Assembly (NCBI GenBank): GCA_002863155.1
Contig: PKED01000146.1
Coordinates: forward strand, 27,993 to 91,992
Source: Sphingomonadaceae bacterium
GTDB lineage: Bacteria > Pseudomonadota > Alphaproteobacteria > Sphingomonadales > Sphingomonadaceae
Direction of reading: 5' to 3'
DNA length: 64,000 nucleotides
Shown here: positions 1-64,000 of the stretch, in pieces
Layout: each line of letters starts with the position of its first letter
Position numbering within the stretch: the stretch's first letter is position 1
Notes under the pieces: generated by a model
Told to the model about the DNA's origin: nothing
What the model saw: the letters and a program-made list of their open reading frames with translations, nothing else
The model's database searches: none
Translations under genes and position numbers: made by a program

Positions 1-2225
1 ACCAGCGCCTTGCCCGGATCCGACAGGTCGAGCGCGCGTGCGGCGGCGACGTCGACGCGGCCAAGCAGACCACCGCGCCAGCTGATCAGCCGCGCATCCT
101 CCTGCCGGTTGCGATCGATGCCGCGCAGCGTGACGACGCCTGTCTTGCTGCGCCCGGCGTTGCTGCTGATGAAATCGGCCTTGCCGCCGCCTTCGCTGAC
201 GCGGGTATACCAGGCAGCCGGCAGGCCGGCCCGGCCCAGGATCACCAAGCGGTCGTCGGCGACCGTGCCGGCAGGTGCCTTTTCGGAAAGCACCCCGACC
301 GTGACCCTGTCGGTGGTCGTCAAGCCATAGCCGAACGGAAACAGGGTCGCCGGATCGCCAGCAGCGCCGATCCTGGGCGGCATCGGGCCATTGGGCCAGC
401 TGAAGGAAAGCTTGCCGCGAAATTCATGCGCCACGCTGCCATCGGGCTTGCGGAACAGCATGTCGGCCACGCCGCCGCCTTCGCTCCCCGGCAGGAAGGC
501 GGCAACGAACGCGTCGGCCTGGTTGAGTTCGGGGTTGATCCACATCGGCCGCCCCGACAGGAACACCGCGACCACCGGCACACCGGCCGCGCGCAGCCGC
601 TGCATCGTCCGGTAGCTCTTGAAATCGTCATGATATTCGAGCGTTTCGATATCGCCCATGAATTCGGCATAGGGCTTTTCGCCGAACACCACGATCGCGA
701 CATCGGGCTTGGCGGTAAAGTTGCCGTCGGCGGACAGCCGCGCGGTGCCGCCTGCCGTTTTCACTGCCTCCGCAATCCCGCCGAAGATCGTCTGCGCATG
801 CGGGAAATCGGCATTCTTCAGGTCGCCGCCGCCTTGCCAGCTGATCGTCCACCCGCCCGATTGCATCGCAACATTGTCGGCGCCGTCGCCGGTGACGAGG
901 ACGTTCTGCGACGGCTTGAGCGGGAGCAGGTTGCCGTTGTTCTTGAGCAGCACCAGCGATTCACGCACAGCCCGCCGAGCAAGCGCCCGGTGCGCGGGGC
1001 TGGCGAGCAGATCGACCTTGCCCGCCAGCGGCCGCGACGACGGGCGTCCCTTGTCGAACACGCCCGCCGCGACTTTTACGCGCAGGATGCGGCGGACCGC
1101 TTCATCGAGCCGGGCCATGGTGATCGCGCCCGACTTGACCTGTTCGATCGTCGCTTCGATCAGCGGTTTCCAGCTGTCGGGCGCCATGAAGATGTCGAGC
1201 CCGGCGTTGAACGACGCCGCACAGCTGCCCACCGAACAGCCCGGCACCTGGCCGTGCCCATTCCAGTCGCCGACCACCAGCCCCTTGAAGCCCAGCCCGC
1301 CCCGCAGATAACCGGTCAGCAGCGGCTTGTTGCCGTGCATCTTGATGCCGTTGACGCTCGAGAACGATGCCATCACCGTCTCGACTCCGCTCGCAATCGC
1401 AGGGCCATAGCCGGCGGCGTGGACCTGGCGGAGTTCGGCATCGGTCGCGACCGTATCGCCCTGATCCTTGCCGCCGGTCCCGCCATCGCCCAGGAAGTGC
1501 TTGGCGGTCGCGATCACCTTGTCGGGCCCCAGAAAACCGGGCGTGCCGGGCGTGCCCTGCAGCCCTTCGACCATCGCGCCGGCCATCGCGGCGACGACGT
1601 CGGGGTTTTCCGAATAGCTTTCATAGGTGCGGCCCCAGCGCGGGTCGCGCACCACTGCCAGCGTCGGCGCGAAGGTCCAGTCGATTCCGGTCACCGCGAT
1701 CTCGGTTGCGGTCGCCGCGCCGATTTCCTTTATCAGCGCGGGGTCGCGCGTGGCGCCGAGCCCGATATTGTGTGGAAACAGCGTCGCGCCGATGATGTTG
1801 TTGTGCCCGTGCAGCGCGTCAATTGCCCAGATTGGCGGAATCGGGCGGCGACCATCGGCCCGGGGCGCCATCGCCGCGTCCCAATTGGCGTCGGCGAGCG
1901 CGAGCCAGCGTTCGGGCGGCGCCTTCTCGTCATTGCCGGGGCCGCTATTGCCGCCGCTCAGATAGCTGCCGAAGCGATAGGTCGCCATGTCGGCCACCGA
2001 GAAGCTGGCCGTATCGGGCTGGACGATCTGCGCGATCTTCTGATCGAGCGACATCCCGGCCAGGATCGATTCGACGCGGGCATCGATTTCGCGCGTGTCG
2101 CGGGCGGCGGCGGGCTTGTCCTGGGCAACCGCACTCCCCGTGGGTGCCGCGCCCATGGCGGCGACGCTTGCCAGCAACAGGGCCGCGAGCGCGACTCGGC
2201 TATGGTTCATTCCAGCGATACGCAT
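1..2225 (-). CDS. Glycoside hydrolase family 3 beta-glucosidase-type exo-hydrolase, partial (3' end outside window)
   Basis: My own minus-strand translation (MRIAGMNHSRVALAALLLASVAAMGAAPTG...IPPIWAIDALHGHNNIIGATLFPHNIGLGATRD...VIATAKHFLGDGGT...GLVVGDWNGH) shows GH3 motifs and a signal peptide. It is absent from the ORF track because it runs off the left edge. Start codon overlaps the upstream GH16 stop (TGATG). Confidence 0.93.
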   Translation of the reverse strand, partial: MRIAGMNHSRVALAALLLASVAAMGAAPTGSAVAQDKPAAARDTREIDARVESILAGMSLDQKIAQIVQPDTASFSVADMATYRFGSYLSGGNSGPGNDEKAPPERWLALADANWDAAMAPRADGRRPIPPIWAIDALHGHNNIIGATLFPHNIGLGATRDPALIKEIGAATATEIAVTGIDWTFAPTLAVVRDPRWGRTYESYSENPDVVAAMAGAMVEGLQGTPGTPGFLGPDKVIATAKHFLGDGGTGGKDQGDTVATDAELRQVHAAGYGPAIASGVETVMASFSSVNGIKMHGNKPLLTGYLRGGLGFKGLVVGDWNGHGQVPGCSVGSCAASFNAGLDIFMAPDSWKPLIEATIEQVKSGAITMARLDEAVRRILRVKVAAGVFDKGRPSSRPLAGKVDLLASPAHRALARRAVRESLVLLKNNGNLLPLKPSQNVLVTGDGADNVAMQSGGWTISWQGGGDLKNADFPHAQTIFGGIAEAVKTAGGTARLSADGNFTAKPDVAIVVFGEKPYAEFMGDIETLEYHDDFKSYRTMQRLRAAGVPVVAVFLSGRPMWINPELNQADAFVAAFLPGSEGGGVADMLFRKPDGSVAHEFRGKLSFSWPNGPMPPRIGAAGDPATLFPFGYGLTTTDRVTVGVLSEKAPAGTVADDRLVILGRAGLPAAWYTRVSEGGGKADFISSNAGRSKTGVVTLRGIDRNRQEDARLISWRGGLLGRVDVAAARALDLSDPGKAL

Positions 2226-3076
2226 CACGATTTCTTCTTCTGATAGACGCGGACATAATCGACCTCCATCCGCGCGGGCAGCGCGGCTGGATCGATCCCC
2301 TTGGCCCCGCCCCAATCGCCGCCGACGGCGATATTGAGCAGGATATGGAACGGGCCGTCGAACGGCCAGTCGGCGCGCTTCATGCTCGGCCGTTTGAACG
2401 AGAAAGCGCGTTCGTCGTCGACCCCCATCACGATCAGGTTCGGGGTCCAGCGCAGCTGATAGCGGTGCATCTCGGTGCACGCGGTGGGCACTTTCTTCGC
2501 CGCCGTTTTTTCGGTGTGCTCGATGAAATTGCCGTTCTTGGTGTGGGTGGAAAAATGGATGTTGCCCGGATCGAAGCCGACATGCTCCATGATGTCGATC
2601 TCGCCGCTGTCGGGCCACGGCGTTGCCTTGTCGTCGGCGAGCATCCAGATCGCGGGCCATGTGCCGCGACCGCAGGGCAGTTTGGCGCGCACTTCGACTG
2701 CGCCATAGGTCCAGCTCGCCTTGCCGAGCGTGCGCAGGCGGGCGGAGCTGTACGGCTGCTTGCCCCAGTCGGGGAATTTGGCGATCTCGGCGGCGTCGGC
2801 ACGCGCCTCGATGATCAGGCTACCATTTTCGACCCGCGCATTCTCGCGGCGGCGGTCGCTGTAATATTGCCGCTCGTTGTTGAACCAGCCTTCCTTGTTG
2901 CGATCGATGTCATAGGCCCATTTGCCGGTGTCGGGCAGCCCGTCGGTATCGAATTCGTCGGCCCAGACCAGTTCGTGATCGGAGGGGACGATCGGTTCGG
3001 CATAGGCGGTCGTGGCGGTGCCGGTCAGCGCCAGGGCCATCGTCAGGACAGTGGAGGTGGCGAGCGACTTGGTCAC
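2225..3076 (-). CDS. Glycoside hydrolase family 16 (beta-1,3-glucanase/laminarinase-like), secreted
   Basis: WADEFDTDGLPDTGKWAYD and WPDSGEIDIMEHVG (GH16 ExDxxE catalytic motif), N-terminal signal peptide. GTG start at 3076 is preceded by AGGAG; an ATG at 3091 is the alternative. Confidence 0.9.
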   Translation of the reverse strand: MTKSLATSTVLTMALALTGTATTAYAEPIVPSDHELVWADEFDTDGLPDTGKWAYDIDRNKEGWFNNERQYYSDRRRENARVENGSLIIEARADAAEIAKFPDWGKQPYSSARLRTLGKASWTYGAVEVRAKLPCGRGTWPAIWMLADDKATPWPDSGEIDIMEHVGFDPGNIHFSTHTKNGNFIEHTEKTAAKKVPTACTEMHRYQLRWTPNLIVMGVDDERAFSFKRPSMKRADWPFDGPFHILLNIAVGGDWGGAKGIDPAALPARMEVDYVRVYQKKKS

Positions 3077-3122
3077 GGACAACTCCTGCATGCCGGTCGG
3101 CGCCGGCGGTTTGCAAAAGACG

Positions 3123-3153
3123 GGGCCGTCCTCCGCCGGAGGACAGCCCCAGG
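3123..3153. other. Strong hairpin between TonB receptor and GH16 (possible attenuator/processing site)
   Basis: GGGGC-CGTCCTCC-GCC-GGAGGAC-A-GCCCC inverted repeat; no clear U-tract. Confidence 0.5.
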
Positions 3154-3159
3154 GGAGGG

Positions 3160-5997
3160 TCAGAAATTCACCCGGATCCTGCCGCCGATCAGGCGCGGAT
3201 TGGTGAAGAAGCGCGTGTTGCTGAACTGGCTGACGAGGAGCCCGGCAGCAACCGTATTGTCGAACAGGTTGTTGACATAGGCTTCCACGCGCACTTCGCC
3301 GAACGTGTAGCCCGCCGCGATATTGACGAGATAGTAGGACGGGATGCGATCTTCGAGGAAGCCGCGCGGCGACGGCACGCGGATCTGGCCTGCGCGCGGA
3401 TCGCCCTGCGGGAAGACCTCGCGGTTGAGGAAGGCGAAGTCCTGGCTGTTGAAGATCGTGGCGAAGCTCGACGACCGCCACGACACGCTGACCAGCCAGT
3501 CGAAGGTGCCGCCGAGGCGCCCGCCGACCGGGATCACCTGCGCCAGCGACGCGTTGATCTGGAAGCGCGGCGTATAGGGCAGGCGGTTGCCCTGGATCGG
3601 TCGCGCCACCGAATCGAGCCCGTTGACGTCGGCCTGGAAGCGGAAATCCTGCACCGGATCGGCGTTCTTGACGCGCCCCTCAAGCCACAGGAAATCAGCG
3701 CCGAACTTGAACCGACCCGGCAGGATGATCGAGCCGCTGCCCTGAATGCCGTAAGTCTCGCTGTTCGCGGCATTGTAGGTGAAGGCGACAACCTGGTTCT
3801 GGTTGAAGCCGTTCGGCACCGTCTGGGGCCCGGTCACGTCGATCAACGTGCCGTCGGGACGCCGGATCTGGTTGATGATCGACTGGACGCCCAGCAGCGC
3901 GGTCAGCTGCTGGTCGCGATAGTCGTTGTAGAAACCCGACAGGTTCAAGATTGCCTTGCGCCCGAAGACGGTAAATTCGTTCTTGGTGCCAATTTCGAAC
4001 AGGGTAACCTCTTCGGGGCGGAAGAACGGCGCCGGACCCAGCGGCCCGAGATTGTCGTTGAAGCTCGCCGCCTTGTGCCCGCGCGAGACGAGGCCATAGA
4101 CCAGATTGTCGTCGGTCAGGTCATATTCGACACGGGCCCGCCAATCGACGAAATTGGTATTGATGCGCGCGCCCTGGTTGTTGATCGTGTGGGCGACGAA
4201 ATTATAGGTATATTGCCCGTCGGCGCGGCAGACATAATAGGTCGTCAGCGCCGAATTATAGCAGCCCGGACCCGCCGGGATGCCGAAATTGGGATCGGAA
4301 ACCAGCGCCGGGTTGGCCTGCAGCGCGGCGATCGCCGGCCCGAACGCGATCGGGATGGTATCGCGTGCGCCGAACCTGCGAACCCCGTCGAGGAAGAAGG
4401 TCAGCTGTTCGCCGGACGAAATGATGTTGTCGTTGTTCAGATCGGGGTTGAAGATGGTTCGCTCGGTGTTGAACTGGAATCCTTCGGTGCCGAGCCGGAA
4501 CGACCCGCAGCAATTGAAGTCGGCCGCGCCGCCGCCGAAAAACAGCCGCGAGATCACCCCGGTGCGCGACTTGCTGTCGTTGGTGTAGCGGACACCGGCC
4601 GTCAGCCGGAGCCGCTTGGTGAGCGAATAGGTCGCATCGCCATAAAAGGCATAAGCTTCGCTCTGGGTGCGGGTATTGAATTCCTGCCCCTGAAAGAACG
4701 CGTTATTGTCGGCGACCGAGCTCGAGAAGGTGCGCTGCCGTTCGTTGAAATAATTGCCGCCCAGCGAATATTTGAACGGTTCGGTATCGTTGAAGAACCG
4801 CAATTCGTGATAGTCGGAAAGCGAGAAGTTGCGAGCAATGCCTCGCGAGAAATTGTCGGCCCGCTCGCGACCTGCGGGGCCGTTGTAAAAGCCCTGCTCG
4901 AAACCCGCGACGCCGGGAATTCCTGTTTCAAAGCCGGGATAGGCAACGCCCGCCGGCCCGGCGCCATCGCCGCCGAAACGCAGGTCGCGGTGGCTGCCGA
5001 TATACTGAACGTTGAACAGGCCATCGGTCGTGTAGGTGATCTTGCCGCGGATGCCGCCGTGCTCGGTGTAATATTCCTCCCCAAGCGGTCCGGTCAGCAC
5101 GTCGCGCGGATTGCGCACCGTATTCGCTGCGTTCAAGAATCCGTCGCCGAAACCCAGGAAGGTCGAAAAGTTCGAGCCGTTGAAACCGGTCGAATTCTGG
5201 AAATTATAATCGCCCGCGATCAGGATGCTCAGCCGGTCGGTCGGCTGGAACAGCAGCTGCGCGCGGATGCCGCGATTTTCATCGGCATAGGGCGCGGTAA
5301 CATTCGGGAACGCGCCGACATTGCGATAATAGGAGCCGTGCCGGTCGAAGCTGCCCGAAATGCGCAGCGCGACCTTGTCGCCGAACGGTACATTGATGAC
5401 GCCGCGAATGCTCTGCTGATCGAAATTGCCCCAGCTGCCTTCGAGCGTCGCGCGGAACTTGCCGAGTTCGGGCGCCCAAGAAATGAAATTGAGCGAGCCC
5501 GAAGAAGCGTTGCGACCACGCAGCGTGCCCTGCGGACCGAAGTTCACTTCGACCGACTTGAGATCGAAATAGGAATTGGCGAGGCCCTGGACGCGCGGCA
5601 CATAGACGTCGTCGAAATGCGTCGCGACATTGGGGTCGCCGAGCTCGGTATTCTGGTTGGTGCCGATGCCGCGCAGCGCGATGTCGACGGCGCCACCGAA
5701 ATTCTGAACCCGCAGGCCGGGCAGCGCATCGTTCAGATTCTCGATATTGTTGATGCCGACTTTCAGCAGCGCGTCGGGCGACAGCACCGCCGCCGTACCG
5801 GCATAATTCTGGAGCGACTGTTCGCGCCGGTCGGCGGTGACGACGACGTCGACTGGGGTATCGTCCGATTTGGGCGTCTCGGCACCGGTCGCAACCGGGG
5901 TCTCGGGCGTCTCGGCGGGCTTGTCCTGCGCCAGTGCCGGCGTACCGAAACACAGGGCCGCTGCGCCGACGAGCAGCAAATGACGGTGCTTTTTCAT
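3160..5997 (-). CDS. TonB-dependent receptor
   Basis: Signal peptide MKKHRHLLLVGAAALCFGTPALA, plug domain (VVVTADRREQSLQNYAGTAAVLSPDALLKVGINNIENLNDALPGLRVQNFGG), C-terminal beta-barrel ending in an aromatic residue (RIRVNF). Confidence 0.93.
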   Translation of the reverse strand: MKKHRHLLLVGAAALCFGTPALAQDKPAETPETPVATGAETPKSDDTPVDVVVTADRREQSLQNYAGTAAVLSPDALLKVGINNIENLNDALPGLRVQNFGGAVDIALRGIGTNQNTELGDPNVATHFDDVYVPRVQGLANSYFDLKSVEVNFGPQGTLRGRNASSGSLNFISWAPELGKFRATLEGSWGNFDQQSIRGVINVPFGDKVALRISGSFDRHGSYYRNVGAFPNVTAPYADENRGIRAQLLFQPTDRLSILIAGDYNFQNSTGFNGSNFSTFLGFGDGFLNAANTVRNPRDVLTGPLGEEYYTEHGGIRGKITYTTDGLFNVQYIGSHRDLRFGGDGAGPAGVAYPGFETGIPGVAGFEQGFYNGPAGRERADNFSRGIARNFSLSDYHELRFFNDTEPFKYSLGGNYFNERQRTFSSSVADNNAFFQGQEFNTRTQSEAYAFYGDATYSLTKRLRLTAGVRYTNDSKSRTGVISRLFFGGGAADFNCCGSFRLGTEGFQFNTERTIFNPDLNNDNIISSGEQLTFFLDGVRRFGARDTIPIAFGPAIAALQANPALVSDPNFGIPAGPGCYNSALTTYYVCRADGQYTYNFVAHTINNQGARINTNFVDWRARVEYDLTDDNLVYGLVSRGHKAASFNDNLGPLGPAPFFRPEEVTLFEIGTKNEFTVFGRKAILNLSGFYNDYRDQQLTALLGVQSIINQIRRPDGTLIDVTGPQTVPNGFNQNQVVAFTYNAANSETYGIQGSGSIILPGRFKFGADFLWLEGRVKNADPVQDFRFQADVNGLDSVARPIQGNRLPYTPRFQINASLAQVIPVGGRLGGTFDWLVSVSWRSSSFATIFNSQDFAFLNREVFPQGDPRAGQIRVPSPRGFLEDRIPSYYLVNIAAGYTFGEVRVEAYVNNLFDNTVAAGLLVSQFSNTRFFTNPRLIGGRIRVNF

Positions 5998-6068
5998 GCA
6001 ATCTCCCCCTGACGACGAATGTCCCGCGCTCGCTTCTTCGAGTCGCGTGGGAAACAACATGACGTATT

Positions 6069-6104
6069 TTGTGAAGGTTCACAATGAAAAAGTGAGCGTT
6101 CACA
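6069..6104. promoter_or_regulatory. Two tandem palindromic operator-like sites in the divergent promoter of the glycan locus
   Basis: TGTGAAGGTTCACA (6070-6083) and AGTGAGCGTTCACA (6091-6104), 21 bp apart, between the TonB receptor (-) and GH36 (+). Confidence 0.6.
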
Positions 6105-6214
6105 AAACGCGGCGTTCGGACTACGTTTGCGGTCGAACAACGATTGGGTCGGGCAAAATTCGTCCCGATCGACGGGGTTGTGACCGCGGTCGGCTTGGGC
6201 AGGAGGGGCAAGGG

Positions 6215-8416
6215 ATGATCGGGCTATCGAGGCGGCTAGGCACGGCGTTGCTCATCGCGATCGGGCTCGGCGTCGCGATGCCCGCGTCGGCGTCGATCCG
6301 CTTTGACGCGCAGGCCCGGATTTTCCGCCTCGATTCGCGCGACGTCAGCTACGCATTCGGCATCGGCGCGGACGGCAAGCTGCGCCCCGTCTATTGGGGG
6401 GGGCGGCGCGGCGACGACCAGCCATTCGCATTGCCCAAGGAACCGTCGGCGATCGATGTCGCATCGGCGCAGATGGCCCAGGAATATCCGGGCCAGGGCG
6501 GCGGGCTCGACCGCGAGGCAAGCCTGAAGGTCGCCTTTGCCGACGGCGGCCGCGATCTGGTGCTGCGCTATGTCGCGCACCGGATCGATGGCGATGCGCT
6601 GACGGTCGAGCTTGCCGATATCCGTGCGCCAGTTGCGGTCGCGCTGCATTACGCGATCGACGAGGCCACCGGGATCGTCACCCGTTCCGCTACCGTTACG
6701 AACGGCACTCGCAATGCCTTGCGGATCGACCAGATGATGGCCGCAAGCTGGACGCTTCCTGCCGCCCAGGGCTATCGGATGCGATATCTGACCGGGCGCT
6801 GGACCGGCGAGTTCGCGCTGCGCACGCGCCCGGTCGACGGTGCCGCGACGGTGCTCGAAAGCCGCCACGGCAATACCGGGCATCAGTCGAGCCCCTGGGT
6901 CGCGATTACCGACGATCCCGCGGCCGATGAGGAGCATGGCCGGGTCTGGACCGCGACGCTCGCCTGGAGCGGCAGCTGGCGGATCGTAACCGAGCAGGAC
7001 GAGAGCGGCCAGGTGCGCGTGACCGGCGGCTTCAACCCCTATGATTTCGGCTATACGCTCCGCCCCGGCGAGCAGCTCATCTCGCCCGTTTTCTACGGCG
7101 GCTTCTCGCCTGCGGGCTTCGGGGAGGCCTCGCGGCGGCTGCATCGGTTCGAACGGGCGCATTTGCTCCCGCGGCCCGGTGGCAGGCTGCCGCTGCGCAA
7201 GGTGCTGTACAACAGCTGGGAAGCGACGCTGTTCGACGTCAACGAGGCGGGGCAGATCGCGCTTGCGGATAAGGCGGCCGCCATCGGGGTCGAGCGGTTC
7301 GTCGTCGACGATGGCTGGTTCGGCGCGCGCAAGGACGATCACGCCGGGCTGGGCGACTGGACCGTCAACCCGGTCAAGTTCCCGCGCGGGCTGAAGCCGC
7401 TGATCGATCACGTCCACGGGCTGGGCATGGATTTCGGGCTGTGGGTCGAACCCGAAATGGTCAATGCCGACAGCGACCTGTACCGCGCGCATCCGGACTG
7501 GGTGATCGGCTTTCCCGGCCGTCCGCAGTCCGAGACGCGCAATCAGCTCGTGCTCAACCTCGCGCGGCGCGACGTGCGCGATTTCGTACTGGCGACGATG
7601 GATCGGCTGTTGCGCGACAACCGCATCGATTTCGTCAAATGGGACCATAACCGCAACTGGTCCGAACCCGGATGGGCGACGGTCGCCCCGCAGGACCAGC
7701 AACGGCTTTATGTCGATTATGTCCGTAACCTCTATTGGCTGCTGGCCGAATTGCGCCGCCGCCACCCGCGCGTCGAGTTTGAGGCGTGCGCGAGCGGGGG
7801 CGGGCGAGTCGATCTGGGGATCATGCCGTACAGCGATCAATTCTGGCCGTCGGACAATACCGATCCGGTCGACCGGCTGGCGATCCAGGATGGCTTCTCC
7901 CAGGCTTATGCCCCCGCCGCGATGATGGCATGGGTGACGGGATCGCCCAGCTGGACCAACAACCGTGCCACGCCGCTGCGCTATCGCTTCCTGTCGGCGA
8001 TGCAGGGCGGGCTCGGCATCGGCGACCGGCTCGATCGCTGGACGCCGGCGGAAACCGCGCTCGCCGCGCGAATGATCGCCGATTACAAAAGCATGCGCGA
8101 GACCGTGCAGCAGGGAGATCTCTATCGGCTGATTTCGCCGCAGGACGGGGCGGGGCGAAGTGCGACCCTGTCGGTCGCCGCCGATCGCCGTCAGGCGGTG
8201 CTGTTCGCGTTCAGCCATGCCAAGCCGCTTGCCATGCCGTTGCCTTTGCGCGGGCTCGATCCGGCCCGGCTGTATCGCGCCCGGATGGCCGGCGGCGATC
8301 CGCTGCCGCCGGGAGTACCGAACGAGGCCAGCGGCGCCGACTGGATGGCGCGCGGCGCGACAATCCCGCTCGCGGGCGATTATCAGGCGGCGGCGCTGAT
8401 CCTGGAGGCGTCATGA
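6215..8416 (+). CDS. Glycoside hydrolase family 36 alpha-galactosidase, secreted
   Basis: GH36 motifs (RFVVDDGWFGARKDDHAGLGDW; IDFVKWDHNR; FEACASGGGRVDLGIM), signal peptide MIGLSRRLGTALLIAIGLGVAMPASA, AGGAGG RBS. Confidence 0.93.
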   Translation: MIGLSRRLGTALLIAIGLGVAMPASASIRFDAQARIFRLDSRDVSYAFGIGADGKLRPVYWGGRRGDDQPFALPKEPSAIDVASAQMAQEYPGQGGGLDREASLKVAFADGGRDLVLRYVAHRIDGDALTVELADIRAPVAVALHYAIDEATGIVTRSATVTNGTRNALRIDQMMAASWTLPAAQGYRMRYLTGRWTGEFALRTRPVDGAATVLESRHGNTGHQSSPWVAITDDPAADEEHGRVWTATLAWSGSWRIVTEQDESGQVRVTGGFNPYDFGYTLRPGEQLISPVFYGGFSPAGFGEASRRLHRFERAHLLPRPGGRLPLRKVLYNSWEATLFDVNEAGQIALADKAAAIGVERFVVDDGWFGARKDDHAGLGDWTVNPVKFPRGLKPLIDHVHGLGMDFGLWVEPEMVNADSDLYRAHPDWVIGFPGRPQSETRNQLVLNLARRDVRDFVLATMDRLLRDNRIDFVKWDHNRNWSEPGWATVAPQDQQRLYVDYVRNLYWLLAELRRRHPRVEFEACASGGGRVDLGIMPYSDQFWPSDNTDPVDRLAIQDGFSQAYAPAAMMAWVTGSPSWTNNRATPLRYRFLSAMQGGLGIGDRLDRWTPAETALAARMIADYKSMRETVQQGDLYRLISPQDGAGRSATLSVAADRRQAVLFAFSHAKPLAMPLPLRGLDPARLYRARMAGGDPLPPGVPNEASGADWMARGATIPLAGDYQAAALILEAS

Positions 8417-8449
8417 ACGGCGCGGCCACAAATCGATTGAAGGACGGAA

Positions 8450-9937
8450 ATGATGGTGGAAGATAGGGCATTGGGGCGGCACGGGCCGTCGCGCCGGGCA
8501 GTGCTGGGAATCGGCGCGGCAGCGGCAGTTGCAGGATCGGTCGTGATGTCCCAACCCGCGCCCGCCGCTGACTGGACACCGCCCCCCAACCCGCTCGCCA
8601 ATGGTCGCCCCGCCGCTGCTCTGCGCCGATTCCGCAGCAAGGCGGTCGACCGCGCGATCGACCGCATGCACGCCCGGCTCGATCGGCCCGGCGCGGCCAG
8701 CAAGCTCGCCCGGCTGTTCGACAATTGTTACCCGAACACACTCGACACGACGGTCTTTCCCGACACGGTCGACGGGCGGCCCGACACCTTCGTCATCACC
8801 GGCGATATCGACGCGATGTGGCTCCGCGACAGCGCCGCTCAGGTCGAGCCCTATCTCCGCTTCGCCGCCGCAGACGCGCCGCTCAGGCGGCTGATCGCGG
8901 GCGTCATCAACCGCCAGACGCGCTGCGTGCTGATCGATCCTTATGCCAACGCGTTCAATCGCGGACCGACCGGATCGCCCTGGGCAAGCGACAAGACCGA
9001 CATGAAACCCGAACTGCACGAGCGCAAGTTCGAGGTCGATTCGCTCTGCTACACGGTCCGGCTTGCGCATGGTTTCTGGAAGGCGACCGGCGACACCTCA
9101 TGCTTCGACGCGGCATGGCGGCGCGCGGCGGCGTCGATCGTTGCCACTTTCCGGGTGATGCAGCGCAAGGATGGCCCCGGCCCCTATCACTTCCAGCGCG
9201 TCACCGATCGCGCGCAGGATACCGCGCCCAACAACGGCTATGGCGCGCCGACGCGACCGGTCGGGCTGATCGCGTCGCTGTTCCGCCCATCCGACGATGC
9301 CTGCGTGTTCCCGTTCCTGATCCCGTCGAACATGATGGCGGTCGTTTCGTTGCGACAGCTGGCCGAACTGCTCCACGCAATCGGTGGCGACGAAGGGCTT
9401 GCCAGCGACGCGCTGGCGCTCGCCGATGAGGTCGACGTCGCGATCAAGGCGTATGCGATCGTCGATCATCCCCGCCATGGCCGCGTCTATGCCTTCGAAG
9501 TCGACGGCTATGGCAGCCGGCTGCTGATGGACGACGCCAACGCCCCCAGCCTGATCTCCGCGCCCTATCTCGGCTATTGCACCGCCGACGACCCTGTCTA
9601 TCGCGCCACCCGCGCGATGCTGCTCAGCAACGACAATCCCTGGTATTTCAGCGGCAAATATGCCGACGGCATCGGCAGCCTGCATACCGTGCCGGGCCAT
9701 GTCTGGCCGCTGGCGATCATCATGCGCGGGCTGACCAGCACCGATGCGGTCGAGATCGAGGAAACGCTCCGCCACCTGATCGCCAGCGACGGCGGCACCG
9801 GCTTCATGCACGAAGCGTTCGACAAGGACGATCCGACGCAGTTCTCCCGCCCCTGGTTCGCCTGGGCAAACGGCCTGTTCGGCGCGCTGGTGTTGAAGGC
9901 GGCAGACGAGCATCCTCAGATACTGGCGCATCTTTGA
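8450..9937 (+). CDS. Glycoside hydrolase family 125 (exo-alpha-1,6-mannosidase-like), Tat-type signal
   Basis: IDAMWLRDSAAQVEPYLRFA, IDPYANAFNRGPTG and FEVDSLCY motifs typical of GH125; twin-arginine N-terminus GPSRRAVLGIGAAAAVAG. Confidence 0.88.
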   Translation: MMVEDRALGRHGPSRRAVLGIGAAAAVAGSVVMSQPAPAADWTPPPNPLANGRPAAALRRFRSKAVDRAIDRMHARLDRPGAASKLARLFDNCYPNTLDTTVFPDTVDGRPDTFVITGDIDAMWLRDSAAQVEPYLRFAAADAPLRRLIAGVINRQTRCVLIDPYANAFNRGPTGSPWASDKTDMKPELHERKFEVDSLCYTVRLAHGFWKATGDTSCFDAAWRRAAASIVATFRVMQRKDGPGPYHFQRVTDRAQDTAPNNGYGAPTRPVGLIASLFRPSDDACVFPFLIPSNMMAVVSLRQLAELLHAIGGDEGLASDALALADEVDVAIKAYAIVDHPRHGRVYAFEVDGYGSRLLMDDANAPSLISAPYLGYCTADDPVYRATRAMLLSNDNPWYFSGKYADGIGSLHTVPGHVWPLAIIMRGLTSTDAVEIEETLRHLIASDGGTGFMHEAFDKDDPTQFSRPWFAWANGLFGALVLKAADEHPQILAHL

Positions 9938-10002
9938 GGTTTTCAAACCGTCCGACGCAGCTGACGACCGTCGAATTTCCAAGCCACCCCCTGGATGGCT
10001 GC

Positions 10003-10089
10003 TGGTGCGGTCGAGAAGACTCGAACTTCCACGGGCTTTCGCCCACAACGACCTCAACGTTGCGCGTCTACCAGTTCCGCCACGACCGC
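10003..10089 (-). tRNA. tRNA-Leu (anticodon GAG)
   Basis: Reverse complement GCGGTCGTGGCGGAACTGGTAGACGCGCAACGTTGAGGTCGTTGTGGGCGAAAGCCCGTGGAAGTTCGAGTCTTCTCGACCGCACCA: 7-bp acceptor stem, CAACG/CGTTG anticodon stem with loop TTGAGGT, long variable arm, encoded CCA. Confidence 0.96.
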
Positions 10090-10212
10090 ACGTGATAGAA
10101 TGTCGCCGACAAGGCCGACGACCGGCAGGAGCGCGCCCCTAGCAAAGCCTTTCCGGGCTTACAAGCGACAATCATGTTGCGTCGTGCGCCGCGCCGCCTA
10201 TGCCGCGCGGCG

Positions 10213-11571
10213 ATGACCCTTGCCGATCGCCTTGCTCCCGAAGCGCGTCGCCTGCTCGGGCTCGGCTGGCCGGTGATGCTGACGAGCCTCAACTGGACGA
10301 TGCTTCACGTCACCGATGTCGTCGTGGTCGGCCTGGTCGGCACCGATCAGGTGGCGATTCTGGGCGGCAGCCGAGCGCTGACCTTCATCACCATCGTCGG
10401 CGCGATCGGGTGCCTGTCTGGCATATTGGTCTTCACCTCGCGTGCCGACGGCGCCCGCGATCTGCCCGAGACCGGCCAGCGCCTGCGCGACGGGCTGGTC
10501 CTTGCGCTCGGGCTCGGCGCGATGATGGGCAGCGCGATGGCGCTGTTCGCCGCGCCGATGCTCCGCCTGATGGGGGAGGCCGACGCGCTGGTGCCCGCGT
10601 CCGCGCAGGTCGTGCGCCTGTTCGCGATCGCCTTTCCGTTCCAGCTGGTGATGATCGGGATCAGTTTCTTCCTCGAAGGCGTCAGTCGGCCGCAGCGTGT
10701 GACCGCCGTCAATCTGGCGATCCTGCCGGTCAATGCGGTCCTTGCCTGGGCGCTGTCGGGCGGGCATCTCGGCGCGCCGGTGCTGGGCGCGGGCGGCGCG
10801 GCGCTGGCGACGGCGATCGCGTCGATGATCGGCGCGGTCGGCATGTTGGGCGCGGCCTGGACGCTGCCCGACGCCACTGAACGCGGCGTGCGGGATCTTC
10901 GCCTCGCGGCCTGGGCCAGCGCGCCGGCGCGGGCATCGCGGCTCGCACTGTTCGGACTGGCGCCCGCGATCGCGTCCGCGCTCGAACTCGCCGGCTTTTC
11001 GATCCTGATCGCCTTGTCCACGCAATTGGGGACGACGACGGCGCATGCCTTCCAGATCGTGTTTTCGGTCCACAACGTCACCTTCTCGGTCGCGATGGGG
11101 CTTGGCTCGGCAACCGGCGTCCGCGTCGGCAACGCGATCGGCGAGGGCGTGCCCGAACAGGCACGTCTACGGACGCTGCTCGCAGTGACGCTCACCGTGA
11201 CGCTGATGGGGGTGCTGGCGCTGTTGCTGATCGCGGGCGCCCCGCTGGTGGCCGGGGCCTTTCCCTCGACCCCGGCGGTGACGGCGCTGACCGTGGCGAT
11301 GCTGCCGCTCTGGGCGATGTTCCTGGTGTTCGACGGGATGCAGCTGGTGTTCGTTTATGCGTTGCGCTCGCTTGGCGATCAGGTCGCGGCCGGCATCAAT
11401 TCGACGCTCGCCTTTTTCGTGCTCACCGGCGGCATGGGGTTGCTGCTGGTCGATCGCGGCTGGGGCGCTACGGGGCTGGTGCTTGCTTCCGGCGCCGGGA
11501 TGCTGGGGGCGGCGCTGCTCAACGGTATACGCTTCGCCTTTGTCAGCCGGCGGCTCCGCCCAGGAAGCTGA
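10213..11571 (+). CDS. MATE family efflux transporter
   Basis: About 12 TM segments, MATE-like LGWPVMLTSLNWTMLHVTDVVVVGLVGTDQVA. Confidence 0.88.
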   Translation: MTLADRLAPEARRLLGLGWPVMLTSLNWTMLHVTDVVVVGLVGTDQVAILGGSRALTFITIVGAIGCLSGILVFTSRADGARDLPETGQRLRDGLVLALGLGAMMGSAMALFAAPMLRLMGEADALVPASAQVVRLFAIAFPFQLVMIGISFFLEGVSRPQRVTAVNLAILPVNAVLAWALSGGHLGAPVLGAGGAALATAIASMIGAVGMLGAAWTLPDATERGVRDLRLAAWASAPARASRLALFGLAPAIASALELAGFSILIALSTQLGTTTAHAFQIVFSVHNVTFSVAMGLGSATGVRVGNAIGEGVPEQARLRTLLAVTLTVTLMGVLALLLIAGAPLVAGAFPSTPAVTALTVAMLPLWAMFLVFDGMQLVFVYALRSLGDQVAAGINSTLAFFVLTGGMGLLLVDRGWGATGLVLASGAGMLGAALLNGIRFAFVSRRLRPGS

Positions 11572-12235
11572 GCCGCAGCGCCTTGCCGTTGTTCGGCACG
11601 TCGAGCGTCGCGCTGCGGAACTCGACGATACCCTTGGGGCCGACCACGCGCGCCTCGGGCGTGATCGTCCAGCTATAGACCGACCGGCCCTGCGCATCGA
11701 GCAGGTCGGCACGCAGATCGGCGACGGGCAGCTTCTGGCCCGTCGGGTTGACGATCCGGCCGCTCACCGCGAACATTTCCGATCCGCTCGGCAGGTCGTG
11801 GCGGTCGATGCGGTTCTGTTCGATCCGCAGCGGCGATTGCGCGGTGCCGATAAGCCCAAGCTGAGTGGCGAGACCTGCCGCGCCCGAGCGGCTGATCACG
11901 CCGACGCCGACCAGCATCGCCACCCCGGCGGCCGCCGCAATCAACGTGTAGCGGCGGGCCGGATTGCGGCGCGGGCGGAACGGCGCGGTGTAACCGAACG
12001 CGTCATAATCACCGTTGCCGCCATCCGCCGCCTGTTGTCCAGCGCCGGCCATCGCGGGCGCAGCGGCGGCGGGCGGGGGCGGCGCGGCCGCGCTTTCCAC
12101 CAGTGCGGCAACCGACGCGCCCTCCTGAAACCAGCTGTTCTTGCAATTGGCGCAGCGAACCGTCCTGCCCTCGGGCCCGATTGCCGTATCGGGGACCAGA
12201 TAGCGTGTGCGGCAGGCGGCGCATTCAAGGATCAT
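11543..12235 (-). CDS. Zinc-ribbon (MJ0042-type) domain membrane protein
   Basis: N-terminal MILECAACRTRYLVPDTAIGPEGRTVRCANCKNSWFQ (CxxC...CxxC), one TM segment, C-terminal DUF3426-like region. Confidence 0.8.
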   Translation of the reverse strand: MILECAACRTRYLVPDTAIGPEGRTVRCANCKNSWFQEGASVAALVESAAAPPPPAAAAPAMAGAGQQAADGGNGDYDAFGYTAPFRPRRNPARRYTLIAAAAGVAMLVGVGVISRSGAAGLATQLGLIGTAQSPLRIEQNRIDRHDLPSGSEMFAVSGRIVNPTGQKLPVADLRADLLDAQGRSVYSWTITPEARVVGPKGIVEFRSATLDVPNNGKALRLSFLGGAAG

Positions 12236-12392
12236 CGCAGCACAATTTCGTTCAGGGGTGGTACGGTCCGCCCGATGGTGAAAGAGAAGTGAATCTAAAC
12301 ACCAGCGGGGCCGCCGTGACAAGGGGCAGCTTGAGTGGCGCGCCTGTGCATGCGATGGCACGCGGCAGGCAGATGGGAGTGGCGGCGCCGGC

Positions 12393-13109
12393 ATGGCGAA
12401 TATCGTGCAGTTCGAAAATGTGGGGCTGCGCTACGGCACCGGCGACGAAACGCTGACGGACCTCAGCTTCACGTTGTCGACGGGTGCCTTCTATTTTCTC
12501 ACTGGTGCCTCGGGTGCGGGCAAGACGTCGCTGTTGAGGCTGCTTTATCTGGCCCAGCGGCCGACGCGCGGGCTGATCCGGCTGTTCGGCGAGGATTTCG
12601 GATCGCTGCCGCGCGCCCGCCTGCCCGGCTTTCGCCGCCGGATCGGGGTGGTGTTCCAAGATTTTCGGCTGCTGCCGCATCTGACGACGTTCGACAATAT
12701 CGCGCTGCCGCTGCGTGTCGCCGGGATGCCCGAGGCGGATATTGAGGCGCCGGTGCGCGAATTGCTCGCCTGGGTGGGGTTGTCCCACCGCGTCGATGCC
12801 CGACCGCCGACGCTGTCTGGCGGCGAGCAGCAGCGCGTCGCGATCGCCCGCGCGGTGATCGGCCGGCCCGAAATCCTCGTCGCCGACGAACCGACCGGCA
12901 ATGTCGATCCCGACATGGCCGAACGGCTGCTTCACCTGTTCGACAGCCTCAACCGGCTCGGCACGACGGTGGTCGTCGCAACCCATGATTTCCATCTGCT
13001 CGGCCGGATTCCCAATGCCCATATGATGCGGCTCGACAAGGGGCGGTTGCTCGATCCGACCGGTTCGCTGCGTTTCCCGCCGACCGCGCCGCCGCCCGAG
13101 GCCCCATGA
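12393..13109 (+). CDS. ftsE: Cell division ATP-binding protein FtsE
   Basis: ABC ATPase: [15 protein letters not shown] Walker [15 protein letters not shown] signature, [10 protein letters not shown] Walker B; overlaps ftsX by ATGA. Confidence 0.92.
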
Positions 13110-13999
13110 GGATCCCGGTGCTGGCCCCCGCAACCGACCGCCGCCTGCTCGACGAGGGGCGCGAGACGCGTTCGATGGCGTGGATCATGGCGATCATGAT
13201 GTTCCTGACGGTGCTGGCCGGCGCCTTCGGGCTGGGCGCGCTGGCCGCGGCCCGCACGCTCGATCGCCAGCTTGCCGGGCGGCTGACGGTGCAGATCGTC
13301 GTCGCCGATCCCGAACAGCGGGCACGCGCCGCCGGAAATGTCCTGGCAAGGCTGCGCGCCGACCGCGCCGTGGTGAACGCCGCGCCGGTCGATCGCGATG
13401 CGCTGGTCGCGATGCTGCGCCCGTGGCTGGGCGAGCGCGGCAGCGATGTCGACCTGCCGATCCCGGCGATGATCGACGTCGAACTGCGGAACCCCGACGC
13501 GGCAACGGTCACGCGGGTGACGAATGCTGCGCGCGCCGCCGAACCCCGCGCCCGCATCGATCGCTACGAAAGCTGGATGTCGCCGGTCGCCAACTTCATG
13601 CAGGTGATGATCGCCCTGGCCGCCGGTCTGGTGCTGCTGATGGCGGCGGCGACCGCGACGGTCGTCGTGCTGGCGGCGCGGGCCGGGCTCGACAGCCACC
13701 GCGAAACGATCGAGATGCTTCACATGCTGGGGTCGACCGACGGCCAGGTCGCCCGGCTTTTCCAGCGTCGGATCGCCCGCGATACGCTTTACGGCGGGCT
13801 GGCGGGTACGCTGCTCGCGCTGGTGGTGATCGGCTTTATCGGCGTGCAGATCGCCGCGCTCGGCTCCGACCTGCTCGGCGGCATCGCCTTTGGTGCGCGG
13901 GACTGGGTGATGCTGATCGGGCTGCCGATCCTGTTCGCCCTGCTCGCGACCGTCGCTGCCCGGCTAGCCGTCCTGCGCGCGCTGGAGCGATATCTGTGA
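13106..13999 (+). CDS. ftsX: Cell division protein FtsX
   Basis: Four-TM permease topology, immediately coupled to ftsE. Confidence 0.88.
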   Translation: MRIPVLAPATDRRLLDEGRETRSMAWIMAIMMFLTVLAGAFGLGALAAARTLDRQLAGRLTVQIVVADPEQRARAAGNVLARLRADRAVVNAAPVDRDALVAMLRPWLGERGSDVDLPIPAMIDVELRNPDAATVTRVTNAARAAEPRARIDRYESWMSPVANFMQVMIALAAGLVLLMAAATATVVVLAARAGLDSHRETIEMLHMLGSTDGQVARLFQRRIARDTLYGGLAGTLLALVVIGFIGVQIAALGSDLLGGIAFGARDWVMLIGLPILFALLATVAARLAVLRALERYL

Positions 14000-14532
14000 T
14001 CCGGCGCCTCCTTGCCGCGATCGCGCTTGCCTGGGTGGTGGGCTTTGGCTGGTTCATGCTCGCCTTGCCCGGGCCGGGCGATGCGCGACCGACCGATGCG
14101 ATCGTCGTCCTGACCGGCGGGGCAGGCAGGATCGACCGTGGCCTCGACCTGCTGCGCGCCAGGGCGGCACGGCGGATGCTGGTGACGGGCGTCGGCGCCG
14201 ATGTCGGTCCGCGGGCCTTGGCGAGCGAATATCGCGTTTCGCCGCGCCTGTTCGCCTGCTGCATCGATCTGGGCCATGAGGCGGTCGACACGCGCTCCAA
14301 TGCCGAGGAAACGCGCGACTGGGTGCGCCGCCACGGCTATAAATCGGTCCGGCTGGTGACGTCGGACTGGCACCTGCGCCGCGCGCGGCTCGAACTCGCC
14401 TATGCGCTCGGGCCCGACGTCATGGTGATCGGCGACGGCGTGCCCGGCAATCCAAAGCCGCCGCTGCTGCTGTCCGAATATAACAAGCTGCTGGTGCGGC
14501 AGGTCGCGCTCGCGCTGGGGATCGGCGCATGA
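13996..14532 (+). CDS. YdcF family protein (DUF218)
   Basis: DAIVVLTGGAGRIDRGLDLL...SNAEETRDWVRRHGYKSVRLVTSDWHLRRARLEL; GTG start overlaps ftsX stop. Confidence 0.85.
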   Translation: MIRRLLAAIALAWVVGFGWFMLALPGPGDARPTDAIVVLTGGAGRIDRGLDLLRARAARRMLVTGVGADVGPRALASEYRVSPRLFACCIDLGHEAVDTRSNAEETRDWVRRHGYKSVRLVTSDWHLRRARLELAYALGPDVMVIGDGVPGNPKPPLLLSEYNKLLVRQVALALGIGA

Positions 14533-15218
14533 TCGCCTGGGCACGGCTCGCCGCGTTCAGCGTACTCTTCTATGGTGGCTCGGCGCTGTTCGTCCTTGCG
14601 ACTCCGGTGACGGCGTCGCTCGGCCGTGGGGCGCTGGTCGCGAATGTGCGCGGCTGGATCCGCTGGCACCGACTGGTGGTGCGGCTCACGCTCGGCATCA
14701 CCTGCCGGTTCGAAAACCAGCCCCCGCCAGGCCAGTATTTCTTCGCCGGCAAGCATCACGCGATGATCGAGACGTTCGAGCTTGCGCTGCAACTCGGCGA
14801 TCCGGTGATCGTGCTCAAGCAGGAGCTTGCGCGCATCCCGATTTGGGGCTGGGCGGCGCGTCGCTATGGCATGATCGTCGTCGATCGCGACGCGTCGGCA
14901 CCCGCGCTGCGGCAGATGATCCGTGACGCCAAGGCGGCGCGCGCTGCCGGCCGATCAGTACTGATCTTCCCCGAAGGAACGCGGGTCGCGATGGGCGACA
15001 TGCCGCCGCTCAAATCGGGTTTCGCCGGGCTGTACAGGGCGCTCGATCTGCCGGTGGTGCCGATTGCGATCGATTCGGGCGCCGTCTGGCCGCGCAAAGG
15101 GGCCAAGCGCCCCGGGGTGGTGACCTTTCGTTTCGGTGATCCGATTCCGCCGGGCCTGCCGCGCGACGCGATCGAAGCGCAGGTCCACCAGGCGATCAAC
15201 CTGCTCGAGCCGCGCTAG
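14529..15218 (+). CDS. plsC: 1-acyl-sn-glycerol-3-phosphate acyltransferase (PlsC-like)
   Basis: [11 protein letters not shown] (HxxxxE-like NHQSxxE variant) and IFPEGTRV motifs. Confidence 0.88.
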
Positions 15219-16309
15219 CCCCCGACGACGTCTCGAAGCGCGGCGGCCAGGCCGCGCGTCTCGGCCTCGGTGCCGATCGTCATGCGCAGCCCGTGCGGCA
15301 GCCCCTGGCCCGGCAGCCAGCGGACGATATAGCCGCGCTCCATCAGACCCTTATACGCGAGCTCGGCCGTCACATCGCCTTCGAACAGCACCAGCAGGAA
15401 ATTGGCCTTGGACGGCACCACGCGCAGGCCGCGATTGCCGAGCGATGCAATCTCCTCGGCCAGCCAGGCGCGCCAGGTCGCGTTGTGGGCTCGTGCCGTG
15501 TCGACAAACCCGGTATCGCCGAGTGCCGCGACGGCCGCCTGCTGGCCCGCCGTGGTGATGTTGAAGGGCAGGCGGATACGGTGCATCGCCTCGATCAGCG
15601 GCGCCGCGCCATAGCCCCAGCCGATCCGTTCGGCCGCGAGCCCATAGATTTTCGAGAAGGTCCGGGTGACCAGCACATTCGGCGTGGTCATCGCCAGCAT
15701 CAGGCCATGATCGTCATCATCGGCATCGATATATTCGGCATAGGCTTGGTCGATCACCAGCAGCACATGGACCGGCAATGCCGCATGCAGCCGGGCTATC
15801 TCGGCGCGCGGGGTGAAGGTGCCGGTGGGATTGTTGGGGTTGGCGATGAAGACGATGCGCGTCCGATCCGTCACGCAGGCCAGGATCGCGTCGACATCGG
15901 TGGCGTAATCCTTGTCAGGCGCCACCACCGGTGTCGCGCCGACCCGGCGCGTCGCGATTTCGTACACCGCAAAGCCGTAATGGACGAAGATCACCTCGTC
16001 GCCGGGTCCGGCAAAGGCGCCGGCGGCGAGGTGGAGCACATCGTCCGAGCCGCTGCCATAGATGACCCGCGCCGGATCGAGGCCGTATTTCGCCGCCACC
16101 GCCTCGCGCAGGATCGACGCACCCGGATCGGGATAGCGGTCGAGCGAGCGGCTTTCCGCCTCGAGCGCCGCCCGTGCCGCGGGCGACGTGCCGAGCGGGT
16201 TCTCGTTCGCCGAAAGCTTGACGAGCCTGCGCCCGTCATCGGCGGTCGCGCGACCGGGGACATAGGGGGCGATGGCCATCACCCAGGGCTTCGGGACGGG
16301 AGCATTCAT
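15215..16309 (-). CDS. hisC: Histidinol-phosphate aminotransferase
   Basis: [48 protein letters not shown] (PLP lysine). Confidence 0.92.
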
Positions 16310-16371
16310 GCCGCCCGCCCTAGCGGCTGGCGATTGACAAGCCAAGCGCACGCGCCCTAGCCGCTTCGCCC

Positions 16372-17487
16372 ATGTCGCATGACGCGCGCTTCGGCCTTGG
16401 CCGCTCGATCACGCTGCCCGGGCCGATGCCGCTCGATTCGGGGGCCGTGCTCGCGCCGGTCGACATCGCCTATGAAACCTATGGCACGCTCGATGCAGAG
16501 GCCGGCAACGCCATCCTGATCTGCCATGCCTTGACCGGCGACCAGCATGTCGCCAGCGACCATCCGATCACCGGCAAGCCGGGCTGGTGGACGCGGATGG
16601 TGGGGCCTGGCAAGCCGATCGATCCAGCGCGACACTTCATCGTCTGCGCCAATGTGCTCGGCAGCTGCATGGGGTCGTCGGGGCCGGCAAGCCTTGCCGC
16701 CGACGGCGCACCCTATGCGATGCGTTTCCCGGTGATCACGATCCGCGACATGGTGCGCGCGCAGGCCATGCTGCTCGATCACCTCGGCATCGGGCAGCTG
16801 CGCGCCGTGGTCGGCGGGTCGATGGGGGGCATGCAGGCGCTCAGCTGGGCGGCGACCTGTCCACAACGGGTGCGCGCTGCCGTGGTGATCGCGTCGACGG
16901 CGCGCCACACCGCGCAGAACATCGCTTTCCACGAAGTCGGGCGGCAGGCGATCATGGCTGATCCGCGCTGGGCGGGCGGCGATTATTATGCAGGCGGCGA
17001 GACGCCGAGCGCCGGCCTTGCGGTCGCGCGGATGGCGGCGCACATCACCTATCTCTCCGAAGCCGGGCTGACCGAGAAGTTCGGGCGACGGCTGCAGGCG
17101 CGGGACGCGAAGAGCTTCGGGTTCGACGCCGATTTCCAGGTCGAAAGCTATTTGCGGCATCAGGGGATCAGCTTCGTCGACCGTTTCGACGCCAATTCCT
17201 ATCTCTACATCACCCGGGCGATGGATTATTTCGACCTGGCCGAGGAACATGGCGGGATGCTCGCCAATGCGTTTGGCGGGACGGCGACGCGCTTCTGCCT
17301 GGTCAGCTTCGACACCGACTGGCTTTACCCGACCGCGGAGTCGCGCAGCATCGTCAAGGCGCTGCACGCGGCGGGTGCGGCGGCGAGCTTCGTCGAGCTG
17401 TCGAGCCCGTTCGGCCACGACGCCTTCCTGCTCGACTGCCCGGAGCTTAACCGCGTGGTCGACGGTTTCCTGCGAGCGGCGGCATGA
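16372..17487 (+). CDS. metX: Homoserine O-acetyltransferase
   Basis: [43 protein letters not shown] nucleophile elbow; followed by metW. Confidence 0.93.
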
Positions 17488-18077
17488 GCGCGCTGCGGCC
17501 CGATCTTGCCGTGATCGCCGCCAATGTCGCGGCAGGGGCGCGGGTGCTTGATGTCGGCTGCGGCGACGGCGCGCTATTGGCCGCCTTGCGTGATACGCGC
17601 GGCGTCGATGCGCGCGGGCTGGAACTCGACGCGGGCAATGTCGCAGCAGCCGTCGCGCGCGGCCTGTCGGTGGTGCAGGGCGATGCTGACCGCGATCTTG
17701 CCGATTATCCCGCCGCCAGCTTCGACTATGCGATCCTCAGCCAGACGCTGCAGACGACGCGGGCGCCGCACCGGGTGCTCGACGAATTGCTGCGGATCGG
17801 GGCGCGCGCGTTCGTGTCGTTCCCCAATTTCGCGCATTGGCGCGTGCGCGTCGCGCTGCTGACGCAAGGGCGGATGCCGGTGACGCGATTGCTGCCCGAA
17901 CGCTGGTACGACACGCCCAATATCCACCACGTCACGATCGACGATTTCGGTGATCTGATGCGCGCGCGGGGCGTGACGGTCGAACGCGCCTGGTATCTGT
18001 CGGGCGATCAGCAGCGCCGCGCAACGGCCGCGAACCTGCTCGCAGAACACGCGGTCTTTCTGCTTCGCCGTGGCTAG
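17484..18077 (+). CDS. metW: Methionine biosynthesis protein MetW (SAM-dependent methyltransferase fold)
   Basis: [39 protein letters not shown]; coupled to metX. Confidence 0.92.
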
Positions 18078-18568
18078 GCCGCGACGCGGCTTGCGTTGAA
18101 GGCGGCCATCACCGCGTCGGCGAGCACGGTCAGCCCCTGCGCCTGCAATCGGCTGAGCTGTTTGCGCGGTGCCGAATCGATCACGCACAGTGCCCCTATC
18201 GGCACACCATTCGAATCGGCAAGCGGTGCGCCAGCATAGAAGCGGATCTGCGGCCCGTCGCGCACCAGCGGGTTGTCGCCGAAGCGCGGGTCACGGCGGG
18301 CATCGGGCACCACCATGATCTCGCGCCCGGTCATCGCATGGGCACAAAAGGATTGTTCGCGCGGCGTTTCGCAGGCCGCAAACCCCGTTCGCACCAGGAA
18401 TTGCTGGCGCTCGTCCTCCACGATCGTGATCAGCGCGGTCGTCGTGTCGCACAGCGCCGACGCGAAATCGGTAATCGCCTGCAATGCGCCATCGTCGCGC
18501 AGGCACGCAAGATCGAGCGCGCCGATCGCCTGTCGCCGTGCCGCTTCGTCAATCTGCCAAGTCGTCAT
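18074..18568 (-). CDS. GAF domain-containing protein
   Basis: ALITIVEDERQQFLVRTGFAACETPREQSFCAHAMTGREIMVVPDARRDPRFGDNPLV...RFYAGAPL. Confidence 0.85.
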   Translation of the reverse strand: MTTWQIDEAARRQAIGALDLACLRDDGALQAITDFASALCDTTTALITIVEDERQQFLVRTGFAACETPREQSFCAHAMTGREIMVVPDARRDPRFGDNPLVRDGPQIRFYAGAPLADSNGVPIGALCVIDSAPRKQLSRLQAQGLTVLADAVMAAFNASRVAA

Positions 18569-18585
18569 AAATTGCCCGTAAACGC

Positions 18586-19110
18586 CTAGAACGGGATTTC
18601 GTCGTCGAAACCGTCGGCCGGGCCATCGTTGAACCCGCCGCCGCCGCCCAGGCCGCCGCGATCGTTGAAGCCGCCGCCGCGTCCCGATCCGCCGCGCGAG
18701 CCACCACCGCCGAAATCGTCGCCGCCGCCGCCCATGCCGCCGCCGCCACCACCGCCGCCCGCGCCGTCGAGCATCGTCAGCACGGCGTTATAGCCCTGCA
18801 GGACGATTTCGGTCGAATAACGGTCCTGCCCCTGCGCATCCTGCCATTTGCGAGTCTGCAGGGCGCCTTCGACATAGACCTTGCTGCCCTTGCGCAGATA
18901 GCGTTCAGCGACATTGGCGAGGCCTTCGCTGAAGACCTTCACCGTATGCCATTCGGTGCGTTCCTTCTTCTCGCCCGAATTGCGGTCCTTCCAGCTTTCC
19001 GACGTGGCGATGCGCAGTTCGACCACCTTGCCGCCGTTCTGGAAGCTGCGGCTTTCCGGGTCGCGCCCCAGATTGCCGACCAGAATCACCTTGTTGACGC
19101 TGCCCGCCAT
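18586..19110 (-). CDS. ssb: Single-stranded DNA-binding protein
   Basis: [23 protein letters not shown] fold; Gly-rich linker; C-terminal DDEIPF acidic tip. Confidence 0.96.
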
Positions 19111-19120
19111 ATGTCTCTTC

Positions 19121-20986
19121 CTAAAGCCCGAGTGCCACGGCGGCCCAGTAAGTCGCCCCGGCAGCGACATAGGCCAGCGCGAACAGATAGCCAACCATGA
19201 AGGCGGGCCACCGCCACGAGTTGGTCTCGCGCCGGGTGACGGCAATCGTCGAGATGCACTGCGGCGCGAACACGAACCACATCAGAAAGGCAAGCGCGGT
19301 CGGCAGCGACCAGCGCGCGCGCAAGGCCTGGGTGATTGCCGCTTGCCCGCGGGCGTCGTCGGGCGCGTCAATCGCATACACGGTGCCGAGAGCGGCCACC
19401 GCGATCTCGCGCGCCGCCATCGCTGGGATCAGCGCAAGCGCGATGTCGCGGTCGAAGCCGATCGGCTTCGTCACCACTGCCAGCCCATTGGCGATGCGTC
19501 CGGCGATCGAATAGTCGACCGGCGTGATCGTGCTGCCGACCGGAGGCTTGGGATAGCTGAGCAACAGCCACAGCACGACCGTCGAGGCGAGGATGATCGT
19601 GCCGGCGCGACGCAGAAACGCATAGGCGCGGCTCCACAGACCGATCGCCACGTCGCGCAGGCGCGGCAGCTGATATTTGGGCATTTCCATCATGAAGCCT
19701 GACGACGCGCCCTTGGTCACCGTCTTGCGCAACACGATCGCCGCGACGAATGCGCCGACAATGCCCAGGATATAGAGCATGAACAGCACCAGCCCCTGCA
19801 GGCCGACGAACGGCAGTACCTGCCGATCGGGGATCAGCGCGCCGATGACGACGGTATAGACCGGAAGCCGCGCCGAACAGGTCATCAGCGGCGCGATCAG
19901 GATCGTCGTCAGCCGGTCCTTCTCGTCCTCGATCGTGCGGGTCGCCATGATGCCGGGGACGGCGCAGGCAAAGCTCGACAGCAGCGGAATGAAGGCGCGG
20001 CCCGACAGCCCGGCGACCGCCATGACCCGGTCCATCAGAAAGGCCGCGCGGACCATGTATCCCGATGCTTCGAGCAGCAGGATGAACAGGAACAGGATCA
20101 GGATCTGCGGCAGGAAGACGATGACTGCGCCGACCCCGGCGATGATCCCTTCGGTCAACAGCCCGCGCACGAAGCCGTCGGGCAGGATCGCAGCGACCTG
20201 CTGCGCGAGCAGGGCAAAGCCCGCGTCGAGCGCGTCGGCGGGCGCCTTGGCCCAGCTGAACACCGCCTGGAACATCAGGAACAGGATGGTGAGCAGCAGG
20301 ATCGTACCCCAAAGCGGATGCAGGGCGATGCCGTCGAGGCTGTGGGTCAGCCGCCGCGTCGGCGTTTCGGAGACGATCGCGCGCATCGCGATCGTGCGGG
20401 CGCGGCGCTGGAGCGTGGCGATATCCTCCTCCACGCCGCCATCGCCCGCGCGGACGCGGATCGCGCCGCCATGGCCGACCAGCCTGGCGAGCTCGCCGTT
20501 CAGCAGCTCGAGCCCGCGCTTGCGCACCGCCACCGTCGGTACAACCGGCACTCCCAGCGCCTGTGCCAGCGCCTGCGGATCGATCACCAGCCCGTCGCGC
20601 TCGGCAAGATCGACCATGTTGAGCGCCACGACCACCGGCATGCCGAGCGCGATCAGCTGGAGTGCAAAGCGCAGGTGATTGTCGAGATTGGCGGCGTCGA
20701 GCACGATTACCAGCGCATCGGGCAGGCGCTCCCCGGTCTGCGTGCCGGTGATCACGTCGCGGGTCACGCGCTCGTCGGGACTGCTCGGCTGGAGGCTGTA
20801 GGCGCCGGGCAGGTCGACCAGCTCGACCGCGCGACCATCGGGCAGCGCCAACCGGCCCGAGCGGCGCTCGACGGTGACGCCAGGATAATTGCCCACCTTC
20901 TGCCGCGCGCCGGTGAGCGCGTTGAACAGCGCGCTTTTGCCGGCATTGGGATTGCCGACCAGCGCCACCAGCGGCGCGGCGGTCAT
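19121..20986 (-). CDS. feoB: Ferrous iron transport protein B
   Basis: N-terminal GTPase ([27 protein letters not shown]), Gate domains. Confidence 0.95.
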
Positions 20987-20999
20987 TATCGCCGCGCGA

Positions 21000-21260
21000 T
21001 CATTCGGCGGGCGAAAGCGGCGATACCTGGATCGCGCCCGCGACCGCCCGGCGAAGCGCGACCGTCATCCGCCCGATTCGGCAGGCGATCGGCCCCTTGC
21101 CCAAAGTTGCGCGGTGCAACACTTCGATGCCGACGCCTTCGTCGAAACCCAGCTCGCGCAGCCGTCGCGCCTCGGGCTCGGCCAGTCGCGCCCAATCGAT
21201 CGCGCTCACCGTCGCGACCTGGCGCAGCGACAGACGTTCGAGGCTGATCGGATTGGACAT
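21000..21260 (-). CDS. feoA: Ferrous iron transport protein A
   Basis: Small SH3-like protein (LRELGFDEGVGIEVLHRATLGKGPIACRIGRMTVALRRAVAGAIQV) upstream of feoB. Confidence 0.9.
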   Translation of the reverse strand: MSNPISLERLSLRQVATVSAIDWARLAEPEARRLRELGFDEGVGIEVLHRATLGKGPIACRIGRMTVALRRAVAGAIQVSPLSPAE

Positions 21261-21394
21261 GCAGCGCGAATAGCCTTGCTGCGAGTGATTATCAATAACT
21301 TTCGCCGGAACCCTGCCAGCTGATCGTCGGGGTCGACATCCAAAAGGGGTGTCCCAACCGTCTATGGGGTATCGAAGCAAACAAGGGGAGCATC

Positions 21395-21787
21395 ATGCTG
21401 CAAATCATCGACCTGTTGAGCTGGTCCGCGCCGGGCATCTTATTATTGATCGGCGTCATCCAGGTGCTGCGCCTGATCCATGCCGCGCTACTGCATCTCA
21501 CGCTGCGCAAGGCGATCAGCGTCAATGCACCGATCGCGAGCGAGCTTGTCGACAAGATCGATCAGCGCATCGATCGTGCGGGCGAGCTGCCCGGCGACGA
21601 CCGCAATGGGCTGGTGCTGATCGCGATCGGGCTTGCCATTGCAGGCTATGGCCTGATCCAGCAGGACGACACGCTCCGGTCGATGCTGGGTGCGGCGCTG
21701 TTTCCGCTGTTCGTCGGCATTGCCCTGCTGATCCGCCGCTGGCTTGTCGAGCGGGCGATCGCAAGCGAAATCGCGGCGGGTGGATGA
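21395..21787 (+). CDS. Hypothetical membrane protein
   Basis: ORF with three probable TM segments, start/stop overlap with downstream ECF sigma ORF. Confidence 0.7.
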   Translation: MLQIIDLLSWSAPGILLLIGVIQVLRLIHAALLHLTLRKAISVNAPIASELVDKIDQRIDRAGELPGDDRNGLVLIAIGLAIAGYGLIQQDDTLRSMLGAALFPLFVGIALLIRRWLVERAIASEIAAGG

Positions 21788-22322
21788 CGACGATTTCGCC
21801 CTTAACCGGCGGGCGGCGGCGGGCGACCGCCGCGCCTTTGCGATGCTCGTCGGGCGTCACGAGGCGCGGCTGCGCGGCTTTCTGGCACGGATTGCGGGCG
21901 CCGATGATGCCGACGATCTCGCGCAGGAGGCGTTTCTGCGCGCGTGGCGGCGCGCGGGCGCGTTTCGCGGCGGCGCCAGCTATCGCAGTTGGCTGTTCGC
22001 GATCGGGTGGCGCGTGTTCATCGATTCGACGCGCCGCGACCGGCGCGACCGGTCGATGAAGGCGGCGGTGGCGGCGCTGCCCGGCGCGGATCACGTCGCC
22101 GCCGATGGCGAGGCGGGGATCGACACCGCTCGCCTGCTGGCCGCGCTCGACCCGCTCGAACGTGCCTGCGTGGTGCTGTGTCACGGCCAAGGCTGGTCGC
22201 ATAGCGAAGCGGCCGCTATTCTCGCAATGCCGCTCGGTTCGCTGAAGACGCGGCTGGCGCGGGCGACGCGCCGATGCGAGGCGATGCTCGACCAACCGCT
22301 GCGGAGCGAGAGCGATGACTGA
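21780..22322 (+). CDS. RNA polymerase ECF-type sigma factor
   Basis: RAFAMLVGRHEARLRGFLARIAGADDADDLAQEAFLRAWR (sigma region 2) and CHGQGWSHSEAAAILAMPLGSLKTRLARA (region 4); GTG start inferred. Confidence 0.9.
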   Translation: MDDDDFALNRRAAAGDRRAFAMLVGRHEARLRGFLARIAGADDADDLAQEAFLRAWRRAGAFRGGASYRSWLFAIGWRVFIDSTRRDRRDRSMKAAVAALPGADHVAADGEAGIDTARLLAALDPLERACVVLCHGQGWSHSEAAAILAMPLGSLKTRLARATRRCEAMLDQPLRSESDD

Positions 22323-22623
22323 GACCCAAGCCCGGTTGCGCCTCCTGCTCGACGAAGCGCCGCGCGCACCCGACCCCGGCTTCGTCGCGCAGGTCGATGC
22401 GCTGGTGCAGCTCGACCAGACTTATCGGCTGCGGCGGCGGCGCGCCTGGCAGCGTTTCGCCGGCGATCTTGCGACCGCGAGCGCGATCATTGTCCCGGCG
22501 CTGGGGCTCACCCTGGCCGCTGCGGCGGGCCTGACCGGCACGGGCCATGTCGCGCCGATCGTCGCGGCGATGACGCTGGCCTTGGCCGGTTGGGCGGCGA
22601 CCAACCGCTGGGCGAGCAGCTGA
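22315..22623 (+). CDS. Small membrane protein, candidate anti-sigma partner
   Basis: 102 aa with two TM segments; start overlaps sigma-factor stop. Confidence 0.65.
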   Translation: MTETQARLRLLLDEAPRAPDPGFVAQVDALVQLDQTYRLRRRRAWQRFAGDLATASAIIVPALGLTLAAAAGLTGTGHVAPIVAAMTLALAGWAATNRWASS

Positions 22624-22626
22624 GGT

Positions 22627-23292
22627 TCAGACGACCGGGTAGCGTAGCCGCCCGATGAAGCGCGACAGGCTCGGCAGGTTTTCGGTGCGCGCGACGAAGC
22701 CGGCCTTGGCCTTTTCAAAGCGCATGATGCCTTCGATCCGGCGCGCGAGAAAGGCGCGCGTATCGGCCCAGTCGTCGCTCTCGTCGTTCAGGAAGAAGGT
22801 GATGGTGGCGGCATAGACGCTGCCGAGGATCGCGCGCTTGGTATAATGATTATAGTCGGTCGCGGTGTCGCCGGCCTGGCGCCACATCAGGTCGACGCTT
22901 CGCCAGCCGAGCCGGGCGGCGCGCGCGACATTGTGCGGCATGGCGAGGATCGCGACCGCGCGGCGCAGCGCATCGCGGCGCGGGGCGAGTTCGGCAAGCC
23001 GTGCCTCGATTTGGTCGGCGATTCGCGCGCGGATCTTGCGGGCGGCCAGTTCATCCTTCGGCAGCGCGGCGACCATTACCGCGTCGACATGCGCGAACCA
23101 TGCATCGATCATCGCGACCGCGCCGTCGCGAAAGGCGAGCGCGGCAACATCGGCGTCGATCCCGGCCTGCTCGGCGGCGAGCGCGACGGCGGCCGGGGTC
23201 CAGCCATCGAACGCGGCATTGTCGGCGATCAGCGGGGCAAGGCCGAGGCGGATTTCATCGAGCGTGGCGTTTTGGGGGATCGATGTCGTCAT
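22627..23292 (-). CDS. COQ9 family protein (ubiquinone biosynthesis)
   Basis: COQ9-like TetR-fold sequence (LALPHN-type region AMPHNVARAARLGWRSVDLMWRQAGDTATDYNHYTKRAILGSVYAATITFFLND). Confidence 0.9.
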   Translation of the reverse strand: MTTSIPQNATLDEIRLGLAPLIADNAAFDGWTPAAVALAAEQAGIDADVAALAFRDGAVAMIDAWFAHVDAVMVAALPKDELAARKIRARIADQIEARLAELAPRRDALRRAVAILAMPHNVARAARLGWRSVDLMWRQAGDTATDYNHYTKRAILGSVYAATITFFLNDESDDWADTRAFLARRIEGIMRFEKAKAGFVARTENLPSLSRFIGRLRYPVV

Positions 23293-23302
23293 GGCGCGCA
23301 TT

Positions 23303-24169
23303 CTAGCGCCCCCGCCGCACCAGCACCAGCGCGGCGGCGACCAGCGCGGCGCCCAGCAGATCGGGGAGCCCCAGCCGCTCGTCATACACGATCCAGCCGA
23401 CCGTCGCTGCCACCACCGGCTGCACCAGCAGCGCGATGCCGACGATCAGCGGCGACAACCTGCCGAGTGCATAGATCATCAGCCCCTGGCCGAGCACCTG
23501 GCTCGCCAGCGCCAGCGCGATCAGCGGCCCCCAGTGCGACGGCACGATCCGTTCGCCCAGCAACACCGCGAACAGCAGCAGCGGTGCGATGCTCGCCAGC
23601 GTCGACAGCGCCAGCGCCGGCAGCGGCGCCATCGTCGCGCGCGCACGCGCCATGCCGATGAAGTAGACGGCATAGAGGATGCCCGCCAGCAGGCAGAGCA
23701 GGTCGCCCCCCAGATTGCGTGGGTTCACCTGATAGGATTGCCCCATCAGCAGCGCGCCGCCGATCGCCGCGAGCAGCAGCGCCACCGCCTGCATCCGGCT
23801 CGGCAAGGCCCGCGCGGCGATGAAGCCATAGACCGGAAAGATCAGGGTTGCCGAATTGCCGAACAGCGTCGCATTGGCGAGCGTCGTCTTGAGAATGCCG
23901 AGATGCCAGCTCGCCAGATCGGCGGCAAAGCATGTCCCGGCAAGCGCGAGCGTCGCCCACAGGCCGCGCGACAGCCCGGCCGGGCGCCAGCCGGTGGCGA
24001 GCGCCATCGCCACGAGCAGCGGCGCGGCCAGTGTGATCCGCCAGAAGGCCGAGGCGACCGGGCCGGTATCGGCAAGCCGCACGAACCACGGCCCGAAGGC
24101 AAGCGCGACATTGGCGATGATGACCGCGACGAACGCACGGGCCGGGGGCTGATGATCGGCGGATGTCAT
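23303..24169 (-). CDS. DMT superfamily (EamA) transporter
   Basis: Ten-TM pattern; ITLAAPLLVAMAL...; C-terminal LLQPVVAATVGWIVYDERLGLPDLLGAALV. Confidence 0.88.
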   Translation of the reverse strand: MTSADHQPPARAFVAVIIANVALAFGPWFVRLADTGPVASAFWRITLAAPLLVAMALATGWRPAGLSRGLWATLALAGTCFAADLASWHLGILKTTLANATLFGNSATLIFPVYGFIAARALPSRMQAVALLLAAIGGALLMGQSYQVNPRNLGGDLLCLLAGILYAVYFIGMARARATMAPLPALALSTLASIAPLLLFAVLLGERIVPSHWGPLIALALASQVLGQGLMIYALGRLSPLIVGIALLVQPVVAATVGWIVYDERLGLPDLLGAALVAAALVLVRRGR

Positions 24170-24225
24170 GCTCGGTTTGCGGCACTCTAGTTTTTCTATC
24201 GGGGCACAGGCAGTGCGGCCTGGCC

Positions 24226-24239
24226 TGTAGCGCGCTACA
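24226..24239. promoter_or_regulatory. Perfect 14-bp palindrome TGTAGCGCGCTACA upstream of ene-reductase gene
   Basis: TGTAGCG/CGCTACA read directly, 50 bp upstream of ATG 24289. Confidence 0.6.
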
Positions 24240-24288
24240 TGGCGCTCGTCGCCTGCCAAAGGCGCTTGCCAAGGTCCAAGGAGTTACC

Positions 24289-25380
24289 ATGCCGAACCTG
24301 TTCGATTCCATCCAGTTGGGCGCCATTCCCGCTGCGAATCGCGTGCTGATGGCGCCTTTGACGCGTGGTCGCGCGACCAAAGACCATGTGCCGACGCCGA
24401 TCATGGCCGATTATTACGCGCAGCGGGCAAGCGCTGGGCTCATCATTTCCGAAGCGACCGGGATCAGCCGCGAAGGGCTCGGCTGGCCGTTCGCGCCGGG
24501 CCTGTGGAGCGACGAACAGGCCGAAGCCTGGGCGCCGGTAACGGCGGCGGTGCACGCGGCGGGCGGGCGGATCGTCGCGCAGATCTGGCACATGGGTCGC
24601 GTCGTGCATTCGAGCTTTAACGATGGCGCCGCCCCTGTCTCCGCCTCGGCGACGACCGCGCCCGGCAAGGCGCATACCTATGTCGGTCGCCAGCCCTATG
24701 ACGAGGCACGTCCGCTCGACATCGCCGAAATCCCCCGGCTGCTCGACGATTATCGCCGCGCGACCCGCAACGCGATCGCCGCCGGGTTCGACGGGGTGCA
24801 GATCCACGCGGCCAACGGCTATCTGATCGACCAGTTCCTGCGCGACGGCAGCAACCACCGCAGCGATGCCTATGGCGGCCCGCCCGAAAACCGCATCCGC
24901 CTGCTGCGCGAAGTGACCGAGGCGGTCGCCGGTGTCGCCGGGGCCGATCGCACCGCGGTGCGCCTGTCGCCCAATGGCGATTCGCAAGGGGTCGACGACA
25001 GCGACGCGGCGAGCGTCTTCGTGCCGGCGGCGAAAGTGCTCGCCGAGATCGGCATCGCCTTCCTCGAACTGCGAGAGCCCGGCGCGGACGGCACCTTCGG
25101 CCGCACCGACGTGCCGAAGCAGTCGCCCGCGATCCGCGAGGTGTTCAAGGCGCCGCTGGTGCTGAATTCGGATTATGTCAGCGCCGAACAGGCGCAGGCG
25201 GCGATCGATTCGGGGGTCGCCGACGCGATCAGCTTCGGGCGGACCTTCCTTGCCAATCCCGATCTGCCCGAGCGGTTGAAGGCCGGCGCCGCTCTCAACC
25301 CCGACGTCATGGCGACATGGTACAGCCAGGGTGCCGAGGGCTATACCGATTATCCTGTGCTCGGGGCGGCGGCGGCCTGA
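24289..25380 (+). CDS. Old Yellow Enzyme family alkene reductase (NemA-like)
   Basis: LFDSIQLGAIPAANRVLMAPLTRGRA; AANGYLIDQFLRDGSNHRSDAYGGPPENRIRLLREV; SFGRTFLANPDLPERLK. Confidence 0.93.
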   Translation: MPNLFDSIQLGAIPAANRVLMAPLTRGRATKDHVPTPIMADYYAQRASAGLIISEATGISREGLGWPFAPGLWSDEQAEAWAPVTAAVHAAGGRIVAQIWHMGRVVHSSFNDGAAPVSASATTAPGKAHTYVGRQPYDEARPLDIAEIPRLLDDYRRATRNAIAAGFDGVQIHAANGYLIDQFLRDGSNHRSDAYGGPPENRIRLLREVTEAVAGVAGADRTAVRLSPNGDSQGVDDSDAASVFVPAAKVLAEIGIAFLELREPGADGTFGRTDVPKQSPAIREVFKAPLVLNSDYVSAEQAQAAIDSGVADAISFGRTFLANPDLPERLKAGAALNPDVMATWYSQGAEGYTDYPVLGAAAA

Positions 25381-25401
25381 CGGCCAGCGCTTCTCGCTGC
25401 G

Positions 25402-26781
25402 TCAGGCGATCGGCACGAAGCGGAGCGGCAGCCCGTCCCTGGGGCGCGGGATCGGCCAGGCCTGCCAGTCGGTGCCCGCACCCGGATCGAGCACGATCCG
25501 GTAGCGACGCAGCAATTGGGCGACGAGTAGCCGGGTCTGCATTTCGGCGAAGTGCAGACCCAGGCACATATGCGCGCCGCCGCCGAACGGGATCCACGCA
25601 TATTTGTGGCGTGCGCGCACAGCCTCGGGCGCGAAGCGCATCGGGTCGAATGTCGCCGGATCGGGCCAGAGTTCGGGCGCGTGATGCGTGTGCGCCGGGG
25701 ACACGCTGACCGACGTTCCCGCCGGGATGGTATAGCCGCCGAATTCGAAATCGCGCAGCGCACGGCGCGGCAGCGAGGGGACCGGCGGCATGATCCGCAG
25801 TGCTTCGCGAAAGGCATAGTCGGTCAGCTTCAACCGATCGAGCTGGCCGTGCGCCAGCCCCTCATCGTCATTGAGACCGAGCGCCGCGACCTCGTCGCGC
25901 AGCCGGTCCTGCCATTCGGCATGGCGGCCGAGCAGCATGATGAGCGTGGTCGCCGACGATGTGATCGTGTCGTGCGCCGCCATCATCAGGAAATTCATGT
26001 GATCGGCGATCGCGTCGTCGCTCAGCGGCGTGCCATTCTCGTCGGTCGCGCGGCAGAAATGCGAGAAGAAATCCTGGCCGTCGCCATTGCGGCGCCTGGG
26101 GATTTCGCGCTTGAACAGATCGATCAGATAGGCGCGCGCCTGGGTGCCCTTGCGCATCTGCGTTCCCGGCAGGGGAATGCGGATCGGCGTCACCGACGCC
26201 TGCACTTCGTCGACGAACGCTTGGTTGATCCGCTTTGCCTCCGGGCCCAGCTCCATGCCGAGAAAGCTCTCGGCCGCCAGATCGAGCGTCAGCGCCTTGA
26301 TCGCATCGTAGAAGCGCATCGGCTTGTTCGCCCAGCCGCTCACCGCGCGGGCAATGCCGCGGTTGAGCTGTTCGGCATAATGCCGCATCGGCTCGGGCTT
26401 GAACGCCACCGACAGCGTGCGCCGATCGGCACGGTGATGGTCGAAGTCCATCAGCATGAGGCCGCGCGGAAACAGCAGGTTCAGCAGCGGCCCCCAGCCC
26501 TGCTCGGAGGAAAAAATCCGCTCGCGGTCGAACAATACCAGCTCGTTCGCGTCGGGGCCGAGCAGCATGACCGTCGTGCCGCCAAGCGCGGTGTTGCGAT
26601 AGACGCGGCCATAGCTGTCCGCCATCTTGCGACCGAATGCCGCCGGATCGCGGAGTAGGCGGAAGGTGTTGCCGACCAAGGGCAGCCCGTCCTCGCCCGG
26701 AATATGCCGCAAGTCGCGCGCATGCTGTTTCGGCAGCCAGTGCGGATTGGCTTGATAGCTATGGGCATAGGCCATCGACAT
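25402..26781 (-). CDS. Cytochrome P450
   Basis: ExxR (FREALR), I-helix AAHDTITSS, heme-binding FGGGAHMCLG. Confidence 0.94.
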   Translation of the reverse strand: MSMAYAHSYQANPHWLPKQHARDLRHIPGEDGLPLVGNTFRLLRDPAAFGRKMADSYGRVYRNTALGGTTVMLLGPDANELVLFDRERIFSSEQGWGPLLNLLFPRGLMLMDFDHHRADRRTLSVAFKPEPMRHYAEQLNRGIARAVSGWANKPMRFYDAIKALTLDLAAESFLGMELGPEAKRINQAFVDEVQASVTPIRIPLPGTQMRKGTQARAYLIDLFKREIPRRRNGDGQDFFSHFCRATDENGTPLSDDAIADHMNFLMMAAHDTITSSATTLIMLLGRHAEWQDRLRDEVAALGLNDDEGLAHGQLDRLKLTDYAFREALRIMPPVPSLPRRALRDFEFGGYTIPAGTSVSVSPAHTHHAPELWPDPATFDPMRFAPEAVRARHKYAWIPFGGGAHMCLGLHFAEMQTRLLVAQLLRRYRIVLDPGAGTDWQAWPIPRPRDGLPLRFVPIA

Positions 26782-26791
26782 GCTCTCCGAC

Positions 26792-26819
26792 GCGTTACTT
26801 ACACCGGTATAAGTAACGC
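26792..26819. promoter_or_regulatory. 10-bp inverted repeat (operator-like) directly upstream of P450
   Basis: GCGTTACTTA-CACCGGTA-TAAGTAACGC, perfect arms, 10 bp from the P450 start. Confidence 0.65.
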
Positions 26820-26838
26820 CTGCCGAGCCGCCAAGCGC

Positions 26839-27378
26839 TTATCGCCCTTGCCGCGCGCGCCATTCGGCGGCGGTCTGGCCCCAGGCGTCGACCGGTGACG
26901 TGTCGAACGGCGCCGGCAGGCGTGATGCGCCGCGATTCACCGAGCCAAGCCGGCGGGCGAGCGCGATTGAGGCGGCATTGTCCGGATTGATCGTGTGAAT
27001 GATATCGCTCCAGCCGAGCACATCCACCGCATAATCCATCAACGCGACGGCCGCTTCATGCGCATAGCCCTTGCCGGTGAAGGCACGCGCCACGCCCCAG
27101 CCAATCTCCGTGCCCGGCCAGCCTTCGGGTTGCCAAGGCCCGCTGCGCCCGATCCACGCGCCGCTGTCGCGCAGGATCATGGAGAACATGCCAAAGCCGC
27201 GAATCGTCCATGCACCGGTCATCGCGCACATGCTGCGCCATGCGATGCTCCTCGGCTGCACGCCTCCCAGAAAATGCATGGTCATTTCATCGGCATGGAA
27301 TGCTGCCCAGCTCTCGAAATCCTCGGCGACCGGCGGCCGCAGGATCAGCCGTTCGGTGAACAGGATCGGCCCGTTCAC
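26839..27378 (-). CDS. GNAT family N-acetyltransferase
   Basis: [24 protein letters not shown]...[28 protein letters not shown] start overlaps ribH stop. Confidence 0.88.
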
Positions 27379-27797
27379 CGACCGAACCGTTCCCGAAGAG
27401 CAAGCATCGCGATCGCCGCCTTGGCTGCTTCGCCCCCCTTGTCCTTTTCGGTCGGGCGCGCGCGGGTGAGCGCCTGCGCCTCGTTCTCGGTCGTCAGGAT
27501 GCCGTTGCCGATGCACAGGCCATCCATGCTGAGCGCCATCAGCCCGCGTGCGCTTTCGCCCGCGACGATCTCGAAATGATAGGTCTCGCCGCGAATGACG
27601 ACGCCGATCGCGACATAGCCGTCGTAGCGCCCGCTTTCGCTGGCTAAGGCGATCGCACCGGGGATTTCGAGCGCGCCGGGGACGGTGATCGTTTCATGGA
27701 CATGCCCCGCATCCTCGATTGCCGCCCGTGCCCCGGCGAGGAGCAGGTCGTTGAGGTGGTCGTAGAAACGGGCTTCGACGATGAGAATCTTGGCCAT
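27375..27797 (-). CDS. ribH: 6,7-dimethyl-8-ribityllumazine synthase
   Basis: [55 protein letters not shown]. Confidence 0.95.
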
Positions 27798-27806
27798 GGA
27801 CCTTCC

Positions 27807-29108
27807 TTATTCACCAGCCGTGCAGGGGATCGGGCGTTCGCCGACGATCGACAGGCCGTATCCCTGCAGGCCCACCAGCGTGTGATGGGTATTGGTAAGC
27901 AGCACCATGTCCTGCACGCCGAGTTCGGCGAGCACCTGCGCGCCGATGCCGTAGTCGCGCAGCTCCTCGACCTGCGGGTCGCCCGCCCCCTTGCCTTCGT
28001 GGCGAAGCGCAATGAAGCGCGAGACGATACCCTGCATCGGCTTGTTGATCACGACGATGATGCCCGATCCTTCCTGCGCGATCAGCTGCATCGACTGCGC
28101 GAGCAGGCCCGACCGTTCGGATTCCTCGCCGAACACGTCGACGAACATCGACATGGTGTGCATCCGCACCAGCGTCGGCTGGTCGGCGGCGATCTTGCCC
28201 TTCTGCAGCGCGATCAGCTCGTCGCCGGTCGCCTTGTTCCGGAACGTCATCGCCCGCCAGTCGCCGCCCCAGCGGCTGTGGAAGCTCATCTCGGCGGTCT
28301 TCTCGACCAGATGGTCGTGGCGGCGGCGATAGGCGATCAGATCGCGGATCGTGCCGATCTTCAGCCCGTGGCGCTGCGCGAACGGGATCAGGTCGTCCAT
28401 CCTCGCCATCGTGCCGTCGTCCTTCATGATCTCGCAGATCACCCCCGAGGGGTTGAGCCCCGCGAGTCGGGCGACGTCGACCGCGGCTTCGGTATGGCCG
28501 GCGCGCACCAGCACGCCGCCGTCGCGCGCGACCAGCGGAAAGACATGGCCGGGAGTCACGATCTCGTCCTTGCCTTTCGACGCGTCGATCGCGACGGCGA
28601 TCGTGCGCGCGCGGTCGTGCGCCGAAATGCCGGTGGTGACGCCGTCGCGCGCTTCGATCGAAACGGTGAAGGCGGTTTCGTGGCGAGTGCCGTTGGCGCG
28701 GCTCATCAGCCCGAGCCCGAGCTGATCGACCCGCGTACGCGACAGCGACAGGCAGATCAGCCCGCGCCCGTGCGTCGCCATGAAATTGATCGCATCGGGC
28801 GTCGCCATCTGCGCCGGGATCACCAGATCGCCCTCATTCTCGCGATCCTCGTCATCGACCAGGATGAACATGCGGCCGTTCCGCGCTTCCTCGATGATTT
28901 CCTCGATCGGCACCAGCACATCGGCGTCGTCGCTGGCGAACAGCACAGCCTCGAGCTTGCGCAGAGTCTCGGCGGTGGGGTTCCACTCCGGCGTGTCGAG
29001 GTCGCGCAGGGTGTTGGCGTGAAGCCCGGCGGCGCGGGCAAGTCCGGCACGCGACATGCCGCCTTCGGTGACAAGGCGACGGATGCGATCGATCAGATTG
29101 GTGCTCAT
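27807..29108 (-). CDS. ribB: 3,4-dihydroxy-2-butanone 4-phosphate synthase with N-terminal HTH and degenerate RibA-like C-terminal domain (RibBX type)
   Basis: [12 protein letters not shown] RibB motif; N-terminal [25 protein letters not shown]-terminal domain aligns to GTP cyclohydrolase II but lacks the zinc-binding cysteines ([19 protein letters not shown]). Confidence 0.9.
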
Positions 29109-29120
29109 CAGGCGCAGATA

Positions 29121-29136
29121 TCACATCGAAATGTGA
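29121..29136. promoter_or_regulatory. Palindrome TCACAT-CGAA-ATGTGA just upstream of HTH-ribB
   Basis: Read directly in the ribE-ribB intergenic gap, ending 13 nt from the ribB start codon. Confidence 0.6.
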
Positions 29137-29157
29137 ATGCAAGCGCTGAACCTCACA

Positions 29158-29784
29158 TCACCGTGTCAGGGCGCGATATTGCTCCATCCTGAAGAGGTAG
29201 CGCGCAAGCACGTCGATCTCGATGTTGACGGCTTGCCCGACCGTCAGCGCGCCGAGCGTGGTCACTGCCTGGGTGTGCGGAATCAGGTTGATCGCGAAAT
29301 GCGTGCTGCCGTCGCGTTGATCGGCGACGTCGTTGACGGTCAGCGACACGCCGTCGACGGTGATCGATCCCTTGGCCGCGACATAGGGCGCGAGCGTCGA
29401 CGGCAGGCTGATGCCGATCCGTTTCGAATCGCCCTCGTCGCAGACGCCGACAATCTCGCCGACGCCGTCGACATGCCCCGTCACGATGTGCCCGCCCAGT
29501 TCGTCGCCCAGCTTCATCGCGCGTTCGAGGTTGAGCCGGTGCCCGGCCGCCCAGTCGCCCTGCGCGGTGCGGCGCAGCGTCTCGCCCGACATGTCGACCG
29601 CGAACCAGCCCGGGCCGCTGCCGCCGGACTTGTCGACAACGGTCAGGCAGACGCCCGAACAGGCGATCGACGCGCCGAGATCGACCGTCGCCAGATCATA
29701 GGCGGTGCGGATGACGACACGGGTATCGCCGCGCTGTTCGACGCTTTCGATCGTGCCGATATCGGTGATGATGCCGGTGAACAT
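29158..29784 (-). CDS. ribE: Riboflavin synthase
   Basis: MFTGIITDIGTIESV; ACSGVCLTVV; HIVTGHVDGVGEI; SITVDGVSLTVN duplicated lumazine-binding repeats. Confidence 0.95.
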   Translation of the reverse strand: MFTGIITDIGTIESVEQRGDTRVVIRTAYDLATVDLGASIACSGVCLTVVDKSGGSGPGWFAVDMSGETLRRTAQGDWAAGHRLNLERAMKLGDELGGHIVTGHVDGVGEIVGVCDEGDSKRIGISLPSTLAPYVAAKGSITVDGVSLTVNDVADQRDGSTHFAINLIPHTQAVTTLGALTVGQAVNIEIDVLARYLFRMEQYRALTR

Positions 29785-29796
29785 GCGCGCTTCCCC

Positions 29797-30741
29797 TCAA
29801 GCCCGGACATAAGCGTCGAGCCGGTCGCTGCCAAGCATCCGGCTGTCGGCCAGCCGCCAGCGGCCATGCGCGTCGTCGAGCCGGGCAAGGCCGATATCGC
29901 CCAGCGCCGCGCGCCCGGCCCCGAGCAGGATCGGCGCGCGGTAGAGCAGCAGCCGGTCGACGAGCCCTGACGCCAGAAAGGCCGAGGCGGTGGCCGCGCC
30001 GCCTTCCACAAACAGGTCGTTGATGCCGTCGAGCGTCGTGATCGCGGCGGGATCGGCGATCGCGGTCCAGCCATCGGGAGCGGTGCCCCGCGTCAGCAAT
30101 AGGCGGCGCGGGCGGCGATCCTCGAGCCCCGCCAGCCGCACGTCGAGCCGCGGCGCATCGGCGTCGAGCGTCCCGCGACCGACCAGAATGGCGTCATGAC
30201 GCGCGCGTTCGAGGTGCGTATGCGCTCGCGCCGCCGCGCCGGTGATCCAGCGGCTTTCGCCGTCCGCCATCGCGATCTGCCCGTCGAGCGACGTCGCGAG
30301 TTTCAGCGTGACATAGGGACGTCCGTGCGCCTGGCGCGTCAGGAACCCGGCGATCGATTGGCGGGCGGCCCCCTCCTGGCAGCCGACCGCGCAGTCGACA
30401 CCAGCAGCTCTCAGCCTCTCCATGCCTGCGCCATCGGTGCGCGGATCGGGATCGCCCAGCGCCGCCACAACCCGTCGGACACCAGCCGCGATCAGCAGGT
30501 CGCTGCATGCCGGTCCGCGTGCGGAGAGATGCGCGCACGGCTCGAGCGTGGTGTAGACGGTCGCACCCTGTGCCTTTGGCCCCGCCTCGGCCAGCGCCAT
30601 CGCTTCGGCATGCGGCCGACCGCCCGGCTGGGTCCAGCCGCGTCCGACGATGCGGCCGTCGCGGACGATGATGCAGCCGACATTGGGGTTGGGCGCGGTT
30701 CGACCGCGTCCGCGCTCGCCAAGCGCCAGTGCGGCGCCCAT
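29797..30741 (-). CDS. ribD: Bifunctional diaminohydroxyphosphoribosylaminopyrimidine deaminase / 5-amino-6-(5-phosphoribosylamino)uracil reductase
   Basis: APNPNVGCIIVRDGRIVGRGWTQPGGRPHAEAMAL; YTTLEPCAHLSARGPACSDLLI; exact start uncertain. Confidence 0.93.
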   Translation of the reverse strand: MGAALALGERGRGRTAPNPNVGCIIVRDGRIVGRGWTQPGGRPHAEAMALAEAGPKAQGATVYTTLEPCAHLSARGPACSDLLIAAGVRRVVAALGDPDPRTDGAGMERLRAAGVDCAVGCQEGAARQSIAGFLTRQAHGRPYVTLKLATSLDGQIAMADGESRWITGAAARAHTHLERARHDAILVGRGTLDADAPRLDVRLAGLEDRRPRRLLLTRGTAPDGWTAIADPAAITTLDGINDLFVEGGAATASAFLASGLVDRLLLYRAPILLGAGRAALGDIGLARLDDAHGRWRLADSRMLGSDRLDAYVRA

Positions 30742-30779
30742 CCAGCGCCCGTCCCCCCGGGAATCAGCTTCCGGCCGGG

Positions 30780-31130
30780 TCAGAAGCCATATTCTTTCAG
30801 CTTGTCGTCGATCGCCTTGAATTCGGCCTGGCGCTTTTTCTGCAGCCGTTCCAGTTCGGCCTTGTCCTTCGCGCGCTGGACCGCGTCGATCTTTTGCTGG
30901 GCGCGGATTTCGGCGAGCGTGCGGTCCGCGCGCCATTGCTCGACATAAATGATGTCGCGCTTATACGGTATCTTGATGCTCTTCGAATCATTGGCGATCA
31001 GCGTGACGATCAAGGTCGTCAATCCGATCGCGACGAACAGGAAAGCGACTTCATAGGGCCGCCGCCGGGCGAGATAGGCACGCAGATCGTTGATCGCGCG
31101 CAGCGGCGCGAAGCGGGCGAAAAAGGACAT
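30780..31130 (-). CDS. Small single-TM protein with C-terminal coiled coil
   Basis: VAFLFVAIGLTTLIVTLIA TM helix followed by charged heptad-like region (DRTLAEIRAQQKIDAVQRAKDKAELERLQKKRQAEFKAI). Confidence 0.75.
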   Translation of the reverse strand: MSFFARFAPLRAINDLRAYLARRRPYEVAFLFVAIGLTTLIVTLIANDSKSIKIPYKRDIIYVEQWRADRTLAEIRAQQKIDAVQRAKDKAELERLQKKRQAEFKAIDDKLKEYGF

Positions 31131-31193
31131 GGCGTCAAGATAGGGCAGGGGGCGGCACGCCGCCAGCCCCCCGCAACCGCGCTGCCGATCGAA

Positions 31194-31868
31194 CTATTCC
31201 TCGGTCAAAACGAAATTGACGCGCATCAGCCGCCAGCGCTCGATCGGCACGCCGTCGCGGGTCGCCGGGCGGAAGCGCCATCTGGCCAGCGCGTGGCGCC
31301 GGGTCGCGTCGAGAAACGAATCGCTTGCCGTGCTCACCGGTTCGACCGCCTTGACCCGCCCGTCGGTGCCGATCAGCACGCGCACCTTGACCAGGCCCTC
31401 GCGCCCTTCGCGCTGCTGGTCGGCGGGATAGGGCGGCTGGAAATCGCGGGCATAGCGGGGGTCGACGACCGGCTCGACGAATATCGGCGGTGCCGGTTCA
31501 AGCGCGGTGCCGTTGCCGACGCCGGCGCCAGTGCCAGGCGGCGGGTCGACCGTCACCGGATCGCCCGCTGTGAACACAGGTCCGCTCGGTACGGTGTCGA
31601 TCACCACCGGCGGCTGGTCGACGGTCTGGCGCGGCGGCGTCGACGTTTGCTTCGTCAGGCGCTGCTTCGGCTTCGGTTTGGGCTGGGGTTGCGGCTCGGG
31701 CGGTGGGGGAACGCGATAGGTGATCAGCGGCGGCGCCTTCAATATGTCGGAGGCGACGTTTGGCGCGGCGAAGATCATCCCCGTCAGCATCAGCGCGACC
31801 ACTCCGCCCGACAGGATCAGGCTGTCGGGGCGCACGCCGCCGCCCGACGAATAACGTGTCGTTTCCAT
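31194..31868 (-). CDS. Energy transducer TonB
   Basis: N-terminal TM, Pro-rich PPPPEPQPQPKPKPKQ spacer, C-terminal YPADQQREGREGLVKVRVLIGTDGRVKAVEPVSTASDSFLDATRRHALARWRFRPA. Confidence 0.9.
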   Translation of the reverse strand: METTRYSSGGGVRPDSLILSGGVVALMLTGMIFAAPNVASDILKAPPLITYRVPPPPEPQPQPKPKPKQRLTKQTSTPPRQTVDQPPVVIDTVPSGPVFTAGDPVTVDPPPGTGAGVGNGTALEPAPPIFVEPVVDPRYARDFQPPYPADQQREGREGLVKVRVLIGTDGRVKAVEPVSTASDSFLDATRRHALARWRFRPATRDGVPIERWRLMRVNFVLTEE

Positions 31869-32024
31869 CGCCAATCTCCATCCACTCCACGCCGCCGGGT
31901 CGCGCCCGACAGTCCATGAGACGATACACCATATCATTACCGATGCAAGCTGCCTATTGCCGGGCAGCGAAACGGCGTTCTAAGGGCTTGTGCGGGGGCA
32001 CGATCGGCAGGGGAGACCGCGCGC

Positions 32025-32960
32025 ATGAAACTGATGACCGGCAATTCGAACCTGCCATTGGCCAAGGCGGTCGCCGATTATCTCGAGATCGCGGTCACCG
32101 ACGCCAGCGTGCGCCGCTTCGCCGACGAGGAAGTGTTCGTCGAAATCCACGAAAATGTCCGTGGTGAGGATGTGTTCGTGCTGCAATCGACCGGCTATCC
32201 GGCGAACGACAATCTGATGGAGCTGTTGATCTGCATCGACGCGCTGCGCCGCGCGTCGGCGAAGCGGATCACCGCCGTCATCCCTTATTTCGGTTATGCG
32301 CGCCAGGACCGGAAATCGGGTTCGCGCACGCCCATTTCGGCCAAGCTCGTCGCCAATCTGATCACCCAGGCCGGTGCCAACCGCGTCCTGTCGATCGACC
32401 TGCACGCCGGGCAGATCCAGGGCTTTTTCGATATTCCGACCGACAATCTGTTCGCCGCCCCGGTGATGTCGGCGGACATCATCGCGCGCTACGGGTCGAA
32501 GAACCTGATGGTCGTCTCGCCCGATGTCGGCGGCGTGGTGCGCGCGCGCGCGCTTGCCAAGCGGCTCGACAACGCCCCGCTCGCGATCGTCGACAAGCGC
32601 CGCGAGCGCGCGGGCGAAAGCGAGGTCATGAACATCATCGGCGATGTCGAGGGGCGCTTCTGCATCCTGATCGACGATATCGTCGATTCGGCGGGAACGC
32701 TGTGCAACGCCGCCGCCGCGCTGAAGGCGGCGGGGGCGGAAGGCGTGATCGCCTATTGCACCCACGGCGTGCTGTCGGGCGGGGCGGTCGCGCGGGTGGA
32801 AGGCTCGGCGCTGACCGAGCTTGTCATCACCGATACGATCGGCAGCCACGAGGTCGTGCGCGACGCGCCGCACATCCGCCACCTGACGATCGCGCCGCTG
32901 CTCGGCGAAGCGATCCGCCGGATTGCGGACGAATCGAGCGTGTCGTCGCTGTTTGACTGA
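32025..32960 (+). CDS. prs: Ribose-phosphate pyrophosphokinase
   Basis: [60 protein letters not shown] loop. Confidence 0.96.
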
Positions 32961-32967
32961 CCCGGCG

Positions 32968-33480
32968 TTACACTTCCGCGCGTTCGCCGACCGGTGCCCG
33001 CACGCCCGCGCGACCGCGTCGCTTGAGTTCGGCCTTCAACTCCTCGGGCTTCGGTGCGATCAGGAAGCCGAAGCTGACCGTCCCTTCCTTCGTTTCCACG
33101 ACATGGTGGAGCCGGTGCGCCTGCACGATCCGCTTCATGTATGCCGAGCGGGCGACATAACGGTTAGGCCAGCGCTGATGGACGATGATGTCGTGAAAGC
33201 CGAGATAGATCGCCCCATAACCCGCAATGCCCGCACCGACCCAAGTCGCCCACATCCCCCAGGTGCCGCTGGTGCCGAGCAGCAGCAGCGCGATCGAGGG
33301 GGTGGCGAAGATCACGAAATACAGGTCGTTGAGCTCCCAGAATCCGGTGCGCGGCCGGTGGTGGCTCGCATGCAGGAACCAGCCCGGCCCATGCATCACC
33401 CAGCGGTGCATGACGTAGGCGACGCCCTCCATCGCGGCGATGGTGAGCGTGAACAGACCGACAGCGTACAGGATTGACAT
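32968..33480 (-). CDS. crtZ: Beta-carotene hydroxylase (CrtZ-like, fatty acid hydroxylase superfamily)
   Basis: His-box pattern HRWVMH, HASHH, HDIIVHQRW, HRLHHV. Confidence 0.88.
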   Translation of the reverse strand: MSILYAVGLFTLTIAAMEGVAYVMHRWVMHGPGWFLHASHHRPRTGFWELNDLYFVIFATPSIALLLLGTSGTWGMWATWVGAGIAGYGAIYLGFHDIIVHQRWPNRYVARSAYMKRIVQAHRLHHVVETKEGTVSFGFLIAPKPEELKAELKRRGRAGVRAPVGERAEV

Positions 33481-33615
33481 GGCGCCGGTTATAGCCAGCG
33501 TGCCACGCCTTGGCGAGCCGCCCGTTGCGCGGCCGCCGGTGCGGTCTGGATTCGCCTTGCCGACTGTGCTTAGGGAAAGCGCGAACCCTATCTGTTGCCA
33601 AGAGGTCGCGCGCGC

Positions 33616-34811
<1,196 letters not shown>

Positions 34812-34815
<4 letters not shown>

Positions 34816-35291
34816 GCGAAACCGCTTCCGGCGAGGGCGGCTGCCTATGCGGTGCAGTCCGCTTCAGGGTGATTGGCGACCCGCTGATTACGATGGCCTG
34901 CCATTGCCGGGGGTGCCAGCGCCTGACGGCCAGTGCCTATTCGGTCAGCGCATTCTATCCAGCTGATCGCTTTGAGGTTCTGGTCGGTACGCCGGTCGCA
35001 GGTGCCCTGCGGGGGCCACAACGCCACCTTTATTGCCCGTCGTGCATGAGCTGGATGTTCACGCGTCCCGAGGGAATGGACGACTTCGTCAATGTCCGGT
35101 CGACCCTGTTGGATGCACCTGTTTTCGATACGCCGTTTATCGAGACGGTGACAGCGGAGGCGTTGCCCTGGGCGCGCATTAACGCGGTGCATGCGTTTGA
35201 AGGATTTCCGCCGCGCGAGCGTTTTCCGGGGCTGATTGGGGAGTTTCTAATGAACCGTGGCGCCGGGACATCAGCTGGAGCCCGCGCTTGA
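34812..35291 (+). CDS. GFA/CENP-V family protein
   Basis: [12 protein letters not shown] and [16 protein letters not shown], later CPSC: GFA zinc-cysteine pattern; GTGA overlap with sucC stop. Confidence 0.85.
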
Positions 35292-35351
35292 TCTTTTCCG
35301 GTGAGATCGCCATTGAATTGACGTAAACGTAAAGAAGTTGCGGAGAGTGCG

Positions 35352-36101
35352 ATGAAGATACTGGTCCCCGTCAAGCGCGTGCTTGACTATAACGTGAAGC
35401 CCCGCGTGAAGGCGGACGGGTCGGGTATCGACCTCGCCAACGTCAAGATGAGCATGAACCCGTTCGACGAGATCGCGGTCGAGGAAGCGATCCGCCTCAA
35501 GGAAAAGGGTGCGGCGACCGAGGTCGTGGTGGTGTCGATCGGCGAGGCGAAGGCGCAGGAAACGCTGCGCACCGCGCTCGCGATGGGCGCCGACCGCGCG
35601 ATCCTGATCGTCAGCGAGGACAAGGTCGAGCCACTCGGCGTCGCCAAGCTGCTGGCGAAGGTGGTGGCCGAGGAAGCCCCCGGCCTGATCATCCTCGGCA
35701 AGCAGGCGATCGACGACGACAACAACCAGACCGGGCAGATGCTCGCCGGGCTGCTCGGCGTCGGCCAGGCGACCTTTGCCAGCGCCGTGGTGGTCGAGGG
35801 CGATCACGTCACCGTGACGCGCGAGGTCGATGGCGGTGCCGAAACCGAAAAGCTGCCGATGCCCGCGGTCATCACCGTCGACCTGCGCCTGAACGAGCCG
35901 CGCTATGCCTCGCTGCCCAACATCATGAAGGCGAAATCGAAGCCGCTTAGCACAAAGACGCCCGCCGATTACGGCGTCGACGTCGCCGCGCGGCTGACGA
36001 CGCTGAAGGTCGTCGAACCGGCCAAGCGGACCGCAGGTATCAAGGTGGCGGACGTCGACGAACTCGTCGGCAAGCTCAAGGCAATGGGAGTCGCAAAGTG
36101 A
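35352..36101 (+). CDS. etfB: Electron transfer flavoprotein subunit beta
   Basis: [23 protein letters not shown]...[43 protein letters not shown]. Confidence 0.96.
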
Positions 36102-37027
36102 AGACGCTCGTTTGGGTCGAACATGACGGCGCGGTCGTCAAGGATGCCACGCTCGCGACGGTGACCGCCGCGTCGAAGCTCGGCGACGTGCATCTGCTCG
36201 TCGCCGGTCACAATGTCGGCGCGGTTGGCGACCAGGCGGCGAAGATCGCCGGCGTCGCCAAGGTGCATGTCGCCGATGATGCGGCCTATGCGCATGCGCT
36301 CGCCGAAAATGTCGCGCCGCTCGTCGTCGAGCTGATGGGCCATCACGACGCGTTCGTCGCGCCGGCGACCACCCACGGCAAGAACATCGCCCCGCGCGTC
36401 GCAGCACTGCTCGACGTGATGCAGATCAGCGACATCCTGTCGGTGGAAAGCGCCGATACCTTCACCAGGCCGATCTATGCCGGCAACGCGATCGCGACCG
36501 TCCAGACCAGCGACAAGAAGCTCGTCATCACCGTGCGCGGAACGGCGTTCGAAAAGGCGGCGACGGAGGGTGGATCGGCGGCGATCGAAGCGGTGGCGGG
36601 CACGGGCGACACCGGCAAATCGAACTTCGTCTCGGCCGAAATCGCCAAGTCGGAGCGGCCAGAGCTCACCAGCGCCAAGGTGATCGTGTCGGGCGGTCGC
36701 GCGTTGCAGAACAGCGAGAATTTCCACACGATCATCGAACCGCTCGCCGACAAGCTCGGCGCGGGCGTCGGCGCGAGCCGCGCGGCGGTCGATGCGGGCT
36801 ATGTCCCCAATGACTATCAGGTCGGCCAGACCGGCAAGATCGTCGCCCCCGAAGTTTATATCGCGGTCGGCATCTCGGGCGCGATCCAGCATCTGGCGGG
36901 GATGAAGGATTCGAAGACCATCATCGCCATCAACAAGGACGAAGACGCGCCGATCTTCCAGGTCGCCGACATCGGCCTGGTGGGCGATCTGTTCAAGGTG
37001 GTGCCGGAATTGACGGAGAAGCTGTAG
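36098..37027 (+). CDS. etfA: Electron transfer flavoprotein subunit alpha
   Basis: C-terminal FAD domain [13 protein letters not shown]...[75 protein letters not shown]. Confidence 0.96.
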
Positions 37028-37041
37028 TCGCTGCTGTAGGC

Positions 37042-37152
37042 CGGCAACGAAGTTGCCGACCGGTGCGCGCAAGCGAAGCGAGCGCGCAACAGCCCGACCG
37101 GCCGGCGCGGCGAGCAGCCGCGACCGACGACGCGGGATTAATTCCCGCGTCG
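37042..37152. other. Intergenic cluster of three hairpins downstream of etfA
   Basis: CGGCAAC-GAA-GTTGCCG (37042-37058), GCGCGC...GCGCGC (37065-37087), CGACGCGGGA-TTAAT-TCCCGCGTCG (37128-37152). Confidence 0.6.
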
Positions 37153-37170
37153 GTACCCCCAACGATCGTG

Positions 37171-37839
37171 ATGGCCGAACTCGACCTCGAAACTGATGGT
37201 GCGGCGCTACACCCGGGCGCGGCGTGTGACGCACTCGCCGAAATAGAGGATGCGCTCGCCGGTCTTCCTGCCGGGCAGGCAGGCATTCGGCTCTATGGGC
37301 GTGCCGCACTGCATGCTGTTGTTTCGGCGACGGGACCAATCGGGCGCATCGCGGCGGACGTTCTAGGACCATCGGCAATCCCGGTTCGTGCCATCCTGTT
37401 CGACAAGAGCGCCGCCGCCAACTGGGCGCTCGGCTGGCACCAGGACCGGACGATCGCGGTTGCCGCGCGCATCGCAGTCCCCGGATACGGGCCGTGGTCG
37501 GTCAAGGCGGGCGTGCATCATGTCGAACCGCCCTTTGCCGTCATCGAACGCATGGTGACCGTGCGGGTCCACCTCGACCCGGTTCCCGCCGACAATGCGC
37601 CGCTACTGATCGCGCTGGGGTCGCATCGGCTCGGTCGTGTGCCCGAAGCGGCAATGGCGGCGCTGGTCGCCGGTCTTGATACCCACGCGTGCCTTGCCGA
37701 CCGGGGCGATGTGTGGATCTACCGAACGCCGATCATCCATGCCTCCGCCCCGTCGACACAGCCGACCCGGCGCCGCGTCGTCCAGATCGATTATGCGGCG
37801 CACGCCCTGGACGGCGGCATGGCATGGGCAGGGATTTAG
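37171..37839 (+). CDS. Phytanoyl-CoA dioxygenase (PhyH)-like Fe(II)/2OG oxygenase
   Basis: [10 protein letters not shown] (HxD) with distal [20 protein letters not shown]; start chosen at MAELDLE. Confidence 0.7.
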
Positions 37840-37927
37840 CCGCAACCATCGGCCCATCGAGCTAGCACGGCTCGACGTGCGCGATCGGCGCAAATCACAA
37901 GCAAAGCGCTTTTCACATTCGAGTGCT

Positions 37928-37949
37928 GCTATATACAGCGATATATAGC
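37928..37949. promoter_or_regulatory. Inverted repeat GCTATATA-CAGCGA-TATATAGC upstream of TonB receptor
   Basis: Perfect 8-bp arms, 26 bp upstream of the start; AAAGCGCTTT palindrome at 37903-37912 just upstream. Confidence 0.6.
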
Positions 37950-37975
37950 GAGTCGCCGATCAAAGGGTATGGTCA

Positions 37976-40339
37976 ATGCGTGGATTGGGGTGGACGATCA
38001 GCGGCTTGGCGCTGGCGGTGGGGCTGGCAAACCCTGCGGTGGCAAGGACCGATCCCGATCCCGTCGCCGCCGAACCGGACCCCGCCGAAACCGTCACCGT
38101 CACCGCGCGCCGCCGCCCCGAGGACGCGCAGAAGATACCCATCTCGCTGTCGGTGGTCGGCGCCGATCTGATCGAGAAATCCTATACGGTGAACACGCGC
38201 GACCTGACGACGCTGGTCCCCGCGCTCAACTATTCCTCGGCCAATCCGCGCAACACCGCGTTCACGATCCGGGGCCTCGGCAGCAGCGTCGTCGCGGTCA
38301 GCCAGGCGAATGACGGGCTGGAGCCCGGCGTCGGCTTCTATGTCGATCAGGTCTATCACGCCCGCCCCGCGACCGCCGCGTTCGATTTCGTCGATGTCGA
38401 GCGGGTCGAAGTGCTGCGCGGGCCGCAGGGAACGGTGTTCGGCAAGAACACGACGGCCGGCGCGATCCACATCATCACCAAGGCGCCGAGCTTCACCCCC
38501 GAAGCGACCGCCGAAATCTCCTATGGCGATTATAACTTCCTGCAGCTGCGCGCGGCGGCATCCGGCCCGATTCTCGGCGACACGATCGCCGCGCGGATTT
38601 CGGCGCTCGTCACGCGGCGCGACGGCGTCATCCGCAACGTGCGCACCGGCGAACTGCACAACAACGTCAACAACGAAGCATTGCGCGCCCAGTTGCTGTG
38701 GGCGCCGTCGACTGACCTCAGCTTCAAGCTGACGATCGACTACGCCAATTTCCGGAACAATTGCTGCACGCAGGTTTTCTTGCGCGTCGGGCAGAGCCTG
38801 CGCGCGCCCGCGCGGCAATATCCCGCACTTGCCGCCGGGATCGGCTATGCACCGCCGAGCACCAATCCCTATGACCGGCTGACCGACATCGACGCAGCAC
38901 TCGGCGTCGACACCAACGAGGGCGGCATATCGCTGATCACCGACTGGAAGGTCGGCGCGATCGGGCGGCTGACGTCGATCAGCGCGTGGCGTTTCTGGCG
39001 CTGGGATGCCGACAACGACCGCGATTACACCGGCATCCCGATCCAGCTGACCCAGCACATCCCTTCGCGCCAGGACCAGTATAGCCAGGAACTGCGGCTG
39101 GCTTCCGATGGCGACCACCGGCTGAACTATGTCGCAGGGCTCTATTATTTCTACCAGAAGATCACCGGCCGCCCGATCAGCATCTATGGCCCGTCGGCGA
39201 CCTATTGGCTGCTCGGGCCGGCGCCGCAATTCCCGGCCAATCTGCTCGACGGCTATGGCACCGATGGCGCCACGCGTTTCCGCACCGACAGCTATGCCGC
39301 GTTTGGCGAGGTCGACTGGCGCGTGACCGACACGCTCCGGCTGAGCGGCGGGCTGCGCTACACGCAGGAGGAAAAGTCGGCGAATTACGACACGTTTGTC
39401 TTCGGCGGGCTTGCGACGACGAACACGACCCTGCGCAATGCCCAGCTGAGCGTGCTGCGCCCGCAAAGCTATGCCGCCGCCAACCGCGAGGGTAATCTGT
39501 CGGGCCGCGTGAGCATCAGCTACACGCCGGTCGCGCCGATCACGGCCTATGCAAGCTTTGCGCGCGGTTTCAAATCGGGCGGGATCAATGTGTCGGGCCT
39601 GCCGCTGGATGCCCAGAACCGCCCTGCGCTGTCGACGGCGGTGATCCGGCCCGAGCTCAACACCACTTATGAAATCGGCTTCAAGTCGCAATTGTTCGGC
39701 GACCGGCTGACGCTGAACGTCGACGGCTATTATACTGAAGTGCGCGATTTCCAGGCGACGATCGTCGATTCATCGCAGACGGTGGCGCTGCGCGGCTATC
39801 TGTCGAACATTCCGCAAGTGACGGTGAGCGGGGTCGAGGCCGATGCCGTGCTTCGCCCGATCCGCGACCTGTCGCTGCGCGGATCGCTCGCCTATGCGCA
39901 CGGCACCTATGCGCGCTATCCGCAGGGGCCGTGCCCACTCGAACTCCAGAGCAGCGCGACCGCCGCGTGCAACCTGACCGGGCGTCCGCTTGCCGGCCTG
40001 CCGCGCTGGTCGTTCACGCTCGGCGGCGATTACAGCCGACCCATCGCCGCGCTGGGGCGGGGGGGAAGCGCGTTCGTGCATTTCGATAGCAACTGGCGCA
40101 GCGGCTATTTCGGCGACCCGTCGCTGTCGCGCTTCACCTATATCACTGCCTACAACCTCACCAACGCCAGCATTGGCGTGCGATTTGGCAAGGGCTGGGA
40201 AGTGGCAGTCTTCGCGCGCAACCTGTTCGACGCGAACTACATCCAGAATGTGACGATCCAGGCCGGAAATTCGGGGCTGATTCTGGGTACGCCCAGCGAT
40301 CCGCGCGTGGTGGGCGTGACGTTGCGGCTGAAAAGCTGA
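37976..40339 (+). CDS. TonB-dependent receptor
   Basis: Signal peptide MRGLGWTISGLALAVGLANPAVA, plug (ETVTVTARRRPEDAQKIPISLSVVGADLIEK), VERVEVLRGPQGTVFGKNTTAGAIHIITK, barrel. Confidence 0.95.
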   Translation: MRGLGWTISGLALAVGLANPAVARTDPDPVAAEPDPAETVTVTARRRPEDAQKIPISLSVVGADLIEKSYTVNTRDLTTLVPALNYSSANPRNTAFTIRGLGSSVVAVSQANDGLEPGVGFYVDQVYHARPATAAFDFVDVERVEVLRGPQGTVFGKNTTAGAIHIITKAPSFTPEATAEISYGDYNFLQLRAAASGPILGDTIAARISALVTRRDGVIRNVRTGELHNNVNNEALRAQLLWAPSTDLSFKLTIDYANFRNNCCTQVFLRVGQSLRAPARQYPALAAGIGYAPPSTNPYDRLTDIDAALGVDTNEGGISLITDWKVGAIGRLTSISAWRFWRWDADNDRDYTGIPIQLTQHIPSRQDQYSQELRLASDGDHRLNYVAGLYYFYQKITGRPISIYGPSATYWLLGPAPQFPANLLDGYGTDGATRFRTDSYAAFGEVDWRVTDTLRLSGGLRYTQEEKSANYDTFVFGGLATTNTTLRNAQLSVLRPQSYAAANREGNLSGRVSISYTPVAPITAYASFARGFKSGGINVSGLPLDAQNRPALSTAVIRPELNTTYEIGFKSQLFGDRLTLNVDGYYTEVRDFQATIVDSSQTVALRGYLSNIPQVTVSGVEADAVLRPIRDLSLRGSLAYAHGTYARYPQGPCPLELQSSATAACNLTGRPLAGLPRWSFTLGGDYSRPIAALGRGGSAFVHFDSNWRSGYFGDPSLSRFTYITAYNLTNASIGVRFGKGWEVAVFARNLFDANYIQNVTIQAGNSGLILGTPSDPRVVGVTLRLKS

Positions 40340-40480
40340 GCGGGGGCAAACGCCGTCGCTGGGAATGTTGGAAATCATCTGCCATCGTCGGCGCGGAGGG
40401 CGCATGCCGGTGCGTGATCGGCCCGCCTGGTTTTTTATGATGGTCGTCACTTTCGTAACTTTTGCCGCAAGGGAATTACG

Positions 40481-41725
40481 ATGCTGCTCCCGATCCTGTT
40501 CGCCGCTGCGGCACCTGTCGCCGCCCCGCCTGCCGACGATGCCGCGCTCAAGGTGCGAGTCGAGCGGCTGCTGACCGCGAGCCCGGTGATCGACGGGCAC
40601 AATGACCTGCCATGGGAAATCCGGGTCAATCACGACGCGAAGGTCGAAGCGCTCGACCTGAATGCCGATACGTCGAAACTGCCCAAGCCGCTGCAGACCG
40701 ACATTCCCCGGCTGAAGAAGGGCCATGTCGGTGCGCAATTCTGGTCGGTGTGGATTACGGCGGACAATCTGGGCCCGCGCGCGGTCGAGATGACGCTGGA
40801 GGAGATCGACATCGTCAAACGCTTCGTCGCCGCCAATCCGGGCAGCTTCGAAATGGCCGGGACCGCCGCCGACATTCGCCGGATCAGCAAGGCCGGCAAG
40901 ATCGCCTCGCTGATGGGGGTCGAAGGCGGCCATCAGATCGACGGGCGGCTGTCGGTGCTGCGGCGCTATCACGATCTCGGCGTGCGCTACATGACGCTGA
41001 CGCATACCAATAGCCTGCCCTGGGCCGATGCCTCGACCGACGATCCGCGCTCGGGCGGGCTCAGCGCGTTCGGGCGGCAGGTGGTGGCGGAAATGAACCG
41101 GATCGGCATGATCGTCGACATCAGCCATGTGTCGGACGCGACGATGGCGGCCGTGCTCGGCGTGACGAAAGCACCGGTGATCGCCTCGCATTCCTCGGCG
41201 CGTGCGCTCGACGATGCGCCGCGCAACATCTCCGACGAACTGCTGGCGAAGATCGGCGCGAACGGCGGCGTGGTGATGGTCAATTTCTACCCCAGCTTCA
41301 CGTCGCAGGCGTGGCGCGACTGGGACAAGGCGCGCAGCGACTATGCCAAGTCGATCGGTGCGGCGGCCAAACCCTATGGCGCCAATGCGCCCGCGCCGAT
41401 GGTGGCGTGGGACAAGGCGCATCCGCAGCCGCCCGTCACTTCCTCGACGATTGCGGACCATGTCGAGCACATCGCGCGTGTCGCGGGCAAGGCGAGCGTC
41501 GGGCTCGGCAGCGATTATGACGGGATCAACGGCACGTCGCCGACCGACATGACCGGGGTCGACGGCTATCCCGCGCTGTTCATCGAACTGGCGCGGCGCG
41601 GCTGGACCGATGCCGAGCTCGCGGGACTGGCGCAGGGCAATGTCCTGCGGGTGATGGAGCGGGCCGAAGCCGTCGCGGCAGGCATGGCGGGCATGCCCCC
41701 GATCGATGCGACCGACCGCCCCTGA
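40481..41725 (+). CDS. Membrane dipeptidase (peptidase M19), secreted
   Basis: VIDGHNDLPWEIR; GVEGGHQIDG; MTLTHTNSLPWADAS; DISHVSDATM; GLGSDYDG. Confidence 0.93.
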   Translation: MLLPILFAAAAPVAAPPADDAALKVRVERLLTASPVIDGHNDLPWEIRVNHDAKVEALDLNADTSKLPKPLQTDIPRLKKGHVGAQFWSVWITADNLGPRAVEMTLEEIDIVKRFVAANPGSFEMAGTAADIRRISKAGKIASLMGVEGGHQIDGRLSVLRRYHDLGVRYMTLTHTNSLPWADASTDDPRSGGLSAFGRQVVAEMNRIGMIVDISHVSDATMAAVLGVTKAPVIASHSSARALDDAPRNISDELLAKIGANGGVVMVNFYPSFTSQAWRDWDKARSDYAKSIGAAAKPYGANAPAPMVAWDKAHPQPPVTSSTIADHVEHIARVAGKASVGLGSDYDGINGTSPTDMTGVDGYPALFIELARRGWTDAELAGLAQGNVLRVMERAEAVAAGMAGMPPIDATDRP

Positions 41726-41795
41726 CGCCTGCTAATCCCATGTTAGTGGATTGGAATTATCGATCCGTCGACTCGCAAGGGGAAAGGGGCACGCG

Positions 41796-42218
41796 ATGTT
41801 TGGCAGGTTGGCATTGGCTGGCGGTGTGGGTGTTGTCGTCTTGGTCGGGATGGCCGTTCATTACACCGACCGTGCGTTCAACTATGTCGAGGTTCAGGGG
41901 CGCGTCGACGCCGTCAAATCGACCTGCAAGCTGGAGCGGACGAGCTTTTACGGTGTCGGTCGTCGCCGCGAATGGACCCGCGACATGCCGTGCGAGATCG
42001 CCAGGATGCTGCGCGCCGAAGATCCCGAAATGAAGGGCATGCACCTGAAGCGGACCAGCGACGTGACGCTGCGCTACACCTCGCCCGCCGATGGCCAGGT
42101 CCATTCGGGCAAGCTGCATCTGACCGTCACCGACGATCGCCAGCCCGAGCCGAAGGCGGGCGGCGTGTTGAACGTGATGGCCAACAAGTCGCGGCCGGAC
42201 AAGATCCAGAAGCTCTGA
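41796..42218 (+). CDS. Hypothetical membrane-anchored protein
   Basis: N-terminal TM and C-terminal periplasmic-looking domain; GGGGAAAGGGG upstream of ATG. Confidence 0.7.
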   Translation: MFGRLALAGGVGVVVLVGMAVHYTDRAFNYVEVQGRVDAVKSTCKLERTSFYGVGRRREWTRDMPCEIARMLRAEDPEMKGMHLKRTSDVTLRYTSPADGQVHSGKLHLTVTDDRQPEPKAGGVLNVMANKSRPDKIQKL

Positions 42219-42228
42219 ACCGCGCCGG

Positions 42229-43233
42229 TCAGAAGCCCGACAGGAAGCTCGCCAGGTTGGCGCCGAGCGCGGGAATGGCATAGCCGCCCTCCATCAGCAG
42301 CACGCTCGGCCAGCCGCGCGCGGCGATGTCGCGGCCAAGGATCGCATAATCGGGCGTCGCCAGCTTGAAATGGCTGATCGGGTCGCCCTCCCATGTGTCG
42401 GCGCCGAAGCTCGTGATCAACAGGTCAGGCGCGAAGGCGGCGATCGCGTCGAGCGCGTCGCCCTGCGCGCGGCGGAAGGCGTCGAGGGTGGTTCGCTGCG
42501 GCAGCGGCAGGTTGAGCGTCGTGCCCGCGCCTGCGCCCTCGCCCCGCTCATCGGCATGGCCCCAGTAGAACGGGTAATCGGTCGCCGGATCGGCATGGAC
42601 GCTGGCGTAGAAGACGTCGCCGCGCTCCCAGAAGATGTCCTGCGTGCCATTGCCGTGGTGATAGTCGATGTCGAGGATCGCGACCCGCGCCGCCCCGGCA
42701 TCGCGCGCCGCCTGCGCGGCGACGGCGGCGGCATTGAGGTAGCAATAGCCGCCCAGATAATCGGCGCCGGCATGATGACCCGGCGGGCGGCACAGCGCGA
42801 AGGCGGCGCGTTCGCCCGCCTGAACCGCGTCGAGCGCGGCGAGCGCCGACTGCACGCTCCAATAGCTGGCGTCATAGCTGTCTGCGGTCAGCGGCGTCGA
42901 TGCGTCGAAGCTGTAGCGCCCGACAAGCGCGTCGATCCGGTCGAGCGAAAGCGGCCGCCGCCCGACCACCGGCCAGACATAGCCGATCACGTCGCCCGGC
43001 CGCCCCGCCGCTGCCCAGCGCGCAGGCGCCGTCCGCAGGAAATCGAGATAGTCGGCGCTGTGGACGGCGCGGATCGCCGTGTCGCCGCGATCGGGCGGCT
43101 CGGCCGTGCCGCCGATGCCCGCCAGCAGCGCTTCTGCCCGCGCCGGGCTTTCGGCATAGGGCGTGAAGCCGCCATTGTGGAGCTCGACCGCCGGCGCATG
43201 GGCGAGCTGGCGGGGTGAGAAGAAGGCGTGCAT
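42229..43233 (-). CDS. Histone deacetylase family protein (acetylpolyamine amidohydrolase-like)
   Basis: CRPPGHHAGADYLGGYCYLNAAAVAAQAARDAGAARVAILDIDYHHGNGTQDIFWERGDV; SFGADTWEGDPI; MEGGYAI. Confidence 0.93.
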   Translation of the reverse strand: MHAFFSPRQLAHAPAVELHNGGFTPYAESPARAEALLAGIGGTAEPPDRGDTAIRAVHSADYLDFLRTAPARWAAAGRPGDVIGYVWPVVGRRPLSLDRIDALVGRYSFDASTPLTADSYDASYWSVQSALAALDAVQAGERAAFALCRPPGHHAGADYLGGYCYLNAAAVAAQAARDAGAARVAILDIDYHHGNGTQDIFWERGDVFYASVHADPATDYPFYWGHADERGEGAGAGTTLNLPLPQRTTLDAFRRAQGDALDAIAAFAPDLLITSFGADTWEGDPISHFKLATPDYAILGRDIAARGWPSVLLMEGGYAIPALGANLASFLSGF

Positions 43234-43236
43234 CGC

Positions 43237-44454
43237 TTACTCCATTGTCGTCGGGCGCCGCTGCGCAGCGGCGAGGCGCAGGACCGCGAACCCGGCGAGC
43301 GCCGACACGATCGACCCGCCCAGCACGCCGATCTTCAGCTGCGCGCCGAGCAGCGGATCGCCCGGAAAGGCGAGTTCGCCGATGAACAGGCTCATCGTGA
43401 AGCCGATTCCGGCCAGCATCGCCACGCCGTAGATCTGCAGCCAGCTCGATCCATGCGGCCGCTTCGCGATCCCCAGCCGTTCGGCAAGCGCGATCCCGCC
43501 GAGTATCCCTAGCTGCTTGCCGATGAACAGCCCGCCCGCAATCGCGAGCACCAGCGGTGCGGCCAGGATCGACGGCGACATGCCCGCCAGCGACACGCCG
43601 GCATTGGCAAAGGCGAACAGCGGCACGATGACATAGGCGACACCGGGGCTGAGCGCGCGTTCGAGGCGGTGGAGGGTCGAGCCTTGGGCATCGGGCGCGC
43701 CCTCGCTGCGCTCGAACGGCACGAACATCGCCGCGATGACGCCGGCGATCGTTGCATGGACGCCCGACAAAAGGACCAGCCACCAGAGCAGGACAAAGGC
43801 GATGACATAAGGCCAGAGCTGCCGCACACCGCGCTGGTTCATCGCCGCCATGATCGCGACGACGCCCGCTGCCGCCGCGATCGCGCCAAGGTCCAGGCCG
43901 TGATTATAGGCGATCGCGATGATCGCGACGGCGCCCATGTCGTCGACGATCGCCACCGTCGTCAGGAACAGCTTGAGCGCGGGCGGCACGCGCTTGCCGA
44001 GCAGGGCCATCACGCCGATCGCAAAGGCGATGTCGGTCGCCGCCGGAATCGCCCAGCCGCGCACCAGCGCGCCATTGCCGCCGATGATCAGGAGGTAGAT
44101 CGCCGCCGGCGCCGCCATCCCGCACAGCGCCGCGATCACCGGCAGTCGCCGCCGCGCCGCGCTCGCCAGTTCGCCGTCGACCATCTCGCGCTTGATCTCC
44201 AGCCCAACGAGCAGGAAAAACAGCGCCATCAGCCCGTCGTTGATCCATAAATGGATCGTCATCGGCCCGATTGCCGGAGTGATTACGGGGCCGATCGGGC
44301 GGTGGAGAAACGCCGCGTAACCGTCGGCCGTCGCGGGCAGGTTGCTGACGATGAGGGCGGCCAGGGTCGCCGCCATCAGCACGATGCCGCCGGTCGCCTC
44401 GCTCCGCAGAAAGGCGCGCAGGGCAGAATTCACGCCGCGCCGCTCGATTGTCAT
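43237..44454 (-). CDS. nhaA: Na+/H+ antiporter NhaA
   Basis: INDGLMALFFLLVGLEIKREMVDGEL; IPAATDIAFAIGVMALLGKRVPPALKLFLTTVAIVDDMGAVAIIAIAYN. Confidence 0.96.
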   Translation of the reverse strand: MTIERRGVNSALRAFLRSEATGGIVLMAATLAALIVSNLPATADGYAAFLHRPIGPVITPAIGPMTIHLWINDGLMALFFLLVGLEIKREMVDGELASAARRRLPVIAALCGMAAPAAIYLLIIGGNGALVRGWAIPAATDIAFAIGVMALLGKRVPPALKLFLTTVAIVDDMGAVAIIAIAYNHGLDLGAIAAAAGVVAIMAAMNQRGVRQLWPYVIAFVLLWWLVLLSGVHATIAGVIAAMFVPFERSEGAPDAQGSTLHRLERALSPGVAYVIVPLFAFANAGVSLAGMSPSILAAPLVLAIAGGLFIGKQLGILGGIALAERLGIAKRPHGSSWLQIYGVAMLAGIGFTMSLFIGELAFPGDPLLGAQLKIGVLGGSIVSALAGFAVLRLAAAQRRPTTME

Positions 44455-44524
44455 GCCGGTTCCTTCGCCATTGTTCCTATCGCGCTGGCGACCTGCTTTC
44501 AAAGTCTTTAGACCCGCCGCTGTC

Positions 44525-45982
44525 ATGGCATTTCCCGATCCCCGGTCGCTGACCGCCTGGTGGCACGACGAAGTCGCTCGGCTCGATCAGCGCGACGTCA
44601 TCGCGCATGTCCGCGACGAAGCCGGCCTTAATGGGCGCTATGTCTTCATGGTGCTGATGTCGGCGGGGATCGCCATCCTCGGCCTGCTGCAATCCTCACC
44701 CGCAGTCGTGATCGGCGCGATGTTGATCTCGCCGCTGATGGGGCCGATCATCGGCCTGGGCTTTGCCGTCGCGACGATCGATTCGGCGGAAATCCGGCGG
44801 ACCGCGACCGCGCTTGCTGCAGGCGCCGCGCTCGCGGTCGCGCTCAGCGCCCTGATCGTGCTGATGTCGCCGCTCCAGAACGTGACGGCCGAACTCGCCG
44901 CGCGCACCCGGCCCAACCTGTTCGATCTCGTCGTGGCGATCTTTTCGGCGCTGGCGGGTACCTATGCCACGATCCGGGGGCGGGCCGGCACCATCGTCGG
45001 CGTCGCGATCGCGACCGCGCTGATGCCGCCGCTGGCGACGATGGGCTTTGGCATCGCGACCCTCAACGCGACCGTCGCCGGCGGGGCGACACTGCTGTTC
45101 CTGACCAACTGCGTCGCGATCGCGCTGACGGCGGCGGTGATGGCCAGGCTCCACGGCTTTGCGCGGGCGCTGTCGCCGCGCCAGACGGCGGTCGGGACGA
45201 TGATCGTCATCGCCGCCTTCGCCGCGCTCGCGCTGCCGCTTGGCCTGTCGCTGCGGCAGATCGCCTGGGAGACGAAGGCCAGCCGCGATGTCCGCCGCGT
45301 TCTTGCCGATCAATTCGGTGCCGCGACCCGGCTGAGCCAGGTCGAGATCGATTTCAACGCACGTCCGCTGACGGTCAAGGCGACCGCGCTGACGCCCGAT
45401 TTCAGGGCCGATGCCGGGCCACGCGCCGAGGCGGTGCTGCGCGAACGGCTGGGCGAGCCGGTCAGCGTCACGATCGAGCAGTACCGGGTCGGCGTGGCCG
45501 AGGCGGAGGCAGCGGCGGTGGCCGAGGCGCAGGGCGCGCGCGATGCGGCCGAGCGCCGCGTCGAGACGCTGACGGTCGAACTCGCGCTGCTCGCGGGTGT
45601 CTCCGCCGACGACGTGCTGATCGACCGGCAGGCGCGCCGGGCGCTGGTGCGTGCCAAGCCGCTCGCCGGGGCGGGCCTCGCGACCTATCGCGCGCTCGAA
45701 GGGCGGGTCGCCGCAGCCGCGCCGGGCTGGCAGATTTTCCTCGAGCCGCCCGCGGTCGCGCTGCCCGACGTGACGATCGCCGACGGCAAGCCCGATGCGG
45801 CGGCGATCGCGGTCGCCGCCTGGGGCGCGAAGCGGCGCGGGCTGGCGCTGCGCGTGCAAGGGCCGGAGGCAGAGGCGACCGCGATCGCGGAGGCGCTGCA
45901 GGCTTTGGGCGTGGTGGCCGAGCTTGACCCCGGCGGCGCGCTGCGGCTCGATTGGCAGGCCGCCGCAAAACCGGACGGCTAG
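44525..45982 (+). CDS. DUF389 domain-containing membrane protein
   Basis: SSPAVVIGAMLISPLMGPIIGLGFAVA; ATALMPPLATMGFGIA. Confidence 0.88.
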   Translation: MAFPDPRSLTAWWHDEVARLDQRDVIAHVRDEAGLNGRYVFMVLMSAGIAILGLLQSSPAVVIGAMLISPLMGPIIGLGFAVATIDSAEIRRTATALAAGAALAVALSALIVLMSPLQNVTAELAARTRPNLFDLVVAIFSALAGTYATIRGRAGTIVGVAIATALMPPLATMGFGIATLNATVAGGATLLFLTNCVAIALTAAVMARLHGFARALSPRQTAVGTMIVIAAFAALALPLGLSLRQIAWETKASRDVRRVLADQFGAATRLSQVEIDFNARPLTVKATALTPDFRADAGPRAEAVLRERLGEPVSVTIEQYRVGVAEAEAAAVAEAQGARDAAERRVETLTVELALLAGVSADDVLIDRQARRALVRAKPLAGAGLATYRALEGRVAAAAPGWQIFLEPPAVALPDVTIADGKPDAAAIAVAAWGAKRRGLALRVQGPEAEATAIAEALQALGVVAELDPGGALRLDWQAAAKPDG

Positions 45983-46047
45983 CGCGGCTGTCGTGCAGGA
46001 CCGCGCCGGTTCGACGGGGTTGCAGGCCAGCCGCTAGAGGAGAAGAC

Positions 46048-46941
46048 ATGGCGAACGATTTTCCTCTGGTGCGGATCACCCTGCCGACCGGCGTCGCGCT
46101 CGACGTCGCCACGGCGGGCGATCCGGGTGCGCCCGCGATCATCCTGCTCCATGGCTTTCCCGAATCGCACCGGACGTGGCGGCACCAGATCCCCGAGCTC
46201 GCGCGCACCCATTTCGTCATCGCGCCCGATCAGCGCGGCTTTGCGCGATCGTCCAAGCCCGAAGGTGTCGAGGCGTATCGGCCCGATCGGCCGGTGGCCG
46301 ATCTGCTCGCGCTCGCCGATCATTTCGGCAAGCCGCGCTTCACGCTGATCGGGCATGACTGGGGCGGTGCGATTGCGTGGATGGCGGCGCTCAACCATCC
46401 CGACCGGGTCGAACGGCTGATCATCCTCAACGCGCCGCACCCGCTGATCTTTCAGCGCACGCTTTTCGACGATCCGGCCCAGCGGGCGGCGAGCCAGTAT
46501 ATCCGCGCCTTTCGCAGCCCCGGCATAGACGAGCGGATCGCCGCAATGGGCTTCGACGCCTATTTCGCCAAGAGTTTTGCCGGCCACACCGACCCTGCGC
46601 TGATGGCTGCGGAAAAGCCCTATTATCTCGATCAATGGTCGCAGCCCGGCGCATTGACGGCGATGCTCAACTGGTACCGCGCAAGCCCGCTCATCGTGCC
46701 GGCGATCGACGAGGATCCGCCGCGCCCGGCCTTTCTCGAGGCGCCGTTTCCGCTGCTCCAGATGCCCGTGCTGGTGATCTGGGCGATGGCGGATGCCGCG
46801 TTGTTGCCGAGCCAGCTAGAGGGGCTGGAACTGCTCGTCCCCGATCTGACCTTGGTCAAGGTGCCCGACGCGGCGCACTTCGTGACCTGGGAAGCGCCCG
46901 ACCGGGTCAATGCGGCGATGCGCGCGTTTCTGGGCGACTAG
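46048..46941 (+). CDS. Alpha/beta hydrolase (epoxide hydrolase/haloalkane dehalogenase-like)
   Basis: LLHGFPESHRTWRHQIPEL; TLIGHDWGGAIAWMAALNHPDRVERLIILNAPHP; VPDAAHFVTWEAP. Confidence 0.9.
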   Translation: MANDFPLVRITLPTGVALDVATAGDPGAPAIILLHGFPESHRTWRHQIPELARTHFVIAPDQRGFARSSKPEGVEAYRPDRPVADLLALADHFGKPRFTLIGHDWGGAIAWMAALNHPDRVERLIILNAPHPLIFQRTLFDDPAQRAASQYIRAFRSPGIDERIAAMGFDAYFAKSFAGHTDPALMAAEKPYYLDQWSQPGALTAMLNWYRASPLIVPAIDEDPPRPAFLEAPFPLLQMPVLVIWAMADAALLPSQLEGLELLVPDLTLVKVPDAAHFVTWEAPDRVNAAMRAFLGD

Positions 46942-47837
46942 CCCGGCCGGGCCGCGCGCAACCGGGTCGCCCGCGCGGCCAGTGCTGCGTTCCGCCGCGC
47001 CACACGCGTGGCGAGTCCGGTGCGGACGGCCCCGGCGAGTGTCGCCGCGCTCGCCCGCGTGAGGGCCCTCCCCAGCACGCCAGGGCGTCGACCGTGCATC
47101 GCGGCGGCCCAGGGCGGCAGCAGGTCGATCGCGGCCGCCATCAGCAGCCGCTGGAGCGGTGCGCTTGTCGGCCCGGCGGGCGCGGCGCGTTCGAGTGCCT
47201 GCATCACCGCCGCGGTGCGATCGTCGGCGCGCAGCCTCGGGCGCATCGCTGTCAGATAGGCGTCGGCCGCCGCCCGGCTGGTCGGGGCCGGCGCGCTGCC
47301 GAGCCGTTCGGCGAGGATGGCGGTCTCGGCGAAAAACATGTCCTGGCGTGCCGTCGACATCGCCGGATCGGCATAGCGGCGATAGGCAGCGAGGAAGCTC
47401 CACTCACCGGCGACATGCACCCAGGCGAGCGTGTCGGGATCGTCGGCGCGATAGGGCGTGCCATCGGCGAGCGTCCCGCCGACGGCGGCGTGGATGCGGC
47501 GCACCCGCGCGATCATCGCATCGGCCTGATCGCTTGCCGCATAGGTTGTGCCGCCGACGAAGCGCGCGGTACGGCGCAGGCGGCCAAGCATGTCGTCGCG
47601 GAAGTTCGAATGGTCCCACACGCCTGCCATCGCGCGGGGATCGAGCATCTGAAGCAGCAGCGCGGCGATCCCGCCGATCATCATCGTCGCGAAATCGCCG
47701 TGCACATCCCATGCGACCGATCCGGGGCCGTACAGCCCATTGTCCTGCCCGGTGGTGATGTCGAACGACGGCTCGTCAGCGACCGGCGAGAACAGCGCGT
47801 CGATCCGCGATTCGACGAAGGCGCGCAGGGGATCCAT
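46938..47837 (-). CDS. Oxygenase MpaB family / DUF2236 protein
   Basis: GPGSVAWDVHGDFATMMIGGIAALLLQMLDPRAMAGVWDHSNFRDDMLGRLRRTARFVGGTTY. Confidence 0.85.
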   Translation of the reverse strand: MDPLRAFVESRIDALFSPVADEPSFDITTGQDNGLYGPGSVAWDVHGDFATMMIGGIAALLLQMLDPRAMAGVWDHSNFRDDMLGRLRRTARFVGGTTYAASDQADAMIARVRRIHAAVGGTLADGTPYRADDPDTLAWVHVAGEWSFLAAYRRYADPAMSTARQDMFFAETAILAERLGSAPAPTSRAAADAYLTAMRPRLRADDRTAAVMQALERAAPAGPTSAPLQRLLMAAAIDLLPPWAAAMHGRRPGVLGRALTRASAATLAGAVRTGLATRVARRNAALAARATRLRAARPG

Positions 47838-47879
47838 GCGCGCCTAGTTGGGGGCGATTGCCGCCGATGTCACGGGGGT

Positions 47880-47917
47880 GAGGGACCGGGCGGCCATCTG
47901 CCGCCGCCCGGTCCCTC
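47880..47917. terminator. Long GC-rich hairpin downstream of hppA
   Basis: GAGGGACCGGGCGGC-(8 nt)-GCCGCCCGGTCCCTC perfect 15-bp stem; no U-tract. Confidence 0.6.
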
Positions 47918-47941
47918 GACTATCGGCTCCGAAGGGCCGGT

Positions 47942-50104
47942 TCAGCCCCCCACCCCGCTCGCCGCCGCCAGGGCCGCGAGCAGCAGCAGCGCCACGATGT
48001 TGGTGATCTTGATCATCGGGTTAACCGCCGGACCGGCAGTGTCCTTGTACGGATCGCCGACCGTGTCGCCGGTCACCGCTGCCTTGTGCGCTTCCGAACC
48101 CTTGCCGCCGTGGTTGCCGTCCTCGATATATTTCTTGGCATTGTCCCACGCGCCGCCGCCCGACGTCATCGAGATGGCGACGAAAAGCCCCGACACGATC
48201 ACGCCGAGCAGCATCGCGCCGAGCGCCGCAAAGCCCTCTGCCTGGCCCGCCACCGCCGTGATGACGAAATACACGAGGATCGGCGATAATACCGGCAACA
48301 GGCTGGGCACGATCATCTCGCGGATCGCCGCCTTGGTCACGAGGTCGACGGTACGGGCATAATTGGGGCGGCTGGTGCCCGCCATGATGCCGGGATTGTC
48401 GCGGAACTGCGCGCGCACTTCCTCGACCACCGCGCCCGCCGCGCGGCCGACCGCCGTCATCCCCATCGCCCCGAACAGATAGGGCAGCAGCGCGCCGAGC
48501 AGCAGCCCGACGATGACATAAGGATTCGACAGCTGGAAATTCACCGAAATGTTCGGGAAATCCTTTGCCAGATCGGAGGTGTAGGCGTTGAACAGCACCA
48601 GCGCCGCCAGTGCGGCCGACCCGATCGCATAGCCCTTGGTCACTGCCTTGGTGGTGTTGCCGACCGCGTCGAGTGCGTCGGTCTTCTGACGCACATCGTC
48701 GGGCAGCCCCGCCATTTCGGCGATGCCGCCGGCATTGTCGGTCACCGGGCCATAGGCGTCGAGCGCGACGACCATGCCCGCCTGGGCGAGCATCGCGGTG
48801 GCCGCAAAGGCGATGCCGATCACGCCGGCAAGCTGATAGGCGGCCACAACCGCGATCACGATGACGAACGTCGGCAGCGCGGTCGATTCAAGGCTGATCG
48901 CCAGGCCCTGGATCACGTTGGTGCCGTGGCCCGTCTCCGACGCCTTGGCGATGCTGCGGACCGGGCGGAAACCGGTGCCGGTATAATATTCGGTGATCCA
49001 CACGAGCAGACCCGTTACGGCAAGACCGATCATCATCGACCAGAACAGCTTCATGCCGGTGACCGACGCAACGGCGTTGCCCTGGATGGCTTCAGGCGTC
49101 GCACCGTTCAGAAAGCTCAGGTCACTGTTGCCGCCGATCGCGGCGTTCATGTCGCCGAGCGTGTAGGCGGTCGCGACATAGATTGCGGGAACCGACAGGA
49201 TGACGCTCGTCCAGAAGCCCTTGTAGAGCGCGCCCATGATCGACCCCGATCCGCCGAGCCGGACGAAATAGGTGCCGATGATCGACGTCACGATGCACAC
49301 GCCGCCGACGATCAGCGGCAAGCCCATCAGTTCGAGCAGCTTGTCGGCATTCTTGAGCGCGAGCGCGACCGAAATCATCGTCACACCCAGCGTCACGACA
49401 TAGGTTTCGAACAGGTCGGCGGCCATGCCGGCGCAATCGCCGACATTGTCTCCGACATTGTCGGCGATGGTCGCAGGGTTGCGGGGGTCGTCCTCAGGGA
49501 TGCCGGCCTCGACCTTGCCGACCAGATCCGCGCCGACATCGGCCGCCTTGGTGAAGATGCCGCCACCAAGCCGCGCGAAGATCGAAATGAGCGATGCGCC
49601 GAACGCAAGCGCGGTCAGCGCTTCGATCACGACGGGCGCCCCGGCGTTGTTGCCGGCATAGCCGACCAGATACCAGAACAGCCCGGCAATCGACAGCAGC
49701 CCAAGGCCTGCAACCAGCAGCCCGGTGATCGCGCCCGAACGGAATGCCATGGTGAGGCCGCCCTGAAGCGAGGTGCGGGATGCCTCCGCCGTGCGGACAT
49801 TGGCACGCACCGAAATGTTCATGCCGACATAGCCGGCGACGCCCGACAGCACCGCGCCGATGACGAAGCCGACCGTCGATATCAGCCCGAGCGTCACCGC
49901 GAGAATGATCGCGACCACGACGCCGACCACGGCGATCGTCCGATACTGGCGACCGAGATAGGCCTGCGCGCCTTCCTGAATCGCGGCGGCGATGTCCTGC
50001 ATCTTCTCGTTGCCGGCGGGCGCCGCCAGCACCTGACGGCTGGTCACGAAACCATAAAGCACGGCCAGCAAGCCACAGACCATGGCCGCATAGACTATCA
50101 GCAT
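47942..50104 (-). CDS. hppA: Membrane-bound proton-translocating pyrophosphatase, probably K+-independent type
   Basis: [58 protein letters not shown] motif (Lys rather than Ala). Confidence 0.95.
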
Positions 50105-50204
50105 CGCATTCCCCTTATCCTCGTGCCTCTGGCGGAAAGCCGGGCAGCTCTGTTCTGGATGGGCGCGAACCTAGCCTTGCCGCGCCGCGATAGGCAAGCG
50201 GGCG

Positions 50205-51107
50205 TTAGCCCTTGTGTGCGAAACCGAGACGTTCGGGGAGCGGGAGGGGCATCGGCCCGACCACCAGCGCCAGCCCGGCGCCTTCCGAACAGATGCCGAT
50301 CGCGGTCGCGGGCACCGGCGGCTCGACGCCGGCGGGCAGGGCGAACAACAGCTGGTAATCGTCGCCCGCGGTTGCCGCTGCGAGCCGCGCCGCCCGGTCG
50401 TCGCCGGCAAAAGCGCGATAGTCGGGCGAGAGCGGAACGGTCGCCAGATCGATCGTGACCGCGACCCCGCTTGCCTTCGCCATCCGCTCGGCATCGATCA
50501 GCAGGCCGTCGGAGATGTCCATCATCGCATGCACCAGCGGCGCCAGCAGCCGCCCTTCGGCAAGCCGGGGATGAGGACGGCGATAGGCGGCAAGCAAGGC
50601 GGCAGGGCCCGACGCCCCTCGCGCAATCGCCAGGCCCGCGCCAGCGTCGCCGATCGTCCCGGTGGTATGGAGCACGTCACCGATCCGGGCGCCGTCGCGC
50701 CGCGGCATGGCCGGGCCTGCCGTTCCGACCGCCGTCATCGTCATGACGCGCGGCGCTCCGGGCGGGAGCGACACCGTGTCGCCGCCGATTATCGGACACT
50801 GGAACCGGGCAAGCGCCAAGGCCAGCCCGGCCAAAAACGCCGTGTCCCAGCCATCGTCGCCGAGCGGATAATTGAGCAGCACGCCGTCCGGGGCGGCACC
50901 CTTCGCGGCAAGATCGGAGAGGTTCACCGCGACCAGCTTCCAGGCAATATCGGCGGGCGGGTCGTTCGGGAGGAAATGGATGCCTTCCACCAGTGTATCG
51001 GTGGTGAGGACATGGCGTCCCAGCTGCGCGGCATCGTCACCCAGGCCATGCGCCCCGGCATGCAGCGGCAGGCGGCGGAGCTGATCGAGAAATTCGGCTT
51101 CGGTCAC
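50205..51107 (-). CDS. thiL: Thiamine-phosphate kinase
   Basis: GLGDDAAQL; TTDTLVEGIHFLPNDPPADIAWKLVAVNLSDLAAKGAAP; MMDISDGLLIDAERMAKASGVAVTIDL; GTG start. Confidence 0.93.
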   Translation of the reverse strand: MTEAEFLDQLRRLPLHAGAHGLGDDAAQLGRHVLTTDTLVEGIHFLPNDPPADIAWKLVAVNLSDLAAKGAAPDGVLLNYPLGDDGWDTAFLAGLALALARFQCPIIGGDTVSLPPGAPRVMTMTAVGTAGPAMPRRDGARIGDVLHTTGTIGDAGAGLAIARGASGPAALLAAYRRPHPRLAEGRLLAPLVHAMMDISDGLLIDAERMAKASGVAVTIDLATVPLSPDYRAFAGDDRAARLAAATAGDDYQLLFALPAGVEPPVPATAIGICSEGAGLALVVGPMPLPLPERLGFAHKG

Positions 51108-51173
51108 GCCGCAGGCTGTAGACCGTGCGGGCGTGGCGCGGCTAGCCCCGCGCCCGCCCGGCACGGCTAATGA

Positions 51174-51578
51174 TCAGTCGGAATCCGACCAGGTGACTTT
51201 CACGATCTTGGGCTTGTCGCTGTCATAGGCGACGGTGTGCAGTTGCTTGCGGCTGCTGTAGATCCACAATTTATAGGTGTCGCCGCTCTCGTCGGTGAAG
51301 TGCAGATACATCGAATTGAAGGCGCCCGTGGGTCCCTGCGCCAGCACCGTTATGATGTAATTGTAGAAACCCGAATCCTGTTGCAATTCGATCGAATAGA
51401 CCGCGCCGTTGCCGGGGCCGGTGATGCAGCTGTTGAGATCGGCATTGCCGTTGATCGTCATCTGTTGCCCCGGCGCAAGGCCGGTGGTGGAGGTCGCCGT
51501 GCCTTTGTGGCTACCGCAATCGCTGGAGGTGAAATCCGCGGTACCGGTGGCGAGTGAAGCGGTTTGCTGCATGGTCAT
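51174..51578 (-). CDS. Orphan hypothetical protein (about 134 aa, beta-rich looking, no signal peptide)
   Basis: ORF MTMQQTASLATGTADFTSSDCGSHKGTATSTTGLAPGQQMTING...KIVKVTWSDSD; AAGGATC RBS upstream of ATG 51578. Confidence 0.75.
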   Translation of the reverse strand: MTMQQTASLATGTADFTSSDCGSHKGTATSTTGLAPGQQMTINGNADLNSCITGPGNGAVYSIELQQDSGFYNYIITVLAQGPTGAFNSMYLHFTDESGDTYKLWIYSSRKQLHTVAYDSDKPKIVKVTWSDSD

Positions 51579-51629
51579 GATCCTTACGTCCAGAGGTTCG
51601 ATAAGGTTGCCTTGACGTCGGTGCGTCAC

Positions 51630-51800
51630 GAATGACTATTGATTCCCGACATCAGCATCTTCCGCATGAAGATCGTGCAAGTCAAAATGATAATCTGCCT
51701 AAAGAAGCGTACATCATCAATGATGTTTAATTGCAGATTTAGGGCAATTCACCGGGCATGGTCAAAAAAGATATTATGTTTTTTGTCGGAGTTCGGAAGC
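51630..51800. other. AT-rich island
   Basis: Visibly AT-rich stretch (AAAATGATAATCTG..TAATTGCAGATTTAGGG..AAAAAAGATATTATGTTTTTTG) in a GC-rich genome; contains palindrome ACATCATCAATGATGT (51711-51726). Confidence 0.8.
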
Positions 51801-51807
51801 TGCTATG

Positions 51808-52275
51808 TCAACCCCGCGCCGCCTTGCCGATCGCGTCGAGCAGGCCGTTGACGAAGCCGGCCTCGCGCTTGTCGTAAAAGGCGTGGGCGACGTCGACATA
51901 TTCGGTGATCGCCGTCGCCACCGGCACGTCGGCGCGCGCCAGCAGTTCATAGGTGCCGCAGCGCAGGATCGCCTTCATCGGTTTGTCGAGCCGCTCCAGG
52001 CTCCAGCCGCTGGCGAGCTTGCCCGCGATCATGGCGTCGATCTCGCCGCCGCGCGCCAGCACGCCCTTCACGACATCGTCGAAGAAAGCGACATCCGCTT
52101 CGGCATATTGCGCGTCCTCGATTTCGGCGCCGAGGCGGTGATTGTGGAATTCGTGGAGCAGCTGCGCGAGCGGGGTCTGCTCCATGTCATGCTGGTACAG
52201 CGCCTGAACGGCGGCGAGCCGAGCGGCGGCGCGGGCCTTGCTGCGGGCGGCGGTGCGCGTGGTCGAGCGGGTCAT
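51808..52275 (-). CDS. nusB: Transcription antitermination factor NusB
   Basis: ARLAAVQALYQHDMEQTPLAQLLHEF...ILRCGTYELLARADVPVATAITEYVDVAHAFYDKREAGFVNGLLDAI. Confidence 0.95.
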   Translation of the reverse strand: MTRSTTRTAARSKARAAARLAAVQALYQHDMEQTPLAQLLHEFHNHRLGAEIEDAQYAEADVAFFDDVVKGVLARGGEIDAMIAGKLASGWSLERLDKPMKAILRCGTYELLARADVPVATAITEYVDVAHAFYDKREAGFVNGLLDAIGKAARG

Positions 52276-52411
52276 GCGCCGCCCAATGCGCGGTTTCGCT
52301 GATCGAGTCGAGACAGTGAGGGGCCTTTCTTGGCCAACAAAGGACCAAAAGGGCGTGTCACGGCGATGCGAGGGTCGGCTATAGCCCCGGCATCACGAAC
52401 TGGCGGATGGC

Positions 52412-52978
52412 ATGAATATGTCGATCGCAATCATCACCGAATCGCCGCGCGTCGAATCCTTGCTGGCGCCGTTTCGCGAGCAGCTCGGGCGCGACTATAT
52501 CGGATATCGCAACCATATTTTGCGCGTGCTCTCCTACACCATGCATTTTCTGGGCGGTGACGCGCGCCATCGGCCGATCATCGAAACCGCGCTGGCTTTC
52601 CACGACATCGGCATGTGGAGCGATGGCGACCTTGCCTATCTGGAACCGTCGATCGCCCAGGCACTGGACGCCAATCAGCGCGAGGGCTGGGGCTATAATC
52701 CTGCCCTGTTGACGGCGCTGATCGCCGAACATCACAAATTGCGACCTTATCGCGGGCCGCATGCAGATCTGGTCAATGCGCTCCGCAAGGCGGACTGGAT
52801 CGATGCGTCGGGCGGCATGATCCGCAATGGACTGAGCAAGGCACAGATTGCCGCCGTGACCGAGGCGATCCCGGTCGAGGGCTTTCCGCAAACATTGATG
52901 CGGCTGGCAGCAGATTTGGCGGGCGGCAACCGCATGCGCGGCCTGCTGCGCGTGCTGACGCGCGTTTATCGGCTATAG
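52412..52978 (+). CDS. HD domain-containing protein
   Basis: YRNHILRVLSYTMHFLG...ALAFHDIGMWSDG...LIAEHHKLRPY phosphohydrolase-like His/Asp pattern. Confidence 0.8.
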   Translation: MNMSIAIITESPRVESLLAPFREQLGRDYIGYRNHILRVLSYTMHFLGGDARHRPIIETALAFHDIGMWSDGDLAYLEPSIAQALDANQREGWGYNPALLTALIAEHHKLRPYRGPHADLVNALRKADWIDASGGMIRNGLSKAQIAAVTEAIPVEGFPQTLMRLAADLAGGNRMRGLLRVLTRVYRL

Positions 52979-53000
52979 AGCATCGTGCTTCAAATCTGAA

Positions 53001-53137
53001 CCGTTTGCCCTGAGCTCGTCGAAGGGCTGCTTTTTCTTCGTGCCTTACGTCATGCCGCCTGAAGAAAAGGCAGGGCCCTTCGACTGCCTGCCAAGACAGG
53101 CGCTCAGGAAGGCCTTCGACGAGCTCAGCCCGAACGG
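53001..53137. repeat. Composite REP-like inverted repeat element
   Basis: Left arm CCGTTTGCCCTGAGCTCGTCGAAGG (53001-53025) is an imperfect inverted copy (22/25) of right arm CCTTCGACGAGCTCAGCCCGAACGG (53113-53137), with further CCCTTCGAC...CGCTCAGGAAGGCCTTCGAC copies between. Confidence 0.8.
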
Positions 53138-53216
53138 AATGTAGTGCTTCTCAATTGGTGCACGATGCCATAGCAATCGCTGCTTGGCGCGATCACGATG
53201 CGTCAAATCGGCATCG

Positions 53217-54509
53217 TCATTCCGGGCTCAGCCGCAGCGCCACCGAGCGGGCATGGGCGGGGAGCCCTTCCGCCCCCGCCAGCGCCACGGCGGCCGGGCC
53301 GATTGCGGCGAGGCTGGCGGGATCGAGCTGGAGAAAGCTCGTGCGCTTCATGAAATCCAGCACCGACAGCCCGCTGGCAAAGCGAGCGCGACGCCCCGTC
53401 GGCAGGACGTGGTTGGGCCCGGCGACATAATCGCCGACCGCTTCCGGAGTGTGGCGACCTAGGAACACCGATCCGGCATGGCGCACCCGATCGAACAGCG
53501 CCTGGGGCTCCGCGACTGCGAGTTCGAGATGTTCGGGCGCGAGTCGATCCACCAGCGGCATTGCTTCGCCGAAGTCGCGCACCACAATGATCGCGCCGTT
53601 CGCGTCCCAGGCGGCGCGGGCCACCCTGGCGGTTGCAAGCGTTTCGATTTGCGCCTCAACTGCCGCCGCGACCTTGTCGGCAAAACCCGCGTCGTCGGTG
53701 AACAGGATCGATTGGCTGGTCGGGTCATGCTCGGACTGGCTGAGCAGGTCGGCCGCCATCCAGTCGGGGTCGTTTGCGCCGTCTGCGACGACGACGATCT
53801 CGCTTGGCCCGGCGACCATGTCGATGCCGACGACGCCATAAAGCTGGCGCTTGGCCTCCGCGACCCAGGCATTGCCCGGCCCGGTAACGACGTCGACCGG
53901 CCCGATCCGGTCGGTCCCATAGGCCAGCGCCGCGATCGCCTGGGCGCCGCCGATCCGCCACACCTCGTCGACCCCGGCGATGTGCGCGGCGGCTAGGACG
54001 AGCGGATTGATCTCGCCCTTGGGCGTCGGCGTGACCATCACGAGCCGGTCGACGCCCGCGACCTTGGCAGGAATCGCGTTCATCAGCACCGAGCTGGGGT
54101 AGGCCGCGCGACCACCGGGAACGTAGACGCCCGCCGCCTCGACCGGCGACCAGCGCGCGCCGATCCGGACCCCGGCATCGTCCACTGAGTCGCTGTCGGC
54201 GGGGCGCTGCTTCGCATGGTATGTGCGAATGCGGGCCGCGGCGAGATCGAGTGCCGCGCGCAACTGGGGCGCAAGTGCGTCGTACGCCGCGCGGCAATCG
54301 GCGAGATCGATCTGCCAGCCCGACGCGTCGAGGTCATGGCCGTCGAATTTGCGAGTGAGCTCGGCGACCGCCGCATCGCCTTCATTGCGGACGCGGGCGA
54401 CGATCGCCGCGACATCGCGTGCGACATCGGCATCGGCTTCGCGGCGTGCATTGACGAGTGCAGCGAAATCACTCGCGAAACCGGCATCGGCGGTCGACAA
54501 ACGGATCAT
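53217..54509 (-). CDS. hisD: Histidinol dehydrogenase
   Basis: GVYVPGGRAAYPSSVLMNAIPAKVAGV; RIGGAQAIAALAYGT; GPGNAWVAEAKRQLYG; LAPEHLEL. Confidence 0.96.
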   Translation of the reverse strand: MIRLSTADAGFASDFAALVNARREADADVARDVAAIVARVRNEGDAAVAELTRKFDGHDLDASGWQIDLADCRAAYDALAPQLRAALDLAAARIRTYHAKQRPADSDSVDDAGVRIGARWSPVEAAGVYVPGGRAAYPSSVLMNAIPAKVAGVDRLVMVTPTPKGEINPLVLAAAHIAGVDEVWRIGGAQAIAALAYGTDRIGPVDVVTGPGNAWVAEAKRQLYGVVGIDMVAGPSEIVVVADGANDPDWMAADLLSQSEHDPTSQSILFTDDAGFADKVAAAVEAQIETLATARVARAAWDANGAIIVVRDFGEAMPLVDRLAPEHLELAVAEPQALFDRVRHAGSVFLGRHTPEAVGDYVAGPNHVLPTGRRARFASGLSVLDFMKRTSFLQLDPASLAAIGPAAVALAGAEGLPAHARSVALRLSPE

Positions 54510-54510
54510 G

Positions 54511-55158
54511 TCAGGCAACCGCCTTTCGGAATGCGTCGACCAGCGGCACCACTCCTGCCTGCGTCTTGAACGCCGCGCGATTGACGATCAGGCGGCTGGT
54601 GACTTCCGCGATCACTTCGACCTCGACCAGCCCGTTTTCCTTGAGCGTCCGCCCGGAACTGACCAGATCGACGATACGCGGGGCCAGGCCGAGCAGCGGT
54701 GCGAGCTCCATCGCGCCGTTCAGCTTTACGCATTCGGCCTGCACCCCGCGCGCGGCGAAATGCGCTTTGGTAAGGTGGGGATATTTGGTCGCGACGCGGA
54801 CATGGCTCCACCCGCGCGGATCGTCCTGCGCCGCCATCGCCGCGGGCTCGGCGACCGAAATCCGGCAGCGCCCGATGCCGAGATCGACAGGGGCGTAGAG
54901 TTCCGAATAGTCAAACTCCATCAGCACGTCGGACCCGACAATGCCAAGCTGTGCTGCGCCGTGCGCGACAAAGGTCGCGACGTCGAACGCGCGGACGCGG
55001 ATGAGCGCGATGTCAGGGTCGCTGGTGGCAAAGCGCAAAGCGCGCGAATCCTCGTCGGCAAAGGCGGCTTCGGGCACGATTCCGGCGCGCGCGAGCAGCG
55101 GCAGCGCCTCGCCGAGGATGCGCCCTTTTGGTACAGCGATGATGATCGGATCGGCCAT
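54511..55158 (-). CDS. hisG: ATP phosphoribosyltransferase (HisG short form)
   Basis: [59 protein letters not shown]. Confidence 0.95.
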
Positions 55159-55216
55159 AGGCCCGCGCGGCATAGGGGTGAGCGTTTGGCAGCGCAACAA
55201 GCGAGGAGGCATTTCG

Positions 55217-56320
55217 ATGGCAGACGAAGCGATCAACCGCGCATCGTTCGATGTTCAGGCAAGCTATAGCGAAGCGATGGACGCGCCGATCACGACGCGC
55301 GTGGTGCGATCGCTGGGGCGCGTCGCCGACCGCAGCAGCGCGACCGGGCGGGCGGTGCTCGACTGGCCGGGCGAGCCGGTGGCGGACGCGATGGTGTTGC
55401 GGCTGGTGGGCGGGGTCCATGCGCTCCACCGCGCCAATGCCGATCCTGCGCTGTCGCGCGTTTTTCGCGGTGAGGTGACCGACGACGCCGCCGTCGACGC
55501 GATCCTGGCGGAGGTGCTCAGGGTGCACGATGCCGCATTGCTGCCCTGGCTCGATGGGCCGCCGCAGACCAACGAGGCGGGACGGTCGGCAGGACTGATG
55601 ACCGGGCTGCTCCATCTGGCAAAGCGCTTCGGGCCGCGGATGGAGCTGCTCGAAATAGGATCGAGTGCGGGGCTCAACTTGCTGATAGACCGCTTCGGCT
55701 TCGATCTGGGCGGGGTGCGTGTCGGGCCGGATCCCGCCGAACTGACGATCCGACCCGAATGGCGCGGCCCGCCGCCACCAGAGGCGCCGGTCGAAATCCT
55801 GGGCGTGCGCGGTGTCGACATCGCGCCCGTGGACTTGACCGACGACGCGGCCGCAGAGCGGCTCGCCGGTTATGTCTGGGTCGATGCGATCGAGCGCCAG
55901 AAGCGGATCGACACCGCGATTGCCATGGTGCGGCGATACGGCATCTCGCTCGACCGGGGCGACGCGGCCGACTGGGTCGAGGCGCGGCTGGCCGAACCGC
56001 AGGCGGCGGGGACGACCCGCGTCCTCATGCATTCGGTGATGTGGCAATATATGCCGCCCGAGGGCCGCGACCGCATCCGCGCGGCGATGGCGGCAGCGGG
56101 CGCTCGCGCGACCGGTGACCGGCGGCTGGGCTGGGTGATGATGGAGCCCAACCGCGACCTGCACCGGCATGAGGTCCGCGTGCAGGGCTGGCCCGGCGAT
56201 ACGCCGATGGAACAGGTCGCGATGACGCATGCGCATGGCGCCTGGGTCGAAGGGCTTGCGCCGCCCTATGATACGCGCGACTATGTCATGCGCGGCGGCG
56301 GCGCGGTCGATCAGCGATAG
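55217..56320 (+). CDS. DUF2332 domain-containing protein
   Basis: [22 protein letters not shown]-like N-terminus; [37 protein letters not shown]. Confidence 0.85.
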
Positions 56321-57210
56321 ACTGGATCGTCGAACCAGTCGGCGACGCGCGGCCATGCCTCGCTTACGCGGTCGGTGAACGCTGGGTCGCGCTTTTCGAG
56401 GAATGACGTCACGCCCTCCTTCGCGTCGGCACTGCCGCCGCGCAGCCAGACCGCGCGGCTGTCGAGCCGGTGCGCGTCCATCGGGTGCGCCGCGCCCAGC
56501 ATCTGCCACAGCATCCGCCGCGTCAGCGCGACCGAGACCGGTGCGCTGTGCGCGGTCAGTTCTTCGGCAAGCGCCCGCGCTGCGGGGAGCAGATCGTCGG
56601 CGCGGTGGATCGATCGCACCAACCCGCCTGCCAGCGCTTCGTCGGCGCCGAAGACCTTCCCCGAATAGCACCATTCGAGCGCCTGGCCGATGCCGACGAG
56701 GCGCGGCAGGAACCAGCTCGACGCCGCCTCGGGCACGATCCCGCGCCGCGCGAACACGAAGCCGAAGCGCGCCGCCTCGCTCGCCAGCCGGAAATCCATC
56801 GGCAGCAGCATCGTCGCGCCGATGCCGACCGCCGCACCGTTGATCGCGCCGATCACCGGTTTTTTCGATTCGAAGATGCGCAGGACCAGCCGACCGCCGG
56901 TATCGCGGACTGCCGGATGGCTCCAGTCGACGCTGCCATCGGCCTGCACCGGTCCATCGGGTCCCGGCCGCGCATAGTCGAAGGTCGCGGCGCCTTCGGC
57001 AAGATCGGCACCGGCGCAGAACGCCTTGCCAGCGCCGGTGACGATCACCGCCCGGACATCGTCATCGGCATCGGTCGCGTCGAATGCGGCGATCAGGTCT
57101 GCCATCATCTGGCCGGTGAAGGCATTCATGCGGCCTGGCCGGTCGAGCGTGATCGTCGCGATCCGCCCGGCGATATCTAACCGGATCGTCTCGAACGTCA
57201 GGCCGGGCAC
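56311..57210 (-). CDS. Enoyl-CoA hydratase/isomerase family protein
   Basis: IATITLDRPGRMNAFTGQMMADLIAAFDATDADDDVRAVIVTGAGKAFCAGADL; GAAVGIGATMLLPMDFRLASEAARFGFVFARRGIVPEAASSWFLPRLVG. Confidence 0.92.
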   Translation of the reverse strand: MPGLTFETIRLDIAGRIATITLDRPGRMNAFTGQMMADLIAAFDATDADDDVRAVIVTGAGKAFCAGADLAEGAATFDYARPGPDGPVQADGSVDWSHPAVRDTGGRLVLRIFESKKPVIGAINGAAVGIGATMLLPMDFRLASEAARFGFVFARRGIVPEAASSWFLPRLVGIGQALEWCYSGKVFGADEALAGGLVRSIHRADDLLPAARALAEELTAHSAPVSVALTRRMLWQMLGAAHPMDAHRLDSRAVWLRGGSADAKEGVTSFLEKRDPAFTDRVSEAWPRVADWFDDPVYR

Positions 57211-57827
57211 TTTGCGCCGCTGTCGACCCAGGCCTTGGTCAGTGCGCCGAACCGCGCTTGCGTCCCGGGCGCGGGCGCGCGGCCTAGCCCCGGATGCCAG
57301 GCCCAGCCGACCAGCGGGTCCGTGCCGTTATGATCGATCAGCGCCGCCAGCGACTTGCCGCCGTTGCGCTTCGGATCCTTGATCTGAGCACAGATCGCCG
57401 CAAGCGATTTGCCCTCCCACGCCATCGACGCAGGCGCGAGCTGCCAGTGCGGCGCGCCGGGGATCGCGCCCTCGCCATTCGCAAAGGCAACATTGGCGTC
57501 GCCATGGCAGGTGGCGCATTCCATGCCCGGCGCACCCTGATCGGCGGGTCCGCGCACGACCGGCGGCATGTGCGGCTGCATCTCGTCCCCCTGGCGCGGG
57601 CGATCGCTGCGCGGGTGGCAGTTGATGCAGCGCGGCGAGGCGATGACCTTTCCCATTTCGGTGAAGATCGCCGCCGACCGTGCGGCCGGATCGGCGATCG
57701 ACGCGAAATCGGCGGGCGCCTTCAGCGGCACCGCCGGTGTCGGTCTCGCCTCAGGTCGCGCGAGGACCGCAATCGGCAGCGCCAGCGCGGCAAGGCCGAA
57801 CGCGATCAGGCCATGGTTGCGCGTCAT
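57198..57827 (-). CDS. Diheme c-type cytochrome-like protein
   Basis: Two CxxCH motifs (CINCH, CATCH) and N-terminal signal; next to the molybdenum hydroxylase genes. Confidence 0.85.
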   Translation of the reverse strand: MTRNHGLIAFGLAALALPIAVLARPEARPTPAVPLKAPADFASIADPAARSAAIFTEMGKVIASPRCINCHPRSDRPRQGDEMQPHMPPVVRGPADQGAPGMECATCHGDANVAFANGEGAIPGAPHWQLAPASMAWEGKSLAAICAQIKDPKRNGGKSLAALIDHNGTDPLVGWAWHPGLGRAPAPGTQARFGALTKAWVDSGAKCPA

Positions 57828-59971
57828 CAGGCATTCTCCTCATGCGCGAAGGGCAGCCGGCGCACCGATTTGCCGGTCAGCTTGCGCCACGCATTGGCGA
57901 TGGCAGGGGCGATCGGCGGCAGGCCGGGTTCGCCGACGCCGGTCGGGTTCTCGGTCGACTTGATGATCGATACCTCGACCGCCGGCATCTCGTTGATCCG
58001 CAGCGAGCGGTAGCTGTCGAAATTGCCCTGCGCGACCCGCCCGCCCTCGCCGAGCACGAGTTCGGCATAGAGTGCGTGGCCCAGACCGTAACCGATGCCG
58101 CCTTCCATCTGTGCGCGGATGACGTTCGGGTTGATCGGCATGCCGCAATCGACCGCGCACCACACCTTGTGCACGCGGGGCAGGCCGTCGGCGCCCTTCG
58201 ACACTTCGGCGATCTGGGCGACATAGGTCCCGAAACTCTTGTGCACCGCGACGCCGCGCGCCCGGCCGGTCACCAGTGGCCCGTCCCATTTGGCAATCTC
58301 GGCCACGCGGGTCAGCACCGCCTTCGCGCGGGGTTCCTTGAGCAGCGCGAGCCGCCCCGTGACCGGATCCTGCCCGCCGAGCACGAGAAGCTCGTCGAGA
58401 AAGGCCTCGGTCGCATAGGCGGTGTGGGTGTGCCCGACCGAGCGCCACCACAAAGTCGGCACGCCATTTTCCATCCGCACGCTGGCAAGCCGCGCATTGG
58501 GGAAGCTATAGTCATCAGTACCCGACCCCTCGAACATGCTGGTGTCGATACCGGTCGGCGCCACAAGCTTTTCCATCGGCGTACCGATGGCGAAGGACTG
58601 GATTGCGACGGTCTGGTCCCAGGCGGCGATCTTGCCGGCGGCATCGATCCCGCCGCGCAGCCGGTGGACGGCCAGCGGCCGGTAACGACCGCCGCGAATG
58701 TCGTTTTCGCGGCTCCAGACGTGCTTGACCGCACCGTCCTCGCCGAACGCCTTCGCCACCACGGCCGCTTCGACCGCGAAACCCGCGTCGGGCTGGGCGC
58801 GACGCCCGAAGCTGCCGCCGGCGAATTGCTGGTGCAGCGAGACCTTGTCGGGCGCGACGCCGAGCACCTGCGCGATCGCGCCCATTTCGCCGACCTGGAA
58901 CTGGCTGCCCATCCAGACGTCGCAGCGATCGCCCTTTTTCTCGATGACGGCGTCGAGCGGTTCCATCGGCGCGTGGACGAGGAAGGGGAAGAAATAGGTC
59001 GCCTCGATCGTCTTGGCGGCACTCTGCAGTGCCCCCTGGACGTCGCCGGTTTTTTCCGATTCGGTGCCCGCGCCCTGGGCCGCTTCGGCATAGACGCGAA
59101 ACATCTCGTCGCTCGACCGCGTTTCGGCCTTGGCGAAGTCCCAATCGACCTTCAGCGCGCGGCGCGCCTTCTGCGCGGTGAAGCTGTCCTTGGCATAGAC
59201 GACCACGCCTTGCGGGATCGCGCGCACGGCGACGACACCGGGCACCGCGAGCGCGGCCTTGTCGTCGACGGCGCCCACCGCCGCCCCGAACGCGGGCGGG
59301 TGCAGGATGGCGGTGTGGACCATCCCGGGCCGGACGATGTCCATGGTGAACATCGCCGACCCGTTGGTCTTGGCGAGGCTGTCGAGCTTGGGCGTATCGG
59401 TGCCGATCAGCGTGAACTGGTCGGGTGTCTTCAGCCGCGGATTTTCGGGCACCGGCAGCGCGGCGGCATCGGCGGCGAGCTCGCCGAAGCGGGCGCGGTG
59501 ATGCGCGCCGTGGCTGACGACACCCTTTGACACGGTGATGTCGGCAGCGGGCACGCCCCAGCGCTTTGCCGCTGCCTCGACCAGCATGGCGCGCGCGGCG
59601 GCGCCGGCGGTGCGCATCTGCATCCAGCTGTTGGCCATCGCGGTCGACCCGCCGGTGCCCATCGTCCCGAAGAACAGATTCTTGTAAAGCGCGTCGTTGG
59701 CGGGGGAGAATTCCATCCGCATCTGCGCCCAGTCGGCGTCGAGCTCGTCGGCGAGGATGGTGGTGAGCCCGGTCGACGGGCCCTGGCCGAATTCGACATG
59801 CTTGACGATGACGGTAACGGTGTCGTCAGCGGCGATGCGGACAAAGGCGTTGGGCTGGAACGGGCCCGGGGTGCCCGCCGCAGCGGCTGCCGCGCGTCCC
59901 AACGGCAATGACAGGCCGATGACGAGGCCCGACGCGGCCAGGAAATCGCGGCGGCTGGTCTCGATGGTCAT
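57827..59971 (-). CDS. Molybdopterin-binding subunit of xanthine dehydrogenase-family oxidoreductase (isoquinoline 1-oxidoreductase beta-like)
   Basis: Tat signal TSRRDFLAASGLVIG; VEFGQGPSTGLTTILADELD; HAPMEPLDAV; QFAGGSFGRRAQPD. Confidence 0.92.
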   Translation of the reverse strand: MTIETSRRDFLAASGLVIGLSLPLGRAAAAAAGTPGPFQPNAFVRIAADDTVTVIVKHVEFGQGPSTGLTTILADELDADWAQMRMEFSPANDALYKNLFFGTMGTGGSTAMANSWMQMRTAGAAARAMLVEAAAKRWGVPAADITVSKGVVSHGAHHRARFGELAADAAALPVPENPRLKTPDQFTLIGTDTPKLDSLAKTNGSAMFTMDIVRPGMVHTAILHPPAFGAAVGAVDDKAALAVPGVVAVRAIPQGVVVYAKDSFTAQKARRALKVDWDFAKAETRSSDEMFRVYAEAAQGAGTESEKTGDVQGALQSAAKTIEATYFFPFLVHAPMEPLDAVIEKKGDRCDVWMGSQFQVGEMGAIAQVLGVAPDKVSLHQQFAGGSFGRRAQPDAGFAVEAAVVAKAFGEDGAVKHVWSRENDIRGGRYRPLAVHRLRGGIDAAGKIAAWDQTVAIQSFAIGTPMEKLVAPTGIDTSMFEGSGTDDYSFPNARLASVRMENGVPTLWWRSVGHTHTAYATEAFLDELLVLGGQDPVTGRLALLKEPRAKAVLTRVAEIAKWDGPLVTGRARGVAVHKSFGTYVAQIAEVSKGADGLPRVHKVWCAVDCGMPINPNVIRAQMEGGIGYGLGHALYAELVLGEGGRVAQGNFDSYRSLRINEMPAVEVSIIKSTENPTGVGEPGLPPIAPAIANAWRKLTGKSVRRLPFAHEENA

Positions 59972-60453
59972 GCCACGGCTCCCTTCCGGACGGGGGGAAT
60001 CTTGGCGGCGGCATCATGGATCGCCTGCCGGACGCGGACATAGGTGGCGCACCGGCAGATATTGCCCGCCATCGCATTGTCGATGTCGGTATCGGTCGGT
60101 TTGGGGATGGCGCTCAGCAGGCCGATCGCCGACATCACCTGGCCCGACTGGCAGAAACCGCATTGCGGCACGTCGATTGCCACCCAGGCCGCTTTGACCG
60201 CGTCGGCAACGGCGCCGCTCGCGCCCTCGATCGTGGTGACCTTGCGGCCCGCGACGGTTGCGATCGGCGTGACGCAGGACCGCCGCGTCTTGCCGTCCAG
60301 ATGGACTGTGCAGGCACCGCACTGGGCGATGCCGCAGCCATATTTCGTACCGGTCTGATGGAGGTGATCGCGCAGCACCCACAGCAGCGGGGTGTCGGGA
60401 TCGCCGTCGAAACGCGCCGGCGCGCCGTTGAGGGTGAATTCGATGGCCATCAT
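59968..60453 (-). CDS. (2Fe-2S)-binding subunit (isoquinoline 1-oxidoreductase alpha-like)
   Basis: DHLHQTGTKYGCGIAQCGACTVHLDGKTRRSC; PQCGFCQSGQVMSA; ICRCATYVRVRQAI. Confidence 0.94.
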   Translation of the reverse strand: MMAIEFTLNGAPARFDGDPDTPLLWVLRDHLHQTGTKYGCGIAQCGACTVHLDGKTRRSCVTPIATVAGRKVTTIEGASGAVADAVKAAWVAIDVPQCGFCQSGQVMSAIGLLSAIPKPTDTDIDNAMAGNICRCATYVRVRQAIHDAAAKIPPVRKGAVA

Positions 60454-60600
60454 GCGCTCCCTGTCGTCCCCCGGTGATCAAAGTAGCGGATTGCGGGCAC
60501 TGCGCCAAACGCCAATTGGCGGGGCGTAACCGGTTTTTAGGGACGTCGCGGCTAGACTTTGCGCCCCAGTCACGACGTGCGCGCAGGGCCGAACCCACCG

Positions 60601-63087
60601 ATGACCGATTATCCGCTGATTGCCCCGCGTCCGCCGCGACTGAGCGCGCATCCGCACGACCTTGCCCGGCTGGAAGCGTCGGGCATCTACAGCAATAGCG
60701 GGCCTGAGGTCCGCGCGTTCGAGGCCGAGGCGACCGATCGCCTGTTTGGCGGCCAGGGCGCGACGATCACGGTTGCCAATGCAACGCTCGGGCTGCTGCT
60801 CGCGATCCGGCAGGCGGCGGGGTGGTTGCCCGAACCGGGATCGCTGGCGATCGTGCCCAGCTTTACCTTCGCGGCGACCGCGCAGGCGGCGCTCTGGGCC
60901 GGGCTTACCCCGTTGATCTGCGATATCGATCCCGACGACTGGTCCGCCTGCGCCCGTGCCGAGGAGCGCCTGCTGAGCCAATATGGCAGCCGGGTGTCGG
61001 TGATCGTGCCCTATGCGACTTTCGGCAACGCGATCGACCTCGATCGCTATGAATGGCTTCAGAGGCGCCACAATGTCGGCGTGGTGATCGATGCGGCTGC
61101 ATCGCTTGGCACGCTCGGCGCCGACGGCCTCGGCTTCGGCGCAAAGGCGCCCTTTGCCGTCGTGTTCTCGATGCATGCGACCAAGACATTCGCGGTCGCG
61201 GAGGGTGGCCTCGTCCATTCGGGCAATGTCGCGCTCATCGAAACGATCCGGTCGATGGCCAATTTCGGTTTCCAGGGCAGCCGCAGCGCGGCGATGCCGG
61301 GAATCAATGCCAAGCTGCCCGAGCTGATCGGCCTTGCCGCGCGGCTCAAGCTCGGCGAATTCGAATCGATCGCCGCCAACCGTGCCGCGATCGAGGGAGC
61401 GTATCGCGCCGAGCTGGGCGATTTCGACCTCCAGCGGCCCTATGGCACCCGCCGGGCAATGCAGTTCATGCCGGTGCTGCTGCCCGCAGCGATTGCCCGC
61501 CACCGTGCCGACATCCTCGCCGCGCTGGCTGAAAAGGGCGTGCAGGCCGGGCAATATTTCAGCCCGCATCTGGCCGAGCAGCCCTTTTTCAAGGCAAGTG
61601 CGATCATCGACCCCACCCCGGTCGCGGATCGGGTCGCGGCCCGCATCATATCATTGCCGATCACCGACGCGATGACGCCAGACGATGCAAAGGAGATTGC
61701 ACGGCGGTTCAGGGCAGTGTGCACCGCTGGCAGCCGACCGACGACGCTGCCGGCGCGCGCGCGGCGCTTTTCGGTCGCGCGCGTCGTGATCGTCGGCGCC
61801 GGGCCGGCGGGCACTGCCGTCCTTACCGCTGCGTCGAAGCACGGCCTGCTGCCGCAATTCTCGGACGGGCTGGTGATGGTCGATCGCGACGACGTGATCG
61901 GGCGCGGACGGCTCGGGCGCTACGCGATCACCTCGGACAGCACGGCCACCACGTTTCTCACCGCGGTCAAGGACAATCCGCATCCCGAGATCGCGATGCT
62001 GGAGGAACATCCCGCCGCCCGCACCGTCCGCCGCTTCACCGATGCGATGGGGGTGCCGCTAGTCGATGCCGGACCGCTGGTGCAGGCGACCGGCGAGCGG
62101 CTGGGCGCGCTTGTCGCCAGCTATGGCGGCGTCGTGATGACCGGACACGACGTGCTGGGGGCCGAGCGGACCGGCGACGGTCTGTGGCGTGTGCGGATGC
62201 GCGTGCAGGCAAGCGGGCGCGAGTTCGACCAGCTGAGCGAATCGATCGTCATTGCAACCGGCGGGCATCAGCCGCTCGACCGCATCGTCAGGCAGCGCGT
62301 CGCCGGCGCCCCGCTGCTCGCGCTGGCCGGCGATCGGCTGATGCAGTCGGACGACGTGCTGGGCCTGGGCGGGATGGCGCGTGTCGCCGACCTCCTCAGC
62401 ACGCGGCGCGCACCCCGCGTCGCGGTGATCGGCGGGTCGACCAGCGCGGTCGCGACGATCGCGCTGCTGCTGAAGAGCGTGCCCGCGCTGCCGTTCGGGG
62501 CAGGGGCGGTGACGCTGCTGCACCGCCGGCCGCTGCGCCCCTTCTACCCCTCGGTCGCGGCGGCCCATGCCGACGGCTTCACCGATTTCGGGCCGGACGA
62601 TGTCTGCCCGGTATCGGGCTTCGTCTATCGCCTTGCCGGGTTCCGGCTCGAAGCGCGCGAACTGGTGCTGCGCATGCTCGGCATCGGTGGTCGCGTGCCG
62701 GAGCCGCGCGTCCGGCTCCACCGGATCAGCGGTGACGACGATGCCGAGGCGCAGACGATCCTGAAAGACGTCGACCTGGTGATTGCCGCGCTCGGCTATC
62801 GCCCGGTGGCGCTGCCGCTCAGCGATATTGGCGGCCGGCCGATCGCGCTGGCTGCCGAGCGCGGCGCGCCGATGGTCGACCCGCATTGCCGCGTGGTCGC
62901 CGCCGATGGTCAGCCGCTGCCCGGCGTCTATGGGATCGGCCTCGCCGCCGGTTTCGTGCCCTGGGGTCGGCTGGGCGGTGAGCCGAGTTTCCGGGGCCAG
63001 GCCAATGGTCTTTGGCAATGGCAGAACGATGTCGGGCTGATGATCGTCGAGCAGGTGCTTCAATCGGCGGCGCGGGCGGTCGCGTGA
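60601..63087 (+). CDS. Fusion protein: DegT/DnrJ/EryC1/StrS-type PLP aminotransferase + FAD/NAD(P)-binding (monooxygenase-like) domain
   Basis: N-terminal YSNSGPEVRAFEAEATDRLFG, FTFAATAQAALWAGLTPLICDIDPDDW, FSMHATKTFAVAEGGLV (PLP Lys); C-terminal VARVVIVGAGPAGTAVLTAA (FAD) and RVAVIGGSTSAVATIALLL (NAD(P)). One continuous ORF. Confidence 0.88.
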   Translation: MTDYPLIAPRPPRLSAHPHDLARLEASGIYSNSGPEVRAFEAEATDRLFGGQGATITVANATLGLLLAIRQAAGWLPEPGSLAIVPSFTFAATAQAALWAGLTPLICDIDPDDWSACARAEERLLSQYGSRVSVIVPYATFGNAIDLDRYEWLQRRHNVGVVIDAAASLGTLGADGLGFGAKAPFAVVFSMHATKTFAVAEGGLVHSGNVALIETIRSMANFGFQGSRSAAMPGINAKLPELIGLAARLKLGEFESIAANRAAIEGAYRAELGDFDLQRPYGTRRAMQFMPVLLPAAIARHRADILAALAEKGVQAGQYFSPHLAEQPFFKASAIIDPTPVADRVAARIISLPITDAMTPDDAKEIARRFRAVCTAGSRPTTLPARARRFSVARVVIVGAGPAGTAVLTAASKHGLLPQFSDGLVMVDRDDVIGRGRLGRYAITSDSTATTFLTAVKDNPHPEIAMLEEHPAARTVRRFTDAMGVPLVDAGPLVQATGERLGALVASYGGVVMTGHDVLGAERTGDGLWRVRMRVQASGREFDQLSESIVIATGGHQPLDRIVRQRVAGAPLLALAGDRLMQSDDVLGLGGMARVADLLSTRRAPRVAVIGGSTSAVATIALLLKSVPALPFGAGAVTLLHRRPLRPFYPSVAAAHADGFTDFGPDDVCPVSGFVYRLAGFRLEARELVLRMLGIGGRVPEPRVRLHRISGDDDAEAQTILKDVDLVIAALGYRPVALPLSDIGGRPIALAAERGAPMVDPHCRVVAADGQPLPGVYGIGLAAGFVPWGRLGGEPSFRGQANGLWQWQNDVGLMIVEQVLQSAARAVA

Positions 63088-63986
63088 CGCCCGCCGTCTC
63101 GGTCATCATGGCCGCCTATAACGGCGCGGGCCTGATCGGCGAGACGATTGCCAGCCTGCAGGCGCAGACGCTGACCGATTTCGAAGCGGTGATCGTCGAT
63201 GATTGTTCGACCGACACCACGCGCGACGTGCTGCGTGGGATCGGCGATTCGCGTTTCCGGGTGATCGAGGCAGCGGTCAATCAGGGGCCGGTGCGCACGC
63301 GCAACCGCGCCCTTGCCGAGGCGCGGGGCCGCCACATCGCCGCGCTCGATCAGGATGACCTGTGCCATCCCTCGCGGTTGGCCGAGCAGGTCGCCTGGCT
63401 CGACGCGCATCCCGATACCGTCCTTGTCGCCAGCGCGGCCGATGTGCTGGTCGGCGGCACGGTCCGTGCTTCGACGCTGCCGGCGATGACGACACCGATG
63501 CTCGTCGAATGGATGCTGTGGATTTCGAACCCGCTGGTCTGGTCCTCGGTGATGATCCGCGGCGATGCGGCGCGCGCGCTTGATCCCTTCACCCGCCCCG
63601 AATTGCTCTATGCCGAGGATTTCGATCTCTATCACCGGCTCGGCGCACTTGGCCGGATAGCGCGGATCGACCGGCCGCTGCTGCGCTATCGCAGCCATGA
63701 AGGCGGTGCGTCGCAACGCTTCACCGATACGATGCTGGCGAGCGCGACGCGCGTTCTGGCGGCACGCTATGTGCCGGTGTTCGGCGATGGCGCGACCGCG
63801 CGAGCCCGGCTGGTGGTATCGCATGTGATGCAGCGTGCGCCCGTCCCCGATCGGGCGACGCTCGTTCTGCTCGGCCAGACCCTGTTTCCAGAGGATTCGG
63901 TGGAGAGTTCCACGGGGCCTGAAAACACATTATTGGGGGACGTTTTAAGTCCCTCAACTTGCAGTAGTCCCTGCAAACCTCAGTAG
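63084..63986 (+). CDS. Glycosyltransferase family 2, possibly 3'-disrupted
   Basis: VSVIMAAYNGAGLIGETIASLQAQTLTDFEAVIVDDCSTDTTRDVL...NRALAEARGRHIAALDQDD; GTG start overlaps the fusion stop. Last 30 or so residues have unlike composition. Confidence 0.85.
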   Translation: MTPAVSVIMAAYNGAGLIGETIASLQAQTLTDFEAVIVDDCSTDTTRDVLRGIGDSRFRVIEAAVNQGPVRTRNRALAEARGRHIAALDQDDLCHPSRLAEQVAWLDAHPDTVLVASAADVLVGGTVRASTLPAMTTPMLVEWMLWISNPLVWSSVMIRGDAARALDPFTRPELLYAEDFDLYHRLGALGRIARIDRPLLRYRSHEGGASQRFTDTMLASATRVLAARYVPVFGDGATARARLVVSHVMQRAPVPDRATLVLLGQTLFPEDSVESSTGPENTLLGDVLSPSTCSSPCKPQ

Positions 63987-64000
63987 ACATAGGTGATTCT

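Follow-up and report, generated by a model that had tools for sequence, protein, structure and literature searches.

A fused sugar-type aminotransferase and group-B-like flavoprotein in Sphingomonadaceae: a candidate route to N-oxidised sugars of surface glycans

The fusion locus

The window, by which we mean the whole stretch of 64,000 nucleotides of Sphingomonadaceae DNA analysed here, ends with two genes on the forward strand, a long aminotransferase-flavoprotein fusion and a GT2 glycosyltransferase (Table 1). The 828-residue product of the first carries both a DegT aminotransferase and a two-Rossmann flavoprotein, each of them complete. In Pfam searches with the fusion protein, DegT_DnrJ_EryC1 covers residues 21-370 (E 5e-59) and passes the PF01041 gathering cut-off (200.8 bits vs 19.8), and Pyr_redox_2 covers residues 394-655 (E 1e-8, or 1e-9 when the flavoprotein half is searched alone, above the gathering cut-off). 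Each half is thereby matched by its own domain, and the first-pass annotation, which had described a single-ORF fusion with an intact catalytic lysine and a translationally coupled GT2 downstream, is borne out on all three counts by the comparisons below.

Table 1. Features of the fusion gene and the adjoining glycosyltransferase gene, in window coordinates
Feature	Position	Strand	Remarks
Aminotransferase-flavoprotein fusion	60601..63087	+	One frame, 828 aa; ATG at 60601, TGA at 63085-63087
Aminotransferase half, about residues 1-375	60601..61725	+	PF01041
Catalytic lysine K195 (codon AAG), PLP Schiff base, context HATKTF	61183..61185	+	Invariant in 98 aligned aminotransferases
Linker, about residues 376-392	61726..61776	+	Gap separating the two conserved domains
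Flavoprotein half, group-B N-hydroxylating-monooxygenase-like fold	61774..63084	+	Pyr_redox_2, AF2 model, Foldseek
FAD Rossmann motif GAGPAG	61795..61812	+	G399, G401 and P402 conserved at 95% or more over 108 loci
NADP(H) Rossmann motif GGSTSA	62431..62448	+	G611, S615 and A616 conserved at 95% or more over 108 loci
GY of the (A/T)xGY motif	62794..62799	+	G732 and Y733 conserved at 95% or more over 108 loci
GT2 glycosyltransferase gene	63084..63986	+	Pfam Glycos_transf_2; GTG start; GTGA overlap with the fusion stop

In Sphingomonas the fusion and GT2 make up an operon of just these two genes, and the glycosyltransferase start overlaps the fusion stop by exactly 4 nt in 53 of the 69 fused loci examined, as it does in the window. 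The contig, and hence the window, stops just past the GT2 gene. Because the C-terminus of this protein diverges from its relatives over the final ~90 bases of the contig, its last ~50 residues are unreliable. The 121-base tail at the window end (63880-64000) occurs once in this assembly, and an insertion sequence at this position is unsupported.

Authenticity of the fusion

The same full-length, one-frame fusion is present in 87 of 151 congeneric genomes (Sphingomonas, judging by the relatives that bear names) at 52-73% identity. Because so many congeners share this form and the cofactor motifs are conserved, the fusion is not an artefact of assembly or frameshifting; congeneric and wider relatives also rule it out as an oddity of one genome. 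The view that a faulty assembly or a frameshift has run two genes together, or that the flavoprotein half has decayed, might draw on the split or broken versions seen in a few congeners (G068, L128), but against the 87 intact fusions it is barely conceivable. Viral contigs were also searched and contained no relatives, leaving a viral origin unsupported.

Several variants of the locus were encountered. In Sphingomonas xinjiangensis (L128:8799-11311), a frameshift within the aminotransferase half breaks the fusion into ORFs of 264 and 595 residues. Another Sphingomonas genome (G119, L077:8110-10487) retains GT2 and the flavoprotein half but no aminotransferase half; a DegT gene of 33% identity is found at another site in that genome, near rmlB. 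In a split Sphingomonadaceae pair (G555/L075), separate aminotransferase and flavoprotein genes overlap by 4 nt.

The aminotransferase half

The PLP-site aspartate D164, like K195, is invariant in the 98 aligned aminotransferases. The nearest solved structures are 3ju7 and then 2po3, which we take to be CalS13, the C4-aminotransferase of calicheamicin biosynthesis; 2c7t and 1b9h are also among the PDB relatives. The best NCBIfam models are those of the C4 sugar aminotransferases DesI, PseC and ArnB. This half therefore resembles DesI, VioA and ArnB-type C4-aminotransferases (PF01041) in its fold, its catalytic lysine and its best family scores, but it differs from them in being fused to a flavoprotein and in scoring far below the equivalog cut-offs (152 bits vs 650 for DesI, 134 vs 423.5 for PseC). 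No NCBIfam equivalog cut-off was reached for any of the named enzymes DesI, PseC, ArnB and WecE.

The flavoprotein half

An AF2 model of the flavoprotein half (pLDDT 90.7, pTM 0.88) was matched by Foldseek most closely to the PDB structures of SidA, EtcB, DfoA and PvdA, with E-values down to 4e-14 and a TM score of ~0.54 against the best matches, a likeness at the level of the superfamily. A 30-member profile searched against the PDB likewise found EtcB/MbtG best (2e-7), and the next matches included DfoA and SidA alongside thioredoxin reductases; phmmer with the flavoprotein alone against the same database returned nothing useful. With SidA, PvdA, IucD, DfoA and EtcB this half shares the two-Rossmann fold, the FAD and NADPH motifs and the GY motif. 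The last can be compared with the ATGY motif of group B N-hydroxylases; it reads AALGY in the window protein and ATGY in the distant members L029 and L030. Unlike members of PF13434, it falls below the gathering cut-off of that family (11.5 bits vs 21.3), which only the distant relative L029 passed, and it is linked to a sugar-type aminotransferase and a glycosyltransferase. Because of the sub-threshold score and the TM of ~0.54, the protein is N-hydroxylating-monooxygenase-like in fold but not a proven member of that family. The two-Rossmann, group-B-like flavoprotein of the first-pass annotation stands, with cofactor motifs conserved across 108 loci, while its further likeness to N-hydroxylating monooxygenases holds for fold and profile and stops short of PF13434.

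Since the group B superfamily oxygenates several kinds of atom and the sequence cannot assign substrate residues, the flavoprotein could instead oxygenate a carbon, a sulphur or another atom of the aminated molecule. This seems unlikely, as the closest folds are specifically N-hydroxylases and the Baeyer-Villiger fingerprint FxGxxxHxxx(W/Y/F) occurs in 0 of 108 ORFs.

Plasmids of Rahnella and Erwinia carry a distant relative of the flavoprotein. In Rahnella (L030:9962-13088) it adjoins a fusion of an NTP-transferase with an aminotransferase and a CDP-alcohol phosphatidyltransferase, a setting reminiscent of phosphonate biosynthesis, and the neighbouring aminotransferase fusion fits a logic of amination followed by oxidation.

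Distribution and repeated fusion

A flavoprotein alignment, run against 84,980 species genomes, brought up 213 relatives, 80 of which were retained. The pair occurs in several architectures. In Sphingomonadaceae the aminotransferase precedes the flavoprotein in a single chain, whereas the reverse fusion was found as a 900-residue protein on plasmid pACIX904 of Granulicella tundricola, in a Rhodospirillales MAG (L091) and in another proteobacterial MAG (L098). Elsewhere the two are separate genes side by side. The aminotransferase gene leads in Komagataeibacter, Acetobacter, Nguyenibacter, Methylobacterium and Lichenifustis, the flavoprotein gene in Granulicella paludicola, Acidisoma and others.

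When the flavoproteins are placed in a tree, Sphingomonadaceae form one supported group with Kushneria nested inside. The three reverse fusions sit at separate positions, and the supported branches force at least three changes. Judged from gene order and this tree, Sphingomonas, acetic acid bacteria and acidobacteria all preserve the pairing of aminotransferase and flavoprotein, and fusion has occurred independently in both orders. Independent fusions of opposite order are strong evidence that both activities serve one reaction sequence.

Glycan gene context

Outside Sphingomonas, the partner gene encodes a GT2, a member of a Pfam-less GT-A-like family, an acyltransferase-3 protein or a methyltransferase. 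The Pfam-less family was found at 18 loci outside Sphingomonas (alignment A5; for example L103:7552-8406), often adjoining the pair, and its structural model (pLDDT 84.7) resembles GT-A glycosyltransferases. Members at L069, L111 and L112 have a C-terminal extension, which in L069 is an F5/8 type C domain.

Polysaccharide genes lie close to the pair in Granulicella; GumK, rmlC and rmlD do so in Komagataeibacter, and the flippase Wzx, Wzc and glycosyltransferases in Burkholderiales-like genomes. This recurring company of glycosyltransferases and polysaccharide genes lends support to the sugar or glycan product that had been proposed from the window alone. The Komagataeibacter pair adjoins acetan-type genes, but we do not assign it to the acetan pathway, as acetan is not known to contain an amino sugar.

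The most telling locus is that of Kushneria sinocarnis (L137), where an unfused flavoprotein, 62% identical to the corresponding half of the window protein, stands beside a predicted dTDP-4-amino-sugar pathway. Around it are two GT2 genes, an rmlB that passes its cut-off, a damaged rmlA and the gene of a DesI-like aminotransferase. In this assembly rmlA (L137:14053-14922) is interrupted and lacks its middle part, through either decay or an assembly fault.

Supply of the keto sugar

If the aminotransferase half acts on an activated keto sugar, one would look for a sugar dehydratase in the same genomes. Among the 151 congeneric genomes, 75 of the 87 that carry the fusion have rmlB, as do 46 of the 64 that do not, a weak association (Fisher p 0.04, uncorrected for kinship). 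PF02719 dehydratases were found in none of the 12 carriers that lack rmlB, and gmd in only 2, so that 10 of the 12 lack gmd as well. In one genome rated 100% complete (G034), a broad SDR search gave only GalE and HpnA as candidates. Because several complete fusion genomes have none of the 4,6-dehydratases sought, an NDP-4-keto-6-deoxy sugar cannot be the general substrate, unless these genomes form it with an enzyme not recognised as a dehydratase. The case for dTDP-4-keto-6-deoxyglucose as an obligatory substrate is weakened by the rmlB-less fusion genomes, and neither UDP-GlcNAc 4,6-dehydratase nor GDP-mannose dehydratase can be the general ketone source, as both are missing from most of these genomes.

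The same gap bears on two other readings of the pair. The flavoprotein might act first, making a ketone, for example from a sugar or cyclitol alcohol, which the aminotransferase would then convert into an ordinary amino sugar. Fused enzymes often act in consecutive steps, and a ketone made in this way would suit the several complete fusion genomes that have no recognisable NDP-sugar 4,6-dehydratase as supplier. We consider this order unlikely: the fold and both dinucleotide sites match NADPH/O2 monooxygenases rather than sugar dehydrogenases, and Kushneria retains the flavoprotein although its rmlB would supply the ketone.

Alternatively, the substrate of the aminotransferase may be no nucleotide sugar at all but a cyclitol, a lipid or a hopanoid head group, for example, and the glycosyltransferase would decorate the N-oxidised product. 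DegT enzymes do aminate inososes and other ketones, as the relatives 2c7t and 1b9h illustrate, and the fusion genomes without a dehydratase would be accommodated. Since the best family matches are NDP-sugar C4-aminotransferases, and since glycan gene contexts recur and Kushneria has rmlA and rmlB beside the flavoprotein, this substrate class appears quite unlikely.

A proposed aminate-then-oxidise enzyme

The reading we prefer is that of a two-step enzyme which aminates a keto sugar, oxidises the new nitrogen and passes the product to the coupled glycosyltransferase; we put its chances at about even. The DegT half would move an amino group onto the ketone of an activated sugar. With FAD, NADPH and O2, the flavoprotein half would then oxidise this nitrogen to a hydroxylamine or perhaps beyond, to the oxime, nitroso or nitro level. 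Attachment of the product to an exopolysaccharide or another glycoconjugate would fall to the co-translated GT2, or to another glycosyltransferase, one of GT-A type, in the acetic acid bacteria and acidobacteria. Conserved pairing together with independent fusion in both orders suggests that an unusual N-oxidised sugar is probably made.

Such chemistry would have counterparts among known systems. In nitro-sugar biosynthesis, the group D flavin nitrososynthases ORF36, KijD3 and DnmZ N-oxidise dTDP amino sugars; these enzymes have an acyl-CoA-dehydrogenase fold, are encoded by separate genes and need a flavin reductase. They are similar to the fusion in flavin-dependent N-oxidation as proposed here, but unrelated to its two-Rossmann fold. 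The pair CalS13 and CalE10 offers the same succession of a DegT C4 sugar aminotransferase and an N-oxidising enzyme. The CalS13 product is N-oxidised by CalE10 (Johnson and Thorson 2008, cited in PMC4851618). CalE10 is a cytochrome P450 with a gene of its own, and its pathway makes an actinomycete antibiotic, whereas here a fused flavoprotein is found in Proteobacteria and Acidobacteria, beside polysaccharide genes. The known substrates of group B N-hydroxylating monooxygenases are mostly amino acids and diamines, and FrbG, an N-hydroxylating enzyme of FR-900098 biosynthesis, acts on a CMP-linked amine (PMC7347517). By this description FrbG is a precedent for a group-B-like N-hydroxylase working on a nucleotide-linked amine, differing in its phosphonate substrate and CMP handle.

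Taken more broadly, the loci could represent a widespread and undescribed module in which a sugar aminotransferase, joined independently in both orders to a flavin N-oxygenase of group B, makes with it N-oxidised sugars for bacterial exopolysaccharides or other surface glycans, a proposal that we hold tentatively and at somewhat under an even chance. Searches of open-licence papers gave no description of the aminotransferase-flavoprotein module, which is weak evidence of novelty.

Implications

Most N-oxidised sugars known so far come from a small number of actinomycete antibiotics. If the proposal is correct, they would be common, though overlooked until now, in the surface glycans of Sphingomonas, of cellulose-making acetic acid bacteria and of acidobacteria, where they would provide a reactive N-O handle. 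The reach of group B N-hydroxylases would then extend to sugars, and the fusion would be a ready-made biocatalyst for both steps. Since the two genes have been fused repeatedly and in both orders, the functional coupling on which this picture builds is unusually well supported.
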